Assembly: GCA_019637585.1 (NCBI GenBank)
Contig: JAHBVL010000003.1
Location: forward strand, 401,827 to 465,826
Source of the DNA: Thermomicrobiales bacterium
Lineage (GTDB): Bacteria; Chloroflexota; Chloroflexia; Thermomicrobiales; UBA6265
Reading direction: 5' to 3'
DNA: 64,000 nt
Part shown: one piece after another, positions 1-64,000 of the stretch
How the letters are laid out: each line of letters begins with the position of its first letter
Numbering within the stretch: the stretch's first letter is position 1
Made by a program: the position numbers and the translations under genes
Notes under the pieces: generated by a model
Database searches by the model: none
Seen by the model: the letters and a program-made list of their open reading frames with translations, nothing else
What the model was told of the DNA's origin: nothing

Positions 1-1540
1 CGGGGTCGCCTTCGCCAGTCAGAGGCACACAGTCGGCATACTCGTTGCAGATCGCGCATGGACCGCAGCTGTTGCCGGGATCGGTATCGCGCTCGACCTG
101 TTCGCAGTAGAGCCCGTCTTTGCAGACATGGCACGGCGCGCAGTCGATGTCGTCGGCGCAGCCTCGTCGCTGGCACTCGCCGCTGAAGCAGGTCAGACCG
201 GGGCAGCAGGCGCTGTCGTGACTGCACCGGTCCCATTCCTGCAGGCAGAGATCACAGTGCGGTTCCTGGCCGGTGAAGCCGATGCAGCCAAGCCCTTCAC
301 AACAGCGGTTGGTTTCCACATTGCACGACTCGTCGACGCCAAGACAGATACTCGGATCGCGCGTGGTCGTGGTCGTGGTAGTCGTCGTGGTGGTAGTCGT
401 AGTGGTGGTCGTAGTGGTCGTCGTAGTGGTCGTCGTGGTCGTGGTCGTAGTCGGACAAATGCAGGCGCCCTCGGCGCCACAGACGCACCCATCGCCGCAG
501 GGGAATGTGGCATCGATTTCGGGATCGACGAACTCGCATCTGCCGTAGAAGCACCACTGGCACTCCTCCGAACCGCAGGCCTGAAGATCGAAGTCGGCCT
601 CGTGACAACCGTGGTCCGACTGGCAGGCGAAGCACCCTTCGTCGTGTCCGAAGTCGATGCAGTCCTGCTGGGTGCAGCATTGAATGTGGGGGTCATAGCA
701 ATCGTTATTGCCGCCTGGACAGCAGGTCAGCTGCTGTTCGGCACAGACATCGAGCGTATCGCAGACAAATGGCGCGTTGCCGGCGGAATCGGGATCGCGA
801 TCGCAGAACCCATCCAGACACTGGCCGGGATTGTCGGAGCATTCGCCATCAGCGCAGCACTGACCCGCTCCGATGCAGACCGGTCTCCCCGCGGAGTCGG
901 TGCAGCAGCGCGTTCCCGCTGCGCAGCAGGCGCCATTCTCTGAAAAATCGCCAACGCCGGGGCAGAAGGTCGTCCCTTCACCAGCCAGACAGCAGGTCCG
1001 GTCGAATCCGGTCGCCGCCGACCCAGTGGGGGTGAAACAGGTTCCCTCGCAGCACCGGTTGTCGCAGGTCTGGCTGGTCGGACAGCAGGTCTCTTCCTGG
1101 ACAAACGGACCTTCGGCGAAAACCTGAGTCAGACAGGTGTGCCCAGCCGAACAGCACTCCCGGTCACAACAGGCCAGCGGCGAGTCGCAACATTCTCGGC
1201 CGCAGACTGCTGTGCCGTGCCCGAGGGTGCCATCGCAACAGATGGCCGACGCCCCAGAACGCGCACACGTCCCCGGATCGCAGCAGACCGTGCTGTTCGG
1301 GCACTGCACCTTTCCCGCCGGACAGAGTGGCGCTGGTGTGGTCGACGTGGTCGTCGGGGCGGGAGGACGGGGCGGGGGAATGGTCGGTCTGGTTCGGGCA
1401 TCGCGGGCATCGACCGCCTCAATGGCGACCCCACCCGTCAACGAGGCGCCACCCAACCCGAGCAGCCCCTTGATGATGGTGCGGCGCGATACGCCGCGCC
1501 CGACAAGTCGCGTCAGATGATCGAAACGGCGATCGTCCAT
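1..1540 (-). CDS. Tat-exported cysteine-rich protein, paralogue 1 (C-terminus beyond left edge)
   Basis: An open frame of 513 codons starts at the ATG at 1540 and runs off the window with no stop. Residues 1-45 form a twin-arginine signal: conserved tail MDDRRFDHLTRLVG, then SRRTIIKGLLGLGG. A Pro/Thr linker and CC-rich modules follow (for example CCDRECC). Residues 364-393 are 30 consecutive threonines in mixed ACG/ACC/ACT codons (362-451), then more Cys-rich sequence. The start is chosen because it aligns with the two paralogues downstream. By family knowledge the protein should be exported folded by Tat. Its function is unknown: no catalytic domain is visible, and it could be a structural, adhesive or metal-binding surface protein. 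Confidence 0.85.
   Translation of the reverse strand, partial: MDDRRFDHLTRLVGRGVSRRTIIKGLLGLGGASLTGGVAIEAVDARDARTRPTIPPPRPPAPTTTSTTPAPLCPAGKVQCPNSTVCCDPGTCARSGASAICCDGTLGHGTAVCGRECCDSPLACCDRECCSAGHTCLTQVFAEGPFVQEETCCPTSQTCDNRCCEGTCFTPTGSAATGFDRTCCLAGEGTTFCPGVGDFSENGACCAAGTRCCTDSAGRPVCIGAGQCCADGECSDNPGQCLDGFCDRDPDSAGNAPFVCDTLDVCAEQQLTCCPGGNNDCYDPHIQCCTQQDCIDFGHDEGCFACQSDHGCHEADFDLQACGSEECQWCFYGRCEFVDPEIDATFPCGDGCVCGAEGACICPTTTTTTTTTTTTTTTTTTTTTTTTTTTTTTRDPSICLGVDESCNVETNRCCEGLGCIGFTGQEPHCDLCLQEWDRCSHDSACCPGLTCFSGECQRRGCADDIDCAPCHVCKDGLYCEQVERDTDPGNSCGPCAICNEYADCVPLTGEGDP
362..451 (-). repeat. Threonine-codon microsatellite (30 Thr)
   Basis: Thirty in-frame ACG, ACC and ACT codons in irregular order encode an unbroken poly-threonine linker inside Cys-rich paralogue 1. 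Mixed codons suggest the amino-acid tract itself is maintained, rather than a freshly slipped simple repeat. Thr tracts in exported proteins often act as extended, potentially O-glycosylated stalks; that role is inferred here. Confidence 0.9.
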
Positions 1541-1901
1541 ACCAGGGCCCCCGTCGTAACTGAGATCGCTCGAACGCAACCGCCGCGGTTCTCGACGCGC
1601 GCCCGAATCCTCGACAACTCTCGTTGAGTCTTATGACTATCTGTACACGATCCTATCAGACCTTTTGTCCCGGCGAAAGGCCCGGATTCTTCCATCTCTA
1701 CGATAGAGACGCAGATTGAATCCCGGTATCCGTCCCTGGACGGATATTGCGCGTGGAACGGGAGTCAGCGAGGCGGAAAGGCGAGAGGCGGAAAGGCGGA
1801 AAAGGAGCTCGACGAGACGGCAAGGCGGCGAGTCGGCAAGACGGCCAGTAGTTCGGGCACCTGTGGCCCGATGAGGCGAACAGGTGGGTCCCTGAACCCC
1901 G

Positions 1902-2007
1902 CCCGGCCGTAAACGGGGCCGGGGCTCACGGTGCAATGGTCCTGCGGACCTCCGACTCAGCCCCGGCAGGGGCATCGCACCGTGAGCGACGCCGTTTAGG
2001 GCGTCGC
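1902..2007 (+). repeat. Four-hairpin structured repeat, copy 1
   Basis: In order: hairpin 1 (1902-1924, loop TAAA, with a small bulge); outer left arm CTCACGGTGCAAT (1925-1937); hairpin 2 GGTCCTGCGGACC (1938-1950); hairpin 3 GCCCCGGCAGGGGC (1960-1973); outer right arm ATCGCACCGTGAG (1974-1986); hairpin 4 GCGACGCC/GGCGTCGC (986-993 and 2000-2007 in register). The outer arms pair with one mismatch and enclose hairpins 2 and 3 as a three-way junction. I do not recognise it as a named RNA or transposon family. Confidence 0.75.
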
Positions 2008-2366
2008 GGTCTCGCGGGGGGAAAGGCTCTCCTACCCCCCGAGGAGGCGGAGAGGCGGAAAGGCGGAAAAGGAGTTGGGGAGTCGTCTTGCCGTCTCAAT
2101 CGCAGTTCGGGCATCTGTGGCCCGGCGAGACGCTTCGGGCTTCGGACTCCGGACCCATCGCTCCGGCGATCGGCCGAAGGTCGATAGACATCGCCCGTAA
2201 GGGCTGGTCCCTGTGCCAGCCCTTCGCATCACCAGCGACCACCGCCCCAAGCCACGAATGCCTCTTCCCCTGCCGACCTCGGATCAGCATCGTTGATGAT
2301 GCGAAGGGCACCCACAGGGGGGTGCCCGTACGGAATCGGCCCGGCGAGATGGGTCCGCGAGACCCA

Positions 2367-2469
2367 CCCGGCCGTAAACGGCCGGGCTCACGGTGCAATG
2401 GTCCTGCGGACCGGCGACTCAGCCCCGGCAGGGGCATCGCACTGTGAGCGACGCCGTTCAGGGCGTCGT
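2367..2469 (+). repeat. Four-hairpin structured repeat, copy 2
   Basis: Hairpin 1 is a perfect 8-bp stem, CCCGGCCGTAAACGGCCGGG (2367-2386). Outer arms are 2387-2399 and 2436-2448. Hairpin 2 is at 2400-2412, hairpin 3 at 2422-2435, hairpin 4 at 2448-2469. The right arm reads CACTGTGAG against a left arm CTCACGGTG, so one pair becomes G-T. That pair is intermediate between copy 1 (G-C) and copy 3 (A-T). A further GGGTC/GACCC hairpin sits just upstream at 2351-2365. Confidence 0.75.
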
Positions 2470-2775
2470 GGTCTCGCGGGGGGAAAGGCTCTCTCACCCC
2501 CCGACGAGGCGAAGAGGCGGAAAGGCGGAAAAGGAGTTGGGGAGTCGTCTTGCCGACTTGCCGTCTTGCCGTCTCAATCGCAGTTCGGGCATCGGTGGCC
2601 CGGCGAGACGCTTCGGGCTTCGGACTCCGGACCCATCGCTCCGGCAATTCCCTCACCCCCGGCCCCTCTCCCGACCGCAGGAATGTCCCTCACCCTGCCC
2701 TCTCCCGACCGCGGGAGAGGGTTCTTGTCCTTTTGCCCTTTGCCTTTTGCCCTTTGCCCATCCCCCATTTCCCAC

Positions 2776-2812
2776 AAAAAACCCGACCCGGGCACTCGGT
2801 CCGGGTCGGGTT
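2776..2812 (-). terminator. Rho-independent terminator of Cys-rich paralogue 2
   Basis: A perfect 12-bp stem, AACCCGACCCGG (2780-2791) with CCGGGTCGGGTT (2801-2812), encloses a 9-nt loop. On the minus strand it is followed by six T (A run at 2776-2781). It lies about 60 nt beyond the stop codon of paralogue 2. Confidence 0.85.
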
Positions 2813-2872
2813 CAAACGCTTTCGTGATGTTTCGTCCGGGAGCGATTGCTCACTCCCGGACGGGGGTGCGGG

Positions 2873-5563
2873 TCATCGACCCGGGCGCGTCCGCGTCCGG
2901 CCCGAGTCTCCGCCTTCCTCAGGCGCCGCCGTGGTTGTGGCGGGTGCTTCCGTGGTCGTGGCCGGTGCTTCGGTCGTGGTCACCGGTGCTTCCGTGGTGG
3001 TCGTCTCTTCCGGCTCGGGAGCTGGTGGCTCGCCGGTGCCGGCGTCTTCGCACTCACCGCACTCGATCGTACCGCCGCAACCGTCATCGACGTCGCCGCA
3101 TTCGCCTTCGTCGCAGACATCCTTCGGCGAGCACTCTTCCTCTGCGGCGACCATGATTTCCTCTGGCTCGGAGGCAGCAAATGCCCCACCGCAGAAGCCA
3201 CCCTCACAGCTACCGTTGCAGCACGGGCCGCCGCCGCCGCAAGCGGCGTGATCCGGAATGCAGTCCGAGCAGATGAACGTGGTGTCATGCGACCGGTCCA
3301 CGGCGTGGCAGTGCCCCATGGCGGCATAGTTGCCGGCCGCCTGACAGTTCGCCTCGCCATTGTGGGAGTTGTACGCCGCCGGGATGTTGTCGCCATTCGG
3401 TCCGCAACCGACCCAGCACGGAGCGTAGTGGCAGCAGCCGGAGCAGCAATCAGCGTCAACCTCACAGATCGGGCAGATGAACGCCTCGGCACTCGCCTCG
3501 TCGGCGTCCGCCATCTTGCAGGTACCGCGGCAGCAGACCTCATTCTGACCACCGCATCCCGTCATCACGCACTGGTTGCTGGCGCAGACACCGGTGTAGC
3601 AGTCACCCTCCGGGCAATCGGCGTCGACCACACAGGCGTGCTCGCCTGGGATGAACGTGCCGGTACCACCGCCCGCGCCGTCGCTGCCACAGATGCCGAT
3701 GACTTCGCCGCCCTCGATGATCGAGAAGCCAGGCCGCGCCTCGCACGCGCCAGCCGTACACAGCCAACATGGGGTGTCGGCCGGGGTCGGGGCGCAGTCA
3801 CCCGCACCTGTGCAGGCCGGACAAACTTCGACGCCCTCGCGGCAAGTGCCGTTGCAGCAGATGCCTCCGTCGCACTCGAACCCGGCCGGCGCGACACCAC
3901 AAACGCCCTGGCCATTGCAAACACGGCAGTCATCGCATTCGTCGTTGACGTCCGTGTTGAGTTGCGGTGTGCAGATGAACCCTTCACCGCAGTACTCGCA
4001 GAACCCGCACTCGTCGTCCCGCTCACAGCGGCAAATCTGAGCAGCCGGTGAGGCGCATTCGCCACGGCAGCAGACCTGGTTGCCAGAACAGAAGTCGTTG
4101 GGATCCGTGCCCAGCGGCAACTCGACGCACTCGCCCGCTTCGCAGGTTTCACAGCCATTGCACTCGCTTACGCAGGCGCCAGCACTGGTGCAAGTCTCAC
4201 AGGCATCACACGCGTCGTTGTCCGACGTGTAGGAACAAGCGCCAGCCGCACTACAGGTGCCGGTGAGGCATTCACCGGTCTCATCGCACAGCGCGTCGCT
4301 CGGACTATAGGAGCAGGCGCCCGCGGCACTGCACGTTCCGGTCAGACAGCCGTCCGCGCCCGTTTCCGTGCACAAGGCATTGTCAGGACTGTAGGAGCAG
4401 GTTCCCGAAGCACCGCATGTCCCGACGAGGCACTCGTCGTCACCGGTTTCCGCGCAGAGTTCGCTGTTCGGCGTATAGGAACACGTGCCGGCGGTGTCGC
4501 ACACTCCAACGAGGCAAGCGTCTTCGCCGGTTTCGGTGCAGAGCGCGTTGTTCGGTGTGTAGGTGCAACTGCCGTCACTATTGCAGACGCCAACCAAGCA
4601 GCCGTCTTCACCAGTCTCGTCGCAGAGCGCATCGCTCGGCGTGTATGTGCAGGTGCCGTCCCCTTCGCAGTTCGGAACCAGACAGGCATCCGGACCGGTC
4701 TCGGTGCACTCGTCGTCGAAGCAGCACTGCTCGGTGGTCAAACACTGGGCGATGCCGGCATTCGGCTCATCCTCTCGCACGCAGCAGCGTGGGGTCGGAT
4801 CTTCGCAGCAGACGGTGCCGACGCCATTCGGGTCGTCGAGCGGACCGGTGCAAACATTGCCGCCAGCCGGGCAGCAGGCCGCCCAGGCATTGATCTCAGT
4901 CGGATCGAGCGACGGGAAGATATTCGCGCCCGGATCGTAGCAAGAGCCATCGCAGCAGGTGTTGCCGCAAATCTGCGGAATCGGGCAGCAATGCTCTTCG
5001 AAGTAGTTTGCGGAGCTGTCGTACACGGTCGCCATACAGGCGTGGCCGTCCAGACAACACTCGCGGTCGCAACACTGGTGCTCGTAATTACAGCAATCGA
5101 GACCACACTGCCAGCCAGTGCCGCAGCAGAAGTCGTGATTGCCTTCGCGGGCACAAGCGCTGGTCTGGCCGCTATACGGCTCTGGAGCCACGGGCGAGCA
5201 ACACACGGTGCCGCACGCTTCCTCGCCAGGATCGCAGCATTCGGAACCGGCGCAGACACCGCTGTTGCAGCAAACGCCACCGCAATTGACCGCAGTGGTG
5301 CTGGTACAACAGATGCCATCCTTGCACATGCCGGCATCGCAGCAGACGCCACCACACATCTGCTTGGGCAGCGCACAAGCGGGCGGCGGAGGCGGCGGAA
5401 CAGTTGGCCGGGAGCGCGCGTCGCGGGCGTCGACGGCTTCAACAGCCAGTCCACCCGTCGCCGCGGCGCCGCCGATGCCCAGCAGCCCCTTCAGCACTGA
5501 ACGGCGTGAGGGACCCCCTCCGCCGATCAGTTTCGTCAGTTCGTCGAAACGTTTATTGTCCAA
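2873..5563 (-). CDS. Tat-exported cysteine-rich protein, paralogue 2 (896 aa)
   Basis: The start is a TTG at 5563 with GGAGAGG just upstream; it gives MDNKRFDELTKLIG, which aligns with the paralogues. PSRRSVLKGLLGIGG is the twin-arginine motif, and VEAVDARDARSRP plus a proline run closes the signal region. The body is made of CC/CxC modules, including CCDRECCLDG, shared with paralogue 3. Residues about 283-446 hold seven units of about 31 aa with the pattern CLxGxC...GxCxYxP...LC.ETG. The last 60 residues form a Thr/Ala/Pro/Glu tail with TTTEAP repeats. No enzyme domain is recognised. A cell-surface or extracellular disulfide-rich structural, adhesive or metal-binding role is inference. Confidence 0.88.
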   Translation of the reverse strand: MDNKRFDELTKLIGGGGPSRRSVLKGLLGIGGAAATGGLAVEAVDARDARSRPTVPPPPPPACALPKQMCGGVCCDAGMCKDGICCTSTTAVNCGGVCCNSGVCAGSECCDPGEEACGTVCCSPVAPEPYSGQTSACAREGNHDFCCGTGWQCGLDCCNYEHQCCDRECCLDGHACMATVYDSSANYFEEHCCPIPQICGNTCCDGSCYDPGANIFPSLDPTEINAWAACCPAGGNVCTGPLDDPNGVGTVCCEDPTPRCCVREDEPNAGIAQCLTTEQCCFDDECTETGPDACLVPNCEGDGTCTYTPSDALCDETGEDGCLVGVCNSDGSCTYTPNNALCTETGEDACLVGVCDTAGTCSYTPNSELCAETGDDECLVGTCGASGTCSYSPDNALCTETGADGCLTGTCSAAGACSYSPSDALCDETGECLTGTCSAAGACSYTSDNDACDACETCTSAGACVSECNGCETCEAGECVELPLGTDPNDFCSGNQVCCRGECASPAAQICRCERDDECGFCEYCGEGFICTPQLNTDVNDECDDCRVCNGQGVCGVAPAGFECDGGICCNGTCREGVEVCPACTGAGDCAPTPADTPCWLCTAGACEARPGFSIIEGGEVIGICGSDGAGGGTGTFIPGEHACVVDADCPEGDCYTGVCASNQCVMTGCGGQNEVCCRGTCKMADADEASAEAFICPICEVDADCCSGCCHYAPCWVGCGPNGDNIPAAYNSHNGEANCQAAGNYAAMGHCHAVDRSHDTTFICSDCIPDHAACGGGGPCCNGSCEGGFCGGAFAASEPEEIMVAAEEECSPKDVCDEGECGDVDDGCGGTIECGECEDAGTGEPPAPEPEETTTTEAPVTTTEAPATTTEAPATTTAAPEEGGDSGRTRTRPGR
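4200..4715 (-). repeat. Sevenfold internal Cys repeat of paralogue 2
   Basis: Seven consecutive coding units of roughly 93 nt each encode the motif CL(V/T)G(T/V)C, then GxCxY(T/S)P and ALC(D/T)ETG. The last unit is shortened. Units are similar but not identical, which points to older tandem duplication followed by divergence. Confidence 0.7.
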
Positions 5564-6312
5564 TACGCCCTCTCCTGTCCCTTCCCCGTTGCCCAACAAG
5601 ACCCGGCCGACCCTGCGCAAGGCGGCCATGCCGGGCGCGCATCAGCGCAACGGCACCTATGAAGTCCCTTTGCATACTACGGCAGTTTCGGCGTTTACGT
5701 CAATAGTTTTGAGTTGTTCACGACGTGTACGGACGAGGCGGAGAGGCGAATGGGCGGAGAGGCGGAAAGGGAGACGGCGAGTCGTCTGGCCGTCTGGCCG
5801 TCTCGTGAGGCCCGCCCGGCCGTAAACGGGCCGGGCTCACAGTGCAATGGTCCTCCGGACCTACGATTTCGCCCCGGCAGGGGCTTCGCACTGTGAGCGA
5901 CGCCGTTCACGGCGTCGCGGTCGCGCGGGGAGATCCCTCACCTCGGACACGCTCCGACCGCGGACTATCCCTCACCCCCAACCCCTCTCCCGCACGGGAG
6001 AGGGGGGCTATTTCCTATTTCCCATTTCCCATTTCCCATAAACCCGGCCCAGCTCGGGATGACAGACAACATGAAGGGGGCGGGGGGAGTTCCCTCACCC
6101 CCGGCCCCTCTCCCGACCGCGGGAGAGGGGGGCTGGTTCCCATCCTCTCGCCTCGCCGGGTCACATGTGCCCGAACTACGGTCGTCGTTTCCTATCCGCC
6201 TTTTCGCCCTTCCGCCTCGCCGGGCCACACGTGCCCGAACTACGGTCGTCTCGTCGTTTCCTTTTCGCCTCTCCGCCTCTCCGCCTCTTCGCCTCTTCGC
6301 CTTTTCGCCTAT
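5564..6312. other. Repeat-dense intergenic block 2
   Basis: This 749-nt gap lies between paralogues 3 and 2. It carries G/A-rich GAGGCG runs (about 5735-5780, and on the opposite strand 6185-6310), one four-hairpin element (5815-5918), and two perfect hairpins with CCCCTCTCCCG/CGGGAGAGGGG arms (5982-6005 and 6105-6130). Two inverted copies of the short GTTCGGGCA quasi-palindrome lie at 6152-6176 and 6216-6240, and a TTTCCCA run lies near 6015-6040. No gene is supported. Confidence 0.8.
5815..5918 (+). repeat. Four-hairpin structured repeat, copy 3
   Basis: Hairpin 1 is at 5815-5835. The outer arms CTCACAGTGCAAT (5836-5848) and TTCGCACTGTGAG (5885-5897) carry a compensatory G-C to A-T change relative to copy 1. 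Hairpin 2 is GGTCCTCCGGACC (5849-5861), hairpin 3 is unchanged (5871-5884). Hairpin 4 gains an extra pair, GCGACGCCG/CGGCGTCGC (5897-5918). Paired changes imply that the fold is selected, or was until recently. Confidence 0.75.
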
Positions 6313-9300
6313 CTACCGCGTGTACCGGCACTTCCCGGCCCGGCAGGTCAGTCCTTCGGCGCACTGGGACGTCGCGGAGCAGTCGGCGCCGGCCGGGAGG
6401 CCTTGCGTCGTGCAATCGCCGCAATAGACGTCGCCGTTGCCGTCGCAGGCGTTCGCGTAGTTGCCGCACCCGACCTGCTCGCATGAGGTCGGCGTGCAGC
6501 AATCGCCGCAGTAGACCGGACCATTGCCATCGCAGGCATCGGCATACCCACCGCACCCGACGTTCTGGCAGAAGGTCGGGACGCAGGGCGCCGGCGTGGT
6601 GCCGGGCGCCGGAGTCGTGCCAGGATCAGGCGTGGTGCCCGGATCAGGGGTGGTGCCCGGCTCCGGGGTGGTCGTCACGTTGCAGTCGATCGTGCTGCCG
6701 CAACCGTCGTCAACCATGCCGATGTCGCCGTCGGCGCAGAAGTCCTTCGGTGTGCAACTGCATGTTGCGGGATCGGTCGTGTCGTCCCAAACAGCGTTCG
6801 CATAGTCGCGTCCGCATTCGAGAATGCCGCATGGGCCGAGGTCGTGGACTCCGCAGGACAGGGTTTCGCAGGTCGGGCATTCGTCGACTGCGTCGAATTC
6901 GGAGGCTCCCAAGGAACCCGGGCAGCGATTCGTCGACATGTTGCATGAACCGTTGCAACAATTGTGCGTTCCGTCGCAGTAGGCGCCGTTCGGTATGCAA
7001 TCTCTGCAGGGGTAGCTGGTGTTGAACGACGTGTCCGGATTGTGGCAGTGGCCCTGGATTCCCTGGCAGGCGAGACTCGTTCCCGACCCGGTCTGGCCGT
7101 CGCAGCAACCCGGCCGCTGACTGCTGGAGAAGCCCCAATTCGGTGCGTAATGACAGCAGCCACTGCAGCAGTCGCTATCCACCTGGCAAACAGGGCAGAT
7201 GTTTCCGCCTCCGTCCGGTGTTCCACTAGCGCTCGCCGCCTTGCAGTGACCACGACAGCAGATTTCGGTTGCGGAGGGGCAAGACCCGGGCACGATATCG
7301 CACAGATGTTGCGTGTTGCAGGTACCCGTGTAGCACGGCCCCACGCAATCGCCACCGTCGCAACAAGCGTCACGCCCTGGTCTATAGACACCGAGACAAC
7401 ACATTCCCACAACGAAGCCGCCGTCGATAACTTCGTAGCCGTCCAGCCTGACCTGGCAGACACCGAGACCTGTGTGGCAGTAGTAGCACTGCGGATCGAT
7501 CCCGGTCGGCGGCACATTGCACTGATTCCCTTGAGCCGTGCACGGAGTACCGCAAGACGTCCCCGCCTGGCACTGGAGCGGCCCGCCAGGCACCGTCGGA
7601 CAGCAAACGCCCGGCTGGCCGATGCAGTCGTCCCCGCTGTTCACCGGGGTGTGCACACAACCCGACTGCGGATTGCAGGTGTCTATCGTGCAAGGATTCC
7701 CGTCGTCGCAGTTGACGGGCTCGTACTGGCAGCCGTTCTCCAGATCGCAACTGTCGGTCGTGCACGCGTCGCCGTCGTCGCAGGTGATGTCCGCGTGCTG
7801 GCAGGTGCCCGCTCCGCCACTGCCGTTGGGAAGGCAGGTGTCCTCGGTGCAGGCATTGTTGTCACTACAGGTGTCGCCGCAGAATGCGCAGTTCGGTATC
7901 ACGCCAAATTCGGTGCAGACGCCAGCGCAGCAGAAGCCATTGGGCTCGCCGTCGCACGGGAAGCTCAGCCCGTCGCCGATGTTGGTGTTGCAGTTGCACG
8001 CATAGCCGGAGCAAATCGGCCGCTTGCACTCGTTGTCGCAGGCTGCACAGGTGGTCGGATCGTCCTCGTCGCAGCACGCCGCTTCCGGCACACAGGTGCT
8101 CACCCCATCGACCATGCAGCAGAGTCCGCCGGGGCCCACGAGCACCCCCGCACATGCCGTATCGTCGCAGACGCATTCGCCGTCGATACAGACGTATCCA
8201 AGTTGGCAACTGTCGACCGGCGCACTGCAACTCGTGCCCTGGCAGCTGCGGACGAGACAGGCGCTGACGTCGGGACAACAGGCGTCGCTATCCGCGCTGC
8301 AGTCGAAGACGCAGCCCGACGTCGGGTCCGCACCCGTCGCGCCGGGATCGCAGACCCAGCAGATGTTGTCTGGCGACCCTATGCAGCTGCCGTGATTCGG
8401 TGTTGGTTCGCACACGCCCAGCGCACTGCAGACGCCCGTCGTGCAGATCCTGTCGTCGTCGTCCTGGCATGCGGCGCCTGTATCGGCCACACAAGCTCCC
8501 TCACCATCGCAGACCATGCAGGTGCCGCAAGGCTCGCCCTGATCGACGAACTGGTTGTCCGGGCAGATACCCATGACGCCGGGGAGGCAGAACGCGGGCA
8601 GATCACACTCCCCGACGGCTTCCCGGCAAACCGGCATCGGGCCGGGGCCAGCAAACGCACGCTCGCGGCATGTGCCGATCCCGTCAACGATGTCGCAGAA
8701 ACCTTCCACACAGTTTGTTTCGACTGTCAAATCGGAGCAGTCGTCGTCGGTGTCGCACTGGCCGCAGAAGTCTGCGCAGATCATGACGTTCCCGCTCGGA
8801 CAGCATACTTGGTCTCCGCAGTCCTCGAGCGGGTCAGTGCCCGGAGGAACATTCACGCAGACGCCGTTCGAGCACCACTGGCAGTCACCCGTGCCGCATG
8901 GGTCGTCGTCTTGCGTCACGTCTGGGATACAGCCCTCGTCCTCATCGCACATTTGGCAGGTGGGACAGAAGTTCGCGATCGGCGTAACAACACAGCCGTC
9001 TCCCGTCTCGCCACCTTCGGAGCCCTCCGGATTGCAGACGGCAGTGACACAATCTGAGTACCCCACACAGAGATCGTCGTCCGGTACGCAGTCCCATCGA
9101 TCGGTCGGCGACGGCTCATCCCCGGACTGGACCTTGCAGTCCATGCAGCTCGCGCCGCAGCTGTAGTTGTTGTTCTCCGCGCAGGTGTAGTCCCTGCCCT
9201 CTCCTGCAACGCAGGTCCCACACTCACCACAAACCGGACCGACGTCGTCTTCGTCGAGGCGGCCCTGACATGTGTAAACAACGGGGCCATCACCGCCTTC

Positions 9301-11583
9301 GGGAGTGTCCGGCAAGCACTCCTGGCAAGCCGTGCAGACATCGCCACAGGCCGAGCAATTGTCGTTTGTGCCGAGGACCGTGCAGATCAGGCCCCCGTTG
9401 TCCGGGCAGCAGACGTCGCCGGCATCGCAGGTGTCATGCGTTTCGCCGGCCGTACCAGTGATCGTGCAGTTGTACGGCGTGTACCGCCCGCTGGTGCTCG
9501 TCCCTTGTTCGCATGTCATGCAGTCGGGGCACGATTCGCACTCGATTTGGCACTGTTCGGAGTACTCGAACTTCATCCAGCAGACGAATGGCGCCTCTCC
9601 CGCTCCTCCCGAATTGAGCAGGCACTCGCCACAATCGCCGCAGGGATCTATCTCACGCTCCCTGCAGGCAAATTCACCCTCGTCTTCGTCGAAGAAGCAC
9701 TCGCCGCAACCGCAATCGAAGTCCTGCGGGCAGAGGCAGGTGACTCCCTCGACGCAGACCAGATCGTTCCCTTGCGGGCAGCAGATCGACCCGTCGCCAC
9801 AGTCGTTGAGCGGGTCCTCTCCTGCCGGCACGCCGAAACAGAAACCGTTGATGCAATACCGGCAGTCCGGGCAGTCATCGTAGGGGTCGGTCCCGTTCGG
9901 AACCAAGAGGCACAGTCCGTCGCCATTGCAGGCATAGCAGTTGTCGCAGCCGGTGTACTGCCCGGCCGGAAGGCTTTCACACGAGAATCCGTTGCCGTCG
10001 ACCAGGCATTCCTCGCACACGGTGCAGGCGGCCGCGTTGATCGTGCATTGACCGGTTTGGGTGTTGCAGGTGCCGCAATCGCCGCAGCAGGTCGGACTGG
10101 TCCGGCAGTCGAACGCACAACCATCGCTATCCGCATCCATGCTGGTTGGCAGACAGACATGGCAGGCGGAGCAGAGGTTGTCGTTTGGCGTATGGACGCA
10201 CCCGGTTTGCGGATTGCACGTATCCACCGTGCAGAGAATGTCGTCATCGCAGCTGATCACTGTGTAGATGCAGCCGAGCTCGCCCTGTTCCGGGTCGGCA
10301 TTGCAGGTGTCGGCCGTGCAGGCGTTGAAGTCGTCGCAGAGCGCCGGCACCTCCATGCACACCCCATTCAGGCAAAGAACGCTGACGTAGGTGTTGCCTT
10401 CGCAGTAGTCGGGCGGGCAGCCACTCTCGTCGACGCAGCATTCAGCGTCGGCGGCGGCGCAATACTCGGCCCCGTCACCATCGACACAGCACTGAGGCAG
10501 TCCCGCGGGACAGTCGCTCGGACAGGATCCCGTGACACCGTCGGATGCGATCTCGCAGGTCTGGCATCCGCCGCATTGCCGGTCGTCCGGAACGCAGTCG
10601 CCGTCGTCGCAGACACCGCAACCGGTGCAAATCAGCTGCTCATCGCGGCAAACGCCACCGTCGCAAACCGAGCAGAGTCCATGCAGTTCCTGGCAAACCG
10701 GCGTCGAATCGACGCATTGGCTGTTGACGGGATCGGTCGTATCGCAGATATCGCACTCGACCCCGCAGTCGCCATCCGTGCAGCAGGCGTTGTCGGCGAT
10801 ACAGATCGCCACACCGCCGCGATGACAGCATTTCGTGCCTGACGCGCAGCAGAGCGATCCGTTCGACCCGGCGCACACCTCGGCGTCGGCCGGGCAGCAC
10901 TCGTAGTCGACATTGAGCAGACCGTCACTGGTGGGAAGGGTCGTCGCATTCGGGTCATAGCAAACGCCGCCCAGACAACAGGTGCCATCGCAGGTCTGGT
11001 CGATCGGGCAGCAATGTTCTTCGAAGAAATTGGCGGAGCTGTTGAAGATCCTGGCCATGCAGACATAGCCGTCCAGGCAGCACTCCCGGTCGCAGCACTG
11101 GTGCTCGTAGCTACAGCACTCGAGACCGCAGGGGAACTGGTCGGGCTGGGAACCGTCGCAGCAGAAATCGACATTCCCCTCCCGGGCACAGTCGACGGCC
11201 GTCGGGCAGCAGGTGTTGCCGCACGCTTTATAGCCAGGCAAGCAGCAGGTCGTGCCGGCGCAAACTCCGCTCGGGCAACAGTTGACCCCGTCGCAGCTCC
11301 CTTGCCCCGGCGTGCAGCAGACGCCGTTGACGCACCCTCCGGGCGCGCAGCACTGCCCATCACCACACCATTGCTTCGGCAACGGGCATGCCGGAGGAGG
11401 CACGGGCGTGGTGGTGCCGTCACCTGGTCGGCTGCGGGCATCGCGGGCGGCGACGTCCTCGACCGCTGTCTCGACGCCCACCGCAGCGGCGCCGCCGAGA
11501 CCCAGCAATCCCTTGAAAATCGATCGCCGGGACGAACCCGCACCGATCAATTTTGTGATCTGGTCGAAACGCTTGTCATCCAT
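6313..11583 (-). CDS. Giant Tat-exported cysteine-rich protein, paralogue 3 (1756 aa)
   Basis: The ATG at 11583 gives MDDKRFDQITKLIGAG then SRRSIFKGLLGLGG, the same extended twin-arginine signal as its paralogues. Cys reaches nearly one residue in four near the N-terminus. Many CDDGxxCTxDxCxxxxGCxxxP units occur, resembling the Dickkopf-like Cys-rich repeats of myxobacterial and planctomycete surface proteins. A modular Cys-rich region fills most of the chain. Residues about 1634-1664 are (T)TPxPG repeats, followed by a short Cys-rich tail (ACDGNG.VYCGDC twice). No catalytic motif is seen. Size and composition suggest a secreted or wall-associated fibre, adhesin or metal-binding matrix protein; this is inference. 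Confidence 0.88.
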   Translation of the reverse strand: MDDKRFDQITKLIGAGSSRRSIFKGLLGLGGAAAVGVETAVEDVAARDARSRPGDGTTTPVPPPACPLPKQWCGDGQCCAPGGCVNGVCCTPGQGSCDGVNCCPSGVCAGTTCCLPGYKACGNTCCPTAVDCAREGNVDFCCDGSQPDQFPCGLECCSYEHQCCDRECCLDGYVCMARIFNSSANFFEEHCCPIDQTCDGTCCLGGVCYDPNATTLPTSDGLLNVDYECCPADAEVCAGSNGSLCCASGTKCCHRGGVAICIADNACCTDGDCGVECDICDTTDPVNSQCVDSTPVCQELHGLCSVCDGGVCRDEQLICTGCGVCDDGDCVPDDRQCGGCQTCEIASDGVTGSCPSDCPAGLPQCCVDGDGAEYCAAADAECCVDESGCPPDYCEGNTYVSVLCLNGVCMEVPALCDDFNACTADTCNADPEQGELGCIYTVISCDDDILCTVDTCNPQTGCVHTPNDNLCSACHVCLPTSMDADSDGCAFDCRTSPTCCGDCGTCNTQTGQCTINAAACTVCEECLVDGNGFSCESLPAGQYTGCDNCYACNGDGLCLLVPNGTDPYDDCPDCRYCINGFCFGVPAGEDPLNDCGDGSICCPQGNDLVCVEGVTCLCPQDFDCGCGECFFDEDEGEFACREREIDPCGDCGECLLNSGGAGEAPFVCWMKFEYSEQCQIECESCPDCMTCEQGTSTSGRYTPYNCTITGTAGETHDTCDAGDVCCPDNGGLICTVLGTNDNCSACGDVCTACQECLPDTPEGGDGPVVYTCQGRLDEDDVGPVCGECGTCVAGEGRDYTCAENNNYSCGASCMDCKVQSGDEPSPTDRWDCVPDDDLCVGYSDCVTAVCNPEGSEGGETGDGCVVTPIANFCPTCQMCDEDEGCIPDVTQDDDPCGTGDCQWCSNGVCVNVPPGTDPLEDCGDQVCCPSGNVMICADFCGQCDTDDDCSDLTVETNCVEGFCDIVDGIGTCRERAFAGPGPMPVCREAVGECDLPAFCLPGVMGICPDNQFVDQGEPCGTCMVCDGEGACVADTGAACQDDDDRICTTGVCSALGVCEPTPNHGSCIGSPDNICWVCDPGATGADPTSGCVFDCSADSDACCPDVSACLVRSCQGTSCSAPVDSCQLGYVCIDGECVCDDTACAGVLVGPGGLCCMVDGVSTCVPEAACCDEDDPTTCAACDNECKRPICSGYACNCNTNIGDGLSFPCDGEPNGFCCAGVCTEFGVIPNCAFCGDTCSDNNACTEDTCLPNGSGGAGTCQHADITCDDGDACTTDSCDLENGCQYEPVNCDDGNPCTIDTCNPQSGCVHTPVNSGDDCIGQPGVCCPTVPGGPLQCQAGTSCGTPCTAQGNQCNVPPTGIDPQCYYCHTGLGVCQVRLDGYEVIDGGFVVGMCCLGVYRPGRDACCDGGDCVGPCYTGTCNTQHLCDIVPGSCPSATEICCRGHCKAASASGTPDGGGNICPVCQVDSDCCSGCCHYAPNWGFSSSQRPGCCDGQTGSGTSLACQGIQGHCHNPDTSFNTSYPCRDCIPNGAYCDGTHNCCNGSCNMSTNRCPGSLGASEFDAVDECPTCETLSCGVHDLGPCGILECGRDYANAVWDDTTDPATCSCTPKDFCADGDIGMVDDGCGSTIDCNVTTTPEPGTTPDPGTTPDPGTTPAPGTTPAPCVPTFCQNVGCGGYADACDGNGPVYCGDCCTPTSCEQVGCGNYANACDGNGDVYCGDCTTQGLPAGADCSATSQCAEGLTCRAGKCRYTR

Positions 11584-12370
11584 CAGACACCGGTCCTTAT
11601 TCCGCGCAACCTCGCTGCCGCGCGCGTGCCCATATCGACGATGGTTGATTCCCATCGCCAAAATTCGCTCTTATACCCCTGAGCTCCCAAGCCTGGCGGA
11701 TAGTACGGATCGGAGAGCGGCAACGTCAAGGCGGTTCAGGCGGCAAATCTATGGAATTCGCGCAACGCGCACGCCTTTTGCCTCAACAATTACCCCGGAG
11801 GGTATCTGCCCCTCTCGCCGGACACTCAGCCTGGGGTCGCCCACAAGCATAAGAACTGATGGCCAAATTGTATACAGTCCCGGCAAAGCATCTGCATCAT
11901 TGACTGATAGCGCCATGTTTACCGATGTCACCGGCGGATTCCCCATCTTCATTGCAAATCAGATCAACAACTGCGCACTTTCCGTCAGCAACTGAAAACT
12001 CACCCGCAGTCCATTCGGACCCTCGAACGGGTCTGTTCGGATATTTAACGGCACGTACGATGATCGTACGGGGGACGAAGGCGGAGAGGCGAATAGGCGG
12101 AGAGGCGGAAAGGAAGACGGGGAGACGGCAAGACCGGTAAACGTGGTTCGGGCACGTGTGGCCCGATGAGGCGAACAGGCGAGAGGCGGAGAGGCGGAAA
12201 GGAAGACGGGGAGACGGCAAGACGGGGAGACGGCAAGACCGGTAAACCTGGTTCGGGCACCTGTGGCCCGATGAGGCGGAGAGGCGAATAGGCGGAGAGG
12301 CGGACAGGAGTCGGCGAGTCGACACTCTCCCCTCTCCCGCAAGGGAGAGGGGCCGGGGGGTGAGGGATAT

Positions 12371-12449
12371 TCCCGCGATGCCCCTATCGGGGCGATACCG
12401 TTGGTCCGAAGGACCATTGCGCCGTGAGCCCGGCCCGTTTACGGCCGGG
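12371..12449 (-). repeat. Four-hairpin structured repeat, copy 4 (truncated, inverted)
   Basis: On the minus strand hairpin 1 (12429-12449), the outer left arm (12416-12428), hairpin 2 with a TTC loop (12403-12415) and hairpin 3 with a changed GATA loop (12380-12393) are kept. The outer right arm is only partly recognisable and hairpin 4 is absent, replaced by the flank of a CCCCTCTCCC hairpin. Stems of hairpins 2 and 3 are unchanged while both loops differ. Confidence 0.65.
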
Positions 12450-12517
12450 CGGGTCCCCCCGAACTCTGCCTCGCCGGACGAACAGGCGAAGAGGCACGTG
12501 GCAACGACGCGCACACT

Positions 12518-12541
12518 CCCCTCTCCCGCAAGGGAGAGGGG
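12518..12541. repeat. CCCCTCTCCC hairpin downstream of RraA-like gene
   Basis: A perfect 10-bp stem, CCCCTCTCCC/GGGAGAGGGG, has a GCAA loop. It lies 14 nt beyond the stop of the minus-strand RraA-like gene and could protect or end its transcript, though no T run follows. The same element recurs at 2698, 5982, 6105, 12329 and 14608. Confidence 0.65.
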
Positions 12542-12554
12542 CCGGGGGTGAGGG

Positions 12555-13226
12555 CTACAACACCCGGTACTTCTCCCACACCTGGCTGAGCAGCGCCCCG
12601 TCGCGCAGGTCCTCGCGGGCGCGGTCTTCCGTGGCGACCTTCTCGAACGCTTTGGCCACGCATTCCTCCGCCACCGCGGCAGGAATCACGACAATGCCGT
12701 CGATTTCGGCGAAGACGATGTCTCCGGGGAAGACCTTCACCCCGCCGCAAACCACCGGGACGCCGAAATCGATACATTGCGTCCGGCCAGCCGCATCGAA
12801 CGGCCGCGCTCCCGTGGAGAAAACCGGGAATCCCAGATCGAGAATCTTGCGCGTGTCGCGATGGTACCCATCCATCACCATGCCGCGGGCGCCACGACCC
12901 AACGCCGCATTGGAGAAGAGTTCGCCCCAGTAGGCCGCCGACGACAACCCGCCCGTGGCCACCACACCAACATTTCCCGGCTGCAGGCTGTCGATCCCGG
13001 CGATGACCTTGGTATAGGGCTCCGGCTTCATTTCATAGATGGGGGCCATTAATATGGTATGCGCGCTGCCAACCAACACCGACCGCGACCCTGGATCGAT
13101 CGGCCGGATCGTCCCCTCCATCACCTGATCCCGAAACCCCAACCCGTCCAGGATGTCCGACACCACCGCCACATACAGCTCCCGGCTCATGCGGTCGAAA
13201 AGGTTGAGTTGGTCTGTAGATGTCAT
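12555..13226 (-). CDS. RraA family protein (4-hydroxy-4-methyl-2-oxoglutarate aldolase-like)
   Basis: The 223-aa product matches the RraA/HMG aldolase family: YVAVVSDILDGLG near the N-terminus, the DGYHRD segment, DFGVPVVCGGVKVFPGDIVFAEIDGIVVIP, and a C-terminal basic/acidic helix. Family members either bind RNase E or, more often outside Proteobacteria, act as divalent-metal aldolases or decarboxylases on 2-oxo acids. The start is the ATG at 13226 because AAGGAG precedes it; a longer frame upstream is translated heptad repeat. It is the last gene of the sugar-acid operon, so an aldolase cleaving the product of the upstream dehydratase is likely, but the substrate is inferred. Confidence 0.85.
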   Translation of the reverse strand: MTSTDQLNLFDRMSRELYVAVVSDILDGLGFRDQVMEGTIRPIDPGSRSVLVGSAHTILMAPIYEMKPEPYTKVIAGIDSLQPGNVGVVATGGLSSAAYWGELFSNAALGRGARGMVMDGYHRDTRKILDLGFPVFSTGARPFDAAGRTQCIDFGVPVVCGGVKVFPGDIVFAEIDGIVVIPAAVAEECVAKAFEKVATEDRAREDLRDGALLSQVWEKYRVL

Positions 13227-13244
13227 GGAGTGCTCCTTGGATAG

Positions 13245-13385
13245 AGTTGATAGTGCATAGTTCATAGTTGATAGTGCATAGTGCATAGTGCATAGTGCAT
13301 AGTTATTTATAAATAATAGACGAAGCTGTTTATCTACCATCTACCATGAACTATCAACCATGCACTATTCACTATGCACTATTCC
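13245..13385. repeat. Inverted heptad array (ATAGTGC/ATAGTTC type)
   Basis: Positions about 13250-13304 are consecutive 7-bp units of the type ATAGTGC, ATAGTTC and ATAGTTG. A perfect TTATTTATAAATAA palindrome follows (13303-13316). Positions 13332-13385 carry the same units in inverted, less regular orientation. The whole gap between the UxaA-like and RraA-like genes can therefore fold into one long imperfect hairpin in the operon mRNA. Confidence 0.8.
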
Positions 13386-14567
13386 CTAAATATGAAACTC
13401 AAAATGCCCCAATTCCTCCGCCCGCGTCAATTCACCATTCGCGGTACGGAGAATCGCGTCGTAGATATCCTCTCCGACCTGGGCGAGTGATTTCTCACCG
13501 GTGACGATCGCGCCGGCATTGATGTCCATGTTGTCGCTCATCCGGGCATAAGTCTCCGGGTTGCCGCAGACTTTGATCACCGGCACGATACCCGAACCGG
13601 TCACCGTGCCCCGCCCGGTGGTGAAAACGACCAGATGCGCGCCGCAGGCGGCCAGCTCGGTCACGCCGTTCGGATCGCTGATCGTCCCGGCGCCGGTCCA
13701 GCCCGCTTCTTCAACATAGAAGGGCGCCAGGAGATGAAGACCTGCTTCAGCCGGCCGTTCCCACGCTCCACCATGCAGCACGCTGCGCACTGGCGTCGAA
13801 CCCGCTTTGCAAACGGCGCCCAACGACTTCTCCTCGATCGTGGTCAGACCACCCTCGATATTGCCGGCGCTGATGGCCCGTTGCCCGGTGCGTACTCCCC
13901 ACTGGCGCGCACTCTGAATCGCCGCAACGATCTCGGACGCAACCTCGGGCGTGGCCGCCTGGCGAACCAGCGCCTCCTCGCACCCGAGCAGTTCGTTTGT
14001 CTCTTCGAAGATCACGGTGCCGCCGGCCCCGATGATGGCATCCGAGGCCAGACCGAGCGCCGGGTTGGCCGCCAGCCCGGAGGTGGTGTCCGAACCGCCG
14101 CACTCGACCCCAACGAGCAGGTCCGCAACACCGATTTCACGCCGCTCGAACGGTTCGGCCATCAACGCGCGGCCTCGTTCGACACCCTGTTCGATCGCCG
14201 CACGCGTGCCGCCGGCTCCCTGGATCGACACCAGCGAAACCGGTTTGCCCATCTCGGCAATCGCCTGGGCGATCTCGGGCGCGTCGGTGCATTCACAGCC
14301 AAGCGACATCACCAGCACGGCGCCAACATTGGGATTTGCCGCCAACCGCAGCATCTTTCGCTGGGCATGCGGGCTGACCATGCAGTCCCGCCACCCAGCC
14401 ACGACCGCATCGTCACCCAGCTGCATCGCCACCCGCCGCGACACTTCCTCCGCGCAAACCACAGTGAAGAGCACCAGCAACCGATTCCGAATCCCGACCT
14501 GACCGTCGGGCCGGAGATAGCCGGAGAAACGAAGGCTGCTAGCACTTGTCTGATCGTGTTGGTTCAT
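13386..14567 (-). CDS. UxaA family dehydratase, large (catalytic) subunit
   Basis: The 393-aa protein belongs to the altronate/galactarate dehydratase C-terminal family (also sulfolactate sulfo-lyase large subunit). The family opening GYLRPDGQVGIRNRLLV, a cysteine-containing LGCECTD segment, VGVECGGSDTTSG and an FTTGRGTVTGSGIVPVIKVCGN region are present. These enzymes dehydrate sugar acids using an Fe-type cofactor. The small SAF subunit is the preceding gene. The ATG at 14567 is the only usable start before the conserved domain, yet no Shine-Dalgarno is seen: the heptad array ends 3-4 nt upstream. Exact substrate (altronate, galactarate-type acid or sulfolactate) cannot be fixed from sequence alone. 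Confidence 0.87.
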   Translation of the reverse strand: MNQHDQTSASSLRFSGYLRPDGQVGIRNRLLVLFTVVCAEEVSRRVAMQLGDDAVVAGWRDCMVSPHAQRKMLRLAANPNVGAVLVMSLGCECTDAPEIAQAIAEMGKPVSLVSIQGAGGTRAAIEQGVERGRALMAEPFERREIGVADLLVGVECGGSDTTSGLAANPALGLASDAIIGAGGTVIFEETNELLGCEEALVRQAATPEVASEIVAAIQSARQWGVRTGQRAISAGNIEGGLTTIEEKSLGAVCKAGSTPVRSVLHGGAWERPAEAGLHLLAPFYVEEAGWTGAGTISDPNGVTELAACGAHLVVFTTGRGTVTGSGIVPVIKVCGNPETYARMSDNMDINAGAIVTGEKSLAQVGEDIYDAILRTANGELTRAEELGHFEFHI

Positions 14568-14569
14568 TG

Positions 14570-14606
14570 TGCATAGTTCATAGTTGATAGTTCATGGTTG
14601 ATAGTC
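14570..14606. repeat. Heptad array at UxaA-large start
   Basis: About five units of the ATAGTTC/ATAGTTG type occupy the -3 to -40 region of the UxaA-like large-subunit gene, where a ribosome binding site would be expected. Confidence 0.75.
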
Positions 14607-14607
14607 T

Positions 14608-14631
14608 CCCCTCTCCCGTGAGGGAGAGGGG
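14608..14631. repeat. CCCCTCTCCC hairpin downstream of UxaA small subunit
   Basis: A 10-bp stem, CCCCTCTCCC/GGGAGAGGGG, with a GTGA loop lies 15 nt beyond the stop of the minus-strand SAF-domain gene and next to a heptad array. It may stabilise or attenuate the operon transcript. Confidence 0.6.
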
Positions 14632-14645
14632 CTGGGGGTGAGGGA

Positions 14646-14936
14646 TTAAGCATCATCCACACTCAAACTCTCGACATTGTGCACATGAACGTGCCGGCCC
14701 ACGTCGATGGCCGCCGTCGCCCGCCCGATCGGCTGTCCATACTTGACCACAGACTCACCCGCGACGATGCCGCTCAGCGCGACCTTATGTCCAAGACCGA
14801 CCGGGTCATGCAATTGCAGACTCCCCCTCGGCCCCGATTTGTCCGCAACACTGGCCACCGCCCCACGCTCCAGATCGCGCAACGCCGTCGCCACATTGTC
14901 CGACTCATGGACTATCAGTAAGTCAGGCGCACCCAC
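14646..14936 (-). CDS. UxaA family small subunit (SAF domain)
   Basis: The 96-aa product has the SAF fold typical of the N-terminal part of altronate dehydratase or the SuyA-type small subunit: LLIVHESDNVATALRDLERG, HKVALSGIVAGESVVKYGQPIG and a C-terminal VGRHVHVHNVES motif. It starts at GTG 14936 with GAGAAGGA about 9 nt upstream. It pairs with the large subunit encoded next, so the dehydratase is split into two chains. The small subunit probably helps bind substrate carboxylate at the metal centre. Confidence 0.85.
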   Translation of the reverse strand: MGAPDLLIVHESDNVATALRDLERGAVASVADKSGPRGSLQLHDPVGLGHKVALSGIVAGESVVKYGQPIGRATAAIDVGRHVHVHNVESLSVDDA

Positions 14937-14960
14937 AACGACGAGTCCTTCTCCCTGTCC

Positions 14961-15017
14961 AATGAACCATCAACTATCAACTATCAACCATGAACTATCA
15001 ACTATGAACTATGAACA
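14961..15017. repeat. Heptad array between rbsD and SAF gene
   Basis: About eight units, on the plus strand GAACCAT, CAACTAT and GAACTAT, are the reverse complement of the ATAGTTG/ATAGTTC type. They fill the gap immediately after the rbsD stop codon. Confidence 0.75.
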
Positions 15018-15020
15018 ACC

Positions 15021-15410
15021 CTACCCACTCACCACAATGATGTTCGCATACGGCACCGTTTCCCCGGTCCGAACCGTCGCCTTCCCGGTGGCCGAGAGCC
15101 GCTTCAGTTCGAGGTGCGACATCCGCTGCACCGGGATTTCCGGACCGACAAGCGCCTCCAGCTGCGCCACCCAGTCTGGACTGGCCACGTCGGCTTCGTT
15201 CGCGACAACGATCCGGTCGATCGCCCATTCGGCGTGAATCGCACTGAGCACGTCCAGCACCGTTGGGATCCCTTCCACCAGCGCCAGATCGATCCGTTGG
15301 GGCCCATCCGGAACGGGATACCCTTTATCGGAGATGGTGAAGTAATCGGTATGCCCGGTACTGGCCAGCAGGTGGGCAAGCGCCGGATTGAGAATGCCGT
15401 CTTTCTTCAC
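15021..15410 (-). CDS. rbsD: D-ribose pyranase
   Basis: The 129-aa product matches RbsD/FucU: GILNPALAHLLASTGHTDYFTISDKGYPVP at the N-terminus with the catalytic His region, a central DLALVEGIPTVLDVL, and a C-terminal RTGETVPYANIIVVSG with the usual Tyr/Asn motif. RbsD interconverts pyranose and furanose forms of ribose so that the sugar can be phosphorylated. The start is GTG 15410, preceded by GGAGGAGAAGG and overlapping the stop of the upstream gene (GTGA). Its place beside an Rbs-type ABC transporter supports a sugar substrate; no ribokinase gene is in the window. Confidence 0.9.
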   Translation of the reverse strand: MKKDGILNPALAHLLASTGHTDYFTISDKGYPVPDGPQRIDLALVEGIPTVLDVLSAIHAEWAIDRIVVANEADVASPDWVAQLEALVGPEIPVQRMSHLELKRLSATGKATVRTGETVPYANIIVVSG

Positions 15411-15622
15411 GCCTTCTCCTCCGGAACCTCGAGTCCCCAGTAACCGAAGTAACGACGTCGCTGGTCGAGCGTCACCTGCTCGCGAAAGTCAAGGGCCGGC
15501 CGCTTGAGAAACACATCGACCTGCGTAGCCGACACCACTTCCCAGCCCTGCGCCCCCAACGCATTGAGCGCCGCTTCTTCAGGCGCGCGTTCGACCCGGT
15601 ACTCCCATGCTGTTGGCTTCAT
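15407..15622 (-). CDS. DUF4177-like small protein
   Basis: This 71-aa protein has the pattern WEYRVE...LNALGAQGWEVVSATQ of the DUF4177 family: a small beta-rich domain with a conserved GWE turn. It is preceded by GGGAGAGG and overlaps the rbsD start by 4 nt, so it is translationally coupled to rbsD. Function is unknown; an accessory role in the sugar operon is only suggested by position. Confidence 0.7.
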   Translation of the reverse strand: MKPTAWEYRVERAPEEAALNALGAQGWEVVSATQVDVFLKRPALDFREQVTLDQRRRYFGYWGLEVPEEKA

Positions 15623-15633
15623 TCGTACCTCTC

Positions 15634-15700
15634 CCCCAGGTCAAGACCTGGGGCTAAACGACACGAAGTCCCTCCGGGACTGAACCCACGTCCCTAGGAC
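15634..15700. repeat. Three-hairpin intergenic element
   Basis: CCCCAGGTC/GACCTGGGG is a 9-bp stem with an AA loop (15634-15653). GTCCC TCC GGGAC follows (15668-15680), then GTCC CTA GGAC (15690-15700). It lies between rbsC and the DUF4177-like gene and resembles widely dispersed REP-like palindromes; it may stabilise the upstream transporter mRNA. Confidence 0.6.
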
Positions 15701-15726
15701 CGTCCCGGCCCCAAAAACGACGCATC

Positions 15727-15769
15727 GATGAACCATCAACTATGAACCATGCACTATCAACTATGCACT
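15727..15769. repeat. Heptad array downstream of rbsC
   Basis: About six units of the same 7-bp family (on the plus strand GAACCAT, CAACTAT, GCACTAT) lie just beyond the rbsC stop. Confidence 0.7.
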
Positions 15770-15775
15770 TCCCCC

Positions 15776-16774
15776 CTACGACTTCCGCCGCCGCAACTGA
15801 TCGACCAACACCGCCAGAATGATCACGGCCCCGATCACGATCTGCTGGTAAAAGGCGGAGATGTGCATCAGCGTCAACCCATTGCGGATCACTGCCATGA
15901 GCAACGCGCCGATCATTGTCCCGACCAGTGTCCCCTCGCCCCCGAAGAGCGAGGTGCCGCCGATGACCACCGCGGCGATGGCGTTCAGCTCCTCACCGGT
16001 GGCGAAGTCGGCTTTCGCCGAATTGAGCCGCGAGCTGAGCATCACCGCCGCCACCCCGCAACACAAGCCCATGAAGGTGTAGACAGCCAGTTTGTAGCGA
16101 TTGATCTGCACCCCGGAAAAGCGAGTGGCCGTTTCGTTGCCGCCGATGGCGAACACATAGAGACCAAGTCGCGTATAGCGGAGGATCAGAAATCCGACCA
16201 CAAAGGTGCAGAACGCGATGATCACCGGCGCCGGAAACGGCCCCAGGTTCCGGGTTCCGAAGATGTTGAAATTCGGCACACTCGCCGTCAGAAAGGAGAT
16301 CGGCTCCCCAGCGGTGATCTCCGATGCCACGCCCCGAAAGATCTGCATCGTCCCCAGCGTGACGATAAACGGCGGAATGCGGCCAATGGTGATGATCAGC
16401 CCATTGATCAGACCGCAGAGCATGCCCACACCGAGCGTGACCAGCACGGCTTCCATTCCCCAGCCATGCCGGTCGATCAGCAGTGCCCCGGAAACCGCGC
16501 TGAGCGCCAGAATCGATCCTACCGAGAGATCGATACCCCCCGTCAGAATGACGAAGGTCATCCCGACGCCGAGAATGGCCATCAGGGCCGCCTGACGCGC
16601 GATATTCGTCCAGTTGCCGCTGGTCATGAAAACCGATTCCTGCGACCAGATCAGCAGACTCAGAATGATCAGGCTGAGGAGTGGGCCAAACGTCGCCCAG
16701 ACACTGCCGATCCTGATCCGCCGCTGCTCGCCGGCGACAGCTGTGCTCTCGGCGGTCGATGTCCTGCTCGTCAC
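15776..16774 (-). CDS. rbsC: Sugar ABC transporter permease (RbsC family)
   Basis: The 332-aa protein has about nine or ten hydrophobic segments and the BPD_transp_2 signature: GGIDLSVGSILALSAVSGALL, INGLIITIGRIPPFIVTLGTMQIFRG, and AAVVIGGTSLFGGEGTLVGTMIGALL. It forms the inner-membrane channel of a ribose/multi-sugar importer. It begins at GTG 16774 and overlaps the stop of the ATPase gene by 4 nt, so the two are translationally coupled. Exact substrate is not deducible. Confidence 0.92.
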   Translation of the reverse strand: MTSRTSTAESTAVAGEQRRIRIGSVWATFGPLLSLIILSLLIWSQESVFMTSGNWTNIARQAALMAILGVGMTFVILTGGIDLSVGSILALSAVSGALLIDRHGWGMEAVLVTLGVGMLCGLINGLIITIGRIPPFIVTLGTMQIFRGVASEITAGEPISFLTASVPNFNIFGTRNLGPFPAPVIIAFCTFVVGFLILRYTRLGLYVFAIGGNETATRFSGVQINRYKLAVYTFMGLCCGVAAVMLSSRLNSAKADFATGEELNAIAAVVIGGTSLFGGEGTLVGTMIGALLMAVIRNGLTLMHISAFYQQIVIGAVIILAVLVDQLRRRKS

Positions 16775-18348
16775 GCCGCTGCCTCCTCGACTTCATGCGT
16801 CTGCGCCGCTGCGTGACTCATGATCGCCTCCTGCGTGGCGCTGGCATGATCGAACTCGGCCACGATTCTCCCCTCTCGCATCACCATGATCCGGTCGGCC
16901 ATTCCCAGCACTTCCGGCAACTCCGACGAAATCATCACGATCGCCGCTCCACCCCGCAGGAGCTCATTCATCAGCCGGTAGACCTCGACTTTCGCCCCGA
17001 CATCGATACCGCGGGTCGGTTCGTCGAAGATGAAAATGCTGGCGTGGGTCAGCATCCACTTGGCCAGCACGACTTTCTGCTGATTCCCGCCGGAGAGGTA
17101 CATCACCCGCTGGCGGGGACTCGGCGTTTTGATCTTGAGCGATTCGATGTACCGCCGCGCCGTGCGCAGCTTGGCCATAGGAGGCAGCAACCCCCGGGGC
17201 GCTCCCGTCTGGCCGGGAGCCGCCATCGCGATGTTGTCCGCCACCGGCAGCAGCAGCACCAGTCCCTGCTGTTTTCGGTCTTCAGGCAACAGCGCGATAC
17301 CGCTCTCGATCGCTTCGCCGGGCGTCCCGATCTTCACCTCCTGCCCCGCGACCCGGATCGTCCCGCCATCGAGCGGATCGATCCCGAAAATCGCCCGGGC
17401 CACTTCCGATCGCCCGGCTCCGACAAGTCCCGCCAGCGCGACGATCTCTCCCGTGCGAACCTGGAAGGAAATGTCCTCGATCACACCATGCCGCGTCAGT
17501 CCATCGACCTCGAGCGCCACCGCGCCGATTGGAATGTCTTCCTTTGGATACTGCTGCGTCAGGTCGCGTCCCACCATCATCCGAATCAGGTCGCGATGCG
17601 AAGTACCCGCCATCGGCACCGTGTCGACGTAGCGGCCATCCCGCAGCACGGTCGCCCTATCGCCGACACGAGTCGCGTCCTCGAGGTGATGAGAGATGAG
17701 GATGATCGCCGTGCCCTGCGCCTTCAACAAATCGACGATCTGGAAGAGCTGCTCCGCCTCTTCGGCGGTGATCGCCGCGGTTGGTTCGTCGAGAATCAAC
17801 ACCCGCGCTTCCGCGACCAGGGCCTTGGCGATCTCGGTCATCTGTTGCAGCGCCACACCCAGCGTCGACACGCGGTGATGGGGATCGAGTCCGATGTTCA
17901 GGCGCAGCAGCTGTTCTTTGGCGCCCCGATAGAGCGCGGACCAATCGATCACGCCACCCGCCCGCATCGGTTCGCGACCGAGATAGATGTTCTTTCCGAC
18001 ATCGAGATGCGGAACGAGATTGAGCTCCTGATGGACAGTACTGATGCCATGTGTCTGGGCGGCATGAGGGTCGCGCAACACGATTGGCGCCCCATCCATC
18101 AGGATTTCACCTTCGTCCGGTTGATAGATACCCGAAAGAAGCTTGACCAGAGTCGATTTCCCGGCGCCGTTTTCGCCGACGAGCACGTGGACTTCACCTG
18201 CGAAGAGATCGAAGCTCACATCGTCGAGCGCCACGACACCGGGAAATCGTTTCGACACGTTGCGCAGCTCGAGCACGGGAGTGCGCGCCGGCGATTGCAC
18301 ACCGCCGGGCGACGCTCCCGCTCCTTGATCGCGCAACGTTTCCGTCAA
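16771..18348 (-). CDS. rbsA: Sugar ABC transporter ATP-binding protein (RbsA family)
   Basis: The 525-aa protein contains two ABC domains in tandem, as expected for RbsA/XylG/MglA. Domain 1 has Walker A GENGAGKSTLVKLL and Walker B VLILDEPTAAIT. Domain 2 has a degenerate Walker A GAGRSEVARAIFG and signature YLSGGNQQKVVLAKWM. It energises sugar import through the permease encoded next. It starts at TTG 18348, overlapping the TGA of the binding-protein gene. Confidence 0.93.
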   Translation of the reverse strand: MTETLRDQGAGASPGGVQSPARTPVLELRNVSKRFPGVVALDDVSFDLFAGEVHVLVGENGAGKSTLVKLLSGIYQPDEGEILMDGAPIVLRDPHAAQTHGISTVHQELNLVPHLDVGKNIYLGREPMRAGGVIDWSALYRGAKEQLLRLNIGLDPHHRVSTLGVALQQMTEIAKALVAEARVLILDEPTAAITAEEAEQLFQIVDLLKAQGTAIILISHHLEDATRVGDRATVLRDGRYVDTVPMAGTSHRDLIRMMVGRDLTQQYPKEDIPIGAVALEVDGLTRHGVIEDISFQVRTGEIVALAGLVGAGRSEVARAIFGIDPLDGGTIRVAGQEVKIGTPGEAIESGIALLPEDRKQQGLVLLLPVADNIAMAAPGQTGAPRGLLPPMAKLRTARRYIESLKIKTPSPRQRVMYLSGGNQQKVVLAKWMLTHASIFIFDEPTRGIDVGAKVEVYRLMNELLRGGAAIVMISSELPEVLGMADRIMVMREGRIVAEFDHASATQEAIMSHAAAQTHEVEEAAA

Positions 18349-19343
18349 GACTGGCCCGCCTGGAACTCTTCGGCATTCTCCTGGGTGACCAGCATGGCGC
18401 CCGAGTCGACGAGTTCCGGAATCTCCTCACCGTTCAGGTGCCGAACCATCAGATCGACTCCGATGATCCCCATGACTCTCGGGAACTGCGCGACGGTTGC
18501 CAGCATCTGGCCATTCTTGACTGCCTCGACGGCGTCGGGAATGGCGTCGAACCCGACGATGGGAATGTCCTCACGGCCAGCCCCTACGAGAGCCTGGAGC
18601 GCGCCGAGAGCCGGCGGATCGTTCGCCGCGAAAATGGCGGTGATGTCGGGATCAGAAACGAGAATGCTCTCCGTGATGGTGAAGCCCTCATCCTGGTTCC
18701 AATGGGCGCTCTGGTCGATCACGGTGATGTCAGGAAAGGCGTCGAGCGCCTCGTGGAGCCCGGCGTTGCGTGCCTGGGCGGTCTGGTTGGCCATATCGCC
18801 CTGCAGGTTGAGTACCTTGCCGGCGCCGCCAAGGTGCTCGGCGATGAATTCTCCGGCCAGTCGCGACGCCGCGATGTTGTCGGTCTGCACGAGGCTGATC
18901 AACTCGCCGCCTGCCGGTCCGGTATCGACTGCCAGCACCGGGATGCCTGCCTTGTTCGCGGCCTCGATGCCAGGCACGATGCCGACCGCATCGACGGTTC
19001 CCATCAGGAGACCGTCGTACCCCGAGGTCACCGCGTTTTCGAACTGGGCGACCTGATCGGCAATACCCGCATCGTCGGGCAGCGCGATCACATCCACAGT
19101 CACGCCATCTTCAACCGCTCGCGCCTCGACGCCTTCCTTGAGAATCTGCCAGAAGGCATTCGATGGAAAGACCTGCATGAAGGCCAATCGGTAGGCTTCA
19201 TTTCCCTGCACCGGTCCGTAGGCTGTAGTCGGATCCTCAGCCTCCGGGCTGGCGTCCTGGGCGAATGCACCGGCCTTGCTGAGAAGCGGAGACGCCACCA
19301 CGGCGCCGCTGGCGAGAACGAGATTTCTTCTGTTCAACCGCAT
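18345..19343 (-). CDS. rbsB: Sugar ABC transporter substrate-binding protein (RbsB family)
   Basis: The 332-aa exported protein starts at ATG 19343, preceded by AAGGAG. MRLNRRNLVLASGAVVASPLL is a twin-arginine-like signal (NRRNLVLA) with cleavage near AFAQD. The Peripla_BP_4 fold is clear: RLAFMQVFPSNAFWQILKEGVEARA, GLLMGTVDAVGIVPGIEAANKAGIPVLAVDTG, and DITAIFAANDPPALGALQAL. It captures a sugar outside the membrane and delivers it to RbsC/RbsA. It is the first gene of the operon; a promoter candidate lies about 190 nt upstream. Confidence 0.9.
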   Translation of the reverse strand: MRLNRRNLVLASGAVVASPLLSKAGAFAQDASPEAEDPTTAYGPVQGNEAYRLAFMQVFPSNAFWQILKEGVEARAVEDGVTVDVIALPDDAGIADQVAQFENAVTSGYDGLLMGTVDAVGIVPGIEAANKAGIPVLAVDTGPAGGELISLVQTDNIAASRLAGEFIAEHLGGAGKVLNLQGDMANQTAQARNAGLHEALDAFPDITVIDQSAHWNQDEGFTITESILVSDPDITAIFAANDPPALGALQALVGAGREDIPIVGFDAIPDAVEAVKNGQMLATVAQFPRVMGIIGVDLMVRHLNGEEIPELVDSGAMLVTQENAEEFQAGQS

Positions 19344-19534
19344 CGGACTGTACTCCTTCAGGTATGTCCAGCTGGTTTCTGATTCGATCCACGAACCTCG
19401 AGGCGAGACGCACTCGCCCATGACATAGTCGCTTCCCTTCTCCTCCTTTCCGCAACCCCACTGGCGAGGAACGGAACTGCTTGCTCGCGAGTGAGCGAAC
19501 GTCGCACAAGGTCTGAGGTCGGATCTTGCCGGAT

Positions 19535-19563
19535 AGTATCGTGACCCTGGCCCTGCTCGTCAA
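19535..19563 (-). promoter_or_regulatory. Putative sigma-70 promoter of rbs operon
   Basis: On the minus strand a TTGACG -35 box (19558-19563) is separated by exactly 17 nt from a GATACT -10 box (19535-19540). It would give a leader of about 185 nt before rbsB. The CTCGCGAG palindrome inside the leader could be an operator, but no local regulator gene accompanies the operon. Confidence 0.5.
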
Positions 19564-19625
19564 TTCCCCATATCACGATGCTGAAATGCGCTTCTCCATT
19601 CCCCGGCGCAACCGTTCGAATTCAC

Positions 19626-19654
19626 TTGACAATCCCCCGATCGAGGCACAAAAT
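19626..19654 (+). promoter_or_regulatory. Putative sigma-70 promoter of iron-uptake genes
   Basis: A perfect TTGACA -35 (19626-19631), a 17-nt spacer and a CAAAAT -10 (19649-19654) lie about 90 nt before the EfeO-like start. The palindrome CGGATATCCG at 19669-19678 is positioned where a repressor could block elongation; an iron regulator is expected but not proven. Confidence 0.5.
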
Positions 19655-19745
19655 CCGACACGGCGGGTCGGATATCCGGCCGGCTAATACCTGACAGCCG
19701 AACTGCCGCGCGATCGTCGCGGCGATGACACAGAGAGGTCGGAAC

Positions 19746-20804
19746 ATGGATCGAGTCATTCGATGGGGAGCTGGCGCCACGCTGGTGCTGGCCATTCTGG
19801 CTGGCACGCTACTCCCGGCGGCCGCACAGGACGATGCCGATCTGGCCGCGGTACGCGACTACGCGATCGAACAGTCGAACCTCCAGAAAGCGGGAACCGA
19901 GCAGTTTCTCGTCATTGCGCAGCAGTATTACGACCTGGCGGAAGCCGCCGGCTTCGACTACACCGCGCTGTGGGAATCGAATGGCGACGAGCTGACCACT
20001 CTCATGGCAGACGCCAAGGATGCCTGGCTCGAAGCCAGCACCCACTATGAGATGAACGAAGGTCTGGTTGCCGGCGTGCCATCCCTCGCCTACTATGACG
20101 TGCTCCTCGACGCCGGTCCGAGCGGCGAAGAAGATCCGGCCGAGGCGCTCGACTGGACCCTGGAACTCCCCGACGGCACGACCATGGAAAAACCGGGCAA
20201 CTACTTCCACCACCTCACTGAGCCACTGATCTGGGGAACGGTCGAAGACTTCATCGGTCTGCGAGTCGACTTCGATGGCGACGGCAATTCGTCGCTCGGT
20301 GAAGTGCTGCCCAACGCCGGCATCTTCATCGCCACCGCCGAAGGGCTCGATGCCACAACTGCGGAGCTGCAAACCGCCGTCGACGAGTGGGATCCGACCA
20401 TCGAGGATGCGTTTGGCGCCATCGTCACGATGGTCCCCACGATGAACGAGTACTTCGAGCAGTGGAAGAACTCGGCGTTCGTGGCCGGCGAAACCTCCAC
20501 CGAAGCGAGCTTCGTCGCCACCAGCCGTCTTTTCGACGTCAACGGCATCCTGCACGGTCTCGATCTGACCTACGATGAAATCGGTCCGCGAGTCGAAGTC
20601 GTGAACCCTGATCTGCACGGCCAGATCGTGGCCGGGTTCGACGATCTGGTGACCTACGTCGGCGATCTCTACGATCAGGAAGCCGGCGGCAAACGATTCA
20701 CCGGCGAAGAGGCCGAGCTCTTTGGGACCGAAGCCCAGGAGAAAGCCGACCGCCTCGCCGGTCTGGTATCACAGGCCGTTTCGGAGCTGGGACTCACCAT
20801 TTAG
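19746..20804 (+). CDS. EfeO/EfeM-like imelysin-family iron-uptake lipoprotein or periplasmic protein
   Basis: The 352-aa exported protein starts at ATG 19746 (GAGAGG upstream) with a signal peptide, VIRWGAGATLVLAILAGTLLPAAAQ. The mature part matches the imelysin/EfeO C-domain type: long helices beginning VRDYAIEQSNLQKAGTEQFL, LIWGTVEDFIGLRVDFDGDG, and a C-terminal helix of Glu/Lys-rich repeats. EfeO-type proteins bind iron outside the membrane and pass it to the FTR1 permease, here encoded 3 nt downstream. No cupredoxin domain is visible, so it resembles the short EfeM form. No EfeB peroxidase is nearby. Confidence 0.75.
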   Translation: MDRVIRWGAGATLVLAILAGTLLPAAAQDDADLAAVRDYAIEQSNLQKAGTEQFLVIAQQYYDLAEAAGFDYTALWESNGDELTTLMADAKDAWLEASTHYEMNEGLVAGVPSLAYYDVLLDAGPSGEEDPAEALDWTLELPDGTTMEKPGNYFHHLTEPLIWGTVEDFIGLRVDFDGDGNSSLGEVLPNAGIFIATAEGLDATTAELQTAVDEWDPTIEDAFGAIVTMVPTMNEYFEQWKNSAFVAGETSTEASFVATSRLFDVNGILHGLDLTYDEIGPRVEVVNPDLHGQIVAGFDDLVTYVGDLYDQEAGGKRFTGEEAELFGTEAQEKADRLAGLVSQAVSELGLTI

Positions 20805-20807
20805 TCT

Positions 20808-23192
20808 ATGCCTGAAGTTCGATCGTCCGTACTGGCCAGAATCGCCGGTTGCTGCGTCATCGCCCTCCTCCTGATGGCAGGCGTTGGTGCTCCAGCCGGC
20901 GCACAAACCGGCGAGGATGCGGTCGCCACGCAGGGTTTCGCCCTGCGGGACGCACTCTTCAACGCGCAGCACGCGCTGGCCACGGACGATCGAGCCACGG
21001 CAAGCAGTCTGGTCGGTGATGCAGAAGCCATCGCCCAGGACATTACTTCTCGGCCCGGAGCGAATCCGGAGATCTCGGCCAGTCTCCTCCAGGCGCTCGA
21101 CCTTGCCGCGTCCGCCGCGGAAAGCGGCACCCCTGCCGACTTTGCCTTCGCCAGGGGGCTGGTCTGGTCGAACCTCATGCACCTGTCGTTCGAGTCGACC
21201 ATCACCACACTCGAAGGGGGCGACACGACGGGCGCCGGACAATGGCTCCTGCTCCGTGATTTCCGTCCCGCGACCCGGCTCGTTCGCACGTCGGCCGGCG
21301 CCGCTGAGGCGATCAAGCAGCTCGCCGCTGGCGAAGTCGAAGTCGATGTCGCCTCGGCCGAGTTGAGCGCCGACCTCCTCGACACCTACCAGGCACGCCT
21401 GAGCGAGAGTCTGGCCACGGTCAGCGACGCCCACAACCAGGCGTTCACCCTCTCCATGGCCGAAGCCGCCGGCAAATCGGCAGGTTACTGGCGCATCGTG
21501 CGTCCCACCTTCGTCAGTCAGTTCGGCGAAGAGGAAGCGGCCACGCTCGACGCCCAAATCGCCGCTGTCGGCGACGCCGTAACGGCCCAGAATTGGGAAT
21601 CGGCGGCCCTCCAGGCTGCGGCCGTGCGCGAAGAACTGGCCGACTTCCGGGCCGCCCAACTCTCGCCCGAAGAACAAGCCCGGCGGGCGGGCCAGACGTT
21701 GATCTATCTCGATCTGGTCAGCGTCGAATATGGACGCGGCGTGAAAAACGGTGAGGTGGTCGTCCCGATCGAGATTGCCGAAGCGCAGTCGTTCTACGCG
21801 GGAGCGCGAGCAGCGTTCAACGATCTTCGCCCCACCCTGACCACGATCGATCCAGAGAAAACAGCCGAGGTGGCAGGCATCCTGGCCGAACTCGGCGCCC
21901 AGATCGATCAGGCGTCCCTTTCCCAGAACGTCACGCCTTCCGACGAGATTCACGCTGCGACTTCGGCAGCCATCGAGCTCCTCAGATCACTCTATCCCGA
22001 GGAGTGGGAGCGCCCCGGCGGAGACGCGGAATTCGACGTCATCGCCTCGCTCCTCGACCAGGTGGAGAAAGCCGTTGCCGCCGGCCAGTACGCTCAGGCC
22101 GAATCGGCGAGATTGGAGGCCTACGCCATCTATGACGCCGGCGCCGAGAAGCGACTCCTCGCCTTCTCGCCGGGACTGGTTCGGGAGATCGAGGGCCTCT
22201 TCTGGCAGGGAAATGGCGACACCGACGGTCTCCTCACATTGCTGCAGGGAGAAGCGGGCAGCAAAGCGGTGCGCACAACCCGGCTAGAGCTGGATAGCGC
22301 GCTGAAGTCGGCCCGGTTGCAGCTTGGTTCGGGAACGACTGCTCGCGGCACGGTTGTCTTCAACGCAGCCACCATCGTCTTCCGGGAAGGGTTGGAAGCG
22401 GTGCTCATTCTGGTTTCACTCACCGCCAGCATGATCGGGATCAACCGGCGGTTCAAGAAGCCACTGGCCGCAGGCGCTATCGGCGCGTTCCTCGTTTCGG
22501 TCCTGCTCTTCTTCGCCGCCCGGTCGCTCCTTCTTTCGCTGAGCCGCTATGGCGAGAAACTGGAAGCCGTGGTCTCCGTGGTCGCCATTGGCGTGCTGCT
22601 CGTGGTCATGAACTGGTTTTTCCACAAGGTCTACTGGACCCGCTGGATCGCCGGGCACCATGAACGTCGCCGGGCCATCATCGGCGGAGCCGCAGGGCAA
22701 ACCATCGGACTGGTCCTGCTCGGATTCACCAGCGTCTTCAGGGAAGGTGGGGAAACCGTGCTCTTCCTGCAGGCGCTCGTGCTCGACGCCGGCACCAGAG
22801 TGGTGATCGAGGGAACCCTGCTCGGTCTGGCTGGCGTGGCGGTGGTGGGCGTGCTCGTCTTCGCCCTGCAGAAGAAGCTTCCACACAAAAAGATGCTGAT
22901 CCTGACCGGCATGATGCTGGCCCTGGTGCTGGTGACGATGGTCGGCACGACGGTCCACGTTTTGCAGGTCGTCGGTTGGGCGCCGATCACACCGATCGTC
23001 AACTGGCAGCCACCCTACTGGGCGGGCGTCTGGCTCGGCGTTTTCCCCACGTGGGAAGGGGTGATCATGCAGCTCGCGGCCATCGTCCTGGTCATCGGCA
23101 GCTACTATCTGGCCGAATTCCAGCATCATCGCTCCTCAGCCGCCCTCGCCCAGCGCGCCGCAGCCAACACCGGCCAGGCTCCAACGGCGTAA
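20808..23192 (+). CDS. FTR1/EfeU family iron permease with long extracytoplasmic N-terminal domain
   Basis: The 794-aa protein has a signal-like N-terminus (VLARIAGCCVIALLLMAGVG), then about 500 residues of helical, acidic extracytoplasmic sequence, then a C-terminal FTR1 domain with about seven membrane helices. Two REGxE iron-binding motifs are visible: REGLEAVLILVSL at about residue 528 and REGGETVLFLQAL at about 645. FTR1 proteins import ferric iron, usually with an oxidase or EfeO partner; the upstream gene supplies the latter. Its length is about three times that of E. coli EfeU because of the N-terminal part, as in FTR1-type proteins with an imelysin-like helical domain. Spacing to the upstream gene shows translational coupling. 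Confidence 0.85.
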   Translation: MPEVRSSVLARIAGCCVIALLLMAGVGAPAGAQTGEDAVATQGFALRDALFNAQHALATDDRATASSLVGDAEAIAQDITSRPGANPEISASLLQALDLAASAAESGTPADFAFARGLVWSNLMHLSFESTITTLEGGDTTGAGQWLLLRDFRPATRLVRTSAGAAEAIKQLAAGEVEVDVASAELSADLLDTYQARLSESLATVSDAHNQAFTLSMAEAAGKSAGYWRIVRPTFVSQFGEEEAATLDAQIAAVGDAVTAQNWESAALQAAAVREELADFRAAQLSPEEQARRAGQTLIYLDLVSVEYGRGVKNGEVVVPIEIAEAQSFYAGARAAFNDLRPTLTTIDPEKTAEVAGILAELGAQIDQASLSQNVTPSDEIHAATSAAIELLRSLYPEEWERPGGDAEFDVIASLLDQVEKAVAAGQYAQAESARLEAYAIYDAGAEKRLLAFSPGLVREIEGLFWQGNGDTDGLLTLLQGEAGSKAVRTTRLELDSALKSARLQLGSGTTARGTVVFNAATIVFREGLEAVLILVSLTASMIGINRRFKKPLAAGAIGAFLVSVLLFFAARSLLLSLSRYGEKLEAVVSVVAIGVLLVVMNWFFHKVYWTRWIAGHHERRRAIIGGAAGQTIGLVLLGFTSVFREGGETVLFLQALVLDAGTRVVIEGTLLGLAGVAVVGVLVFALQKKLPHKKMLILTGMMLALVLVTMVGTTVHVLQVVGWAPITPIVNWQPPYWAGVWLGVFPTWEGVIMQLAAIVLVIGSYYLAEFQHHRSSAALAQRAAANTGQAPTA

Positions 23193-23503
23193 GTTCCTGT
23201 TTGAGTTCCAATGGCTGAAGCCAACGGCTAAGACGCCTCATTGGTTGCCCCGGGATTGGTGGCCGGGGACGGGCCGCACCCGGGATGGCGAGGCAAAGCT
23301 CCATCCTACCGGCGGCGTGAAATGAGGCAGCGATCTCATCGCGACGGTCGAGGCGTCTTGGCCACCGGTTTGGAACCGGTGGTTTCGTTCGGCGCTTTCA
23401 CCCAAATGGCGGGCTGACGATCAACCCGGCACAAACCTTCGGCCTGCGGCGATAATCCCCCGATACCGATTCGACCGAAGATCACCATCTGGAGCACGCT
23501 CGA
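23193..23503. repeat. Intergenic inverted-repeat element
   Basis: Ten-bp arms AAGACGCCTC (23230-23239) and GAGGCGTCTT (23350-23359) enclose a GC-rich segment with a GGATGG/CCATCC hairpin (23283-23306). The strong palindrome at 23362-23382 follows. No gene is seen; it resembles a small non-autonomous repeat or REP-like unit. Confidence 0.5.
23362..23389 (+). terminator. Putative terminator downstream of FTR1 gene
   Basis: A perfect 9-bp hairpin, CCACCGGTT/AACCGGTGG with a TGG loop, is followed by TTTCGTT. The T run is imperfect, so termination may be partial. Confidence 0.55.
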
Positions 23504-24676
23504 ATGAAACTCGCCACTCGCATGTCTCGCCTCGGCACCGAAACCGCTTTCGAGGTTCTCGTACGCGCCCGCGCACTGGAAGCGCAGGGCCGCGACGTCG
23601 TGCACCTCGAGGTTGGCGAACCTGATTTCGACACTCCGGCCAACATCATCGAAGCCGGCGCCAACGCGCTGCGCACCGGCTGGACCCATTACGGTCCCGC
23701 CGCCGGTCTTCCCGACCTGCGCGAGGCGATCGCCAGCTACCTGAATAGCTCGCGCGGCACCGCCTACGACGCGTCGAACATCGTGGTCACGCCGGGCGGC
23801 AAACCGATCATGTTTTTCGTGATCATGGCCCTGCTGGAAGCGGGCGACGAAGCGATCTATCCCAACCCGGGCTTTCCTATATATGAGTCGATGATCAACT
23901 TCGTCGGAGCCAAAGCAATCCCCTCTCCGATTCTGGAGAGCAAGGACTTCGCCCTCGATGTCGATCAACTCCCCTCGCTCATCACGCCGAAAACAAAACT
24001 GCTGATCATCAACAGTCCGGCCAACCCAACCGGCGGCGTGCTCAACCGGCAGGAGATCGCCCGCATCGCCGAACTGGCGGTCGAGCACGATTTGACGGTT
24101 CTGGCCGACGAGATCTACAGCGAGATTCTCTACGAAGGCGAGCATGTCTCGATCGCCACAATGCCTGGCATGGCCGAGCGGACGATCATCCTCGATGGTT
24201 TCTCCAAAACGTACGCCATGACCGGCTGGCGGCTCGGCTACGGCGCGATGCCAGCCGAATTCGCCCAGGTCATCGCCAACCTGATGGTCAACAGCAACTC
24301 CTGCACATCAATGGCCGTCCAGCGAGCCGGCCTCGAAGCGCTGACCGGGCCACAGGACGAAGTGAAGGCGATGGTCGAGGCATTCCGGCGACGGCGCGAC
24401 CTCATCGTCGATGGACTGAACGCCATCGACGGCATCAGCTGTCTTCGACCGAAAGGCGCGTTCTACGTCTTCCCCAACATCACCGGCGTCGGCATGAAGA
24501 GCAAACCCTTCGCTGATCTGTTGCTGAACGACTTCGGCGTGGCCGGTCTTTCCGGCACCGCGTTCGGACAGTATGGAGAGGGCTACCTGCGACTCTCCTA
24601 CGCCAACTCCGAGGAGAACCTGAAGAAAGCGCTGGAGCGGATCGCGGGAGCGGTGGAGTCGGTGCGGCCACGGTAA
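23504..24676 (+). CDS. Pyridoxal-phosphate-dependent aminotransferase (class I/II, aspartate aminotransferase type)
   Basis: The 390-aa protein is of fold-type I. It has a substrate-entry opening MSRLGTETAFEVLVRA, VVHLEVGEPDFDTP, the NPANPTGG motif (here NSPANPTGG), ADEIYSEILY with the PLP-phenol Asp/Tyr, and SKTYAMTGWRLGY with the Schiff-base Lys235. It transfers the amino group between an amino acid and a 2-oxo acid; close family members act on aspartate, aromatic amino acids or alanine. Length is normal. Nothing in the neighbourhood fixes the substrate. Confidence 0.92.
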   Translation: MKLATRMSRLGTETAFEVLVRARALEAQGRDVVHLEVGEPDFDTPANIIEAGANALRTGWTHYGPAAGLPDLREAIASYLNSSRGTAYDASNIVVTPGGKPIMFFVIMALLEAGDEAIYPNPGFPIYESMINFVGAKAIPSPILESKDFALDVDQLPSLITPKTKLLIINSPANPTGGVLNRQEIARIAELAVEHDLTVLADEIYSEILYEGEHVSIATMPGMAERTIILDGFSKTYAMTGWRLGYGAMPAEFAQVIANLMVNSNSCTSMAVQRAGLEALTGPQDEVKAMVEAFRRRRDLIVDGLNAIDGISCLRPKGAFYVFPNITGVGMKSKPFADLLLNDFGVAGLSGTAFGQYGEGYLRLSYANSEENLKKALERIAGAVESVRPR

Positions 24677-24714
24677 ACAGCCAGTGCGATGAACTCGCCG
24701 TGAGGAATGAGCCC

Positions 24715-25305
24715 ATGGGTCGATTGGCAATTCATCCAGCGAGCCAGGCCGAACGGCCGTTTACGTTCAAGGACTGGCTGGGACTCCCGGAAGACTTCTT
24801 TCGGTACGAGATTCTCGCGGGAGAACTCATCGTGTCCCGAACCCCGTCGCTGTTGCACCAGCATGCCGTTGGCAACCTCCTGTACGCATTGCATTCACAC
24901 CTGAAAGCGACCGATTCCGGCGTTGCCTACTCCTATCTGGGCGTCAAACTCGGGGAGTATGATGTTGTCATCCCTGATCTCGTCGCCGTGCTCCACCAAC
25001 ACTCTTTCAGGATCCAGGAGGTTGGCATCATCGGTTCGCCAGACCTGATCGCCGAAGTCGTCGCTCCAGAAACATCCTGGAACGATCGGGTACGCAAAGC
25101 GGCGACCTACGCCAGGTTTGGCGTGACGGAGTACTGGCTGGTCGATCCTGATAGACAGACGATCGAAGCTCAGACGCTTGTTGGTCAGCGTTACGAGCCG
25201 ATCGCTGCCGTCGACGGGCTCATTCGCTCCCGGACGATCTCCGGGCTCGTCATCAATCCAGCTGAGGTCTTCGCCGGCACAGACTGGATGCCAGTGGATC
25301 CTTAG
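24715..25305 (+). CDS. Uma2 family restriction-endonuclease-like protein (DUF820)
   Basis: The 196-aa protein has the PD-(D/E)XK-like Uma2 core: YEILAGELIVSR, HQHAVGNLLYALHSHLK, VVIPDLVAVL, DLIAEVVAPETSWNDRVRKAATYARFGVTEYWLVDP. ATG 24715 is chosen since AGGA lies 8 nt upstream; GTG 24700 would add five residues. Uma2 proteins are abundant in Chloroflexi and cyanobacteria and are predicted nucleases of unknown role. Confidence 0.85.
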   Translation: MGRLAIHPASQAERPFTFKDWLGLPEDFFRYEILAGELIVSRTPSLLHQHAVGNLLYALHSHLKATDSGVAYSYLGVKLGEYDVVIPDLVAVLHQHSFRIQEVGIIGSPDLIAEVVAPETSWNDRVRKAATYARFGVTEYWLVDPDRQTIEAQTLVGQRYEPIAAVDGLIRSRTISGLVINPAEVFAGTDWMPVDP

Positions 25306-25308
25306 GAT

Positions 25309-25815
25309 CTACTCCAACACCTTGTAATAGAAGACCGTCCCATCGAGCGATCCGCCCGACGACCGCGCCCACATCGGAATCATCCCGGCTTCTGTCCAGC
25401 CCTGTGAGCGATAGAAGTCGTTGGAGGTATCCCCTTCGCGGGTGTCGAGGTGCAGCAGCGTCCGGCCCAGGACCTTCGCCTCCGACTCCAACGCCTCCAT
25501 CAACACCCGCCCGAGACCCTGCCGCTGATATTTCGGATCGACGAGCAGGCGGTTGACCTCGGCGCGGTGCCGGGCATTGGCTTTTGTCGCCAGCTCGAGC
25601 TGAACGGTGCCGGCGATCTCTCCATCAACCTCGGCCAGCAAGAGGAGCACCTCCGGTTTGCAGACACCACGCCAGTACTGCTGGGCGACAGACGCATCGA
25701 GCGGCGGCAAGTACCCTACAGAGGCTCCAGCTTCTACAACAGCCACCAGCATCTCACCCAACCGTTGAATTTCGGCGTCGGACAGCGACGTGACGACCCG
25801 AATCTTGGTAGTCAT
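25309..25815 (-). CDS. GNAT family N-acetyltransferase
   Basis: The 168-aa protein has acetyl-CoA-binding motif A as LLVDPKYQRQGLGRVLMEALE and a following LDTREGDTSNDFYRSQGWTEAG typical of small-molecule GNAT enzymes. A central VDGEIAGTVQLEL beta strand precedes it. It starts at ATG 25815 with AAGGAG 6 nt upstream; the upstream extension is unlikely to be coding. The acceptor (amine, amino acid or antibiotic) is not deducible. Confidence 0.88.
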   Translation of the reverse strand: MTTKIRVVTSLSDAEIQRLGEMLVAVVEAGASVGYLPPLDASVAQQYWRGVCKPEVLLLLAEVDGEIAGTVQLELATKANARHRAEVNRLLVDPKYQRQGLGRVLMEALESEAKVLGRTLLHLDTREGDTSNDFYRSQGWTEAGMIPMWARSSGGSLDGTVFYYKVLE

Positions 25816-25981
25816 TGCTTCTCCTTCTTCAGTGCGCGGTTCATCGTGCATTGTGCACAGATGGGAGTGGTTTCGTGAGCGTCCTGTGATAGATTGAGTG
25901 CACCCTCCGAAATATCGCATTCCGGAATCGCGCCTGCGCGGTCGCTATCTGGCAATCGATCTGACGATCTATACATTGGAA

Positions 25982-27121
25982 ATGATGAACATGCTCGCAA
26001 CCAATCGCAGAAATCTCCTCGTTGGCTCCGTTGTCACTGCGCTTGCCGCTCGCACGGCCGGCGCGACCACGCCGGTCGCGTCGCCGGCAACAGCCGCCAG
26101 GCTCCAGTGCGGGATCAACTACGATCTCGGGTCGGAGCTTGCCCGCGGTGAGCTCACCCGCCCGGCGTCACATGAGCAGTTTTTCAGAGACGAACTGACC
26201 GCGATTCGGGATCAGCTCCATGCGACGCACGTTGGGCTGTTCGGTTCGGAGCCAACCACTGTCATTTCGGGTCTCGAGACCGCAGCTGATCTGGGTCTGG
26301 ATATTCGCATCCAATCGCGACTTAACTTCATCGAGCAGAGCGAGATGGTGGAGCGCCTGCAGGCCGTGGCGAAGAGCGCGGAAACCGTTCGGCAGAACGG
26401 CACGCAGATCGTACTGGACGTCGGTTGCGAGTACATGATCTTTGCCGACGGCATGATCCCCGGAGACGACTTCTTCGAGAAGGTCGAAGCCATCGAGAGC
26501 GGCGATCTCGATTGGGAGGCGGTCACGATAGCGATGTATCAGATGCTCGAACTCCTTGCAGATACCGCTCGATCGGAATTCGGTGGGCTGCTGACCTATT
26601 CCGACACCCCCACCGACGCGCCGTTCTGGGACGCTGTGGATATCGTTGGCATCGACCACTACCTGGGCGGTGTCGACAGCGCAACATACCTCGACACCAT
26701 CACCATGATGGCATCGCAGGGGAAGCCGGTATGGATCAACGAGTTCGGCTCCACCGCCAACAGGGGTGCGCCGGAAGGGGGTGGTATGGAGTGGAACATC
26801 GTGGAGTGGGAGGCGTCTCCGCCGCAGATCATCGACGGCGTTGTACGAGATGAGGCCAAGCAGGCACACGTGATTCTGGATACGCTCGAACTCGCCAGCC
26901 AGTCTCCCGCGGAACGCGCATACCTCTATGAATTCATCTCAACCGGTTCGCCACGATCCGAGGATCCGAAGTTCGATTGGGATCTGACCGGCTACGGGGT
27001 GGTCGCGATCTGGGGTGAAGAGCATGAGCAGCCGTATGAGTCAACCGGGTTCTGGGAGCCGAAGGCTGCGTTCCATGAGATAGCCGAATGGAATGTGGAG
27101 CATGGCGGTCACGCGCGTTGA
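25982..27121 (+). CDS. Exported clan GH-A-like glycoside hydrolase (putative)
   Basis: This is a protein of about 379 aa with several in-frame ATGs (25982, 25985, 25991); none has a strong ribosome site. The N-terminus, NRRNLLVGSVVTALAAR, looks like a Tat signal. A TIM-barrel glycosidase pattern is visible: CGINYDLGSE start, DVGCEYMIF, FWDAVDIVGIDHYLGG and GKPVWINEFGSTANRGA, where the Glu in NEFG is the expected nucleophile or acid. A C-terminal GVVAIWGEE follows. No exact CAZy family is assigned. It precedes another sugar-hydrolase-like gene. Confidence 0.6.
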   Translation: MMNMLATNRRNLLVGSVVTALAARTAGATTPVASPATAARLQCGINYDLGSELARGELTRPASHEQFFRDELTAIRDQLHATHVGLFGSEPTTVISGLETAADLGLDIRIQSRLNFIEQSEMVERLQAVAKSAETVRQNGTQIVLDVGCEYMIFADGMIPGDDFFEKVEAIESGDLDWEAVTIAMYQMLELLADTARSEFGGLLTYSDTPTDAPFWDAVDIVGIDHYLGGVDSATYLDTITMMASQGKPVWINEFGSTANRGAPEGGGMEWNIVEWEASPPQIIDGVVRDEAKQAHVILDTLELASQSPAERAYLYEFISTGSPRSEDPKFDWDLTGYGVVAIWGEEHEQPYESTGFWEPKAAFHEIAEWNVEHGGHAR

Positions 27122-27140
27122 GGCATGGGTTCCTGCCGCT

Positions 27141-27172
27141 CAGTGCATAGTTCATAGTTGATAGTGCATAGA
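27141..27172. repeat. Heptad array between the two hydrolase genes
   Basis: Four to five units of the ATAGTTC/ATAGTTG/ATAGTGC family lie 20 nt after the stop of the first hydrolase-like gene. This is the only array of this family seen outside 13-16 kb. Confidence 0.7.
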
Positions 27173-27280
27173 GGATGGCGATTCAGCGTGTAGTGCTCGT
27201 TGCCCGCTCGGCTATCCGTGCTGGTCTGCGACGATAATTCGTGCACACGTGGAACGATTCAACAAAGGGATGTAGTTGCC

Positions 27281-28954
27281 ATGCCCGAAACTATTCGCCT
27301 CGAAGGCAAGGTCTCCGTCGTGGGAGCCGACGATCACCCGCACGCGATGCGACGCCTGCGGACCGCGCTGCCGCAAGCGGAGTGGGTTTCAGCTGCCGAG
27401 ACTGGCGAACTGGAGCGCTCGCCAGTCCTGGTGATGAGCACCGATCCTGCCCGCGATGAGGGGGCTTTCGGCATTTCGATCGAGTCGGGCGAGGGTGGTC
27501 CGCGAGTTGCTGTCGATGGCGGACCGTTCTCCGGTGTCATCTACGGCGTCGAAGAGCTGATTCAGAAGCAGGCATCGGTTGCCGGGAGTGGCATCGAGCT
27601 GCCAACCGGCACCGTCGAGCAAGCACCGGGTCTGAAGTACCGCACCTTCTGGAACTGGGATCACTCGACCAACTGGGACTTGAACCAGATCGGCGTTCAG
27701 GAAATCGGCGTGATGAATCCCTACGCCAAACCAGCCGATGGCTTCCTCGCCGACTTCCGGCGCGTCGTCGACTTCATGAGCATGAATCGCATCGCGGCGA
27801 TCGCCATCTACGGCTTTTTCCGCGAGTCGCATGGGGGCGTTGAAGCGGCCCAGGAACTTTGTCGCTACGCCAACGAGCGGGGCGTCCGCATCCTGCCCGG
27901 TGTGGCAATCAACGCCTACGGGGGCGCGGTCTGGGAGATGGACCACCCCTACAACCTGACATCCTGGCTCCGGCAGCATCCGGAACTTTCAGCTCAGATG
28001 GAGCGGCCACCCGGTTTCCAGCTCCAGGATCTGGCTTTCGATCTCTACTTTCCGGACGCCGTCTATGCCATGCGCGGCTGCCCATCCCGTCCGGAAAATC
28101 AGCAATGGATGGAGGACGGGATCGCCTGGCTAGCCGAAACCTGCGACATCGGCGGCATCAATATCGAAGCGGGCGACTATGGCGTCTGCGGATGTCCACT
28201 TTGCGAATCCCGCCGCGCTGCCCGCGAGGATGCCCGCCGTAGAGAAGGGTATGCCGAGTCGTGGTCGCACGCCGATATGGCCGACTTCTATCCCCGGCTC
28301 TATGACGCGGCGCTGAGCAAACGGTCCGATCTCTGGATATACTCCGAAATCCAGTGGGACAACCTCCTCGATGCTGAGGCCATGGCGCCCCTCCGCTCCC
28401 TGCCCCAGGGCGGCATCTATCAGCACACCTTCAACCGGAGCTACTGGAACCGGGCGAAGCAGGAACTGACACCAGGCTATGCCGCTGGTTTGCCCACGAA
28501 GACCAATGTCTTCCGCTGCCAGTTCTGTTGCCAGTGGAATGGCGACAATCGCACCGAGCGCTACTTCTTCAACGGTCGCGATTTTCACGACATGGCGAAA
28601 AAAGCGCACCAGACCGGCTTCGACGGTCTCACTGTGTGGGGAGAACCGTCGCCGTATCACACCTCGACCGAGCTGAGCTACAACGCCTTCGCCCGGTTCA
28701 CCTGGGATCCCTCACTGTCATGGGATGACTGGCTGCGCGAGGACGCCGGGCCACTTCTTGGCGGCGAGGAAGCGGCTCGTCGCTACATCGACCTGTCCAT
28801 CACCCTCGACCAGCATGCGAATCTCGATCGCGCCGAACTCGATCGGATCACCGGTGAGGCGCTCGATGCCGTCCGGTCATCGAGCGGCGACGTAGCGCGC
28901 CGATGGCTCTGGCTGGCCGACCAGGCGACGCGCCGGCGGTTCATGACGATATAA
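27281..28954 (+). CDS. GH20/GH67-like hydrolase, uncharacterised (557 aa)
   Basis: No signal peptide is evident. Residues 1-120 resemble the GH20b/GH67-N accessory domain (GVIYGVEELIQKQ is the usual FYGVQTL motif). A TIM-barrel region follows: LKYRTFWNWDHSTNWDLN, DFMSMNRIAAIAIYGFFRE, GVRILPGVAINAYGG. The catalytic HxGGDE of GH20 is not seen; its place is taken by GGINIEAGDYGVCGCPLCESRR, with a CxCPxC cluster. The enzyme may be an uncharacterised glycosidase or a sugar-binding relative. ATG 27281 begins the domain and follows AAAGGGATG. Confidence 0.6.
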   Translation: MPETIRLEGKVSVVGADDHPHAMRRLRTALPQAEWVSAAETGELERSPVLVMSTDPARDEGAFGISIESGEGGPRVAVDGGPFSGVIYGVEELIQKQASVAGSGIELPTGTVEQAPGLKYRTFWNWDHSTNWDLNQIGVQEIGVMNPYAKPADGFLADFRRVVDFMSMNRIAAIAIYGFFRESHGGVEAAQELCRYANERGVRILPGVAINAYGGAVWEMDHPYNLTSWLRQHPELSAQMERPPGFQLQDLAFDLYFPDAVYAMRGCPSRPENQQWMEDGIAWLAETCDIGGINIEAGDYGVCGCPLCESRRAAREDARRREGYAESWSHADMADFYPRLYDAALSKRSDLWIYSEIQWDNLLDAEAMAPLRSLPQGGIYQHTFNRSYWNRAKQELTPGYAAGLPTKTNVFRCQFCCQWNGDNRTERYFFNGRDFHDMAKKAHQTGFDGLTVWGEPSPYHTSTELSYNAFARFTWDPSLSWDDWLREDAGPLLGGEEAARRYIDLSITLDQHANLDRAELDRITGEALDAVRSSSGDVARRWLWLADQATRRRFMTI

Positions 28955-28966
28955 GAAGGTAGGTGG

Positions 28967-29386
28967 TCAAGGCAGGAAGTCGGGGACGAGGGCGCCAAGC
29001 CGGCGAAATTCGCGAACGTTCTTGGTGAACACGGGGCTGTCCTGCGTAATGCTCTTGGCGATCAAGTAGGCGTCGACGAATCCGAGCCCGGGCGTGCGGC
29101 CCCACATCCCTAATCCGAGCCTCACCGCGTCACGGTAATCGATCGCGACCCCGGGCCACTCGATGACCGACAAGAGGATTGTCGAAAGTTCTGATCGAGT
29201 GATCTGCTTGATGTAGCGTGGATAGACGTAGGTGAGCTCGTGGAGCACACAGAGTTCCAGTTGGACTGATATCTCGCCAGTCTCGACGCGACCGATGAAC
29301 GCTCGGCACTCTTCAGAATAACGGTCGTTCGTGAGGGAATGGATGAAGACATTCGTGTCCAACAGACCAGGAGCGGGTTTACTCAC
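28967..29386 (-). CDS. PIN-domain ribonuclease toxin (VapC-like)
   Basis: The 139-aa protein starts at GTG 29386, overlapping the antitoxin stop by 8 nt. PIN acidic residues are in place: LLDTNVFIHSL near the N-terminus, a central ECRAFIGRV Glu, and GLGFVDAYLIAKS then FTKNVREFRRLG. VapC toxins cut tRNA or rRNA; the specific target is unknown. With the AbrB-type gene upstream it forms a type II module. Confidence 0.82.
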   Translation of the reverse strand: MSKPAPGLLDTNVFIHSLTNDRYSEECRAFIGRVETGEISVQLELCVLHELTYVYPRYIKQITRSELSTILLSVIEWPGVAIDYRDAVRLGLGMWGRTPGLGFVDAYLIAKSITQDSPVFTKNVREFRRLGALVPDFLP

Positions 29387-29783
29387 CCATAACCTCTTCC
29401 GCTGCCGCTTCTTCGGCCTCCGCCCGCAGCTTCTCAGAATCAAACGGACCTTCTATCGCGAATTTCTCCCAGTAGTATTCAAGCGGCCTGTGGCTGGATT
29501 CGCCATCTTCTTCAGACATGCGGCCCTCAAACCTTTGCCAGTACTCGTCCGCGGCCCCTTCTTGCGCCTCGCGACGAATTCTTTCGACATCCAGAGACTC
29601 ATCTGAACTGTATTGATCCAGGATTTCTCGCCAGGTAAGTCTGGGCCGAACTTCGAGTCGAATAGTTGAAGGACCATCGACATAGCAGAAGAGTGTGTCA
29701 CCAGGCCTAACGTGAACCGCTTCCCTGACGTCCTTCGGAATTGTCAGCTGCCCTCGAGACTGCAATGTCGCTATCGATGTCAT
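29379..29783 (-). CDS. AbrB/SpoVT-domain antitoxin
   Basis: The 134-aa protein has a classical N-terminal swapped-hairpin DNA-binding domain, ATLQSRGQLTIPKDVREAVHVRPGDTLFCYV, followed by a long Glu/Arg-rich helical tail that would wrap the PIN toxin. The start at ATG 29783 is set by the domain boundary. Such antitoxins repress their own operon together with the toxin. The tail is longer than in most VapB proteins. Confidence 0.82.
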   Translation of the reverse strand: MTSIATLQSRGQLTIPKDVREAVHVRPGDTLFCYVDGPSTIRLEVRPRLTWREILDQYSSDESLDVERIRREAQEGAADEYWQRFEGRMSEEDGESSHRPLEYYWEKFAIEGPFDSEKLRAEAEEAAAEEVMGE

Positions 29784-29866
29784 AGTGCTTCTATCCCGCA
29801 TACCATCCGAACCATGCATACTTTCTCAACGAAGTATGCCATGCCGCCCATTCTTGTGATCCCAGG

Positions 29867-30190
29867 CTAGGTATGCGCCGGCGCGAAGAAGACAAGCACC
29901 CGCAGCGCTTCGGTCACGTCATGGATATGGTGCGGCACCTGTTTCGCAACGTAGAGCACCGAGCCCGCCTCCACTGGATAGTCATCGTCGCCGGCTCGCA
30001 ACATCCCCTTGCCGGACAGGACGAAATAGACCTCGTCTTCGTTGTGCGGCGCCTGCGGATCGTCACCGCCGGCCGGAATGACGTAGACCCCGACACTGAG
30101 GTCAGGAACGCGCAGAAACTCGAGCCACATTGCTCCGGCAGCGGCATGGTCGGCCAATACTTCGGTCAGTACATACGACGCTGAGTCCAT
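29867..30190 (-). CDS. Cupin-domain protein
   Basis: The 107-aa single-domain cupin has motif 1 as APHNEDEVYFVLSGKG and motif 2 as AKQVPHHIHDVTEALRVLVFF, giving a metal-binding set of His, Glu and His. ATG 30190 is preferred over 30211 because the domain starts soon after. Function (mannose-6-phosphate isomerase-like, dioxygenase-like or sensor) is not determinable. It is divergent from a second cupin. Confidence 0.78.
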   Translation of the reverse strand: MDSASYVLTEVLADHAAAGAMWLEFLRVPDLSVGVYVIPAGGDDPQAPHNEDEVYFVLSGKGMLRAGDDDYPVEAGSVLYVAKQVPHHIHDVTEALRVLVFFAPAHT

Positions 30191-30312
30191 TGTGTTTCCC
30201 GAACGCGACATGACGGTGCCGGAGGCGCCACGCGCACCACGCGATCATCGTCAAGCTTTGGCATGGGACCCATTATGCCTGGCGACGCATGTAAATGGCG
30301 TCCGCTCTCCTG

Positions 30313-30342
30313 TTGACCTTCTTACAGCCCCTATGTTATCGT
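30313..30342 (+). promoter_or_regulatory. Putative promoter of second cupin gene
   Basis: A TTGACC -35 (30313-30318) and a TATCGT -10 (30337-30342) are separated by 18 nt, giving a start about 45 nt before the TTG start codon. Confidence 0.4.
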
Positions 30343-30394
30343 GCAGTAGCAAACGCACATCGAGTCTGCGGACGAGCTCAGAGGGGGACGCAAA

Positions 30395-30727
30395 TTGAGC
30401 GCGGAGCATCAGGACAACCCAATCGGTACGGAATTCCTGCGCGAGGATGAAGACGTCAAGATTTGGCGCATCACGCTCGAACCGGGCGAAGAAGCTCCCT
30501 GGCACACCCACTTCCTGGACTACACCTCAATCGTGGTCGAAGGTGCGTTGCTCGAGCGCTACAACGACAACGGAACGACGGATCGCTACCAGGTCAATCC
30601 TGGCGACAACATGCGCAAGTACGAAGGCAGCACTCGCCACGCGCTCAAGAATGTCGGCGACACTCGATTCAGCAATGTGATCATCGAATTCAAGGATCGA
30701 GGCGGACCGGACGCCACCGGCTCATAA
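30395..30727 (+). CDS. Cupin-domain protein
   Basis: The 110-aa protein starts at TTG 30395 with GAGGGGG 7 nt upstream. Cupin motif 1 is APWHTHFLDYTSIVVEGALLE and motif 2 is STRHALKNVGDTRFSNVIIEF, with His ligands HxH and a later His. It lies 166 nt before the peptide-type ABC operon but has its own promoter candidate. No substrate is inferred. Confidence 0.72.
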   Translation: MSAEHQDNPIGTEFLREDEDVKIWRITLEPGEEAPWHTHFLDYTSIVVEGALLERYNDNGTTDRYQVNPGDNMRKYEGSTRHALKNVGDTRFSNVIIEFKDRGGPDATGS

Positions 30728-30893
30728 CATCCGGGTCACCTCGGTCGCGCGGCATTTCACGTCACAACACAAAAAGGGGGGACCTGCAGCACACCAGAGG
30801 CGGCGATGCATCGTTCGCTGTCTGCTGACGCAACCTGACGTCCCGGGCTATATCGGGTAGTCCGGTCGTGGTCATTCACAGAAGGGAGCGGCA

Positions 30894-32462
30894 ATGGCGA
30901 AAAAGGCACCTCATCAGGAGTTCTCGCTCACCCGGCGAGGCTTTGTCGCCGGCAGTGGTCTGGCGGCCGGAGGACTACTGGCGGTCAACAACGGTCTGTC
31001 ACTTTCTGCACTTGCGCAGGATGGCGGCGCCGAAGTGACCGTCGGGATGAACAACGAGCCCAACACCTTCGATCCGCATCTGGCGATCGGCCGGCACACG
31101 GAAACCTTTCTGGGCAACGTCTACGACAGCCTGGTGAAAACGAGTGTCGATGGCGAGCTGATTCCCGGTCTGGCCACAGAGTGGGAGCAGGTCGACGAGC
31201 TCACCTGGCAGTTCAAGCTTCGCGAGGGCGTCACCTTCCACAACGGTGAGCCGTTCAACGCCGATGCCGTGAAATTCACCTTCGAGCGGGTGCTCGATCC
31301 AGCGACCGAAGCGACGACAATCAATCTGGTCGGGACGATCGATCATGTCGACGTTGTCGACGAGTACACCGTCAATATCGTCACGTCACAACCCGACATT
31401 GTCCTCCTCGTTCGCGTTTCCGAGCTCTATGGACCGATCCTGCCTCCCGGTTACTTTGCCGAGGTTGGCGCAGAAGGGATCGCCACGGCCCCGGTCGGCA
31501 CCGGGCCGTTCAAGCTGACCGAGTGGGCCAAGAACGAGCGCATCGTTCTGGATGCCAACCCGGATTACTGGGGAGGCCCACCGGCGGTTTCCAGAGTGAC
31601 CGTCCGGCCGATTCTCGAAGACTCCACCCGAATCTCGGCGCTGCTGGCCGGTGAGGTCGATCTGATCAACGTCGTCCCCTACGCCCGGATTCCCGAGCTC
31701 GAAGGAAACGGCGACATCAAGGTCTCCACGGTACCCTCGCCCCGCGTCTTCTTTGTGGCCATCGACCCACGGGACGTGCCGTTCGAAGACGTTCGGGTGC
31801 GCCAGGCGCTCAACTACGCAGTCGATGCCGACGCCATCATCCAGAGTCTCTACCTGGGCCACGCCACACGACTTGCCACCGCGTTCGACGTCGCCGCGGT
31901 TGGGTTCGATCCGTCGATCGAGCCCTATCCCTACGATCCGGATATGGCCCGGCAGCTCCTGACCGACGCCGGATATCCGGACGGGATCGACGCGAACTTC
32001 TATGCATTCACCGGTAGCATTGCCGATCATTCACAGGCCGCCGAAGCGATCGTCGCCTATCTCAACGAAGCCGGCATTCGCGCCCAGATGAACATGTTGG
32101 AGTTCGGCGCGTTCGGTCCCGTTCGCGTCGGCAACGAAGCCATTCCGCTCTTCATCTACAGCATCGGCAACTGGTCACGCGAGCCAGCGCTGACCGTCTC
32201 GTGGATGATGCAGGGTGATGGCAGCCTGTTCTACCAGAATCAGCAGATTCTCGACCTGATCGACCAGGCGCTGGCGACATTCGACGTGGAGGAGCGATCC
32301 GCCATTTACAGCGAGATGCAGCAGCTCCTGAAGGATGATGCAGGCTTCATCTATCTCTTCCAGGCCGACGCTGTCTTCGCCATGCGAAGCAACATCGAGT
32401 TCGAGCCACGTCCTGACGAGCTCTTCTATCTCTATCCTCTCTCGGTCGCCGGGGAGGGATAA
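30894..32462 (+). CDS. ABC transporter substrate-binding protein, family 5 (peptide/nickel type), Tat-exported
   Basis: The 522-aa protein begins with SLTRRGFVAGSGLAAGGLL, a clear twin-arginine signal, followed by LSALAQDGG. The SBP_bac_5 features are present: NNEPNTFDPHLAIGRHTE, LATEWEQVDELTWQFKLREGVTFHNGEPFNADAVKFTFERV and PVGTGPFKLTEW. It binds oligopeptides, dipeptides or related amides outside the cell. It is first in a run with two permease genes and an amidase. Confidence 0.92.
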   Translation: MAKKAPHQEFSLTRRGFVAGSGLAAGGLLAVNNGLSLSALAQDGGAEVTVGMNNEPNTFDPHLAIGRHTETFLGNVYDSLVKTSVDGELIPGLATEWEQVDELTWQFKLREGVTFHNGEPFNADAVKFTFERVLDPATEATTINLVGTIDHVDVVDEYTVNIVTSQPDIVLLVRVSELYGPILPPGYFAEVGAEGIATAPVGTGPFKLTEWAKNERIVLDANPDYWGGPPAVSRVTVRPILEDSTRISALLAGEVDLINVVPYARIPELEGNGDIKVSTVPSPRVFFVAIDPRDVPFEDVRVRQALNYAVDADAIIQSLYLGHATRLATAFDVAAVGFDPSIEPYPYDPDMARQLLTDAGYPDGIDANFYAFTGSIADHSQAAEAIVAYLNEAGIRAQMNMLEFGAFGPVRVGNEAIPLFIYSIGNWSREPALTVSWMMQGDGSLFYQNQQILDLIDQALATFDVEERSAIYSEMQQLLKDDAGFIYLFQADAVFAMRSNIEFEPRPDELFYLYPLSVAGEG

Positions 32463-32526
32463 GCGTGCCATGCGATTGCACTGGCGCGGAAATCTGCGTG
32501 TAGCCTGACGTTCAGGAAGATCGACG

Positions 32527-33450
32527 ATGGCCAGCTACATCATCCGCCGGCTGGTCACGTCGATCTTTGTCGTCGTTGGCGTTTCAGCAGTCGTTTTCTG
32601 CCTGACATTCCTGTCAGGAGATCCGGCTGTGCTGATGATGCCGCCCAACTCCACGGCCGAAGAGATACGGGCGTTTCGCGAACAGCAGGGATACGACGAT
32701 CCCATCCTGGTCCAGTACGCTCGATATATGCAGCGTGCGGTTCAGGGCGATTTCGGCGATTCCATCATCCACGGGCAAGCGGCGTTGCCGTTGATCGTCA
32801 ACCGGCTTCCCGCCACGCTGGAATTGACCGTGGCGTCGATGATCCTCGCCATCTGCCTGGCGATACCGCTCGGTGTGTTCAGCGCGCTCAGACGGGGCAC
32901 GATCTTCGATCTCGGTGGCATGCTCGTGGCCCTGATCGGACAGTCGGTGCCGAGTTTCTGGCTGGCCATCATGATGATCTATCTCTTCTCGGTCACCTGG
33001 GGGTTGCTGCCGACCTCGGGACGGGGTGGTCTGACCCATCTGATCCTGCCGGCGATCGCCATCGCCGTTGGACTGATGGCGTTGCTGACCAGACTGGTCC
33101 GCTCCACCATGCTCGAAGTGTTGGGAGAGGACTACATCCGGACGGCGCGAGCCAAAGGCATCCGGGAGATGCTCGTCGTCAGCCGGCACGCGCTCCGCAA
33201 TGCCCTGATTCCGCTCGTCACCGTGATCGGGCTGCAGTTTGGCTACATCCTCGGCAGCGCGGTGGTCGTGGAAACTGTCTTCACCTGGCCGGGAGTTGGA
33301 TTGTTCACCATCCAGGCGATCACGAATCGTGACTATCCCGTCGTCCAGGCCTCCGTGTTCGTTCTGGCCACTGCGGTGGTGATGATCAACCTGATCGTCG
33401 ACCTCGTCTACGGTTTCCTCGATCCTCGCATCCGTGTGGGGACAAACTGA
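32527..33450 (+). CDS. ABC transporter permease (DppB/OppB family)
   Basis: The 307-aa protein has six predicted membrane helices. N-terminal MASYIIRRLVTSIFVVVGVSAVVF is typical of DppB. The permease loop DYIRTARAKGIREMLVVSRHALRNALIPLVT is the EAA motif that contacts the ATPase, and VETVFTWPGVGLFTIQAI follows. It partners the next gene to form the channel. Confidence 0.92.
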   Translation: MASYIIRRLVTSIFVVVGVSAVVFCLTFLSGDPAVLMMPPNSTAEEIRAFREQQGYDDPILVQYARYMQRAVQGDFGDSIIHGQAALPLIVNRLPATLELTVASMILAICLAIPLGVFSALRRGTIFDLGGMLVALIGQSVPSFWLAIMMIYLFSVTWGLLPTSGRGGLTHLILPAIAIAVGLMALLTRLVRSTMLEVLGEDYIRTARAKGIREMLVVSRHALRNALIPLVTVIGLQFGYILGSAVVVETVFTWPGVGLFTIQAITNRDYPVVQASVFVLATAVVMINLIVDLVYGFLDPRIRVGTN

Positions 33451-33469
33451 CGTGACGGTGGCTTGATCG

Positions 33470-34390
33470 ATGCGGGAGACAATCGCCCTCCACTCCAATC
33501 TTTCGAAGGAAGCCATTCCCAGCACATCGCTATGGAGCCGGTTTCGCTCGATTCGGTGGAGGAAGAGCCCGCTGGCTCTGGTCGGCGGCACGCTTGTCCT
33601 GGTGGTCGTGACGCTCGCGCTGCTGGCGCCGCTCATAGCACCGCATGACCCGGTCAAGCAGAGCCTGTCCGCCGCCCTCCGTCCGCCATTCTGGCAATCG
33701 GGCGGCGACTTGACCCACCCGCTGGGAACGGATCAGTTTGGTCGCGATGTCTTGTCGCGCATGCTCTATGGCGCCCGCATCTCGCTCCTGATCGCCGTGC
33801 TGGCGGCACTCTGCGGCGCTATCGTCGGGGTCACGCTCGGGTTGATCTCGGGATACTATGGCGGCTGGGTAGGCGCGCTGATCATGCGTCTCGTCGATCT
33901 CAACCTCGCGTTTCCTCTGATCCTCCTGGCGCTGGCTATCGTCGCCATTCTCGGACCGAGCACCCGGGTGCTGATTCTGGTGATGACGATCACAGCCTGG
34001 ATGATCTATGCGCGGGTTGTGCGCGGGGTGACGCTCTCCCTCTCGACGCAGGAATTCGTGCAGTCGGCGCGCATCTCAGGGGCAAGCGGCGCCCGGATTC
34101 TGGTTCGCCATCTGCTTCCCAATCTGATGGCGCCGATCGTCGTGATCTGGACGTTGGAGATTGCCAGAATCATCCTGCTCGAATCGGCGCTGAGCTTTCT
34201 CGGCCTCGGTGTTCCGCCTCCCACGCCGACCTGGGGGAGAATGCTGGCGGAGGGCCGCGGGTATCTCACCCTGGCCGGCTGGATCAGCATCTTTCCGGGA
34301 CTGGCCATCATGGTGACGGTATTGGGTATCAACTTGCTGGGAGATGGAATTCGCGATCTGCTCGATCCGCGGATGCGCAAATCACTGTAA
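33470..34390 (+). CDS. ABC transporter permease (DppC/OppC family)
   Basis: The 306-aa protein carries the DppC N-terminal domain and HPLGTDQFGRDVLSRMLYGARISLLIA, the family hallmark. The EAA loop is QSARISGASGARILVRHLLPNLMAPIVV, and ALSFLGLGVPPPTPTWGRMLAEG follows. It completes the membrane channel. No ATPase (DppD/DppF) gene follows, so the importer must borrow one encoded elsewhere. Confidence 0.92.
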   Translation: MRETIALHSNLSKEAIPSTSLWSRFRSIRWRKSPLALVGGTLVLVVVTLALLAPLIAPHDPVKQSLSAALRPPFWQSGGDLTHPLGTDQFGRDVLSRMLYGARISLLIAVLAALCGAIVGVTLGLISGYYGGWVGALIMRLVDLNLAFPLILLALAIVAILGPSTRVLILVMTITAWMIYARVVRGVTLSLSTQEFVQSARISGASGARILVRHLLPNLMAPIVVIWTLEIARIILLESALSFLGLGVPPPTPTWGRMLAEGRGYLTLAGWISIFPGLAIMVTVLGINLLGDGIRDLLDPRMRKSL

Positions 34391-34447
34391 CGAATCAGGA
34401 GCGGCGGAGTTCCTGGAGAAGAACACGGGGAGAAGAGGAACAACGAG

Positions 34448-35854
34448 ATGAGTGACACGCAACTTGCCTATATGCCCGCGATCGAGGCAACGACGCGAAT
34501 CCGGCAGAAGGAACTATCCGCAGTCGAGCTAACCCAGCATCTTCTCCAGCGCATGGAAGCGCTGCAACACAAGCTCAATGCATTCACCTACATGCGTGGC
34601 GACGAGGCTATGGCAGAAGCCAAGCGCGCCGATGCGGCTGTGGGTTCCGGGGAGTCACTCCCTCCCTTGCACGGGGTGCCGATCACCATCAAAGACAACA
34701 TCGCCATGGGCGGTGCGCCGATGACAAACGGCTCACGATTGCTTCGCGACAATGTCGCGGCCAACGACGCCGTGTCGGTGGCTCGACTACGGGCCGCCGG
34801 GGCAATCATTCTCGGCCGCACCAACACGCCGGAGTTTGCCTGGCGCGGATCGACCGACAACCGCCTGTGGGGTGAAACGCGCAATCCATGGGATCTGACC
34901 AAAACCGCTGGTGGCTCGAGTGGTGGAGCGGGGGCTGCCGTGGCAGCCGGTATCGGACCGATCTCACTCGGCACCGACGGCGCCGGTTCGATTCGTATTC
35001 CGGCCAGTTTCTGCGGCATCTTCGGCATCAAGCCGTCGCTGGGACGTATACCGTTCGATGTGCCACTCGGGATGATGGAAACGGCCGCCAGCGCCGGGCC
35101 CATGTCCCGCACGGTCCGCGACGCGGCCCTGATGCTCGATGTGATGGCCGGCCCAGACGACAGAGACCGCCTCTCCCTCCCGGCCATCCCCGAATCACTG
35201 ACCACTGCCCCCGATAAACCGGTGAAGGGATTGCGCATCGCCTGGAGCCCGCACCTGACGCACATCCCGGTCGATCCCGAGGTCCTCGCTTTGGCGGCGA
35301 ATGCCGTTGAAGCCTTCCGCGAGCTCGGTTGCGTTGTCGAGGAATATGACGCCGATCTACCCGACCCGGCGCCGATCCTCGAGATCTTCTACGCCAGCGT
35401 CCAGGCAGGAGCCCATGGTCTCCGTCCGGAGAGCGAGCTGGCCGAGATGGATCCCGGTCTGGTGGCCATCGCCCAGTGGGGCAAGACACTAAGCGCCGTC
35501 GATGTGGGGCAGATGTGGTTTGCCCGAGCGCGATACTGGGATCAGATTCGCAAGATCTACGAGCGATACGACGTCCTGGTGACACCGACGATCTCCTGCC
35601 CACCGTTCGAACTGGGCATCGTCGGCCCCACCGAGGTCGCCGGCGAACCGGTGATTCACCTGGGATGGTCGCTTGCCTATCCGTTCAATCTGACTGGTCA
35701 GCCGGCGGCATCGATCCCGTGCGGATTCACCACGAGCGGTTTGCCGGTCGGTCTGCAGATCGTCGGCAATCGGCACGACGACGCCGGTGTACTGCAGTTC
35801 GCCGCGGCGTTCGAGTCAGCTCGCCCATGGAGTGACAAGATTCCGTCACTCTAA
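34448..35854 (+). CDS. Amidase (amidase signature family)
   Basis: The 468-aa protein has the catalytic Lys in PITIKDNIAMGG, the Ser-rich signature TAGGSSGGAGAAVAAGIGPISLGTDGAGSIRIPASFCG with the cis-Ser and nucleophile Ser, and the GatA-like C-terminus PAASIPCGFTTSGLPVGLQIVG. Such enzymes hydrolyse amides to acid plus ammonia. Placement after the peptide-type transporter suggests that an imported amide or peptide-derived compound is deaminated for nitrogen; no GatB or GatC is present, so a tRNA amidotransferase role is unlikely. Confidence 0.9.
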   Translation: MSDTQLAYMPAIEATTRIRQKELSAVELTQHLLQRMEALQHKLNAFTYMRGDEAMAEAKRADAAVGSGESLPPLHGVPITIKDNIAMGGAPMTNGSRLLRDNVAANDAVSVARLRAAGAIILGRTNTPEFAWRGSTDNRLWGETRNPWDLTKTAGGSSGGAGAAVAAGIGPISLGTDGAGSIRIPASFCGIFGIKPSLGRIPFDVPLGMMETAASAGPMSRTVRDAALMLDVMAGPDDRDRLSLPAIPESLTTAPDKPVKGLRIAWSPHLTHIPVDPEVLALAANAVEAFRELGCVVEEYDADLPDPAPILEIFYASVQAGAHGLRPESELAEMDPGLVAIAQWGKTLSAVDVGQMWFARARYWDQIRKIYERYDVLVTPTISCPPFELGIVGPTEVAGEPVIHLGWSLAYPFNLTGQPAASIPCGFTTSGLPVGLQIVGNRHDDAGVLQFAAAFESARPWSDKIPSL

Positions 35855-35867
35855 CCGGGCGGGAGTG

Positions 35868-36326
35868 TCACAGCGCGCGAATCACCACCACACCGGCAAC
35901 GACCATTGCCACGCCGAGCAGGCGAGTGGGTGAAATCTCGTGCTGTGGCACGCCCAGCCATCCGAAATGATCGAACAGCAGCGCGCACACCATCTGACCG
36001 AAGAGAACGATGGAAAACGCAACGGCGCTTCCCAACCGCTGAACGAGGACAACGCTCATCGCCACGTAGACGGCGCCTAGCAACCCACCCGTCCAGATCC
36101 ACCAGGGTTCGCTGCGCAGCTGCGATGCCGAAATCGTGACTGGCTTCATCGTCACCAGCAGGAAGACCGCCAGACCGAGGGTGGAAACCGCGGTCGAGAT
36201 CAATGCGGCCTGCGCCGCGCCTCCTACACGCCAGCGCAGCTGGCCATTGATCGCCGGCTGGATCGCCATGAATGACCCCAGCAGAATCGCCACTCCCACC
36301 AAAAACCAGAAGGACACGCGGCTCAC
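35868..36326 (-). CDS. DMT-family transporter (DUF606/YdcZ-like)
   Basis: The 152-aa protein has about five hydrophobic segments. Typical DUF606 sequence is visible: LGSFMAIQPAINGQLRWRVGGAAQAALIS and LGAVYVAMSVVLVQRLGSAVAFSIVLFGQM, with a C-terminal HEISPTRLLGVAMVVAGVVV. GTG 36326 is chosen because GAGGAG precedes it. Five-helix halves of this family usually work as dimers or pairs; the substrate is unknown. Confidence 0.82.
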   Translation of the reverse strand: MSRVSFWFLVGVAILLGSFMAIQPAINGQLRWRVGGAAQAALISTAVSTLGLAVFLLVTMKPVTISASQLRSEPWWIWTGGLLGAVYVAMSVVLVQRLGSAVAFSIVLFGQMVCALLFDHFGWLGVPQHEISPTRLLGVAMVVAGVVVIRAL

Positions 36327-36381
36327 CTCACTCTCCTCGCTCTTCGGTGGGTTGTCGCGCTGGTCCGCCGGGCCGGCGCGT

Positions 36382-38061
36382 TCACCCAGTTCCAGACCGC
36401 ATTCGGTTGGCCTGTCGCGCTGATTCTCCGAAGATTGCGACGTGAGCGCAATAGGCAAGGTGAAGGCGCAGCCGAACTTCGGGGTCGTCAAGGTCGAGAC
36501 CGGAGAGATCCTGTATTCGCTGGAGCCGGTAGAGCACCGTATTGCGATGTACGCCGAGAATCGCGGCCGCTTCCTTTGGTCCGCACCGCCCCTCGAAAAA
36601 TGCGCCCAGCGTTTTCACGAGCTCCGCATTGTGCTCCTGGTCATAGGCGAGCAGCACGCCAAGTGAATCGTCGTGGAAATCCCGCAGATCGGGCAGATCG
36701 CGAGCCGCAAACAGCAACCGGTAGATACCGAGATCGCCAAACCGGGTTGCGTTGCCCGATCCATTCAACCGGCGTCCAATGTTCAACGCCTGCCGTGCTT
36801 CCTGGTGCGATTTCCTGATCCCTTCCGGACCGGCGTGGACACTGCCAATTCCAGCAGAAACCGGTACGCCGAGCGTCGATCTGGTTCGTCGCTCCAGATC
36901 GGCAAAGAGCCGTTCTGATTCCGTAACAGCGTCGCTCACATCCTCGAGCGGCAGAATGATCTCGGCGTGGTTGTTCCGGTATCGCCAGAGCACCGGCAAC
37001 TCCCGGCGATCGAGCGCTTCCTCGAATGCCGAGATCGCGTCGATGCGCTCGCCCCGATTGGGAACCTGCGCATTCCGGTCGACCCTGACCACGATGGCGA
37101 TATGGGGTCCATCCAGGTTGTACCCGAGGAGCCGGGCCTGATGCAGGAGCGACACCTCGCTGCGCAGCGCGCCGTCGAGGATCTCGTCGAGCACATTGAG
37201 CTCGAGTTCCTGACGGGCAATGGCCGCTGCCCGCTCCCTGGCCATCACCACCGCGCATGCGGCCGCTCCCCGCGACGCCAGCGCGGTGATCGACGGGGGC
37301 GCGGTGTTGCCGCTGAGCACGATCGACAGCACCCCGAGGAGACCGTCACGCCCGATGATCGGCGAAACCACCCGTCGCGATCTCTCATCCCAGTCGAGCA
37401 ATGTCGTCGGTGGTTCGGCGGGGCTGGCCGCGGCCGCCGTACGAAGCCAGGCCATCACTCCGGGGCGGCCCCGTTCCAGTGTCGGCAGCAGTCGCGAGGT
37501 GGTGGGGACCTGACCGGTGGGGCTGGTCATCGCCAGCAGACGACCGTCGCGCGCTTCAATGACGACATCCAGACTGGCCATTTCCGACAATGACGCGGCC
37601 AGATCGGGCAACGACTCTCCCGCGATCGCCTGCTCCATCAGTCGCCGCCCGGCGTCATTGCTCAATCGCTGGGCATCCCGTTTTCGCTCCGCGATGAGGT
37701 GCGCCGCTTCCCGTTCCAGGAGCGCCAGATCGGCGTCCGCTGGAAGCTGCAGCAGCGGAATGCCGAACTCGTCCGCCGCCTGCCGGGCCGGCGCCGATGG
37801 CTTGCCGGCGAAGGCGATGGCCGCCACGCCAAAAGCCGAGAGCTGCCGAACCGCCGCGTCGAGCGTCAGGCGTTGATCGAGACTGGTCAGCGCTTTCTGC
37901 GTGAGGAGCACCAGTTCTCCGCCGCTCAGGTGATCGAACGCCGGCGCGCTGGGACGCGGCCGGGTCGCCCAGGAGACCTCGATGTCGACGGCTCCCTGCC
38001 CGGCGACAACCGCGGTCTGGGAAGGCAGCGCCTGTTCGATCAGGTCGGCAACGGTGATCAC
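36382..38061 (-). CDS. PucR family transcriptional regulator
   Basis: The 559-aa protein has an N-terminal PucR sensor domain (residues about 1-120, ITVADLIEQALPSQTAVVAGQGAVD), a central GAF/GGDEF-like region, and a C-terminal HTH_30 helix-turn-helix, KEAAAILGVHRNTVLYRLQRIQDLSGLDLDDPEVRLRLHLA. PucR proteins control purine, polyamine, proline or amino-sugar catabolism. It follows the glutamine synthetase-like gene by 9 nt, so the two are probably co-transcribed and the regulator is likely to act on it. Confidence 0.9.
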   Translation of the reverse strand: MITVADLIEQALPSQTAVVAGQGAVDIEVSWATRPRPSAPAFDHLSGGELVLLTQKALTSLDQRLTLDAAVRQLSAFGVAAIAFAGKPSAPARQAADEFGIPLLQLPADADLALLEREAAHLIAERKRDAQRLSNDAGRRLMEQAIAGESLPDLAASLSEMASLDVVIEARDGRLLAMTSPTGQVPTTSRLLPTLERGRPGVMAWLRTAAAASPAEPPTTLLDWDERSRRVVSPIIGRDGLLGVLSIVLSGNTAPPSITALASRGAAACAVVMARERAAAIARQELELNVLDEILDGALRSEVSLLHQARLLGYNLDGPHIAIVVRVDRNAQVPNRGERIDAISAFEEALDRRELPVLWRYRNNHAEIILPLEDVSDAVTESERLFADLERRTRSTLGVPVSAGIGSVHAGPEGIRKSHQEARQALNIGRRLNGSGNATRFGDLGIYRLLFAARDLPDLRDFHDDSLGVLLAYDQEHNAELVKTLGAFFEGRCGPKEAAAILGVHRNTVLYRLQRIQDLSGLDLDDPEVRLRLHLAYCAHVAIFGESARQANRMRSGTG

Positions 38062-38070
38062 AGCGCCAGC

Positions 38071-39483
38071 TCAGGCATCGCCATAGCGAATATGCTCCCA
38101 GGGACTGACGCTCGATCGATACTCATCCCATTCTGTTTTTTTCACGGTCAGAAGCTGATCGGAGATGTAGGAGCCGAGCGCGCTCTGCACCACCACGTCC
38201 TGGGAGTAGGCCTGAATCGCCTCCCCGAGGGTGGCGGGCAACCGGGGCACCCCGATACGCTGCAGTCCTTCGTCGTCATACGAGCCGAAACTCTCCTCCA
38301 GCGGTTCCGGAGGCTGCTCCCCCCGCCTGATCCCTTCCATGGTCATGGCCAGCACCACCGACAGCGCCAGATAGGGATTGGCCATAGGGTCGGGCGAGCG
38401 GAGCTCCAGCGCCGCTCGCTCGCCCTCTCTCCAGGTCGGCACCCGGAGCATCGACCCATGACTGACATGCGCCCAGGACGCATGCCGCGGCGCCCGGTGC
38501 CCCGCATTGAGCCGCTTGTAGGAGTTCACCGTCGGGCAGAGGATGACGCTCATTCCCGCCGCATGAGCGAGCTGTCCGGCCATGGCGCTGTACGCCCATT
38601 CCGACAACCCTCCCGACTGATCGATCAGCAAATCGGACCCATCGATCCGCCGAAAGCGCTGGAAGATATGCATGCCGGAACCAGGGGCGTCTGTGAAGGG
38701 CTTGGCCATGAACATCGCCCGCAGCCCATTCCGCTGCGCGATCGTCCGCACGATGTGGCGCACCATCATCAGCTGGTCGGCCATCTGCAGCGCACCAGCC
38801 GGGAGAAGATCGAGCTCTTCCTGCCCTGGCCCGGTTTCGTGATGCGCACCCCCCACACCGATGCCGATCGCCTGAAGTGCCGTCACCACAGCATCCCGGG
38901 TGCGCGAAACCGCGTCCTCGCCGACATCGAAATACCCGGCCGCATCGCGGGCCGGCGAAGGAGCCGCCAACTCTCCCCGCACCAGGTAGAACTCGATCTC
39001 GACACCGACATCGAACTCGACGCCTTCCTCCCGGGCCAGATCGACCTGCCTGATGAGCAACGACCGTGGATCCCCATCGAATGGTTCACCATCCTGCCGG
39101 AGTACGGAGCAGCAGAGTCTGGCGCGCCGTTCCCGGTGTTCATCACCCGGCACGATCAGCAACGTTCCCAGATCGGGAGCGAGCAGGAGATCGAGCTCCA
39201 CCCGCCGCAATCCGCCCATCACGGCCGACCCATCGAATCGGTAGCCCGTTTGCATCGCCCGGCTGAGGTGGCCCGCGGGAATCGTCAGCGCTTTGGCCCC
39301 GCCGGCGATATCACTGAAGACAAGATCGACGAGCTCGATACGCTCAGCCGTCAGTTTCTCCACCACGCTGAGTCGCGGAGACACCTCCTGATCCACCCAG
39401 ATTGAACCGCTCGTTGATTCCACGCTTTTCTCTGCCTCTTTGGCTCTCGCGACTAATCGACCCGCCGCCGCTGGTGCACTCAC
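38071..39483 (-). CDS. Glutamine synthetase-like ligase (divergent, gamma-glutamyl-amine ligase type)
   Basis: The 470-aa protein keeps the metal-binding GVEIEFYLV (two Glu), ETGPGQEELDL, GSGMH and ELRSPDPMANPYLAL motifs of the GlnA fold. The canonical HxH reads HIF, and the Asn-Arg-Ser-Ala active-site stretch reads Ser-His-Gly-Ser (SHGSMLRVP). These changes suggest a non-ammonia amine acceptor, as in gamma-glutamylpolyamine synthetases, rather than classical GS. The start is GTG 39483, but a downstream start is possible because the first about 25 residues are poorly conserved. It is divergent from glutamate synthase. Confidence 0.82.
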   Translation of the reverse strand: MSAPAAAGRLVARAKEAEKSVESTSGSIWVDQEVSPRLSVVEKLTAERIELVDLVFSDIAGGAKALTIPAGHLSRAMQTGYRFDGSAVMGGLRRVELDLLLAPDLGTLLIVPGDEHRERRARLCCSVLRQDGEPFDGDPRSLLIRQVDLAREEGVEFDVGVEIEFYLVRGELAAPSPARDAAGYFDVGEDAVSRTRDAVVTALQAIGIGVGGAHHETGPGQEELDLLPAGALQMADQLMMVRHIVRTIAQRNGLRAMFMAKPFTDAPGSGMHIFQRFRRIDGSDLLIDQSGGLSEWAYSAMAGQLAHAAGMSVILCPTVNSYKRLNAGHRAPRHASWAHVSHGSMLRVPTWREGERAALELRSPDPMANPYLALSVVLAMTMEGIRRGEQPPEPLEESFGSYDDEGLQRIGVPRLPATLGEAIQAYSQDVVVQSALGSYISDQLLTVKKTEWDEYRSSVSPWEHIRYGDA

Positions 39484-39897
39484 CCGGTTGACTGCACCTG
39501 ATCCCGGCCTGACTGTGGTGACAGGCAGGCACGAATCGTTGACCCTATGATCGACTCACGCCATCAATACGCCCGTTCATGGATGAAAACGCCATTCCAT
39601 GCCCAGTGCAGTAGAACAATAGCGTTTTTTAGATGTTCAGCACAAACCATGGGCCACTTCCTGCTGCATCGCGAACCTTTACCCCGATTCGCCCCCCCTC
39701 CTAGACTTAAGGATGCCCACGTGAGCAACGTCGCTCAACGCGTCACTTCCGAGTGAACCTCTCCCATTTCAGCGGCGGGAAGGTCACTCCGGTGTCGAGG
39801 GAGTTCTCGATCCAGAGACACAGTTCTCGCTTCGTATCGAGAGCACGAACGGAAATCGATCCGGCACAGGTCACGAACAATGAAGGGAAGGGCCGCC
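39484..39897. other. Divergent region upstream of gltB
   Basis: This 414-nt region lies between the GS-like gene and gltB. A GTG-led short frame at 39721-39756 encodes 11 residues (SNVAQRVTSE after Met) before the gltB start and could be a leader peptide, but this is speculative. No riboswitch, tRNA or known operator was recognised. Confidence 0.4.
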
Positions 39898-42800
39898 ATG
39901 AGCCCAACAGCAGCGCCCACATCGAACCAGCAATTCGGTCTCTACGATCCTGCGTACGAGCACGACAGCTGCGGTGTTGGACTCGTCGCCAAAATCGATG
40001 GGACGCCCTCTCGCCACATTGTCGAGCTGGCGCTCGGTGGTTTGGTCAATCTCACCCATCGCGGTGGTGTCGGGGCCGACGAGCGAACTGGTGATGGCGC
40101 CGGCGTTCTGACCCAGATTCCCCACCAGCTCTTTGCGGCCGAGTTGAAGTCTGCCGGCACTGAGCTGACCGCGGGCGACTATGGCGTAGCGATGCTCTTT
40201 CTCCCCACGCAACCGTCTCTCACCGCATCGGCGCTCCTTCTGGTCGAGCGGGCAACCGCGGACGCAGGGCTGACGCTGCTCCACTGGCGAGATGTACCGG
40301 TGGAACCCGAGGTGCTCGGCCGCATCGCCGCCGAAACCCAGCCGGGCATTGCCCAGATCTTCATTCAACGACCAAATGAGCGTTCCGCCGAGGAGTTCGA
40401 GCGGGACCTGATGTTGCTACGGAAATCGATCGAACGCGCGGCCGAAACGGCACAGCTCGACGATCTCTATGTCGTCTCCTGCTCTGCCCGCACCATCATC
40501 TACAAGGGGTTCTGCCTGCCGGAGGACCTGGCGGCCTTCTATCCCGATCTTCGCAACCCCTGGTACGCCAGCGCCATCGCGCTCTTCCACCAGCGCTACA
40601 GCACAAACACCCTGCCGACCTGGGCCATGGCTCAGCCATTCCGGTTCATCGCCCACAACGGCGAGATCAACACCGTCCAGGGCAACCGCAACTGGATGCA
40701 AGCACGGTCGTCGTCGATTCGGTATGAAGGAGGCGCCGGACCGGACGAGCTGGCGCCAATCGTCAGCATGACCGGATCGGACTCCGCCAGCTTCGACAAC
40801 GTTGTCGAGCTGCTCTGTCACGGAGGCAGGTCTCTGCCCCATGCCATGATGATGATGGTCCCAGAGCCCTGGGAACAGCTGCCGGAAATGCCGGCCCAGC
40901 GACGCGCGTTCTACGACTATCACGCTGGACTCATGGAGCAGTGGGATGGTCCCGCCGCCATGGCCTTCACCGACGGTGTCGTGGCCGGCGCCACGCTCGA
41001 CCGCAACGGTTTGCGTCCGCTCCGCTATGCGATCACCAGCGATGGTCTGCTGATCGCCGGCTCGGAAGCGGGCACTGTCGCCGTTGACCAGTCGACGATC
41101 GTGGAAAAGGGCCGCCTCGGACCCGGTCAGATGGTGGTCGTCGACACGACGCGGAATCTGGTGCTGCGCAATCAGGAAATCAAGGACGAGACTGCCGCTC
41201 GCGCGCCCTACGGTGAATGGCTGGCCAGTCATCGTCTCCCGCTGCCAAACAATGACGAAGCTTGGTCGACATCAGCCGTTGACGCCCTCTCGTCGGTCCA
41301 GCGCGTCTTTGGCTACTCGGGAGAAGACGCCCGTCTGATCGTCAATCCGATGGCTGGCGAATCGAAAGAACCCACCTGGTCGATGGGCGACGACGCCCCG
41401 CTGGCGGTGCTATCCGAACAACCGCGGCCGCTCTCCGCCTATTTCCGGCAGCGGTTCGCCCAGGTCACCAATCCGCCCATCGATTCACTGCGTGAGAAAA
41501 AGATCATGGCCCTCGACGCCTTCGTCGGTGCGCGAGGCAATATTCTCGACGAAAAACCGGAAGCGGCGCGTTTGGTCCATCTTCCCTCGCCACTCCTGTC
41601 CGAAACGCAGCTGCGATCGCTCCAGGATGGTTCAGCCGGCTTGCCAGCAGCGACCGTCAGCACCCTCTTCCTCATCGACACGGCAGCGTCGCCAGGAGCG
41701 ACGCTCGGCGCGGCACTCGATCGGGTGGTCGCCGGTGCAACAGCGGCAGTGGAACAGGGCGCTCAGGTGCTTGTGCTCACCGACAGGGGCGTCGATGAGA
41801 ACTCGGCTCCCATGCCCATGCTCCTCGCCGCGGCCACAGTCCATCACGAGCTCATCCGGCTCGGACTGCGAATGCAGACCGATATCGTCTGCGAAACCGG
41901 CGAAGTCTGGGATGTCCATCACTTGGCCTGTCTCATCGGATTCGGCGTCGCCGCGGTTCATCCCTATCTGGCACTGCAGGCGGCCGGCAACCTCTCCGGC
42001 AGCCGCGGATTCGAGGAGATCACGCCCGAAGCACTGCAGGCGAACTACATCAAGGCGCTCGAGTATGGGTTCCTCAAAGTCTGCTCCAAGATGGGAATCT
42101 CCACGGCGTCCGGTTACCGCGGAGCGCAGATCTTCGAAGCCATCGGGGTTAGCCAGGAGATCATCGACCGGTCATTTGCCGGCACGCCCTCTCGACTGGG
42201 CGGGATCGGCTTCAAAGAGATCGAGGGTGATGTTCTGCGACGGCACCAGAGCGCCTGGGAGAATCCCGCCGCCAAACTGCCCGATCCCGGATTCGTCCGG
42301 TTCCGCAAGGATGGTGAATCGCACGCATTCAATCCGACGACGGTCAAGGCGCTTCAGGCCGCCGCAATCAGCAACGACCGTGCCGATTACGAAACCTATC
42401 GCGAGCTGGTTCGCCAGCATCCCATCACCGCGATCCGCGATCTGATGCGCATCAAGCCAGCTGGATCGCCGATTCCGGTCGACGACGTCGAATCGGTGCA
42501 GGAGATCGCCTCTCGCTTCGTCGTGACTGCCATGTCACTCGGCGCGCTGAGCCCGGAGGCATACCGCGTGCTGGCGATCGGCATGAATCGCGTCGGCGGC
42601 CGCAGCAACTCGGGTGAAGGTGGCGAAGACCCGAACTGGTATGACGAACCAGGTCCGGACGTGGCGCACAGCAAGATCAAGCAGGTTGCCTCCGGACGAT
42701 TTGGCGTCACCGCGCGCTACCTGGCCAAAGCGACCGAGCTCGAAATCAAGATGGCCCAGGGATCGAAACCCGGTGAAGGGGGACAGCTGCCCGGACACAA

Positions 42801-44391
42801 GGTGACCGATTTCGTCGCCCGGGTTCGGCATGCCGTCGAGGGATTGCCCCTCATCTCGCCGCCGCCCCATCACGATATCTACTCGATCGAAGATCTGGCC
42901 CAGTTGATCTACGACCTCCGCCAGGTCAACCGGCTCGCCAAGATCGGAGTCAAGCTGGTGGCCGAAGCCGGCGTCGGCACGATTGCCGCCGGTGTGGCCA
43001 AGGCTCGCGCCGACTACATTCTGATCAGCGGTCACTCAGGCGGCACCGGCGCCTCGCCGCTGGCTTCGATCAAGCATGCCGGCTGTCCATGGGAACTCGG
43101 TCTGGCCGAAACCCAGCAAACACTGGTGATGAACGGTCTGCGATCGCGGGTCCGGCTCCGAACCGATGGCGGCATCAAGACGCCTGAGGACGTCGTCGTC
43201 GCGGCACTGCTCGGCGCTGAAGAATACGGATTTGGCACATCGGTGCTGGTCGCTGTTGGGTGCGATATGGCCCGGCAGTGCCACCTCAACACCTGCCCGA
43301 CCGGTATCGCAACGCAGAAACCAGAGCTGCGCGCCAAATTCACCGGCACGCCGGAAATGGTGGCCAACTACTTCACGCTGATGGCCGAGGGTATTCGCGA
43401 AGTGCTGGCATCCATGGGGGTTCGTTCGATCGAGGAGATCGTTGGACGAACCGATCTGCTGTCGCAGCGAACCGATTTGACCGGCCGGGCCGCGCTGCTG
43501 AACGTCGCTCCCCTGATCGGAGAGCCGGCGGCGGAAGACGTGCGCCGCAAGACGATCGACGTGTCCGACGCACGCCCAACACTCGACGACGAAATCCTCG
43601 CCGAATTCGGGCAGGCAATCCGGGAGGGACGGTCGGTGAGCGTGAGCAAGCACATCGCCACACCCGACCGCACCGTCGGCGCCCAGATCGCCGGGCAGAT
43701 CGCGCTCCATCACGGCCTCGATGCCCGCGACGCTCCACATGTGGCGGCCAGGTTCACGGGAAGCGCTGGTCAGAGCTTCGGCGCATTCACCGTCAACGGC
43801 ATGACCCTCATTCTGGAGGGCGAAGCCAACGACTACGTCGGCAAAGGCATGGCCGGCGGCACCATCGCCGTCAAGCCGTTGCACAACGCCGCATTCAGCT
43901 CACCACAGGTCATCGCCGGCAACACAATCCTCTACGGCGCAACGGGAGGAGAGCTCTATCTCGCGGGCAAGGCGGGCGAGCGATTCTGTGTCCGAAACAG
44001 CGGCGCCACCGCTGTGGTGGAGGGAGTCGGCGATCACGGATGCGAATACATGACCGGCGGCACCGTGGTGGTGTTGGGGCCAACCGGCCGGAATTTTGGC
44101 GCCGGCATGACCAACGGCTTCGCCTACGTGCTCGATGAAACAGACCACTTCGCCGGTCAGATCAACGGCGAGTCGGTGCTGGTCGAGCGAGGTCTGGGTC
44201 CCGAGGACGCGGCGCAGCTCCGCCAGCTTCTCACCCGCCACGTCGAGCTGACCGGCAGTGCACAGGCCAAATCCCTGATCGAGAACTGGGAGGCGACGCT
44301 CACCCACTTCTGGAAAGTCATCCCGCGAGCAACGCTCCTCCTCCAGGCTGTCTCAGCCGACGAGGTGGAAGCCAAGGGCGCAGCGGACTAA
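39898..44391 (+). CDS. gltB: Glutamate synthase, large subunit
   Basis: The 1497-aa protein has, in order, a class II glutaminase domain (catalytic Cys25 in [10 protein letters not shown] after a 24-residue propeptide; [26 protein letters not shown]), a central domain, an FMN-binding synthase domain ([37 protein letters not shown]), a 3Fe-4S cysteine cluster ([15 protein letters not shown]), and a GXGXG beta-helix tail. It makes two glutamates from glutamine and 2-oxoglutarate. ATG 39898 follows GAAGGGAAGG; an ATG at 39880 is possible. No small subunit (GltD) is adjacent, so electrons must come from a distant partner or ferredoxin. Confidence 0.95.
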   Translation: [1497 protein letters not shown]

Positions 44392-44423
44392 TCGGTCTCG
44401 CTCTCAGGACGCCGACGATATGC

Positions 44424-44861
44424 TCAATCCTGCGGCTGGATGTATTCAAGCCAGTCATATCGATGCGACACGGTATTGAAAAGGCGCAAGTCGCTGGTGA
44501 GAAAACGAGCGCCTCTCGCCAGCGACAACGCCAGATAGTGAGCGTCATACGCAGCGGGCAGATTCAGCTCTCGCGCAACGGCAACCGCAGACGAGTGGAG
44601 TTGCATATCCTGAACGATTTCGATGTTCAGCTTCACCATGAGACCCAGAGCAAGAGCGGCCTGATTCCCACTGAGTCCCTGCTTACGCTTCTTGTGCAGG
44701 GTATTGGCGACTTCATACCCGAGAAGGCTCGGCGCGATGAGGTGAACCGGGTCATCCTGCCAACGAGCGAGTAGCCGATCGAAGTCTGTTCCACCCGATC
44801 CAGTAATGATCCTGCCGACAACGCTAGCGTCAACGCAGTATGTCGTCGAGATAGTCGGCAC
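44424..44861 (-). CDS. PIN-domain toxin (VapC-like)
   Basis: The 145-aa protein has YCVDASVVGRIIT with the first catalytic Asp, LLGYEVANTLHKK with Glu, and AYDAHYLALSLARGARFLTSDLRLFN with the C-terminal Asp pair. It starts at GTG 44861 and overlaps the antitoxin gene by 32 nt in another frame, so the two are translationally coupled. It is expected to be a Mg-dependent RNase toxin. Confidence 0.85.
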   Translation of the reverse strand: MPTISTTYCVDASVVGRIITGSGGTDFDRLLARWQDDPVHLIAPSLLGYEVANTLHKKRKQGLSGNQAALALGLMVKLNIEIVQDMQLHSSAVAVARELNLPAAYDAHYLALSLARGARFLTSDLRLFNTVSHRYDWLEYIQPQD

Positions 44862-45138
44862 GTCGCTCTCGCTCCTGACGAATCACATCTTCCAGATCAT
44901 TGAAGACACCACTTTCGACTAGCGGCGCGAACGCACGTTGCGCTTCCCTGTAGACGTCAAGGACCCCACCCGAAGGGGTTTGTGTGTCGGTCAATCGCTG
45001 GTACTCCTCGCTGGAGAGAATGACCGCCTGGGGTTTTCCGGCTCGCTCCACAACGTATGTGGCTCGCTCTTCCGACACCGCCCTCAATAGCTCACCAAAA
45101 TGGACGCGTGCTTCTGTGGCCGTAACTGTCTTTTTCAT
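44830..45138 (-). CDS. Phd/YefM-type antitoxin
   Basis: The 102-aa protein begins MKKTVTATEARVHFGELLRAVSEERATYVVERAGKPQAVILSSEEYQRL, the Phd/YefM DNA-binding domain, followed by an acidic C-terminal tail that would neutralise the PIN toxin. ATG 45138 is chosen at the domain start. Pairing a Phd-type antitoxin with a PIN toxin differs from the AbrB pairing at 29.4 kb. Confidence 0.85.
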   Translation of the reverse strand: MKKTVTATEARVHFGELLRAVSEERATYVVERAGKPQAVILSSEEYQRLTDTQTPSGGVLDVYREAQRAFAPLVESGVFNDLEDVIRQERERRADYLDDILR

Positions 45139-45189
45139 CGGCGATCCCTGATCCATCAATCGATTGATCGATGAATAGTCTAGCACTCG

Positions 45190-46320
45190 CTACTGCACGG
45201 TGCCGCGCGCGTCGACTTTCCATTCGTCGACGACCGCGCCATCCCGGACAACGAACAACCGGTCATGCAGATTGACCGATGTGCAGACATGGTTGGGAAT
45301 CACCTCGACGCGGTTGCCGAGTTCCATCCCTTCCTCGGTTTCGGGAAGAATCGCGACGCCATGTTCCTCATACAGCGCTTTCAGGCGCACATCGGGGTGA
45401 CCGACCACATAACCCTGCCCGGGAAAACCGGCGCTGCCGTCGGCGGCCAGAGTTTTGGCGCCGGAATCGAGAATCGCCCGGTCTCGAGCTGGCCGGCTGG
45501 AAACCGTCGCCAGGTAGCGCACCGCGCAGCGATCCGGACCGTAGATGCCATACCGGAAACCCATCGTATCCCGGTAGACATAGGTTCCCGGCCGCATCTC
45601 GGTGACCCCCTCGACACCTGGCGTGTGTATCGCGCATGGCGTCGAACCGACGCTGACGGTGTCGACCTGGATTCCGGCGGCGCGGATGCCTTCGGCGGTG
45701 TCGACGAGCCGCTTGCCCGCTTCGAGCGAGACCTCCCGGATCGTTTCGGCAGGCTGGGCGCTTCCATGCCCCTCATGCGTCATCACACCGGTGAACTGAA
45801 GTCCGGGAAGCTTGGCCACGCCGATGGCCAGATCAACCGCCGGCTGGCCATAGAGCACCCCGGCCCGGTCGTGGCCGGTATTCACCTCCAGCAGCACCTT
45901 GACCGTGCGCCCTTCACTGGAGAGCGCGCCCGACAGCGCTTCGGCGGCGACCAGCGAATCGAGACAAACAGTTACATCCGCCTGCTCCATCAGCGTCAGC
46001 AGGCGATGAATCTTCAGGTCCCCGACGATCTGGTACCCAACGGTGATGTCGGTGATCCCGGCATCAGCAAACACCTGCGCCTCACCGATCTTGGCGCACA
46101 TGATTCCCGTCGCTCCAGCCTCGATTTGCCGTTTGGCGACCACCGTCGACTTGTGCGTTTTGATATGGGGCCGCAGCTTGACCCCGAAACCTCGCGCGAT
46201 CTCCGCCATGTCGTCGATGTTCTGCTGGAGGATCGATTCGTCGACGAGCGGAGCGGGCGTATCCACCCCTTCGCTGTTGGTCAGGATGCGACGGTCGTGA
46301 ATAGTCGGGGACGAGGCCAT
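45190..46320 (-). CDS. D-threonine aldolase / D-serine dehydratase-like PLP enzyme (alanine racemase fold)
   Basis: The 376-aa protein has a fold-type III PLP domain: DTPAPLVDESILQQNI, LRPHIKTHKS with the Schiff-base Lys, IMCAKIGEAQVFADAG, GVMTHEGHGSAQ, and a C-terminal metal site with EEGMELGNRVEVIPNHVCTSVNL (His and Cys ligands as in DSD1-type enzymes). It would cleave D-3-hydroxy amino acids or dehydrate D-serine. Substrate is not fixed. It is followed by no obvious partner; the oxidoreductase gene upstream has the same orientation. Confidence 0.88.
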   Translation of the reverse strand: MASSPTIHDRRILTNSEGVDTPAPLVDESILQQNIDDMAEIARGFGVKLRPHIKTHKSTVVAKRQIEAGATGIMCAKIGEAQVFADAGITDITVGYQIVGDLKIHRLLTLMEQADVTVCLDSLVAAEALSGALSSEGRTVKVLLEVNTGHDRAGVLYGQPAVDLAIGVAKLPGLQFTGVMTHEGHGSAQPAETIREVSLEAGKRLVDTAEGIRAAGIQVDTVSVGSTPCAIHTPGVEGVTEMRPGTYVYRDTMGFRYGIYGPDRCAVRYLATVSSRPARDRAILDSGAKTLAADGSAGFPGQGYVVGHPDVRLKALYEEHGVAILPETEEGMELGNRVEVIPNHVCTSVNLHDRLFVVRDGAVVDEWKVDARGTVQ

Positions 46321-46406
46321 GCACTGTTCTCCATCTGCTGAAACTGGCTAACATTTCGGGGAAAGAATATCGCAATCGATCCGGCCGGGCCCGGTCTGCC
46401 TATGGA

Positions 46407-47528
46407 TCAGTAATTCTGGAAACGCCCCCGTTCGATTTCGATCCACCTGCCGAGCTGGCTCGACCGCACCGCGCCATCCATCAGCTCCTGCACCTTCATG
46501 CCGTCGCTGAACGACGGTGACGCTGTCTGCCCGGTCCGGATCGAACCGATCCAGACCCGCAAGAGCAGCTCGGTCGGACCTGCCAGCGGATGCGCCGTTG
46601 GGGAGACCTCGTCGGTCAGGTCGGCAGGAAGCTCTCTTTCTTCCAGCTGGCCCCCACGCTTGGCGCCATAGAGTTTTCGGTCACCGGTCATCAACAGGAG
46701 CCCGTCCGAACCAGACAGGATGATCTGCTCTCCCGCTTCGAACGCGGCAGTGGCGGAATACGTCACCGTCGCCATGGCGCCGGAGGTGAACTTCAGGAGC
46801 ACGGCGAAATTGTCGTCGGCGCTGACAGTCCCCATCTCGTGCGAATCGGCGAATCGCCGCTGGCGGATCATCGTCGAGGTGGCGCCGGAAACCGCTTTTA
46901 CATCGCCAAACCACCAGCGGAGGGCATCGAGGTAGTGAGATCCCGCCGCCCGCAGCATCCCTCCCCCTTTGGACTCATCCATGAGCCAGTCCCAGGCGAC
47001 ACCGTGCGGATCGTTCAACGTGGAGCGGTAGACCGTCACGGTGGCAGACTGCGCTTCTCCCAGATAGCCGAGATCGATCAGCTGCTTGGCGTAGACCCGA
47101 GCCGGTTCGAACCGGAACTCGTGATTGACCATCGCCACCACCTGCGCTTGCTCCGCCAAGCGAACCAGATCCCGCGACTCGGCCAGCGTCCGCGACAGCG
47201 GTTTCTCGCAGAGCACATGCTTGCGTGCTTCCAGCGCCGCGATGGCCATGGCATGGTGGAGACTGGGAGGCGACGCAATCACGACGGCGTCGATATCCGG
47301 ATCGCGCAGAAACTCACGATAGTCGGTCGATGTCTTGCGGATACCGTGCTGGGCGGCGATCATCAGAGCGCGGTCGGGCCGCCGCGAGCAAATCCCCGCC
47401 ACTTCGACGAAGGGGATCTTCTGCAACGCGGGCAAGTGCACGCTGGCTCCGAACCCGGTGCCGATCACGCCAACCCGGATCGTTCGTGTGGGAATGGCGC
47501 TCGACGGGTTCGAAAAAACCGGGGCCAT
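46407..47528 (-). CDS. Gfo/Idh/MocA family oxidoreductase
   Basis: The 373-aa protein has an N-terminal NAD(P) Rossmann motif GVIGTGFGASVHLPALQKIP, the catalytic Lys in HVLCEKPLSRTLAES, and a C-terminal alpha/beta domain with GGGMLRAAGSHYLDALRWWFGDV. Members oxidise or reduce sugars, inositols or related cyclic compounds. Starting residues MAPVFSNPSSAIPTRT precede the fold and may be partly non-native. It is separated from the D-threonine-aldolase-like gene by 86 nt. Confidence 0.9.
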   Translation of the reverse strand: MAPVFSNPSSAIPTRTIRVGVIGTGFGASVHLPALQKIPFVEVAGICSRRPDRALMIAAQHGIRKTSTDYREFLRDPDIDAVVIASPPSLHHAMAIAALEARKHVLCEKPLSRTLAESRDLVRLAEQAQVVAMVNHEFRFEPARVYAKQLIDLGYLGEAQSATVTVYRSTLNDPHGVAWDWLMDESKGGGMLRAAGSHYLDALRWWFGDVKAVSGATSTMIRQRRFADSHEMGTVSADDNFAVLLKFTSGAMATVTYSATAAFEAGEQIILSGSDGLLLMTGDRKLYGAKRGGQLEERELPADLTDEVSPTAHPLAGPTELLLRVWIGSIRTGQTASPSFSDGMKVQELMDGAVRSSQLGRWIEIERGRFQNY

Positions 47529-47643
47529 AGAAAACCGGGGCCTTTCCAGCGTTCAGTCGCACCAAAACAGGGCCGTTCAGCTGGCGCGTGGCGAGTGGAT
47601 GGCTGAATCGTTCCTGGTCACATCATAAACGAGGAGCCACAGG

Positions 47644-48186
47644 ATGAAACTCTATACAGGCAAGGGAGATCAGGGACAGACCGATCTCCTCGGCGACCGA
47701 ACCCGCAAGAGCGACGCCCGCATCGGGCTCCTTGGATCGCTCGATGAGGCCACCTCCAGTATCGGGCTGGCCCGATCCCATGCGGTGACCGGCGAGATTC
47801 GCGACCTTCTGGTCGAGTGCCAGCGCGATCTCTACCGGATCATGGCCGACCTGGCGTTCACCGACGATATCCGCCCGGCGCAGTACACCCTCGGCGAGGA
47901 CCGGGTCGCCTGGCTCGAGGAAGCAACCGACTCCCTGGGAGCACAGGTCACGCTGGCCCCGGAATTCGTCATTCCCGGCGAAACGGTGGCCGGCGCGACC
48001 GCCGACGTGGCACGCACCGTTGTCAGGCGAGCGGAACGGGACGCCGTGGTCCTGCGGGATGCGGGGCAACCGATGAACGAGCAGATCCTCCGCTACCTCA
48101 ACCGGCTTTCATCCCTGCTCTTCATCGTCGCCCGAGCATCCGAAGCAGCGGAAGCGGCTACCGCGCCCCGAGCCAAAGCATCCTGA
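47644..48186 (+). CDS. Cob(I)alamin adenosyltransferase (PduO type)
   Basis: The 180-aa all-helical protein has the ATP-binding LYTGKGDQGQTDLLGDRTRKSD, LGSLDEATSSIGLAR, ERDAVVLRDAG and a final LNRLSSLLFIVAR helix of the PduO/MMAB family. It transfers the adenosyl group of ATP to reduced cobalamin, making coenzyme B12. ATG 47644 is preceded by GAGCCACAGG. No B12-dependent enzyme lies in the window. Confidence 0.92.
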   Translation: MKLYTGKGDQGQTDLLGDRTRKSDARIGLLGSLDEATSSIGLARSHAVTGEIRDLLVECQRDLYRIMADLAFTDDIRPAQYTLGEDRVAWLEEATDSLGAQVTLAPEFVIPGETVAGATADVARTVVRRAERDAVVLRDAGQPMNEQILRYLNRLSSLLFIVARASEAAEAATAPRAKAS

Positions 48187-48196
48187 TCGTGCCGGA

Positions 48197-49762
48197 TCAG
48201 GCCGCACTCAGCAGTTGCTGGACGTCATCCGCGGTGATATCCCCCGATTGAAACCAGAGCGCCCATAGCGCATCCAGTTCCTCACCGGATGCCGACTCGA
48301 ACGCCCGCAGCAGCGCGTCAGGACTCCCGATGGAAAAGGCATACTCGGCCCCATATGCCCTGAGCGCTTCGAGGAATGCCGCATCGCCGATCTCCAGGCG
48401 AATGGCGTGCAACCCCAGACTCCCCTTGCCGTAAACCAGCCGGCCGAACGCCGTAGCACTCTCGATCTCCCCGACCGGCCGGTCGACCGGCATATCCGGC
48501 TGTTCGGCCAGAAAGGCGAGATAGGGCGCGGCCATCGTCGATTCGAGCAGCGAGTCAGCCGCATCCTCCCCGAAGAGCCGTTCGTAGACCAGTACGCTCG
48601 TGTAATTGGCCAGACTCTCGTTCATGAACGCGTGATCGTTCGAATTGACGCCGATCATGCCGCCCCACCATTGATGACCGATTTCATGGGTGAGGATGAA
48701 CGTCATCTGACTACCGGGCTGACCAGCCGTGGCGAGCTGTTGTTCGACGGCCGCTGCATCAATGAACAACACACCGGACCATGACACACCGAGCGCTCCC
48801 GCCAGCTCGGTTTGCACGATATCGAGCTCGTCATACGGGTAGGGTCCCAGCAGAGCGCCGATTTCCTCCATCGCCTCAGCGGCATATGCGAGAAACGCGC
48901 TCATATCTCCCGTAGCCGAAACATCGAGAGACAACCCGATCTCCACCCCGTTGGCCTCGATGATCTCCTGGACGAATCCATCATCGATCACCATCGTCAG
49001 TTCGCGCACCGGCCCGGTTTGGATGAGATAGCGGTCCTGCGTCTCTGTGCGAAGGTCGCGGGTTTCCTGACCAGTGCCGACCACCGACATCCCCCTGGGC
49101 ACTGTCACCCGGGCGGTGTACAGCGAGGATTCAGCGAACGTCGGGTCGCCCCAGATCGTCGGCGGCTCGAGTCCCCATCCCGAATCGACATCCCACCCGG
49201 CCAGGATGGGGTACCAGTCGGAGAGAATCCACGTTTGCCGTTCGATGTCGTAGCTGAAGATCCCGAAACTTCCCAATGAATTGACCGGCACCGTGGTGGA
49301 GAAATCGAGCGAGATCTCGACCTCCTCCTCCGGCTGCAGTGGATCGGCGAACTTCACAAACAGCACCGTGTCGTCCACAGCCAGATCGCTGTCGGCGGCC
49401 ATGCCGTCGACCGTCACCCCCGAAACCGTCAAGGCTCCTTCCAGGTAGTACGCGGCATTCGGATAGAGGCGGAACGGCGCCTCCGTCAACTGCTGCCCGG
49501 TGTGATTGGTAAACACAACCCGCATCGAACCGAAAATCGATCTGGTCGAGGGATCGAGCGTGACGTCGAGCTCATACCGGCTGATCGAATCGCCGGGAAC
49601 GACGCCGGATTCGGCCAGAAACGCATCCGACATCGGCCAGGCATCGTCCCATGTCGCTGCGTTGCCGCTGGGCTGTGCGCCGGCAAGGCCGCCAGCAATA
49701 CCCGCAACCAGCACCGTGAGGGCCAGGACCCAACGGGTGAGCTTTGGCGCCCACCTAGCCAA
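48197..49762 (-). CDS. Exported M1-family metallopeptidase (aminopeptidase N-like)
   Basis: This protein of about 521 aa has an N-terminal hydrophobic signal (LTRWVLALTVLVAGIAGGLAGAQP), an aminopeptidase-N-type N-domain (RYELDVTLDPSTRSIFGSMRVVF), and the zinc motif HEIGHQWWGG with the third ligand in FMNESLANYTS. The start is uncertain; TTG 49762 places the signal at the N-terminus and overlaps the LuxR gene by 8 nt. It hydrolyses peptides outside the membrane. The protein is shorter than full M1 enzymes and lacks the large C-terminal domain. Confidence 0.85.
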   Translation of the reverse strand: MARWAPKLTRWVLALTVLVAGIAGGLAGAQPSGNAATWDDAWPMSDAFLAESGVVPGDSISRYELDVTLDPSTRSIFGSMRVVFTNHTGQQLTEAPFRLYPNAAYYLEGALTVSGVTVDGMAADSDLAVDDTVLFVKFADPLQPEEEVEISLDFSTTVPVNSLGSFGIFSYDIERQTWILSDWYPILAGWDVDSGWGLEPPTIWGDPTFAESSLYTARVTVPRGMSVVGTGQETRDLRTETQDRYLIQTGPVRELTMVIDDGFVQEIIEANGVEIGLSLDVSATGDMSAFLAYAAEAMEEIGALLGPYPYDELDIVQTELAGALGVSWSGVLFIDAAAVEQQLATAGQPGSQMTFILTHEIGHQWWGGMIGVNSNDHAFMNESLANYTSVLVYERLFGEDAADSLLESTMAAPYLAFLAEQPDMPVDRPVGEIESATAFGRLVYGKGSLGLHAIRLEIGDAAFLEALRAYGAEYAFSIGSPDALLRAFESASGEELDALWALWFQSGDITADDVQQLLSAA

Positions 49763-52265
49763 TGGAATTCCGAATCGCCCATGCGGCCGCCGCAGACCGG
49801 GATTTGACGTCGAGCTTGTGCAGGATATTGGCCACATGCCTACTGGCCGTGCCAGTACTGATGAAGAGCTCATCGGCGATTTGCCGGTCGGTCATTCCCG
49901 CTACGATCAGTCCCAGAACCTCGAGTTCTCTGGTGGTCAGCCCGTGGAGATCGACACTCCCGACCGGGCCGGCGGACCGAACCAACGGCGCCGGTTTCGC
50001 TGTCGCATCGGCGATGACCGACAGACCGAACGCGAACAGCCCGGCTTCGGCCATGGACAGCTGCGATCCCTTTTTCCAGGCGGACGCGAATGCCGCATCA
50101 CCGAGCCCATCCTTCAGCCGCGCGATCACCTGCGACTCGAGCAAACGAACAGCATCCGGCACGCCAAGCGATATCCGGTGACGCAGCTGCTCGACCGCCC
50201 CCAGGAGCATCGCCGCGGCTTGTGGCTGCCCCGCTTTTTCCGCGGTATAGGCAAATCCGGAGAGCGATTCGGGAATACCGCCCATCTCATCCCGGTCGAC
50301 ACGCAGCTTCAGCGACTCGCGATCGAGACGGAGCGCTTCCTCCAGCTCTCCTTCCTGCCGCTTGACCGCAGCCAGCCCCGCCAGGGCGCTGGCCAGCTGA
50401 CCGGTATCCTCGGCCCGCTGCAATTGCGCGGCTTCTGCCCAATGCCGGCCGGCGGCGGCAAAGTCGCCCGTTCGCCAGGCCAGAAGCCCCAACCCGTTGA
50501 GCGCCCAGGCGGTGCCGTTCGAATCGGAATCGTCCTTGACCAGACCCAGCGCTTCCTCGAAAAGCGATCTGGCTCGCTCGTATTCACCGATCTGCACGTA
50601 GACCCAGGCCAGGTTGACGACCGAAACCTTCAGATCGGCACGTGTGCCAGCCGTGCGCCGCGCTGTCAGACCACGGGCATAGGCTTCCGCGGCCAGGTCG
50701 TACCGGCCGGTGTCGTAATAGACATTGCCCAGCGCATTTGCGCCAAACCCCACGCCCTCTTCATCGCCGCTCGCTTCCGCGATCTCCAGGCATTCAAGTG
50801 ACCTGCGGAGCGCCAGATCGTAGTTGCCGCGGGAAAAGGGCAATGTGGCTGCGCCGTAGAGTGCTCGCGCTCGCAGCTGTGGCGACACCTCTCCTCGTAA
50901 AGCGAGAATCCGGTCGCACCACATGTTGCCTTCGTTGAGCAACCCTCGCCAGTCCCAGTATCGCCATAGCCCGATGATCATCCGGTGACCCGTTTCGACA
51001 TCACCGGTTTCCACTGCCAGATTCAGCGCGGCCCGGAAATTCGGGTACTCCAGATCGAACTGGGCCAGGCGCTTTCGCCGGTCCAGACCGACCAGATCGA
51101 TGCTCCAACGCTGGCCAAGCGAGGCATACCACTGCAGAAACCGCCGCTGGACGATCGCTTCCTCGCCCGCTTCGCGCAGCTGCTCGTGACCGAATGCACG
51201 GATCGTCTCGAGAAGCTCATACTGCGGCTCGGTCGGATCGACCACGTCGGTGCGGGCCACAGCCAGACTCTTGGAGACCAGTGACGACAATCCCTCCAGC
51301 GTCTGCAGCGAACGCCAGGGATCGACGCTCTCGAATCCGTCCGATTCTTCTTTGCGTGGTTGAGCCACGGCCTCAGCATCGGTGAGCGTGAACTCCCCGC
51401 CAAAAATACTCAACGCCCGGAACAACGCCTGCTGCTCTTCGGTGAGCAGGCGGTAACTCCATTCAATCGTCGAACGCATCGTCTGCTGGCGAGGCGGCAG
51501 ATCGCGGGCCCCTCGCACCAGCACATCCAGCTGCCGGTCGAGATTGGCCAGAAGCCGCTGCGGGGGCAATACCTTCACCCAGGTGGCCGCCAGCTCGATA
51601 GCCAGCGGGATGCCCGCAAGCCGCCGGCAGATCTCCCGGATGCTCTCCACATTCTCCGGCGTCGCTTCGAATCCGTAGTTCGATTCGCTCGCTCTGGTGA
51701 CGAAGAGCTGCTCGGCCGCCGACAATCCATCGCTCTCCAGCGGCTCGGTGGCCAGCGGATGGACCGGGTAGGCGATCTCGCCCCGCACCATCAGCGGTTC
51801 CCGCGTCGTCGAAATCACTTTCAGCGCGGGAGATATCTGCAACAGATGCGCGATCTCCGGCGAAACCGCAATGACATGTTCCAGGTTGTCCAGAATGACC
51901 AGTGCTGGAAGGCTCCCCAGGCGTTCGGCGATCCTGATGACCGTCTCGTCGCCTTCCATATCCCGAACGCCGAGCTCGGACGCGATCTCCGGCAGCACCA
52001 GATCGATCGTATCCACGGTTGCCAGGGAAACGAACCAGATTCCGCCCGGAAAGAGACCAACGGAGCGATCGGCCACGGCCAGACTCAGACGGGTTTTGCC
52101 GACGCCACCCGGCCCGGTCAGGGTGATCAGCCGCGCAACCGGATCGCGCAGCATGGCAACGAGCGACTCGACCTCCGAATCACGGCCAATCAGCTCCGAC
52201 GGGTGTGGTGGAAGGCGTCCTGCGCTTTGGGACACCGTCGTGTGGGTCCCATTCTGAATGGACAT
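49755..52265 (-). CDS. LuxR-type regulator with NB-ARC-like ATPase and TPR-like region
   Basis: The 836-aa protein has a Walker A, LTGPGGVGKTRLSLAVADR, at about residue 50, Walker B LVILDNLEHV, an AAA/NB-ARC-type region with ICRRLAGIPLAIELAATWVKVLPPQRLL, a long helical-repeat middle (TPR-like), and a C-terminal LuxR helix-turn-helix, LTTRELEVLGLIVAGMTDRQIADELFISTGTASRHVANILHKL. Such multidomain STAND-type regulators switch on transcription after ligand-driven ATP binding. The gene overlaps the M1 peptidase gene, so both form one transcript. Its upstream region is the tandem repeat array. Confidence 0.9.
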   Translation of the reverse strand: MSIQNGTHTTVSQSAGRLPPHPSELIGRDSEVESLVAMLRDPVARLITLTGPGGVGKTRLSLAVADRSVGLFPGGIWFVSLATVDTIDLVLPEIASELGVRDMEGDETVIRIAERLGSLPALVILDNLEHVIAVSPEIAHLLQISPALKVISTTREPLMVRGEIAYPVHPLATEPLESDGLSAAEQLFVTRASESNYGFEATPENVESIREICRRLAGIPLAIELAATWVKVLPPQRLLANLDRQLDVLVRGARDLPPRQQTMRSTIEWSYRLLTEEQQALFRALSIFGGEFTLTDAEAVAQPRKEESDGFESVDPWRSLQTLEGLSSLVSKSLAVARTDVVDPTEPQYELLETIRAFGHEQLREAGEEAIVQRRFLQWYASLGQRWSIDLVGLDRRKRLAQFDLEYPNFRAALNLAVETGDVETGHRMIIGLWRYWDWRGLLNEGNMWCDRILALRGEVSPQLRARALYGAATLPFSRGNYDLALRRSLECLEIAEASGDEEGVGFGANALGNVYYDTGRYDLAAEAYARGLTARRTAGTRADLKVSVVNLAWVYVQIGEYERARSLFEEALGLVKDDSDSNGTAWALNGLGLLAWRTGDFAAAGRHWAEAAQLQRAEDTGQLASALAGLAAVKRQEGELEEALRLDRESLKLRVDRDEMGGIPESLSGFAYTAEKAGQPQAAAMLLGAVEQLRHRISLGVPDAVRLLESQVIARLKDGLGDAAFASAWKKGSQLSMAEAGLFAFGLSVIADATAKPAPLVRSAGPVGSVDLHGLTTRELEVLGLIVAGMTDRQIADELFISTGTASRHVANILHKLDVKSRSAAAAWAIRNSIG

Positions 52266-52409
52266 GAAAACCGCGACCTGTTCTAATCGGCGGGCCTCAT
52301 CCGGGCCTCCGGTATCGCTTGGAATCTTAGTCCCTGCCCCGCGAATTGCACATACCCGACGTCATCTTTGCGGAATCCGCCAGTTCCAATACCAGCTCCC
52401 CTCAACCAC

Positions 52410-52750
52410 CCGGTAGCTGCAGACCCCCGTGTCTGCGATTGCCATGGGAAACAATGTCATGCTTCGCCCGCCAGCCAATCACGCTGTAGTCGCAGACCCC
52501 CGTGTCTGCTTTCCCATGGGAAACAATGGCATGCTTCGCCCGCCTGCCAATCACCCTGTAGTCGCAGACCCCCGTGTCTGCTTTCCCATGGGAAACCATG
52601 ACATTCGTCGCTCACCTGCCAATTGCCTAGTAGCTGCAGACCCCCGTGTCTGCTTTCCCATGGGAAACAATGTCATGCTTCGCCCGCCTGCCAATCACCC
52701 TGTAGTCGCAGACCCCCGTGTCTGCTTTCTTATGGGAAACGATGTCATGC
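52410..52750. repeat. 72-bp tandem repeat array with palindromic cores
   Basis: Five direct copies begin at 52419, 52492, 52564, 52636 and 52708, so the period is 72-73 bp. Each carries the hairpin GCAGACCCCCGTGTCTGC and most carry the perfect palindrome TTTCCCATGGGAAA, then a less conserved CATGCTTCGCCCGCC tract. Two inverted core copies follow at 52777-52802 and 52846-52876. There are no variable spacers, which argues against CRISPR. The array occupies the LuxR gene's upstream region. Confidence 0.85.
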
Positions 52751-52926
52751 GCTTGTCCACGCTTCCCACAGAAGGGCAGACACGGGGGTCTGCGACTACA
52801 AGGGGAGCACGGTGCCGGTGAAGGACTCACGCCATTCCGGGAGAGCGCAGAAACGGGGGTCTGCAGCTACCAGGTGATGAGAGGTGGGTCAGCCAGGAAT
52901 TTCTCCGCTGTGAGTAGAGACAACGA

Positions 52927-52949
52927 ACCCCGGTCGCAATGACCGGGGT
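52927..52949 (-). terminator. Putative terminator of MMPL gene
   Basis: A perfect 9-bp hairpin, ACCCCGGTC/GACCGGGGT, has a 5-nt loop and lies about 30 nt beyond the MMPL stop. The T-rich run is weak (TTCGTTGTCT), so it may be a partial terminator. Confidence 0.6.
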
Positions 52950-52977
52950 CCGTTGGGGGAAGGGAGGGAGGAAGTGA

Positions 52978-55221
52978 TCAGTCGGAACCGGCGACAGCCG
53001 GGCCAAGCTCTTCGGGCAGCGGGTTCGTCGAACCTTCGATGTTGACGTGGGGAACGATCTTGTCCAGCCAGGCGGGGAACCACCAGTTGCGATGACCCAG
53101 CAGCTCCATCGTGGATGGCACCAGAATCATCCGCACGATTGTCGCGTCGACAAGGATCGCCACCGCCAACCCAAGACCAAACTGCTTGATGATCGGGTCG
53201 GGCGTCGCCACAAAGGCCAGGAAGACGCTGATCATGATCGCGGCGGCGGCGGTGATGACTTTGGCAGTCACGGCGAGACCGTTCGCCACGGCGTCGCTGG
53301 TCGTATCGCCATGCGCCCAGTACTCCCGAATCCGGCTCAGCAGAAAGACCTCATAGTCCATCGACAACCCGAAGAGAATGGCGAAAAGGAACATCGGCAT
53401 GAACACCGCGATCGGCTGCGACTCCTCCAGCCCGATCAGCTGTCCTCCCCAGCCCCACTGAAAGACCGCCACGATCACGCCGAATGCCGCCGCGATCGAC
53501 AGCAGGTTCATGATCGACGCTTTCAGCGCAATGACTGGCGAACGGAAGACAACCGTCAGCAGGAGGAAGCTCAACCCGATGATCACAATGAAGACGTAGG
53601 GGGTTCTGCTCACCAGGTGATCGGAAAAGTCGAGGAAGCTGCCGGTAGGACCACCGACAAAGGCGCGCGTCCCCGAACCTTCCAGCGTCTGCGGGATCGT
53701 CACATTTCGCAGGTCGGAGACGAGGTCTTGCGTGCTGCTGTCGTTCGAACCACCCTCCGGCACGACATTGATGACAGCGGTGTCGCCCGCTTCGTTCAGG
53801 AACGCCTGATCGACTTGGACGATGCTCGGCGTTTCGGCCAGCGCCGCGGTCATGGACTCCAGCGTAGCCGGGCTGATCCCGTTCTCATCTTCGAGGACGA
53901 TCAGCAGCGGATTGCTGAATCCAGGTCCAAACCCTTCAGTAAGCAGATCGAAGGCTCGCCGGGAGTGGTAGCTGGTCGGGTTTGCTCCGGCATCCGGGAA
54001 TCCCAGCTCGACGTCAGCCAGGGGCACCGCCAGAATCAGCAGAGAAGCTGCGGAGATGATGGCGAACGGCCAGGGAGTCTCCTGGATGCGGCGGGCCAGG
54101 CGCCGTCCGAACGGAATGTGCTGGTGCGCGGATGCGGCATCGGACTGCCGGCGGCTGATGCTCCATTTGTCGATGCGCCTGCCAAGCAGTGCCAGAATCG
54201 ACGGCAACACCACCAGCGCCACCGCTACCGCCGCGGCAACCACGATCGCCGCTGCTACACCGATGGCGGTGATGAAGGGCACGCCAACCGCTGAAAGTCC
54301 CAGGAGCGAGATGACCACCACGCCCCCGGCAAAGATCACAGCCCGGCCAGCGGTGTCCACCGCCTGTACGACAGCCCGCTGCGGGGACAATCCGTCCGCC
54401 AGCCCTTCGCGATAGCGGGTGACGACGAATAGCGCATAGTCGATTCCCACGCCGATACCGATCATCGAGGCGAACGCGGGGGCAAAGGTGGCGACATCCA
54501 TGACGCTGGCGACGATGCCAATGCCCATGAATCCGACAAAGAGACCAAGCAGCGCGGTCAGGATGGGCAAACCCATCGCCACGACCGAGCCGAACGCGAG
54601 CAGCAGGATGATCGCTGCAGCGGTGATTCCCACCAGCTCGGCGGTGTAGCTGATCGAGAACTCGGACTGGGCAACGATGTCGCCCCCTGCCTCGACCTGC
54701 AGTGCCTCCGAACCAGACCGGTCGACCAGATCGATGAACTGGTTGATGTCCGCCAGGGGAATCTCGGCGGCCAGCGCGTCGAACGCCACAGTGGCATAGG
54801 CGGTTCGGCCATCGGCGCTGATCTGCTGTTCAGCATCGAATGGCGACACGATGTGCGACACATGCGGCAGTGTCGATGCTTCCGCCAGAATCGCCTCGAT
54901 TGCGGTTTGCGAATCGGGAGCCCCGATACCTGCTGGAACTTCGGTCCGGAAGACCATTGTGGCCGAGCTGCCGGCTTGCTGGGGGAAGCGCTCCTCCAGG
55001 AGATCGTAGGCCTGCTGCGACTCGGCGCCAGGCAACGCGAATGAGTCCGCATACTCGCCAGCCAGCGGAACGGCAATCGCGGCGAAGACCACCATCGCCA
55101 GGATCGCTGCGCCGAGCACCCTCTTCGGGTGGACGGTGATGTATGAAGCCCACCTGGCCAGGTAGCCGGTCGGTTCGCTGCGTTGCGTCCCGGCTGCCGC
55201 CGGGGCCGATGAACCAGCCAT
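52978..55221 (-). CDS. MMPL/RND-family membrane exporter
   Basis: The 747-aa protein has two repeated MMPL units, each of a large extracytoplasmic loop and a bundle of about five to six membrane helices (GIGVGIDYALFVVTRYREGLADG in the first, FGLSMDYEVFLLSRIREYWAHG in the second, with the Asp-Tyr motif of proton-driven RND transport). ATG 55221 is used because the preceding 25 codons look non-coding. MMPL proteins export lipids, glycolipids or drugs. The divergent TetR gene is its likely repressor. Confidence 0.9.
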   Translation of the reverse strand: MAGSSAPAAAGTQRSEPTGYLARWASYITVHPKRVLGAAILAMVVFAAIAVPLAGEYADSFALPGAESQQAYDLLEERFPQQAGSSATMVFRTEVPAGIGAPDSQTAIEAILAEASTLPHVSHIVSPFDAEQQISADGRTAYATVAFDALAAEIPLADINQFIDLVDRSGSEALQVEAGGDIVAQSEFSISYTAELVGITAAAIILLLAFGSVVAMGLPILTALLGLFVGFMGIGIVASVMDVATFAPAFASMIGIGVGIDYALFVVTRYREGLADGLSPQRAVVQAVDTAGRAVIFAGGVVVISLLGLSAVGVPFITAIGVAAAIVVAAAVAVALVVLPSILALLGRRIDKWSISRRQSDAASAHQHIPFGRRLARRIQETPWPFAIISAASLLILAVPLADVELGFPDAGANPTSYHSRRAFDLLTEGFGPGFSNPLLIVLEDENGISPATLESMTAALAETPSIVQVDQAFLNEAGDTAVINVVPEGGSNDSSTQDLVSDLRNVTIPQTLEGSGTRAFVGGPTGSFLDFSDHLVSRTPYVFIVIIGLSFLLLTVVFRSPVIALKASIMNLLSIAAAFGVIVAVFQWGWGGQLIGLEESQPIAVFMPMFLFAILFGLSMDYEVFLLSRIREYWAHGDTTSDAVANGLAVTAKVITAAAAIMISVFLAFVATPDPIIKQFGLGLAVAILVDATIVRMILVPSTMELLGHRNWWFPAWLDKIVPHVNIEGSTNPLPEELGPAVAGSD

Positions 55222-55287
55222 GAAGAGAATCCCCCTGAAGAGAACCAGCTGTCGCTGATCGCCAGCCGGACAAGAAAGCGACCGGTC

Positions 55288-55317
55288 ACTTACCAACCGG
55301 TCAGTAGGCGGTATACT
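55288..55317. promoter_or_regulatory. TetR operator overlapping a sigma-70-like promoter
   Basis: ACTTACCAACCGGTCAGT (55288-55305) is a near-perfect dyad (ACTTACC against ACTGACC) of the type bound by AcrR/TetR regulators. It covers the -35-like TTACCA (55290-55295), and a TATACT -10 (55312-55317) sits 16 nt further downstream. It lies between the divergent MMPL and TetR genes, so binding could shut off both. Confidence 0.65.
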
Positions 55318-55437
55318 AGCGAGTCATCAGGGGGTGTGTCAACTCCGCCGGGACTGATCCGGAGTGCCCGCGATAGACTGCAGGCTATTCGGCCACACGT
55401 TGGTGATCCTCCCCGCCAGATATGGGATTCAGAGACA

Positions 55438-56037
55438 ATGGACAACGATTCTCACCAGCCAGACGGAAAAACCCGGATCCTCCAGGAGGCTCGCACCCTC
55501 TTTCTCGAACGCGGCTTCGCTGAGACCTCCATGCAGGAGATCGCCGACGCCTCTGGTCTGACCAAAGCCGCGCTCTACTATCACTTCCGCGACAAGGGCG
55601 AGCTCTTTTCGACCATGGCTTTCCTGGAGATGGACCGGATTCGCCAGGGTCTCGAATCATTGCTGACGGCCGACGAGCCCCTCCGCGAGCGACTCACGCG
55701 GGCCGGTCTGTTCCTCTTCGAATCGCTGGAGGGGGATATCTCCCGAATGATGCTCGAAGCCTTCGAGCATCTCTGCGTAGAGGACCATGCCGAGTTCGCG
55801 GCCAAGAAGTCGCTCTTTGTGCACGAGGGGGTCGTTCCCGTCTTCGCCGCCGCCGCCAGGGATGGCGACATCAGAGCCGATCTCGACTCCCGGCTGGCGG
55901 CCACGATCTGGCTGGGAATGATCTTCGACCAGTTCACCAGCCGGCGCCTCGGCGAAGGTCCGCCACTCTCCGTGGCGGATCTCGCCGAAACAATCGCCAG
56001 CGTCTTTCTCGATGGCGCCGGCGGCCGCCACCGGTGA
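55438..56037 (+). CDS. TetR family transcriptional repressor
   Basis: The 199-aa protein has the N-terminal HTH ILQEARTLFLERGFAETSMQEIADASGLTKAALYYHFRDKGELF and a divergent helical ligand-binding C-domain. ATG 55438 places the HTH about 12 residues in. The 117-nt leader between the operator and this start is long, and longer starts are possible. It most likely represses the divergent MMPL exporter and itself. Confidence 0.9.
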   Translation: MDNDSHQPDGKTRILQEARTLFLERGFAETSMQEIADASGLTKAALYYHFRDKGELFSTMAFLEMDRIRQGLESLLTADEPLRERLTRAGLFLFESLEGDISRMMLEAFEHLCVEDHAEFAAKKSLFVHEGVVPVFAAAARDGDIRADLDSRLAATIWLGMIFDQFTSRRLGEGPPLSVADLAETIASVFLDGAGGRHR

Positions 56038-56065
56038 CGGCGCCCCCGCCGCCGGGTGGCCGGGA

Positions 56066-56839
56066 CTACTCCACCGGCGCGCTGTCCTGAGGAATGAACC
56101 CCAGCAGCCGCTGCGCTTCCGACAGATCCCAGAACTGGCGCGGGTTGTTGGAGATACCGTAGACCGTCGCCCATCCGACCTTCTTTGCTTCCAGGCAACA
56201 GGCGATCAGCTCGCAGCAATCCCGCTTGCTCAACCAGGTGGAGCGCAACCGGTCGAATTTCTGCTCCGGAGTCAGGTTCAGCCAGAATGACCCCTCGGCC
56301 ACCGACGGATCGCGCGGATCGTCGTCGGCCCGCACGGAACCGATCCGCAGGTTGTAGACCCGCAGCCCATACGTTTCGTGATAGTAGCGGCCGAGCGCTT
56401 CCCCAAAGACCTTGGCAACCCCATAGAAGGAATCGGGGCGAATCTCGGCATGGTGGTCGTAGCAACGGGGATCGTCGAGATCGTAGATATCCGGAAGACC
56501 GTCGAGTTCATACCCGCCGATCGTGTGGTTGGAAGACGCGAAAATGATCGCCTCCACACCGTTGATCCGGGCGGCTTCGTAGACCGCGTAGTTCGATTCG
56601 ATGTTGTTGTGCAGCACATCCTTCCAGGGGGTGGTGACCGACGGCGATGCCGCCAGATGCACAACCGCGTCCATTCCCTGGAGCGCAGCGGTCATCGCCT
56701 CCAGATCGGCCGCGTCGGCGACCACGCTGGGGAAATCGGCCGGACGACGGGTGATGGCATGGAGTTCATACCGGTCCCCCAGAAGCTCCATCACCGCTCT
56801 GCCGATGACGCCAGCGGCTCCGGTCACTGCCACCTTCAT
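56066..56839 (-). CDS. NAD-dependent epimerase/dehydratase, uronate dehydrogenase-like
   Basis: The 257-aa short-chain dehydrogenase has the N-terminal NAD motif VTGAAGVIGRAVMELL, FASSNHTIGGY, then RPDSFYGVAKVFGEALGRYY with the catalytic YxxxK, and a C-terminal LRIGSVRADDDPRD...STWLSKRDCCELI segment. This combination matches uronate dehydrogenase (glucuronate or galacturonate to aldaro-lactone) better than sugar-nucleotide epimerases. A sugar-acid role would agree with the UxaA-type genes far upstream. Distinction from other dehydrogenases of the family needs assay. Confidence 0.78.
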   Translation of the reverse strand: MKVAVTGAAGVIGRAVMELLGDRYELHAITRRPADFPSVVADAADLEAMTAALQGMDAVVHLAASPSVTTPWKDVLHNNIESNYAVYEAARINGVEAIIFASSNHTIGGYELDGLPDIYDLDDPRCYDHHAEIRPDSFYGVAKVFGEALGRYYHETYGLRVYNLRIGSVRADDDPRDPSVAEGSFWLNLTPEQKFDRLRSTWLSKRDCCELIACCLEAKKVGWATVYGISNNPRQFWDLSEAQRLLGFIPQDSAPVE

Positions 56840-57007
56840 GCTGCTCTCTCCTTCACTCCATCAGATGCGATCGTTCTTCGCTCACAGGGTAACGCAGCCC
56901 GCCCGGCTCGTACCGGCGTCGGGAGAGAATTGAGCGGTGGTGCGACAATTGCGGAGTGATTGGACCGGCCAACCAGCGCCGGCAATGGGCTGAAGAGGAG
57001 TCGCGTC

Positions 57008-58030
57008 GTGGCCACCGTTTCGATGACCAGAGGCAAATTCAATGGAATCAGCGCGTGCGCCGGGCCAAACGGCGTGATCGCCGCGGCGGCGATGGATCAG
57101 CGAGGGTCACTGCAGAAATCGATCGCCAAAGCCCGGGGGGAAGATGGCAAAGCGCTCCCCGACGATCTTTCTGAGTTAAAGGCTGCCGTCACAGAAGTGC
57201 TCACACCGCACGCCACCGCCATCCTGATGGACCCGGAGTATGGTCTGGTGGCGCTGGAGAGAAAAGCGCCCGGTACCGGCGTCCTCCTCGCCTATGAGAA
57301 AACCGGCTACGACGCCACCGTCAAGGGCCGTCTCCCCGACCTCCTCGACGAATGGAGCGTCATTCGCCTCAAGGAACGGGGCGCCGACGCCGTCAAGATC
57401 CTCCTCTACTACGATCCCGACGACGACGCAACGATCAACACCATCAAACACGCCTTCATCGAGCGGGTCGGCAGCGAGTGCACAGCCAACGACATCGCGT
57501 TTTTCCTCGAACCCGTCACCTATGCCGACGGCGTGTCCGGCGCTGACTGGGCACGACGCAAACCTGACGCGGTCACAAAGGGGATGGCCGAATTCTCCAA
57601 ACCTCAATACGGCGTCGATGTCCTCAAGGTCGAGGTGCCGATCGACATGAAATACGTGTCTGGGACGAAAGCGTTCGCCGGCGAGGAGGTCTACACCCGC
57701 GCCGACGCGCTCCGCTTGTTCAGAGAGGCGTCGACTGCGTCGGCCAAACCCTTCATCTATCTGAGCGCCGGTGTGTCCAACGAGATCTTCACCGAGACCC
57801 TCGAGCTGGCCGCCGAATCGGGCGCTGATTACTCTGGCGTGCTCTGTGGCAGGGCCACCTGGCAGGAAGGCGTGCCGATTTTCGGCAGCCAGGGAGCAGC
57901 GGCGCTGACCGCCTGGCTGCAGGACGAAGGGGTCCGCAATATCAACGCCGTGAACAGCGCGGTCGCTCTCGGAGCCAAGCCCTGGTGGACGGTCTACGGT
58001 GGACTCGACCATATTAACGTTGTCGATTGA
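57008..58030 (+). CDS. Class I aldolase, tagatose-1,6-bisphosphate aldolase (LacD) family
   Basis: The 340-aa protein has the LacD layout: AAAMDQRGSLQKSIAKA, ATAILMDPEYGLVAL, LAYEKTGYD, GADAVKILLYYDPDD with the predicted Schiff-base Lys, FLEPVTYAD and KVEVPIDMKYV. It would cleave a ketohexose bisphosphate, or a related sugar or sulfo-sugar phosphate, to triose phosphates. GTG 57008 follows GAGGAG by 8 nt. The next gene is GAPDH, which would consume the glyceraldehyde-3-phosphate, so it may serve as the organism's glycolytic aldolase. Confidence 0.83.
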   Translation: MATVSMTRGKFNGISACAGPNGVIAAAAMDQRGSLQKSIAKARGEDGKALPDDLSELKAAVTEVLTPHATAILMDPEYGLVALERKAPGTGVLLAYEKTGYDATVKGRLPDLLDEWSVIRLKERGADAVKILLYYDPDDDATINTIKHAFIERVGSECTANDIAFFLEPVTYADGVSGADWARRKPDAVTKGMAEFSKPQYGVDVLKVEVPIDMKYVSGTKAFAGEEVYTRADALRLFREASTASAKPFIYLSAGVSNEIFTETLELAAESGADYSGVLCGRATWQEGVPIFGSQGAAALTAWLQDEGVRNINAVNSAVALGAKPWWTVYGGLDHINVVD

Positions 58031-58063
58031 ACGACCGATCATTCGAGGAAGGTGATTCACACG

Positions 58064-59065
58064 ATGGGGAACGTAGCAATTCACGGGTTCGGCCGCATCG
58101 GCCGGTCGGCGATGCGGGTCGCGCTGTCGCGCGGTCTCTTCACCCCCGTTTCCATTTCTGACATTCGCGATATCGAGACCTTCGCCGCACTCTTCGCCGT
58201 CGACTCCAACTACGGAGTCTTTCCGGAGCCGGTGTCGGCACAGAATGGATCGCTGGTCGTCGGCGACCGGACGATCGCCTACATCAACAGCAAAGAGGAA
58301 CTTCCCGACTGGGCGGCGTTGGGTGTCGACGTGGTCGTCGACTGTACCGGCATGGCCACCGCGCGAGCGGGCGCTGAAAAGCACCTGGCCCGGGGCGCCA
58401 AGCGGGTTCTGGTCAGCGCCGCCAGCAAGAGCAGGGACGATGCCGACATCTTCCTCCTCCCCGGCATCAGCGCCGATCAGTACGACCCAGGCAAGCACCA
58501 GATCGTCTCAATGGCCAGCTGCACCACGAACGCACTGGCTCCCGTGGTCAAGGTGGTGATCGAGCAGTTCGGCATCGTCCACGGTCTCTTCTCCACCATC
58601 CATGCCTACACCAACACGCAGGCCCTGACCGACCAGCCGATGAAAGACCGTCGCGACTCCTGGGCCGCCACGGAGAACATCATCCCGTCCTCATCCGGTG
58701 CGGCGAGAGCGCTTCAGTTCATCTGGCCCGATCTCAAGATCACCGGCAAGGCCTATCGGGTGCCGACCCGCACCGGCAGCATCGCCGAGATCAATCTCGT
58801 GACGGAAAAACCGGTCACCGCCGAAGCCGTGAACAACGCGTTCCGCGAGGCAGCGTCGAAAAAACCGCTCAACGGCGTCATGTCCGTTCTCGAGGATGAG
58901 TGGGCCTCCTCCCGCATCGTCGGCGACAGCCACTCCTCGATCGTCGACCTCCCCCTCACCCAGGTGATGGGCGACAACTTCCTCTCCTGCGCCGCCTGGT
59001 ACGACAACGAATGGGGTTACGCATCGAGATTGGCGGAAACGGCGGCGTTGCTGGCCGATTCATAG
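58064..59065 (+). CDS. gap: Glyceraldehyde-3-phosphate dehydrogenase
   Basis: The 333-aa protein has the Rossmann start VAIHGFGRIGRSAMR, the catalytic SCTTN with Cys153, a following HAYTNTQALTDQP His, PSSSGAARAL and YDNEWGYASRL. It oxidises glyceraldehyde-3-phosphate to 1,3-bisphosphoglycerate with NAD(P). ATG 58064 follows GAGGAAGG. It is co-oriented with the aldolase gene (33 nt apart). The domain is otherwise normal, but the loop DRRDSWAATENIIPSSS differs from the common RRARAAAxNIIPTSTGAA. Confidence 0.95.
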   Translation: MGNVAIHGFGRIGRSAMRVALSRGLFTPVSISDIRDIETFAALFAVDSNYGVFPEPVSAQNGSLVVGDRTIAYINSKEELPDWAALGVDVVVDCTGMATARAGAEKHLARGAKRVLVSAASKSRDDADIFLLPGISADQYDPGKHQIVSMASCTTNALAPVVKVVIEQFGIVHGLFSTIHAYTNTQALTDQPMKDRRDSWAATENIIPSSSGAARALQFIWPDLKITGKAYRVPTRTGSIAEINLVTEKPVTAEAVNNAFREAASKKPLNGVMSVLEDEWASSRIVGDSHSSIVDLPLTQVMGDNFLSCAAWYDNEWGYASRLAETAALLADS

Positions 59066-59171
59066 CAGGCAGTTGGCAGCTGGCAGGAACGCCGCGCTGC
59101 CGGCTGCCCGCCGCCGGCTCCCCATGCGAGACTGCCGCAGTACGACTCGTTCCTACCCTCCGAGGAGACCG

Positions 59172-60071
59172 ATGCACAACCTCCCCTTCGACAAACCGGG
59201 CACGTTCCGGCGCGGCAACCTGCACACCCACACCAACAAATCAGACGGCGGCAAGCCGGTCGACGAGGTCGTTGCCGCCTACCGGCAACAGGGGTACGAC
59301 TTCGTCTCGATCACCGACCATTTCATGGAGCGATACAACTTCCCGGTCGTCGATACGACGTCTTTTCGCACCGATACCTTCACCACGATCATCGGCGCCG
59401 AGCTCCACGCGCCCGCGCTCTGGCATGGTGAGAACTGGCACATTCTGGCCAACGGTCTGCCCCTCGACTTCGCGCCCACGACGCCCGATGAGAATGGCGT
59501 CGCCCTGGCCCGCCGCGCTGCGGCAGCGGGCGCGTTCGTCACCGTCGCTCATCCGAACTGGTATGGCGTTTCGGTGGAGGATGCGCTCTCGATCGATGTC
59601 GCCCACGCGATCGAGATCTACAACCACACCGCCAATCACCACAACGACAAAGCGGACAGCTCCGCGCTGATCGACCAGGTGCTCATGCAGGGTCGCAGAG
59701 CGAACATCCTGGCCGTCGACGACGCGCATTTCTCCACCCGGCCCGATTTCTTCGGCGGCTGGGTGCACGTCAAATCGCCATCGCTCGATCAGGATGCATT
59801 GCTCGCCGCGCTGAAGGCTGGCCACTTCTATGCCAGTCAGGGACCGCAGATCGCCGACATCAGCATCGCCGACGGCAAGCTCACCGTCCTGTCATCCCCG
59901 GTCCACTCGATCTTCGTGACCGGCAAGGGACCAGCCGTCGAACGAGCGCGCGGTGAACGGCTCATGGAAGCAACGTTTCCGCTGGGCAGGTTCGAGGGAA
60001 GCTTCTGCCGGGTGACTGTCGTCGACGACGCAGGCAAACGGGCCTGGTCCAACCCTATCTGGCTCGACTGA
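59172..60071 (+). CDS. PHP-domain metal-dependent hydrolase
   Basis: The 299-aa protein has the PHP metal motifs NLHTHTNKSDG, ITDHFMERYN, a central AHPNWYGVSVED and a later DDAHFSTRPDFFGGWVHV. These His/Asp residues bind two or three metals for phosphoester hydrolysis. ATG 59172 follows GAGGAGACC. The family includes histidinol phosphatases and polymerase-associated domains; the exact substrate is unknown. It follows GAPDH by 106 nt and may be in the same transcript. Confidence 0.82.
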   Translation: MHNLPFDKPGTFRRGNLHTHTNKSDGGKPVDEVVAAYRQQGYDFVSITDHFMERYNFPVVDTTSFRTDTFTTIIGAELHAPALWHGENWHILANGLPLDFAPTTPDENGVALARRAAAAGAFVTVAHPNWYGVSVEDALSIDVAHAIEIYNHTANHHNDKADSSALIDQVLMQGRRANILAVDDAHFSTRPDFFGGWVHVKSPSLDQDALLAALKAGHFYASQGPQIADISIADGKLTVLSSPVHSIFVTGKGPAVERARGERLMEATFPLGRFEGSFCRVTVVDDAGKRAWSNPIWLD

Positions 60072-60088
60072 CTCGATGAAACCGGCGA

Positions 60089-61003
60089 TCAGTGATCGTC
60101 GTGAGCCATCAGCCCGACCGGTACTGGAGCATGCCGGGGCCGCTCGGATCCTTCCGCAGCGGCTCCGCCCAGATGCGAACGCCGCTGCAGCCAGTGCTGC
60201 AAGCCGGTGACGGCAAAGACCACAGAAAAAACCGCCATACCGAGCAGCACGATCGCCGCTCCCGACGCGATATCGAACTCGAAGCTGAGAAACATGCCGA
60301 TGGCGCCAATCGACGCCCCAATCAGGGTCGACAGCACCACGAGCGGACCGAATGAGTTCGTCATCAGCCGCGCCGTCGAGGGTGGAATGACGATTGCAGC
60401 GGCGATGAGAGTCACACCAACGATGTTCATCGACACCACCACGGTCGCGGCCAGGGCCAGCGCGAACGCCGCATCGACCCACCCGGTGCGCACCCCGTAG
60501 ACCCGGGCAATCTCCGGATCGAAGGTGGTGAAGAGAAGCTGCCGGTAGCCGAGAAACACCGCCAGCAGAACCGCGGCGAACACCGCAGCAATGATGGCGA
60601 TGTCTTGCCTGGTCACCCCCAGGATGTTGCCGAACAGCGCCGCTTCGAAATTGCGGGTGAATGTGCGTTCTTTGCTGATGATCGCCACACCGAGCGCGAA
60701 CGATGCCGTGGTGACGATACCGATTGCGGCGTCGGCGCCGAGATTGCGACGCCTCGCGGTGGCATTGATCAGCAGCGCCGAGAGAAATCCCCACAGCCCG
60801 GCGCCAATATAGAAATTCCAGTTGAGCACATAGGCAACCACCGCTCCACCGAAAATCGAGTGGGACAATCCATGCCCGATGTAGCTCATCTTGCGCAGGA
60901 TGATGTAGACACCCATCAGACCGCAGAGCGCGCCGACCAGCGTGGCGACGATCAGGCCATGCTGGAAGAACTCATATCGGAGCGGGTCGGTGAAAAAGTC
61001 CAT
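60089..61003 (-). CDS. Metal ABC transporter permease (ZnuB/MntB family)
   Basis: The 304-aa protein has eight or nine predicted helices of the ABC-3 family: LVGALCGLMGVYIILRKMSYIGHGLSHSIFGG, ADAAIGIVTTASFALGVAI, NILGVTRQDIAIIA and STLIGASIGAIGMFLSFEFDIASGAAIVLLG. It moves zinc or manganese inward. The C-terminal tail is long, with His and Glu (VGLMAHDDH end), possibly a cytoplasmic metal sensor. It follows the ATPase gene by 3 nt, indicating coupling. Confidence 0.9.
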   Translation of the reverse strand: MDFFTDPLRYEFFQHGLIVATLVGALCGLMGVYIILRKMSYIGHGLSHSIFGGAVVAYVLNWNFYIGAGLWGFLSALLINATARRRNLGADAAIGIVTTASFALGVAIISKERTFTRNFEAALFGNILGVTRQDIAIIAAVFAAVLLAVFLGYRQLLFTTFDPEIARVYGVRTGWVDAAFALALAATVVVSMNIVGVTLIAAAIVIPPSTARLMTNSFGPLVVLSTLIGASIGAIGMFLSFEFDIASGAAIVLLGMAVFSVVFAVTGLQHWLQRRSHLGGAAAEGSERPRHAPVPVGLMAHDDH

Positions 61004-61006
61004 CGC

Positions 61007-61831
61007 TCAGGCAACATCCGGCAGTGGCGCATCAAGGGTCAGCGAAAATGGCCGGTGCGACCCCGCTTCGGCCACCAGCAACGCGCCGGTCTGGTCATCG
61101 ACCAGCACGCGCATCTCGGCATTGAAGGTCTTGCTCATCGTCACATCGTTGAAGACGGCGGACGGCGGCCCCTGGGCCACGATACCGGCATTCACACAGA
61201 CGACCCACGGCAGATGAGCGGCCAGGCTATTCAGCTCATGCGTCGTCATGACAATGGTGGCGCCGGCTCGGTTCAGCTCAGCCAGCAGGTGGAGGATGTC
61301 GTCCCGGGTTTTGATGTCGACACTCGCGGTTGGTTCGTCGAGGATCAGCACCCGGGGATTGCCGATCAACGCTCGCGCCAGGAAGGCCCGCTGCTGCTGC
61401 CCACCGGAGAGATCGCGGATGTGCCGTCCGCCCAGCCCCTCGAGACCAAGCCGTTCGAGTGTTTCGGCGACTCGTCTCCGTTCCTGTCGCGAAGCCCAGG
61501 GCAAGCGGCTCGCCGAGCGGACGATGCCCATCATGACCACATTTTCCACCGACACGGGAAATGTCCAGTCGATCGTCCCGACCTGCGGTACGTAGCCCAC
61601 GCCCTGCGGCGGGCGATCGGGCCGCACCCGCTGACCGTCGACAGTCACCAGACCCTCGACATGCGGCGCCAAACCAAGCATCACCCGCAGCAGGGTGGTT
61701 TTCCCCGCGCCACTCGGCCCGATGATCCCCGCGAAATGACCGGCCGGGATGCTCAGCGACACATCACTGAGCACCGGACTGCCGTCATATGCCGCCGTAG
61801 CGCGCTTCAGCTCGATTGCGTGTGAGGACAT
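61007..61831 (-). CDS. Metal ABC transporter ATP-binding protein (ZnuC/MntA family)
   Basis: The 274-aa protein has one ABC domain: Walker A GPSGAGKTTLLRVMLG, signature DLSGGQQQRAFLARAL, Walker B VLILDEPTASVD and H-loop MTTHELNSLA. ATG 61831 is at the start of the domain; the 54-nt longer frame is an A/G-rich repeat. It drives zinc or manganese import with the adjacent permease. It is separated from the binding-protein gene by a long inverted repeat. Confidence 0.92.
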   Translation of the reverse strand: MSSHAIELKRATAAYDGSPVLSDVSLSIPAGHFAGIIGPSGAGKTTLLRVMLGLAPHVEGLVTVDGQRVRPDRPPQGVGYVPQVGTIDWTFPVSVENVVMMGIVRSASRLPWASRQERRRVAETLERLGLEGLGGRHIRDLSGGQQQRAFLARALIGNPRVLILDEPTASVDIKTRDDILHLLAELNRAGATIVMTTHELNSLAAHLPWVVCVNAGIVAQGPPSAVFNDVTMSKTFNAEMRVLVDDQTGALLVAEAGSHRPFSLTLDAPLPDVA

Positions 61832-61869
61832 GGTGTGGTTGGTCCGATCGGGGGGAGAGGGCAAAGGGT

Positions 61870-61984
61870 AAAGGGCAAAAGGCAAAGGGCAAGGGTCCCT
61901 AGAGTCACTCCTCAGAGGTTCCCATATTCAGATCACCAGCTACCCCTCTTACCTTTTCCTTTTGCCCTTTGCCTTTTGCCTTTT
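61870..61984. repeat. Intercistronic long inverted repeat between metal-binding protein and ATPase genes
   Basis: A 23-nt arm of AAAGGGC/AAAAGGC-type sequence (61870-61892) and its reverse complement (61962-61984) match at 22 of 23 positions, with a 69-nt loop. It starts 9 nt beyond the binding-protein gene stop on the minus strand. It could protect the upstream mRNA so that more binding protein than ATPase is made. The same TTTTGCCC-type sequence occurs near 2730. Confidence 0.75.
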
Positions 61985-61993
61985 GCCTTTTGC

Positions 61994-63046
61994 CTAACTG
62001 ACAAACGTATCTTCCGCCGATACACTGGCCAGCGCAGACGGATCACCGCCCAGCGCGTTGGCCATGATCTCCAGGTTCCGCAGCATCATACCGATGAAGG
62101 TGTGCTCGGGCGCGCCCGGCTCTCCCGGTGGCTCATCGTCTCGCAGATCGTCGTAGTACTCGGCGCCCCCTTCGCTGGCGATCTGTTCCAGCACCGGACT
62201 GGGGAAGACCTCCGAGCCGAAGATCGCCGGCACCTCCTCCTCGCGAATCTGATCGATCAAATCGGCGACTTCCCGCGGCGACGGCTCGGAGAAGTCAGAA
62301 GGCTGGATCGCGCCGATGACGGTCATCCCATAGGTCGGGGCGAAGTAAGCCCACGAGTCGTGATAGGTCAGGAGTTTGCGGTTCTCTTCCGGGATCGTGT
62401 CGACCGTCGCCTGAATGGCCGCATCGAGCTCCTCCAGGCGGGCCAGGTAGAGTTCGAGATTCGCGGCAAAGTAGTCAGCATTGTCCGGGTCGAGCTCTGA
62501 GAGCTTCTGCTCCACCAGTCGCGCGTACTCCATGGCGTACGGGATGTTGGTCCAGAGATGGGGGTTGGGGTGCCCCTCTTCTTCGGGGAAGGAGAAGTCG
62601 TAGGCATACTCCTCGGGAGTGATCACCTTGTCCCCGAGCGTGAACACCTCGGCCCCTGCGGGCAGATTCGCTTCGGCCAGCTCGATCGTCGGCACTTCGA
62701 GATCGAGCCCGTTGGCGATCAACACATCGGCGTTGGAGAGAATGACGGCGTCGGAGGGCGCTGGTTCGAAGGTGTGGGAATTGACGCCATCCGGCACGAT
62801 ACCCCGCAGGTTGATCCGGTTGCCGCCGATATTGCGCACAATCGAGCTGATCGGCGCAACCGTTGTTGCCACATTGAGCAGATCGTTCGATCCCAGCTCA
62901 TCCGACCATCCGACCGCCCGTGCGGTTTCCTGAGCGGATATCCCCTCCAGCCGGTGCGCAACCGCGCCAGCCACCGCGGCGCCTGTCATCGCCAGGGCAC
63001 GCCGCCGGGAGAGAGATGCGGCTGACGGATTGGTTCGATCGATCAT
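61994..63046 (-). CDS. Metal ABC transporter substrate-binding protein (ZnuA/cluster A-I), Tat-exported
   Basis: The 350-aa protein starts at ATG 63046 with an N-terminal SLSRRRALAMTGAAVAGAVA twin-arginine signal. The cluster A-I ligands are visible: GVNSHTFEP (His), NPHLW (His), YHDSWAYFAPTYG (His) and FGSEVFPSP (Glu), joined by the long helix. It captures zinc or manganese outside the cell and is expressed divergently from a Fur-family gene. The metal cannot be fixed by sequence alone. Confidence 0.9.
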   Translation of the reverse strand: MIDRTNPSAASLSRRRALAMTGAAVAGAVAHRLEGISAQETARAVGWSDELGSNDLLNVATTVAPISSIVRNIGGNRINLRGIVPDGVNSHTFEPAPSDAVILSNADVLIANGLDLEVPTIELAEANLPAGAEVFTLGDKVITPEEYAYDFSFPEEEGHPNPHLWTNIPYAMEYARLVEQKLSELDPDNADYFAANLELYLARLEELDAAIQATVDTIPEENRKLLTYHDSWAYFAPTYGMTVIGAIQPSDFSEPSPREVADLIDQIREEEVPAIFGSEVFPSPVLEQIASEGGAEYYDDLRDDEPPGEPGAPEHTFIGMMLRNLEIMANALGGDPSALASVSAEDTFVS

Positions 63047-63070
63047 TCTGGAACAGCCTCTCGGTTCATT

Positions 63071-63105
63071 GATGCGAACAGTTGTAGATGCGATCATTCG
63101 CATCT
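63071..63105. promoter_or_regulatory. Fur-family operator between metal-importer genes and Fur homologue
   Basis: AGATGCGATCATTCGCATCT (63086-63105) is a perfect palindrome, with an additional GATGCGA half-site at 63071-63077. It lies in the 108-nt divergent gap and is a good candidate for a zinc- or manganese-responsive Fur homologue (Zur/Mur type). It would control both transcripts. Confidence 0.7.
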
Positions 63106-63154
63106 GAAGCCATCTCAGGGTACGCTCTGTATCATTCACCGTCAAGCGTGTGGA

Positions 63155-63649
63155 ATGCGTGGTTTCCTCCGTTCGAAAGTTCGAGTTTTGACTGCATCTT
63201 CTCCGACGATTTCTCCCCCCGACCAGCACTACGACGATCTCGCCAACCGGCTGAGATCGATCGGCCAGCGCGCCACGCCACAGCGACTTCTGGTGCTGGC
63301 GGCATTTCAGGATGCCGGCGAGCACCTGACGGCGGATGAGATCTACGCCCGGATTTCCGAACGATCCCCCACCGTCAATCGCTCAACCGTCTACCGGACC
63401 CTGGAGACATTCCGCGACCTAGGCGTCATCGCCGAAACCGATCTGGGCGGCGGTGTCCGCCGCTATCAGCTACTCGACCACGAACGCCACCACCACCTGG
63501 TTTGTCACGACTGTGGCGACATCATCGATCTCGACGACGACGTGCTCGAACCCATCCGCAGAGCAGCGGCGGAACGGTATGGTTTCTCCGCGGAGATCGA
63601 TCACCTGGCGATTTTCGGGCGGTGCCAGTTCTGCCGGGGAGACGAGTAG
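63155..63649 (+). CDS. Fur family regulator (Zur/PerR-like)
   Basis: The 164-aa protein has the Fur winged helix GQRATPQRLLVLAAFQDAGEHLTADEIYARISERSPTVNRSTVYRTLETFRDLGVI and a metal region HERHHHLVCHDCGDI with a CxxC, then a second CxxC (GRCQFC) at the C-terminus, so a structural zinc site is complete. The start is not firm: ATG 63155 lacks a clear ribosome site and a TTG near 63188 is an alternative. Divergence from the metal importer suggests zinc or manganese sensing. Confidence 0.9.
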   Translation: MRGFLRSKVRVLTASSPTISPPDQHYDDLANRLRSIGQRATPQRLLVLAAFQDAGEHLTADEIYARISERSPTVNRSTVYRTLETFRDLGVIAETDLGGGVRRYQLLDHERHHHLVCHDCGDIIDLDDDVLEPIRRAAAERYGFSAEIDHLAIFGRCQFCRGDE

Positions 63650-63650
63650 C

Positions 63651-63902
63651 GTGCCCCGCTACGAGTTCGCCTGCGATGCCTGCGCCTGCAGCTGGGATGT
63701 CGAGCGGCCGATGTCCGAAGCATCGGATCACGCTCACTGCCCGGTCTGCGAAGCACCGGGACGGCGGGTCTACGTGACTCCGAAATTCCTCTTCAAAGCC
63801 GATCCTCGCGATGTGCGGCCCGTTTGGCACAAACACGACGGCTACGCTCACGCGCACGCCCCCCGGCGGGGACGGCATCGCAATCCGTCAGAGGATCACT
63901 GA
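63651..63902 (+). CDS. FmdB-like zinc-ribbon protein
   Basis: The 83-aa protein starts at GTG 63651, immediately after the Fur stop, with GGGGAGACGAG upstream. It has the PRYEFACDACACSWDVERPM and HCPVCEAPGRRVYVTPKFLFKAD pattern of the FmdB/CxxC_CxxC_SSSS zinc ribbon, then a His-rich tail (WHKHDGYAHAHAPRRGRHR). FmdB-family proteins are small putative regulators; the His tail would bind metal and fits the metal-homeostasis neighbourhood. Confidence 0.78.
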   Translation: MPRYEFACDACACSWDVERPMSEASDHAHCPVCEAPGRRVYVTPKFLFKADPRDVRPVWHKHDGYAHAHAPRRGRHRNPSEDH

Positions 63903-64000
63903 TCCTTCTGCCAGTGCAACCGGGCGAAAACCGGCAGATGATCTGACCCGACATCCTCGCCGACATCGACATCCGAAGCGACGAGCTCCATCGTGTGCAG
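63896..64000 (-). CDS. Endonuclease/exonuclease/phosphatase family protein (C-terminal fragment)
   Basis: Only the last 34 codons are in the window, ending with a TGA at 63898-63896 that overlaps the FmdB-like gene by 7 nt (convergent). GSDHLPVFARLHW is the typical C-terminal catalytic SDH motif of the EEP (exonuclease III/DNase I-like) family. The rest lies beyond the right edge; substrate class is unknown. Confidence 0.6.
   Translation of the reverse strand: MHTMELVASDVDVGEDVGSDHLPVFARLHWQKDQ

What the first reader, a model, noticed from the sequence alone, without database searches (positions are those of the whole stretch)
1..12554. Tandem locus of three giant Tat-exported cysteine-rich proteins
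Three adjacent minus-strand genes (partial, 896 aa, 1756 aa) share an N-terminal tail, twin-arginine signal, CC-rich modules and Thr/Pro linkers, but no known enzyme domain. The cluster is a lineage-type surface or secreted system whose role is not described by any family I can name. Shared blocks such as CCDRECC prove paralogy. Each gene sits beside a repeat-packed intergenic region.
Basis: partly seen in the sequence, partly recalled or inferred. Interest (0 to 1): 0.8.

Follow-up and report, generated by a model that had tools for sequence, protein, structure and literature searches.

The report
Disulfide-packed secreted protein gene array
An uncultured bacterium carries at least 24 related genes, six of them in one row, for very large exported proteins in which every cysteine appears to be locked in a disulfide bond; they resemble slime-mould matrix proteins in design, but the family is known from only two bacterial genera and its job is untested.

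Summary
The three window genes (1293 aa, cut by the window edge; 896 aa; 1756 aa) belong to a six-gene same-strand array. The genome (uncultured Thermomicrobiales-family MAG, Chloroflexota) holds at least 24 members, sharing a Tat leader (RFDxLTRLxGxGASRRxxLKGLLG) and a CGx[ED]CC..CCDRECC..EExCCP core. The core was found in only one sister genus among 158 class genomes. The leader itself is a general export signal of the order, also carrying tyrosinase and transglycosylase cargo.

Key new evidence is Cys parity. The mature protein has an even Cys number in 23 of 23 intact members (p = 1.2e-7; no other residue does this), and Thr/Pro linkers cut the chain into even-Cys blocks (40 of 42). This argues for complete disulfide pairing in autonomous modules, against thiolate metal binding. 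N-domains are conserved (dN/dS 0.11-0.24); the rest is mosaic.

Modules are partly nameable (Dicty_CTDC, knottin-like Toxin_12/Dickkopf_N); the N-domain model matches no solved fold. Most likely these are secreted matrix or surface proteins, but function is inferred. DsbB and VKOR were not found, which leaves oxidation unexplained.

The parts
1..1540 (-). Array gene 4 of 6 (1293 aa in full; C-terminal part lies outside the window)
   Evidence: C23:399485-403366
1049..1204 (-). Core module CGRECC..CCDRECC..EETCCP
362..451 (-). Poly-Thr linker (30 Thr) between a 54-Cys and a 162-Cys block
131..358 (-). Knottin-like segment: Toxin_12 (2.2e-4, just above cut-off), Dickkopf_N (3.2e-5, just below)
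1580..2872 (.). Repeat-packed spacer
2873..5563 (-). Array gene 5 (896 aa, 132 Cys)
5426..5563 (-). Tat leader, predicted cleavage VDA|RDA (invariant AR columns)
4610..5380 (-). Conserved N-domain, mean pLDDT 77, short beta hairpins
4952..5107 (-). Core module CGLDCC..CCDRECC..EEHCCP
4425..4658 (-). 84-bp tandem repeat = 28-aa Cys repeat (ETGEDGCLVGVCNSDGSCTYTPNNALCT)
3185..3730 (-). C-proximal domain (GGEVIGIC..CCSGCCHYAP..CCNGSC) shared with the 1756-aa protein
   Evidence: sequence
2876..2902 (-). Basic C-terminal tail RTRTRPGR, similar in 4 of the 6 array proteins
5630..6312 (.). Repeat-packed spacer
6313..11583 (-). Array gene 6 (1756 aa, 280 Cys)
10975..11130 (-). Core module CGLECC..CCDRECC..EEHCCP
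7609..7869 (-). Three Dicty_CTDC repeats (1e-24)
6916..7440 (-). C-proximal domain shared with the 896-aa protein
   Evidence: sequence
6586..6675 (-). TTPxPG linker
11662..12554 (.). Repeat-packed spacer at the upstream border of the array

Best explanation
A lineage-specific family of large modular exported proteins. Shown by sequence: each has a Tat-type leader with an RFD motif upstream of the twin Arg and a conserved A|R signal-peptidase site; a conserved N-domain; then a variable string of Cys-rich modules, in many members separated by Thr/Pro linkers. Inferred: the chain leaves by Tat, is cleaved at A|R, and ends outside the membrane (no lipobox, no LPxTG anchor) with every Cys in an intra-module disulfide, giving protease-resistant beads on a string. 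Inferred more weakly: the common N-domain is the shared docking or assembly part, the exchanged modules give binding variety, and the proteins build an extracellular matrix or coat, as Dicty_CTDC matrix proteins do in Dictyostelium. Members arise by duplication and by exchange of everything behind the N-domain.
For: Six-gene array and at least 24 genome-wide members. Leader with invariant RR and AR columns; TatC present. Even Cys in 23/23 mature proteins, p 1.2e-7, other residues 8-16/23; blocks between Thr/Pro linkers 40/42 even; Cys to the left of a linker even 28/29 against 95/255 at non-linker gaps; a wider set of leader-bearing Cys-rich ORFs 23/29. N-domain dN/dS 0.11-0.24; for one pair identity 86-98% in the first 240 aa, then about 35%. 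Dicty_CTDC repeats; CTDC proteins are listed as matrix proteins (PMC4931340). Window genes of 896 and 1756 aa are sisters (96/94). Other leader proteins of the genome end in LPNTG plus a membrane helix, and the genome has five sortase domains, so the leader set includes surface proteins.
Against: No DsbB or VKOR found, so the oxidant is unknown. Tat normally proofreads folding and did not export an scFv without its disulfides (PMC6708511), which is awkward for chains with up to 140 disulfides. Matrix function rests on module analogy only. No fold match for the N-domain; full-length model unreliable (mean pLDDT 53). The parity tests are not fully independent because members share ancestry. The genome is a MAG; there are no expression data.
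Confidence: 0.5

Rival explanations
1. A secreted antagonism or binding repertoire: a constant N-domain delivers variable knottin-like modules that act on other organisms (toxins, inhibitors, adhesins).
For: Constant N, exchanged C parts; Toxin_12-like and Dickkopf_N-like segments; strong copy-number expansion in two genera.
Against: The marginal toxin-family match reflects knottin Cys spacing, shared by many harmless proteins; no recognisable toxin domain and no convincing partner gene in the spacers; proteins far larger than knottin toxins.
Confidence: 0.2
2. Metal-binding (metallothionein-like) extracellular proteins using thiolate ligands.
For: 8-18% Cys; a MopE-like segment below cut-off in the 1681-aa member.
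Against: Even Cys count in 23/23 proteins and 40/42 blocks, which thiolate clusters do not require.
Confidence: 0.07
3. A decaying or nearly neutral expansion driven by repeat-mediated duplication in a repeat-rich genome.
For: Repeat-packed spacers; one member interrupted by a stop codon (C29:150287).
Against: dN/dS 0.11-0.24 in N-domains; even Cys kept in 23/23 intact members.
Confidence: 0.05

Closest known systems
Dicty_CTDC (PF00526) proteins: Dictyostelium ecmA/ecmB/psi matrix proteins
   Same: Tandem Cys-rich repeats in exported proteins; three repeats in the 1756-aa protein match at 1e-24
   Different: Only a small part of one window protein; bacterial Tat leader; an N-domain without counterpart
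Knottin-like Toxin_12 / Dickkopf_N
   Same: Cys spacing of one 76-aa segment in the 1293-aa protein
   Different: One module in a giant chain; no target known
Giardia variant-specific surface proteins
   Same: Coat proteins resistant to proteolysis, large family (PMC6341118 abstract); Cys-rich with a conserved end and a variable rest (my knowledge)
   Different: Analogy only, no sequence relation tested; eukaryotic and membrane-anchored
Order-wide RFD-Tat leader proteins of Thermomicrobiales relatives
   Same: Same leader; many small Cys-rich proteins, one with Stig1 repeats
   Different: Genera other than the sister genus lack the CCDRECC-type core

Membership tests
Tat substrate | Twin-Arg motif, Gly/Ala-rich h-region, cleavage site | tested here: met
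   Invariant RR and A|R in 17 aligned leaders; Pfam TAT_signal and TIGR01409 only sub-threshold
Tat substrate | Export depends on TatC | not testable with these tools
   TatC gene present
Dicty_CTDC repeat proteins | CTDC repeats above Pfam cut-off | tested here: met
   1756-aa protein segment, 86 bits vs cut-off 27, three stretches; not shown for the other window proteins
Knottin / Toxin_12 | Match above gathering score | tested here: inconclusive
   22.2 vs 21 bits for a cut-out segment but 15.1 in the longer partial protein
Metallothionein-like | Cys as free thiolate ligands, so no reason for an even count | tested here: not met
   Even Cys 23/23 proteins, 40/42 blocks; indirect test
LPxTG sortase-anchored protein | C-terminal LPxTG, hydrophobic helix, basic tail | tested here: not met
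   Core members end in RTRTRPGR or Cys-rich ends, unlike other leader proteins
Lipoprotein | Lipobox Cys at the cleavage site | tested here: not met
   No Cys at the A|R site
Granulin | Pfam granulin match | tested here: not met
   Core segment: no Pfam family up to E 10
Polymorphic toxin | C-terminal toxin domain and adjacent immunity gene | tested here: inconclusive
   No toxin domain by Pfam/NCBIfam; no convincing gene in the spacers

The most novel reading that the evidence does not exclude
This lineage exports giant, wholly disulfide-built proteins (up to about 140 disulfides) by Tat, using an order-specific RFD leader element and an oxidative folding route that is neither DsbB nor VKOR, perhaps acting before export.
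Probability: 0.12. Interest if true: 0.85.

Novelty: new variant of a known kind. Interest (0 to 1): 0.55.

Why it matters
It would be an unusually rich bacterial set of giant disulfide-based modular proteins, of a design mostly known from eukaryotic matrices and coats, sent out by a pathway thought to check folding before export. It gives a direct test case for how Tat handles disulfide-dependent cargo and who makes the bonds. The Cys parity test is also a simple way to recognise fully disulfide-bonded proteins in unannotated genomes.

Tried and rejected
Full-length Pfam, NCBIfam, PHROGs and PDB sequence scans of the window proteins gave nothing beyond weak Tat hits and noise. The full-length Pfam scan missed Dicty_CTDC, found only with a cut-out segment. 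The first core profile A2 looked confined to one genome; the broader A3 found the sister genus, so the single-genome claim was dropped. The named-genome scan with A2 found nothing; with a sister-genus protein it named Thermomicrobiales bacterium ACE_NR_CHLO10. The leader alignment could not be used for that scan. Plasmids and viral contigs: no core relative. Fold search: no significant match; full-length AlphaFold model too weak to use. The metal-binding idea was rejected on Cys parity. The array as one clade was rejected: starred branches force at least two changes. Papers: no description of this family found, open-access texts only.

Full report
Where it lies. The window is G000:C23:401827-465826 of a 3.94 Mb genome in 33 contigs, 96.6% complete. 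A sister genus in the same family is Thermomicrobiales bacterium isolate ACE_NR_CHLO10, so the host is an uncultured Thermomicrobiales-family bacterium of the Chloroflexota.

Observation. The three minus-strand genes are real, but they are the upstream end of a six-gene array: 697, 1681, 1167, 1293, 896 and 1756 aa. On one side lie a LUD-domain (lactate-utilisation type) gene and a galactarate/altronate dehydratase, on the other an RraA-like gene, a second galactarate/altronate dehydratase and a sugar ABC transporter (the transporter by eye). The array thus sits inside a sugar-acid catabolic region with no obvious partner genes.

Family size and spread. A leader profile finds 35 loci at E below 1e-3 in this genome, 23 of them with E below 1e-21; core searches and pattern matching give 24 members. 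A second cluster lies at C1:31-60 kb. With a broad core profile, hits occur in this genome and in the sister genus (11 hits), plus one borderline hit with a stop codon elsewhere, out of 32 family and 158 class genomes. A narrower profile found none in other genomes of a 400-genome phylum sample. Absence in incomplete genomes is weak evidence, but 10 of the family genomes are at least 90% complete and at most 5% contaminated. No same-genus genome was held, so 'two genera' is a lower bound.

Leader. MDxxRFDxLTRLxGxGASRRxxLKGLLGLGG..ADA|RxARTRPTIPPP has invariant F, D, RR and AR columns. In relatives the leader occurs in up to 47 genes per genome, in front of unrelated cargo: tyrosinase 5.8e-34, SLT transglycosylase 8e-11, Stig1 repeats 1.8e-10, and many small Cys-rich proteins. 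It is a general export signal of the order, not a mark of this family.

Cysteines. Members have 8-18% Cys. After removal of the leader, Cys number is even in 23 of 23 intact members (two have one extra Cys inside the leader); by chance p = 1.2e-7 if they were independent. The same count for the other 19 residues gives 8-16 of 23. Thr/Pro linkers cut the chains into blocks with even Cys in 40 of 42 cases; the two odd blocks (1 and 27) are neighbours and sum to 28. Counting Cys to the left of a cut, 28 of 29 linkers are even, but only 95 of 255 Cys-free gaps of other composition. Leader-bearing Cys-rich ORFs outside the own-genome core family are even in 23 of 29, one of the odd ones being a false pick without a leader. 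I read this as complete disulfide pairing inside autonomous modules. Shared ancestry makes the p-values optimistic; the residue and gap controls are less exposed to that.

Evolution. N-domains are under purifying selection (dN/dS 0.11-0.24). C12:148527 and C1:30959 are 86-98% identical over 240 residues and about 35% after it; the 1293- and 1167-aa array genes share the first 120 and last 80 residues but not the middle. This is module exchange behind a fixed N-domain. In the N-domain tree the 896- and 1756-aa genes are sisters (96/94) and the 1293- and 1681-aa genes are sisters (98/91), but the array is not one clade.

Modules. Cut-out segments match Dicty_CTDC (three repeats, 1e-24, in the 1756-aa protein), Toxin_12 (2.2e-4) and Dickkopf_N (3.2e-5, just below cut-off) in the 1293-aa protein, and Cu-binding_MopE below cut-off in the 1681-aa protein; the core and the C-proximal domain match nothing. 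The AlphaFold model of the N-domain (17 sequences) has mean pLDDT 77, with the first 60 residues above 90, and is made of short beta hairpins. No PDB match is significant; the weak ones are EGF, TNFR and toxin-like ectodomains. The rest of the 896-aa protein is not predicted with confidence.

Mechanism. Shown by sequence: leader, cleavage-site pattern, module plan, Cys parity, selection. Inferred: Tat export, cleavage, disulfide formation, extracellular matrix or surface role. TatC is present and five sortase domains too, and several other leader proteins carry LPNTG tails, but the core family lacks them. DsbB and VKOR were not found. A review reports that Tat tolerates about 100-120 unstructured hydrophilic residues but did not export an scFv without its disulfides (PMC6708511). 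How chains of up to 1700 residues with some 140 disulfides pass is therefore an open question, unless they fold outside or by an unseen oxidase.

Verdict. Function remains inference.

Noticed in passing
L087:1107-2012, L021:5199-6563, L021:8053-8715 (G000:C1:29-45 kb): The second family cluster is interleaved with plus-strand tailed-phage head genes: major capsid (phrog_212, 7.8e-69), SPP1-type portal (1.9e-16), SU10 adaptor-like (1.7e-5, just below cut-off). Viral contigs with the same capsid carry compact head genes and no Cys-rich genes.
   Followed up: partly
L088, G000:C29:150287-150703: A family member interrupted by one in-frame TAA, with the open frame continuing behind it: pseudogene or assembly error.
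   Followed up: no
L093, G000:C1:654042-656975: A sortase gene close to a leader-bearing Cys-rich protein with an LPNTG tail.
   Followed up: no
L057: Leader protein of another family of the order with a phospholipase-A2-like CNGHDICYGTC stretch (by eye) followed by Stig1 repeats; 74 Cys.
   Followed up: partly
window 13240-15770 and 27130-27154: 7-bp repeats of the type ATAGTTGATAGTGCAT in spacers of the catabolic genes.
   Followed up: no
window 52403-52750: 72-bp tandem repeat, 4.8 copies.
   Followed up: no

Follow-up and report, generated by a model that had tools for sequence, protein, structure and literature searches.

The locus examined here raises a simple question: what is a regular array of palindromes doing between a STAND/LuxR-type regulator gene and an MMPL-family transporter gene? 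The window (the whole 64-kb stretch of DNA that was analysed) carries GCAGACCCCCGTGTCTGC seven times within positions 52419-52864, five times in direct and twice in inverted orientation. The preliminary description of this DNA proposed that the array might be a multi-site operator of the LuxR gene or else a mobile repeat cluster. Our results favor the latter. The array is very probably a cluster of GTAG-type REPs, in which the left half of a REPIN has become repeated in tandem, with a unit of 72 bp, and to which one inverted REP has been added. The features on which this reading is built are as follows.

49755-52265, minus strand: STAND/LuxR-type regulator gene, outside the element; its start codon is 147 bp away
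52413-52436, plus strand: REP copy 1, GTAG-CT-GCAGAC-CCCCGT-GTCTGC
52437-52491, plus strand: inter-core stretch 1, 55 nt, ending in the next GTAGNN and containing a degenerate TTTCCCATGGGAAA
52486-52509, plus strand: REP copy 2, GTAG-TC-core, then exact TTTCCCATGGGAAA
52510-52563, plus strand: inter-core stretch 2, 54 nt; shares 98% identity with stretch 4
52558-52581, plus strand: REP copy 3, GTAG-TC-core, then exact TTTCCCATGGGAAA
52582-52635, plus strand: inter-core stretch 3, 54 nt; identity with each remaining stretch 69-78%
52630-52653, plus strand: REP copy 4, GTAG-CT-core, then exact TTTCCCATGGGAAA
52654-52707, plus strand: inter-core stretch 4, 54 nt; shares 98% identity with stretch 2
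52702-52725, plus strand: REP copy 5, GTAG-TC-core; the terminal REPIN's left half
52702-52799: terminal REPIN, two REPs head-to-head with GTAG outside; sibling in the same genome at C23:523532-523630
52776-52799, minus strand: inverted REP copy 6, GTAG-TC-core; the terminal REPIN's right half
52847-52870, minus strand: REP copy 7, inverted, GTAG-CT-core; one mismatch in the core
52978-55296, minus strand: MMPL-family transporter gene, outside the element; its stop codon is about 107 bp away

The regularity of the array is not in doubt. Plus-strand cores start at 52419, 52492, 52564, 52636 and 52708, all of them exact, and the minus-strand cores lie at 52776 (exact) and 52847 (one mismatch), so that the start-to-start spacings of the seven are 73, 72, 72, 72, 68 and 71. 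Tandem Repeats Finder reports a period of 72 with 4.8 copies, 86% matches and a score of 519. Dinucleotide-shuffled windows held 0.18 core copies on average and none of 100 reached seven. The preliminary description, which counted five direct and two inverted cores in a 72-bp array and judged period and palindromes too regular for random sequence, is therefore confirmed on both points. It also placed TTTCCCATGGGAAA in most direct copies, and we find it exact after three of the five direct units and with two mismatches after the other two. Two details required adjustment. The array, earlier bounded at 52410-52876, is real, and its outer limits, taken at the GTAG feet, are 52413 and 52870. Moreover, the statement that spacers are absent holds insofar as the 72-bp units abut, but each unit consists of a 24-nt REP and a spacer of about 48 nt, the palindrome being part of the unit only.

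The anatomy of the single copies is that of a hairpin on a foot. The core has a 6-bp stem, GCAGAC/GTCTGC, and the loop CCCCGT, and GTAG followed by two unpaired bases stands before it; the GTAG foot is exact in all seven copies of the window. As single-stranded DNA the hairpin of copy 1 folds with a z-score of -3.5, and the terminal REPIN, likewise computed as DNA, forms a single long hairpin over its 98 nt, at -39.5 kcal/mol and z -10.0. An inverted doublet with GTAG outside that folds as one hairpin is the defining arrangement of a REPIN.

The core is also spread through the rest of the genome. The preliminary description had proposed a genome search for core copies, and in the 3.94-Mb assembly (33 contigs, 96.6% complete) this search returned 96 matches with at most two mismatches, 51 on the plus and 45 on the minus strand, 76 of them exact, as compared with one match for the reversed control pattern. 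A re-scan at up to three mismatches, which covered the DNA fetched around these matches, gave 99; three matches lacking GTAG and lying inside one predicted gene (two on one palindrome at C12:149127, one at C12:150300) were dropped, leaving 96 copies at 47 sites. GTAG stands six bases 5' of the core in 91 of the 96 copies, the others having GCAG (two), GGAG (one), GTAC (one) or a foot cut off by the contig end (one), and 82 of the 91 GTAG copies have a pair of pyrimidines between GTAG and core. Judged by an in-house codon-usage gene caller trained on the window, all 47 sites lie outside predicted genes, any overlap being 15 bp or less. Convergent gaps account for 19 sites, unidirectional gaps for 20, divergent gaps for three and contig edges for five; convergent sites thus make up 19 of the 22 that are either convergent or divergent (P = 0.0004). 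Among adjacent copies less than 200 bp apart, 31 arrangements are head-to-head with GTAG outside, 17 head-to-tail and one tail-to-tail, a count that took 95 copies since the GGAG copy failed the filter. A hairpin with a GTAG foot, high-copy extragenic dispersal and a bias towards convergent and unidirectional gaps are what characterizes GTAG-type REPs. The family is narrowly distributed among relatives: GTAG plus core, at no more than one mismatch, occurs in three of 149 other genomes with one match each, or in four of 150 when the genome itself is counted.

Both the REPIN and the tandem unit have counterparts elsewhere in the genome. The sibling of the terminal REPIN (C23:523532-523630) lies 69 kb away, and the two are 88% identical in their interiors and 55% identical in their flanks. 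The latter figure equals the mean flank identity over all REPIN pairs (29 of the 31 REPINs, those with 100-nt flanks). In the 66 comparisons with an interior identity of at least 70% the mean flank identity was 66%, which is raised by a terminal-inverted-repeat (TIR) element that conserves the flanks of a class of pairs about 135 bp long, discussed below. The four inter-core stretches of the window are 69-98% identical to one another, and 63-85% identical to stretches at C23:265654, C29:1351, C33:104, C33:174, C33:53597 and C33:53670; a shuffled control gave a mean of 39% and a maximum of 57% in 119 comparisons. No convincing homology to the window unit is seen at C1:428692/428805 (35-42%) or at C12:63328-63441 (24-58%), and the inter-core stretch at C23:265507 is of double length. 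Since homologous stretches occur in several but not all of the other arrays, the 72-bp unit is neither private to this locus nor universal. Taken together, the hairpins with GTAG feet, the dispersal between predicted genes, the head-to-head pairing, the REPIN sibling and the 72-bp units elsewhere form the observed basis of our interpretation, and the suggestion of a mobile repeat cluster in the preliminary description is supported by 47 genome-wide sites, by REP anatomy, by head-to-head pairs and by a dispersed sibling.

The likeness to published systems points in the same direction. Published work on GTAG REPs (PMC3733652) describes stems of 6-13 bp, unpaired dinucleotides after GTAG in two families, head-to-head, tail-to-tail and head-to-tail dimers, clusters of tandem units that include flanking DNA, a location in convergent and unidirectional gaps, and the occurrence of GTAG repeats in Chloroflexi. 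The window family shares the GTAG foot, two unpaired nucleotides, a 6-bp stem, a short loop, the intergenic position in convergent or unidirectional gaps, head-to-head dimers and tandem clusters with flanking DNA. For TnpA-REP subclass 2.5, PMC6006769 gives GTAG 1-2 nt from a short stem and a foot plus stem of 10-13 nt; with foot, spacing and stem of 4+2+6 = 12 the window family falls within this range. Compared by description with both, it differs in its GCAGAC-CCCCGT-GTCTGC core, its inter-core stretches of about 54 nt and the fact that we found no REPtron. REPINs were defined, and evenly spaced tandem REP arrays reported, in PMC3116915; in that work Pseudomonas fluorescens SBW25 likewise has inverted REP doublets that form one long hairpin and evenly spaced arrays in one orientation. 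The same work places a cluster of each REPIN group beside a RAYT, whereas no RAYT was found beside the window family. A text search of the literature with the letter string of the core gave no match.

Could the array instead serve the gene beside it? The preliminary description was correct in calling the neighbor a STAND-type LuxR protein (NB-ARC, TPR and GerE domains were found), and an operator bound by this regulator, in autoregulation, or by some other factor controlling the LuxR gene would gain from the position of the array 147 bp upstream of the start codon, a possible place for a promoter, and from repeated palindromes that suit a dimeric HTH protein. It is nonetheless highly improbable. 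The 47 sites are biased towards gene ends (19 convergent against 3 divergent), and a LuxR homologue was detected by tblastn (E <= 1e-3) in two of 46 loci around other copies, a set in which a few loci overlap and one contains only dropped matches. Upstream of the best homologue in each of 14 related genomes (about 500 bp, core at up to four mismatches) the core was present in none of 14 cases, the homologues being 34-42% identical and maybe not orthologues; one of these 14 loci (L294) has a single core match elsewhere in the locus. The preliminary description had itself named copies occurring widely at unrelated sites, combined with a lack of binding by the LuxR protein, as telling against its operator reading, and as regards the sequence half of this the 47 sites present that situation. 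The genome-wide distribution and the counts of 2/46 and 0/14 do not fit an operator with sites confined to or enriched at regulator genes, and the broader suggestion of a multi-site operator is unsupported. A scan of 52200-53000 for sigma-70-like promoters found none, with 0.3 expected in shuffles, and is uninformative either way. The LuxR/STAND protein belongs to a large paralogous family, with at least 16 matches in its own genome at E <= 1e-50, itself included (16 of 50 candidates were scored).

A different kind of function is conceivable after mobility, in that a cluster of mobile REPs might now act on the transcribed strand between the MMPL and LuxR genes as an RNA element, be it an attenuator, a terminator or a 3' stabilizer. 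We regard this as rather unlikely. The gap is unidirectional, between two minus-strand genes, such roles have been hypothesized for REPs elsewhere (PMC3733652), and on the gene strand the 470 nt of the array fold as RNA at -262.5 kcal/mol (z -10.5). However, strong folding is an automatic consequence of inverted REPs, and 52200-53000 contains a single terminator-like match, which falls on the opposite strand and is no more than chance would give (one against 0.7 expected). To a CRISPR-like array, a coding repeat or an assembly artefact we give almost no credence. The regular period is what speaks for them, and, being a multiple of three, it creates an open frame of 130 amino acids at 52429-52821; but a Pfam search with this frame gave nothing at E <= 0.001, and the coding repeat was rejected on that ground. 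The inter-core stretches resemble one another and those of other arrays, unlike unique spacers, and homologous units on other contigs speak against an artefact. A CRISPR array was accordingly rejected, as was a satellite private to the locus, the inter-core stretches being common to several arrays.

Under the REP cluster interpretation, each REPIN would be a non-autonomous mobile element. A RAYT, that is a Y1/HUH transposase related to IS200/IS605, would recognize GTAG and the hairpin in single-stranded DNA and act in trans, and the tandem amplification could have arisen by slippage, unequal recombination or repeated processing by the RAYT. Any effect on the neighboring genes would be of the generic kind proposed for REPs, exerted by a hairpin that forms where read-through RNA spans the gap from MMPL to LuxR, and would not be that of an operator specific to LuxR.

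We searched the genome for candidate RAYTs with PF01797, protein R2, alignment A1 and NF047646, the NCBIfam model of REP-associated tyrosine transposases (cut-off 80 bits). Five RAYT-like genes were found. Two of them, R7 and R8, are of the MPNHxH type and fall below that cut-off; they were missed by PF01797 and came to light through alignment A1, which includes both, after a weak first match. All five have GTAG-type hairpins beside them.

R1, C1:426904, above the cut-off: GCGATC-CCTTGT-GGTCGC; 22 genome matches
R2, C1:625044, above the cut-off: CCCGGC-CCTGT-GCCGGG; one copy found by script and the others by eye, a local observation
R3, C30:28708, above the cut-off: TCGGGC-ACCTGTG-GCCCGA; 82 genome matches at up to three mismatches
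R7, C1:547276, 58.5 bits: GTAGGGGCGCACGGCGTGCGCC; found by eye, a local observation
R8, C23:330757, 38.5 bits: GTAGCGGCGAGGCCTGCCTCGCC; found by eye, a local observation

The window family adjoins none of the five, each of which sits beside another GTAG hairpin type. Its copies nearest to a RAYT are three in head-to-tail order at C1:428692-428935, about 1.4 kb from R1, from which a predicted gene separates them. A flank scan of the three further Y1 genes (R4-R6) gave no recurrent GTAG hairpin, and R4, the one of these three that was scanned against NCBIfam, passes the IS200 cut-off. Because none of the five RAYT-like genes adjoins the window family, we can only infer a RAYT as its mobilizer. 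The cognate gene may have escaped an assembly that is 96.6% complete and in 33 contigs, may have been lost, or may be one of the five. In a genome of the same family (locus L262), a RAYT has GTAGC-GCAGGC-ACCYGTG-GCCTGC on either side, a sequence similar to the window core, and the RAYT protein is 51% identical to R2, 45% to R3 and 44% to R1. Hairpins near the RAYTs of relatives (29 loci) were listed only if they had a C-pyrimidine-GT loop or a recurring core; similarity of loops is biased by this choice and was left unused.

The window also holds REPs of the R3 family, at 1848-1871, 2102-2125, 12143-12166 and 12248-12271 on the plus strand and at 6156-6179 and 6220-6243 on the minus strand. 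Copies of this family fall in tandem repeats at 6144-6287 and 12114-12309.

A good part of the window's family lies within a larger structure. In the class of pairs of about 135 bp (spacing 130-141), 12 pairs align beyond their GTAG ends into termini matching CTAGCCCGGATTATTCA; a thirteenth pair, at C6:52, was excluded as its flanks are missing. At up to three mismatches, at least nine of the 12 have one or more such termini, and four have both, measuring 264-266 bp end to end. These four TIR elements, each with the window family inside, are:

C12:609381-609646
C14:12366-12631
C28:89032-89297
C29:153306-153569

The terminus has 43 matches in the genome, compared with two for the control. At L274 (C1:33595-33890), where both termini are visible, and at L276 (C12:603554), where the right end has four mismatches, the interior carries the R1 family instead, so that two REP families occupy one MITE-like backbone of about 265-300 bp. 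No autonomous copy of this element was identified in the stretches fetched. The counts of nine and four come from a terminus search in the class of about 135 bp, shorter pair classes having been covered by pairwise flank comparison only. It could be hypothesized that the family spreads mainly as a passenger of the MITE-like element with CTAGCCCGGATTATTCA ends and not by a RAYT. The termini at nine and four of the 12 pairs, and the second REP family in the same backbone, are in favor of this; but the terminus is found nowhere in the 64-kb window, so that the array itself would be left unexplained by the TIR element, and the GTAG foot and head-to-head pairing are published marks of RAYT-linked REPINs. 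We therefore consider the passenger hypothesis distinctly unlikely. A related thought, to which we assign a low probability, is that the 96-copy family may lack a cognate RAYT and have spread by riding a TIR-type MITE, arrays such as that in the window then being REPINs that escaped from this vehicle or never needed it. REP dimers inside longer palindromes have already been described (PMC3733652).

A look-alike of the window family is widespread. The exact pattern GTAGNNGCAGACCCCCGTGTCTGC has at least 93 copies in at least 80 loci of many phyla. The matches listed (L099-L178) include unaltered copies of GTAGGGGCAGACCCCCGTGTCTGCCC in named genomes of Prevotella, Armatimonadetes, Anaerolineae, Polyangiaceae, Aminicenantes and further groups. 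This repeat and the window family have the identical 18-nt core and GTAG at the same distance. They differ in what surrounds the core: among the matches listed, the widespread repeat has GG before it in 91 of 93 copies and CC after it in 91 of 93, giving an 8-bp stem at GTAG, whereas in the genome of the window a pyrimidine pair precedes the core in the 82 of 91 GTAG copies mentioned above, CC follows it in five of 96, and GG and CC together occur in none. When R1-R6 served as queries, two of the 80 listed GTAGGGGCAGACCCCCGTGTCTGCCC loci yielded a RAYT homologue, both of the MPNHIHG type; as that search did without MPNHxH-type queries, more RAYTs may exist there. A Y1_Tnp match was obtained in 34 of 39 genomes with the widespread repeat (among the matches listed), as against five of 14 control genomes. 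In one of the loci, L125 (5400-6300, minus strand), several REP-like repeats lie in frame within the RAYT gene of a Thermodesulfobacteriota MAG (VGADPRVCP..., after MPNHIHG), and the reading frame stays intact. In-frame repeats inside a transposase have been reported for subclass 2.4 in PMC6006769.

In conclusion, the array is most likely an ordinary genomic parasite and not a switch of the adjoining gene, and on present evidence its position beside the LuxR gene is incidental. This does away with a regulatory interpretation of the LuxR locus that is tempting but lacks support, and the locus illustrates how regular palindromic arrays originate from REPINs. If the family does ride a TIR-type MITE, the genome would harbor a mobile system of two layers, with REPINs as one and a conventional inverted-repeat transposon as the other. 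The genome is a useful case insofar as it contains five RAYT-like genes with GTAG hairpins of their own together with a widely dispersed REP family that is without one. It thus lets one test whether REP families persist or spread without their transposase, or by riding another element.
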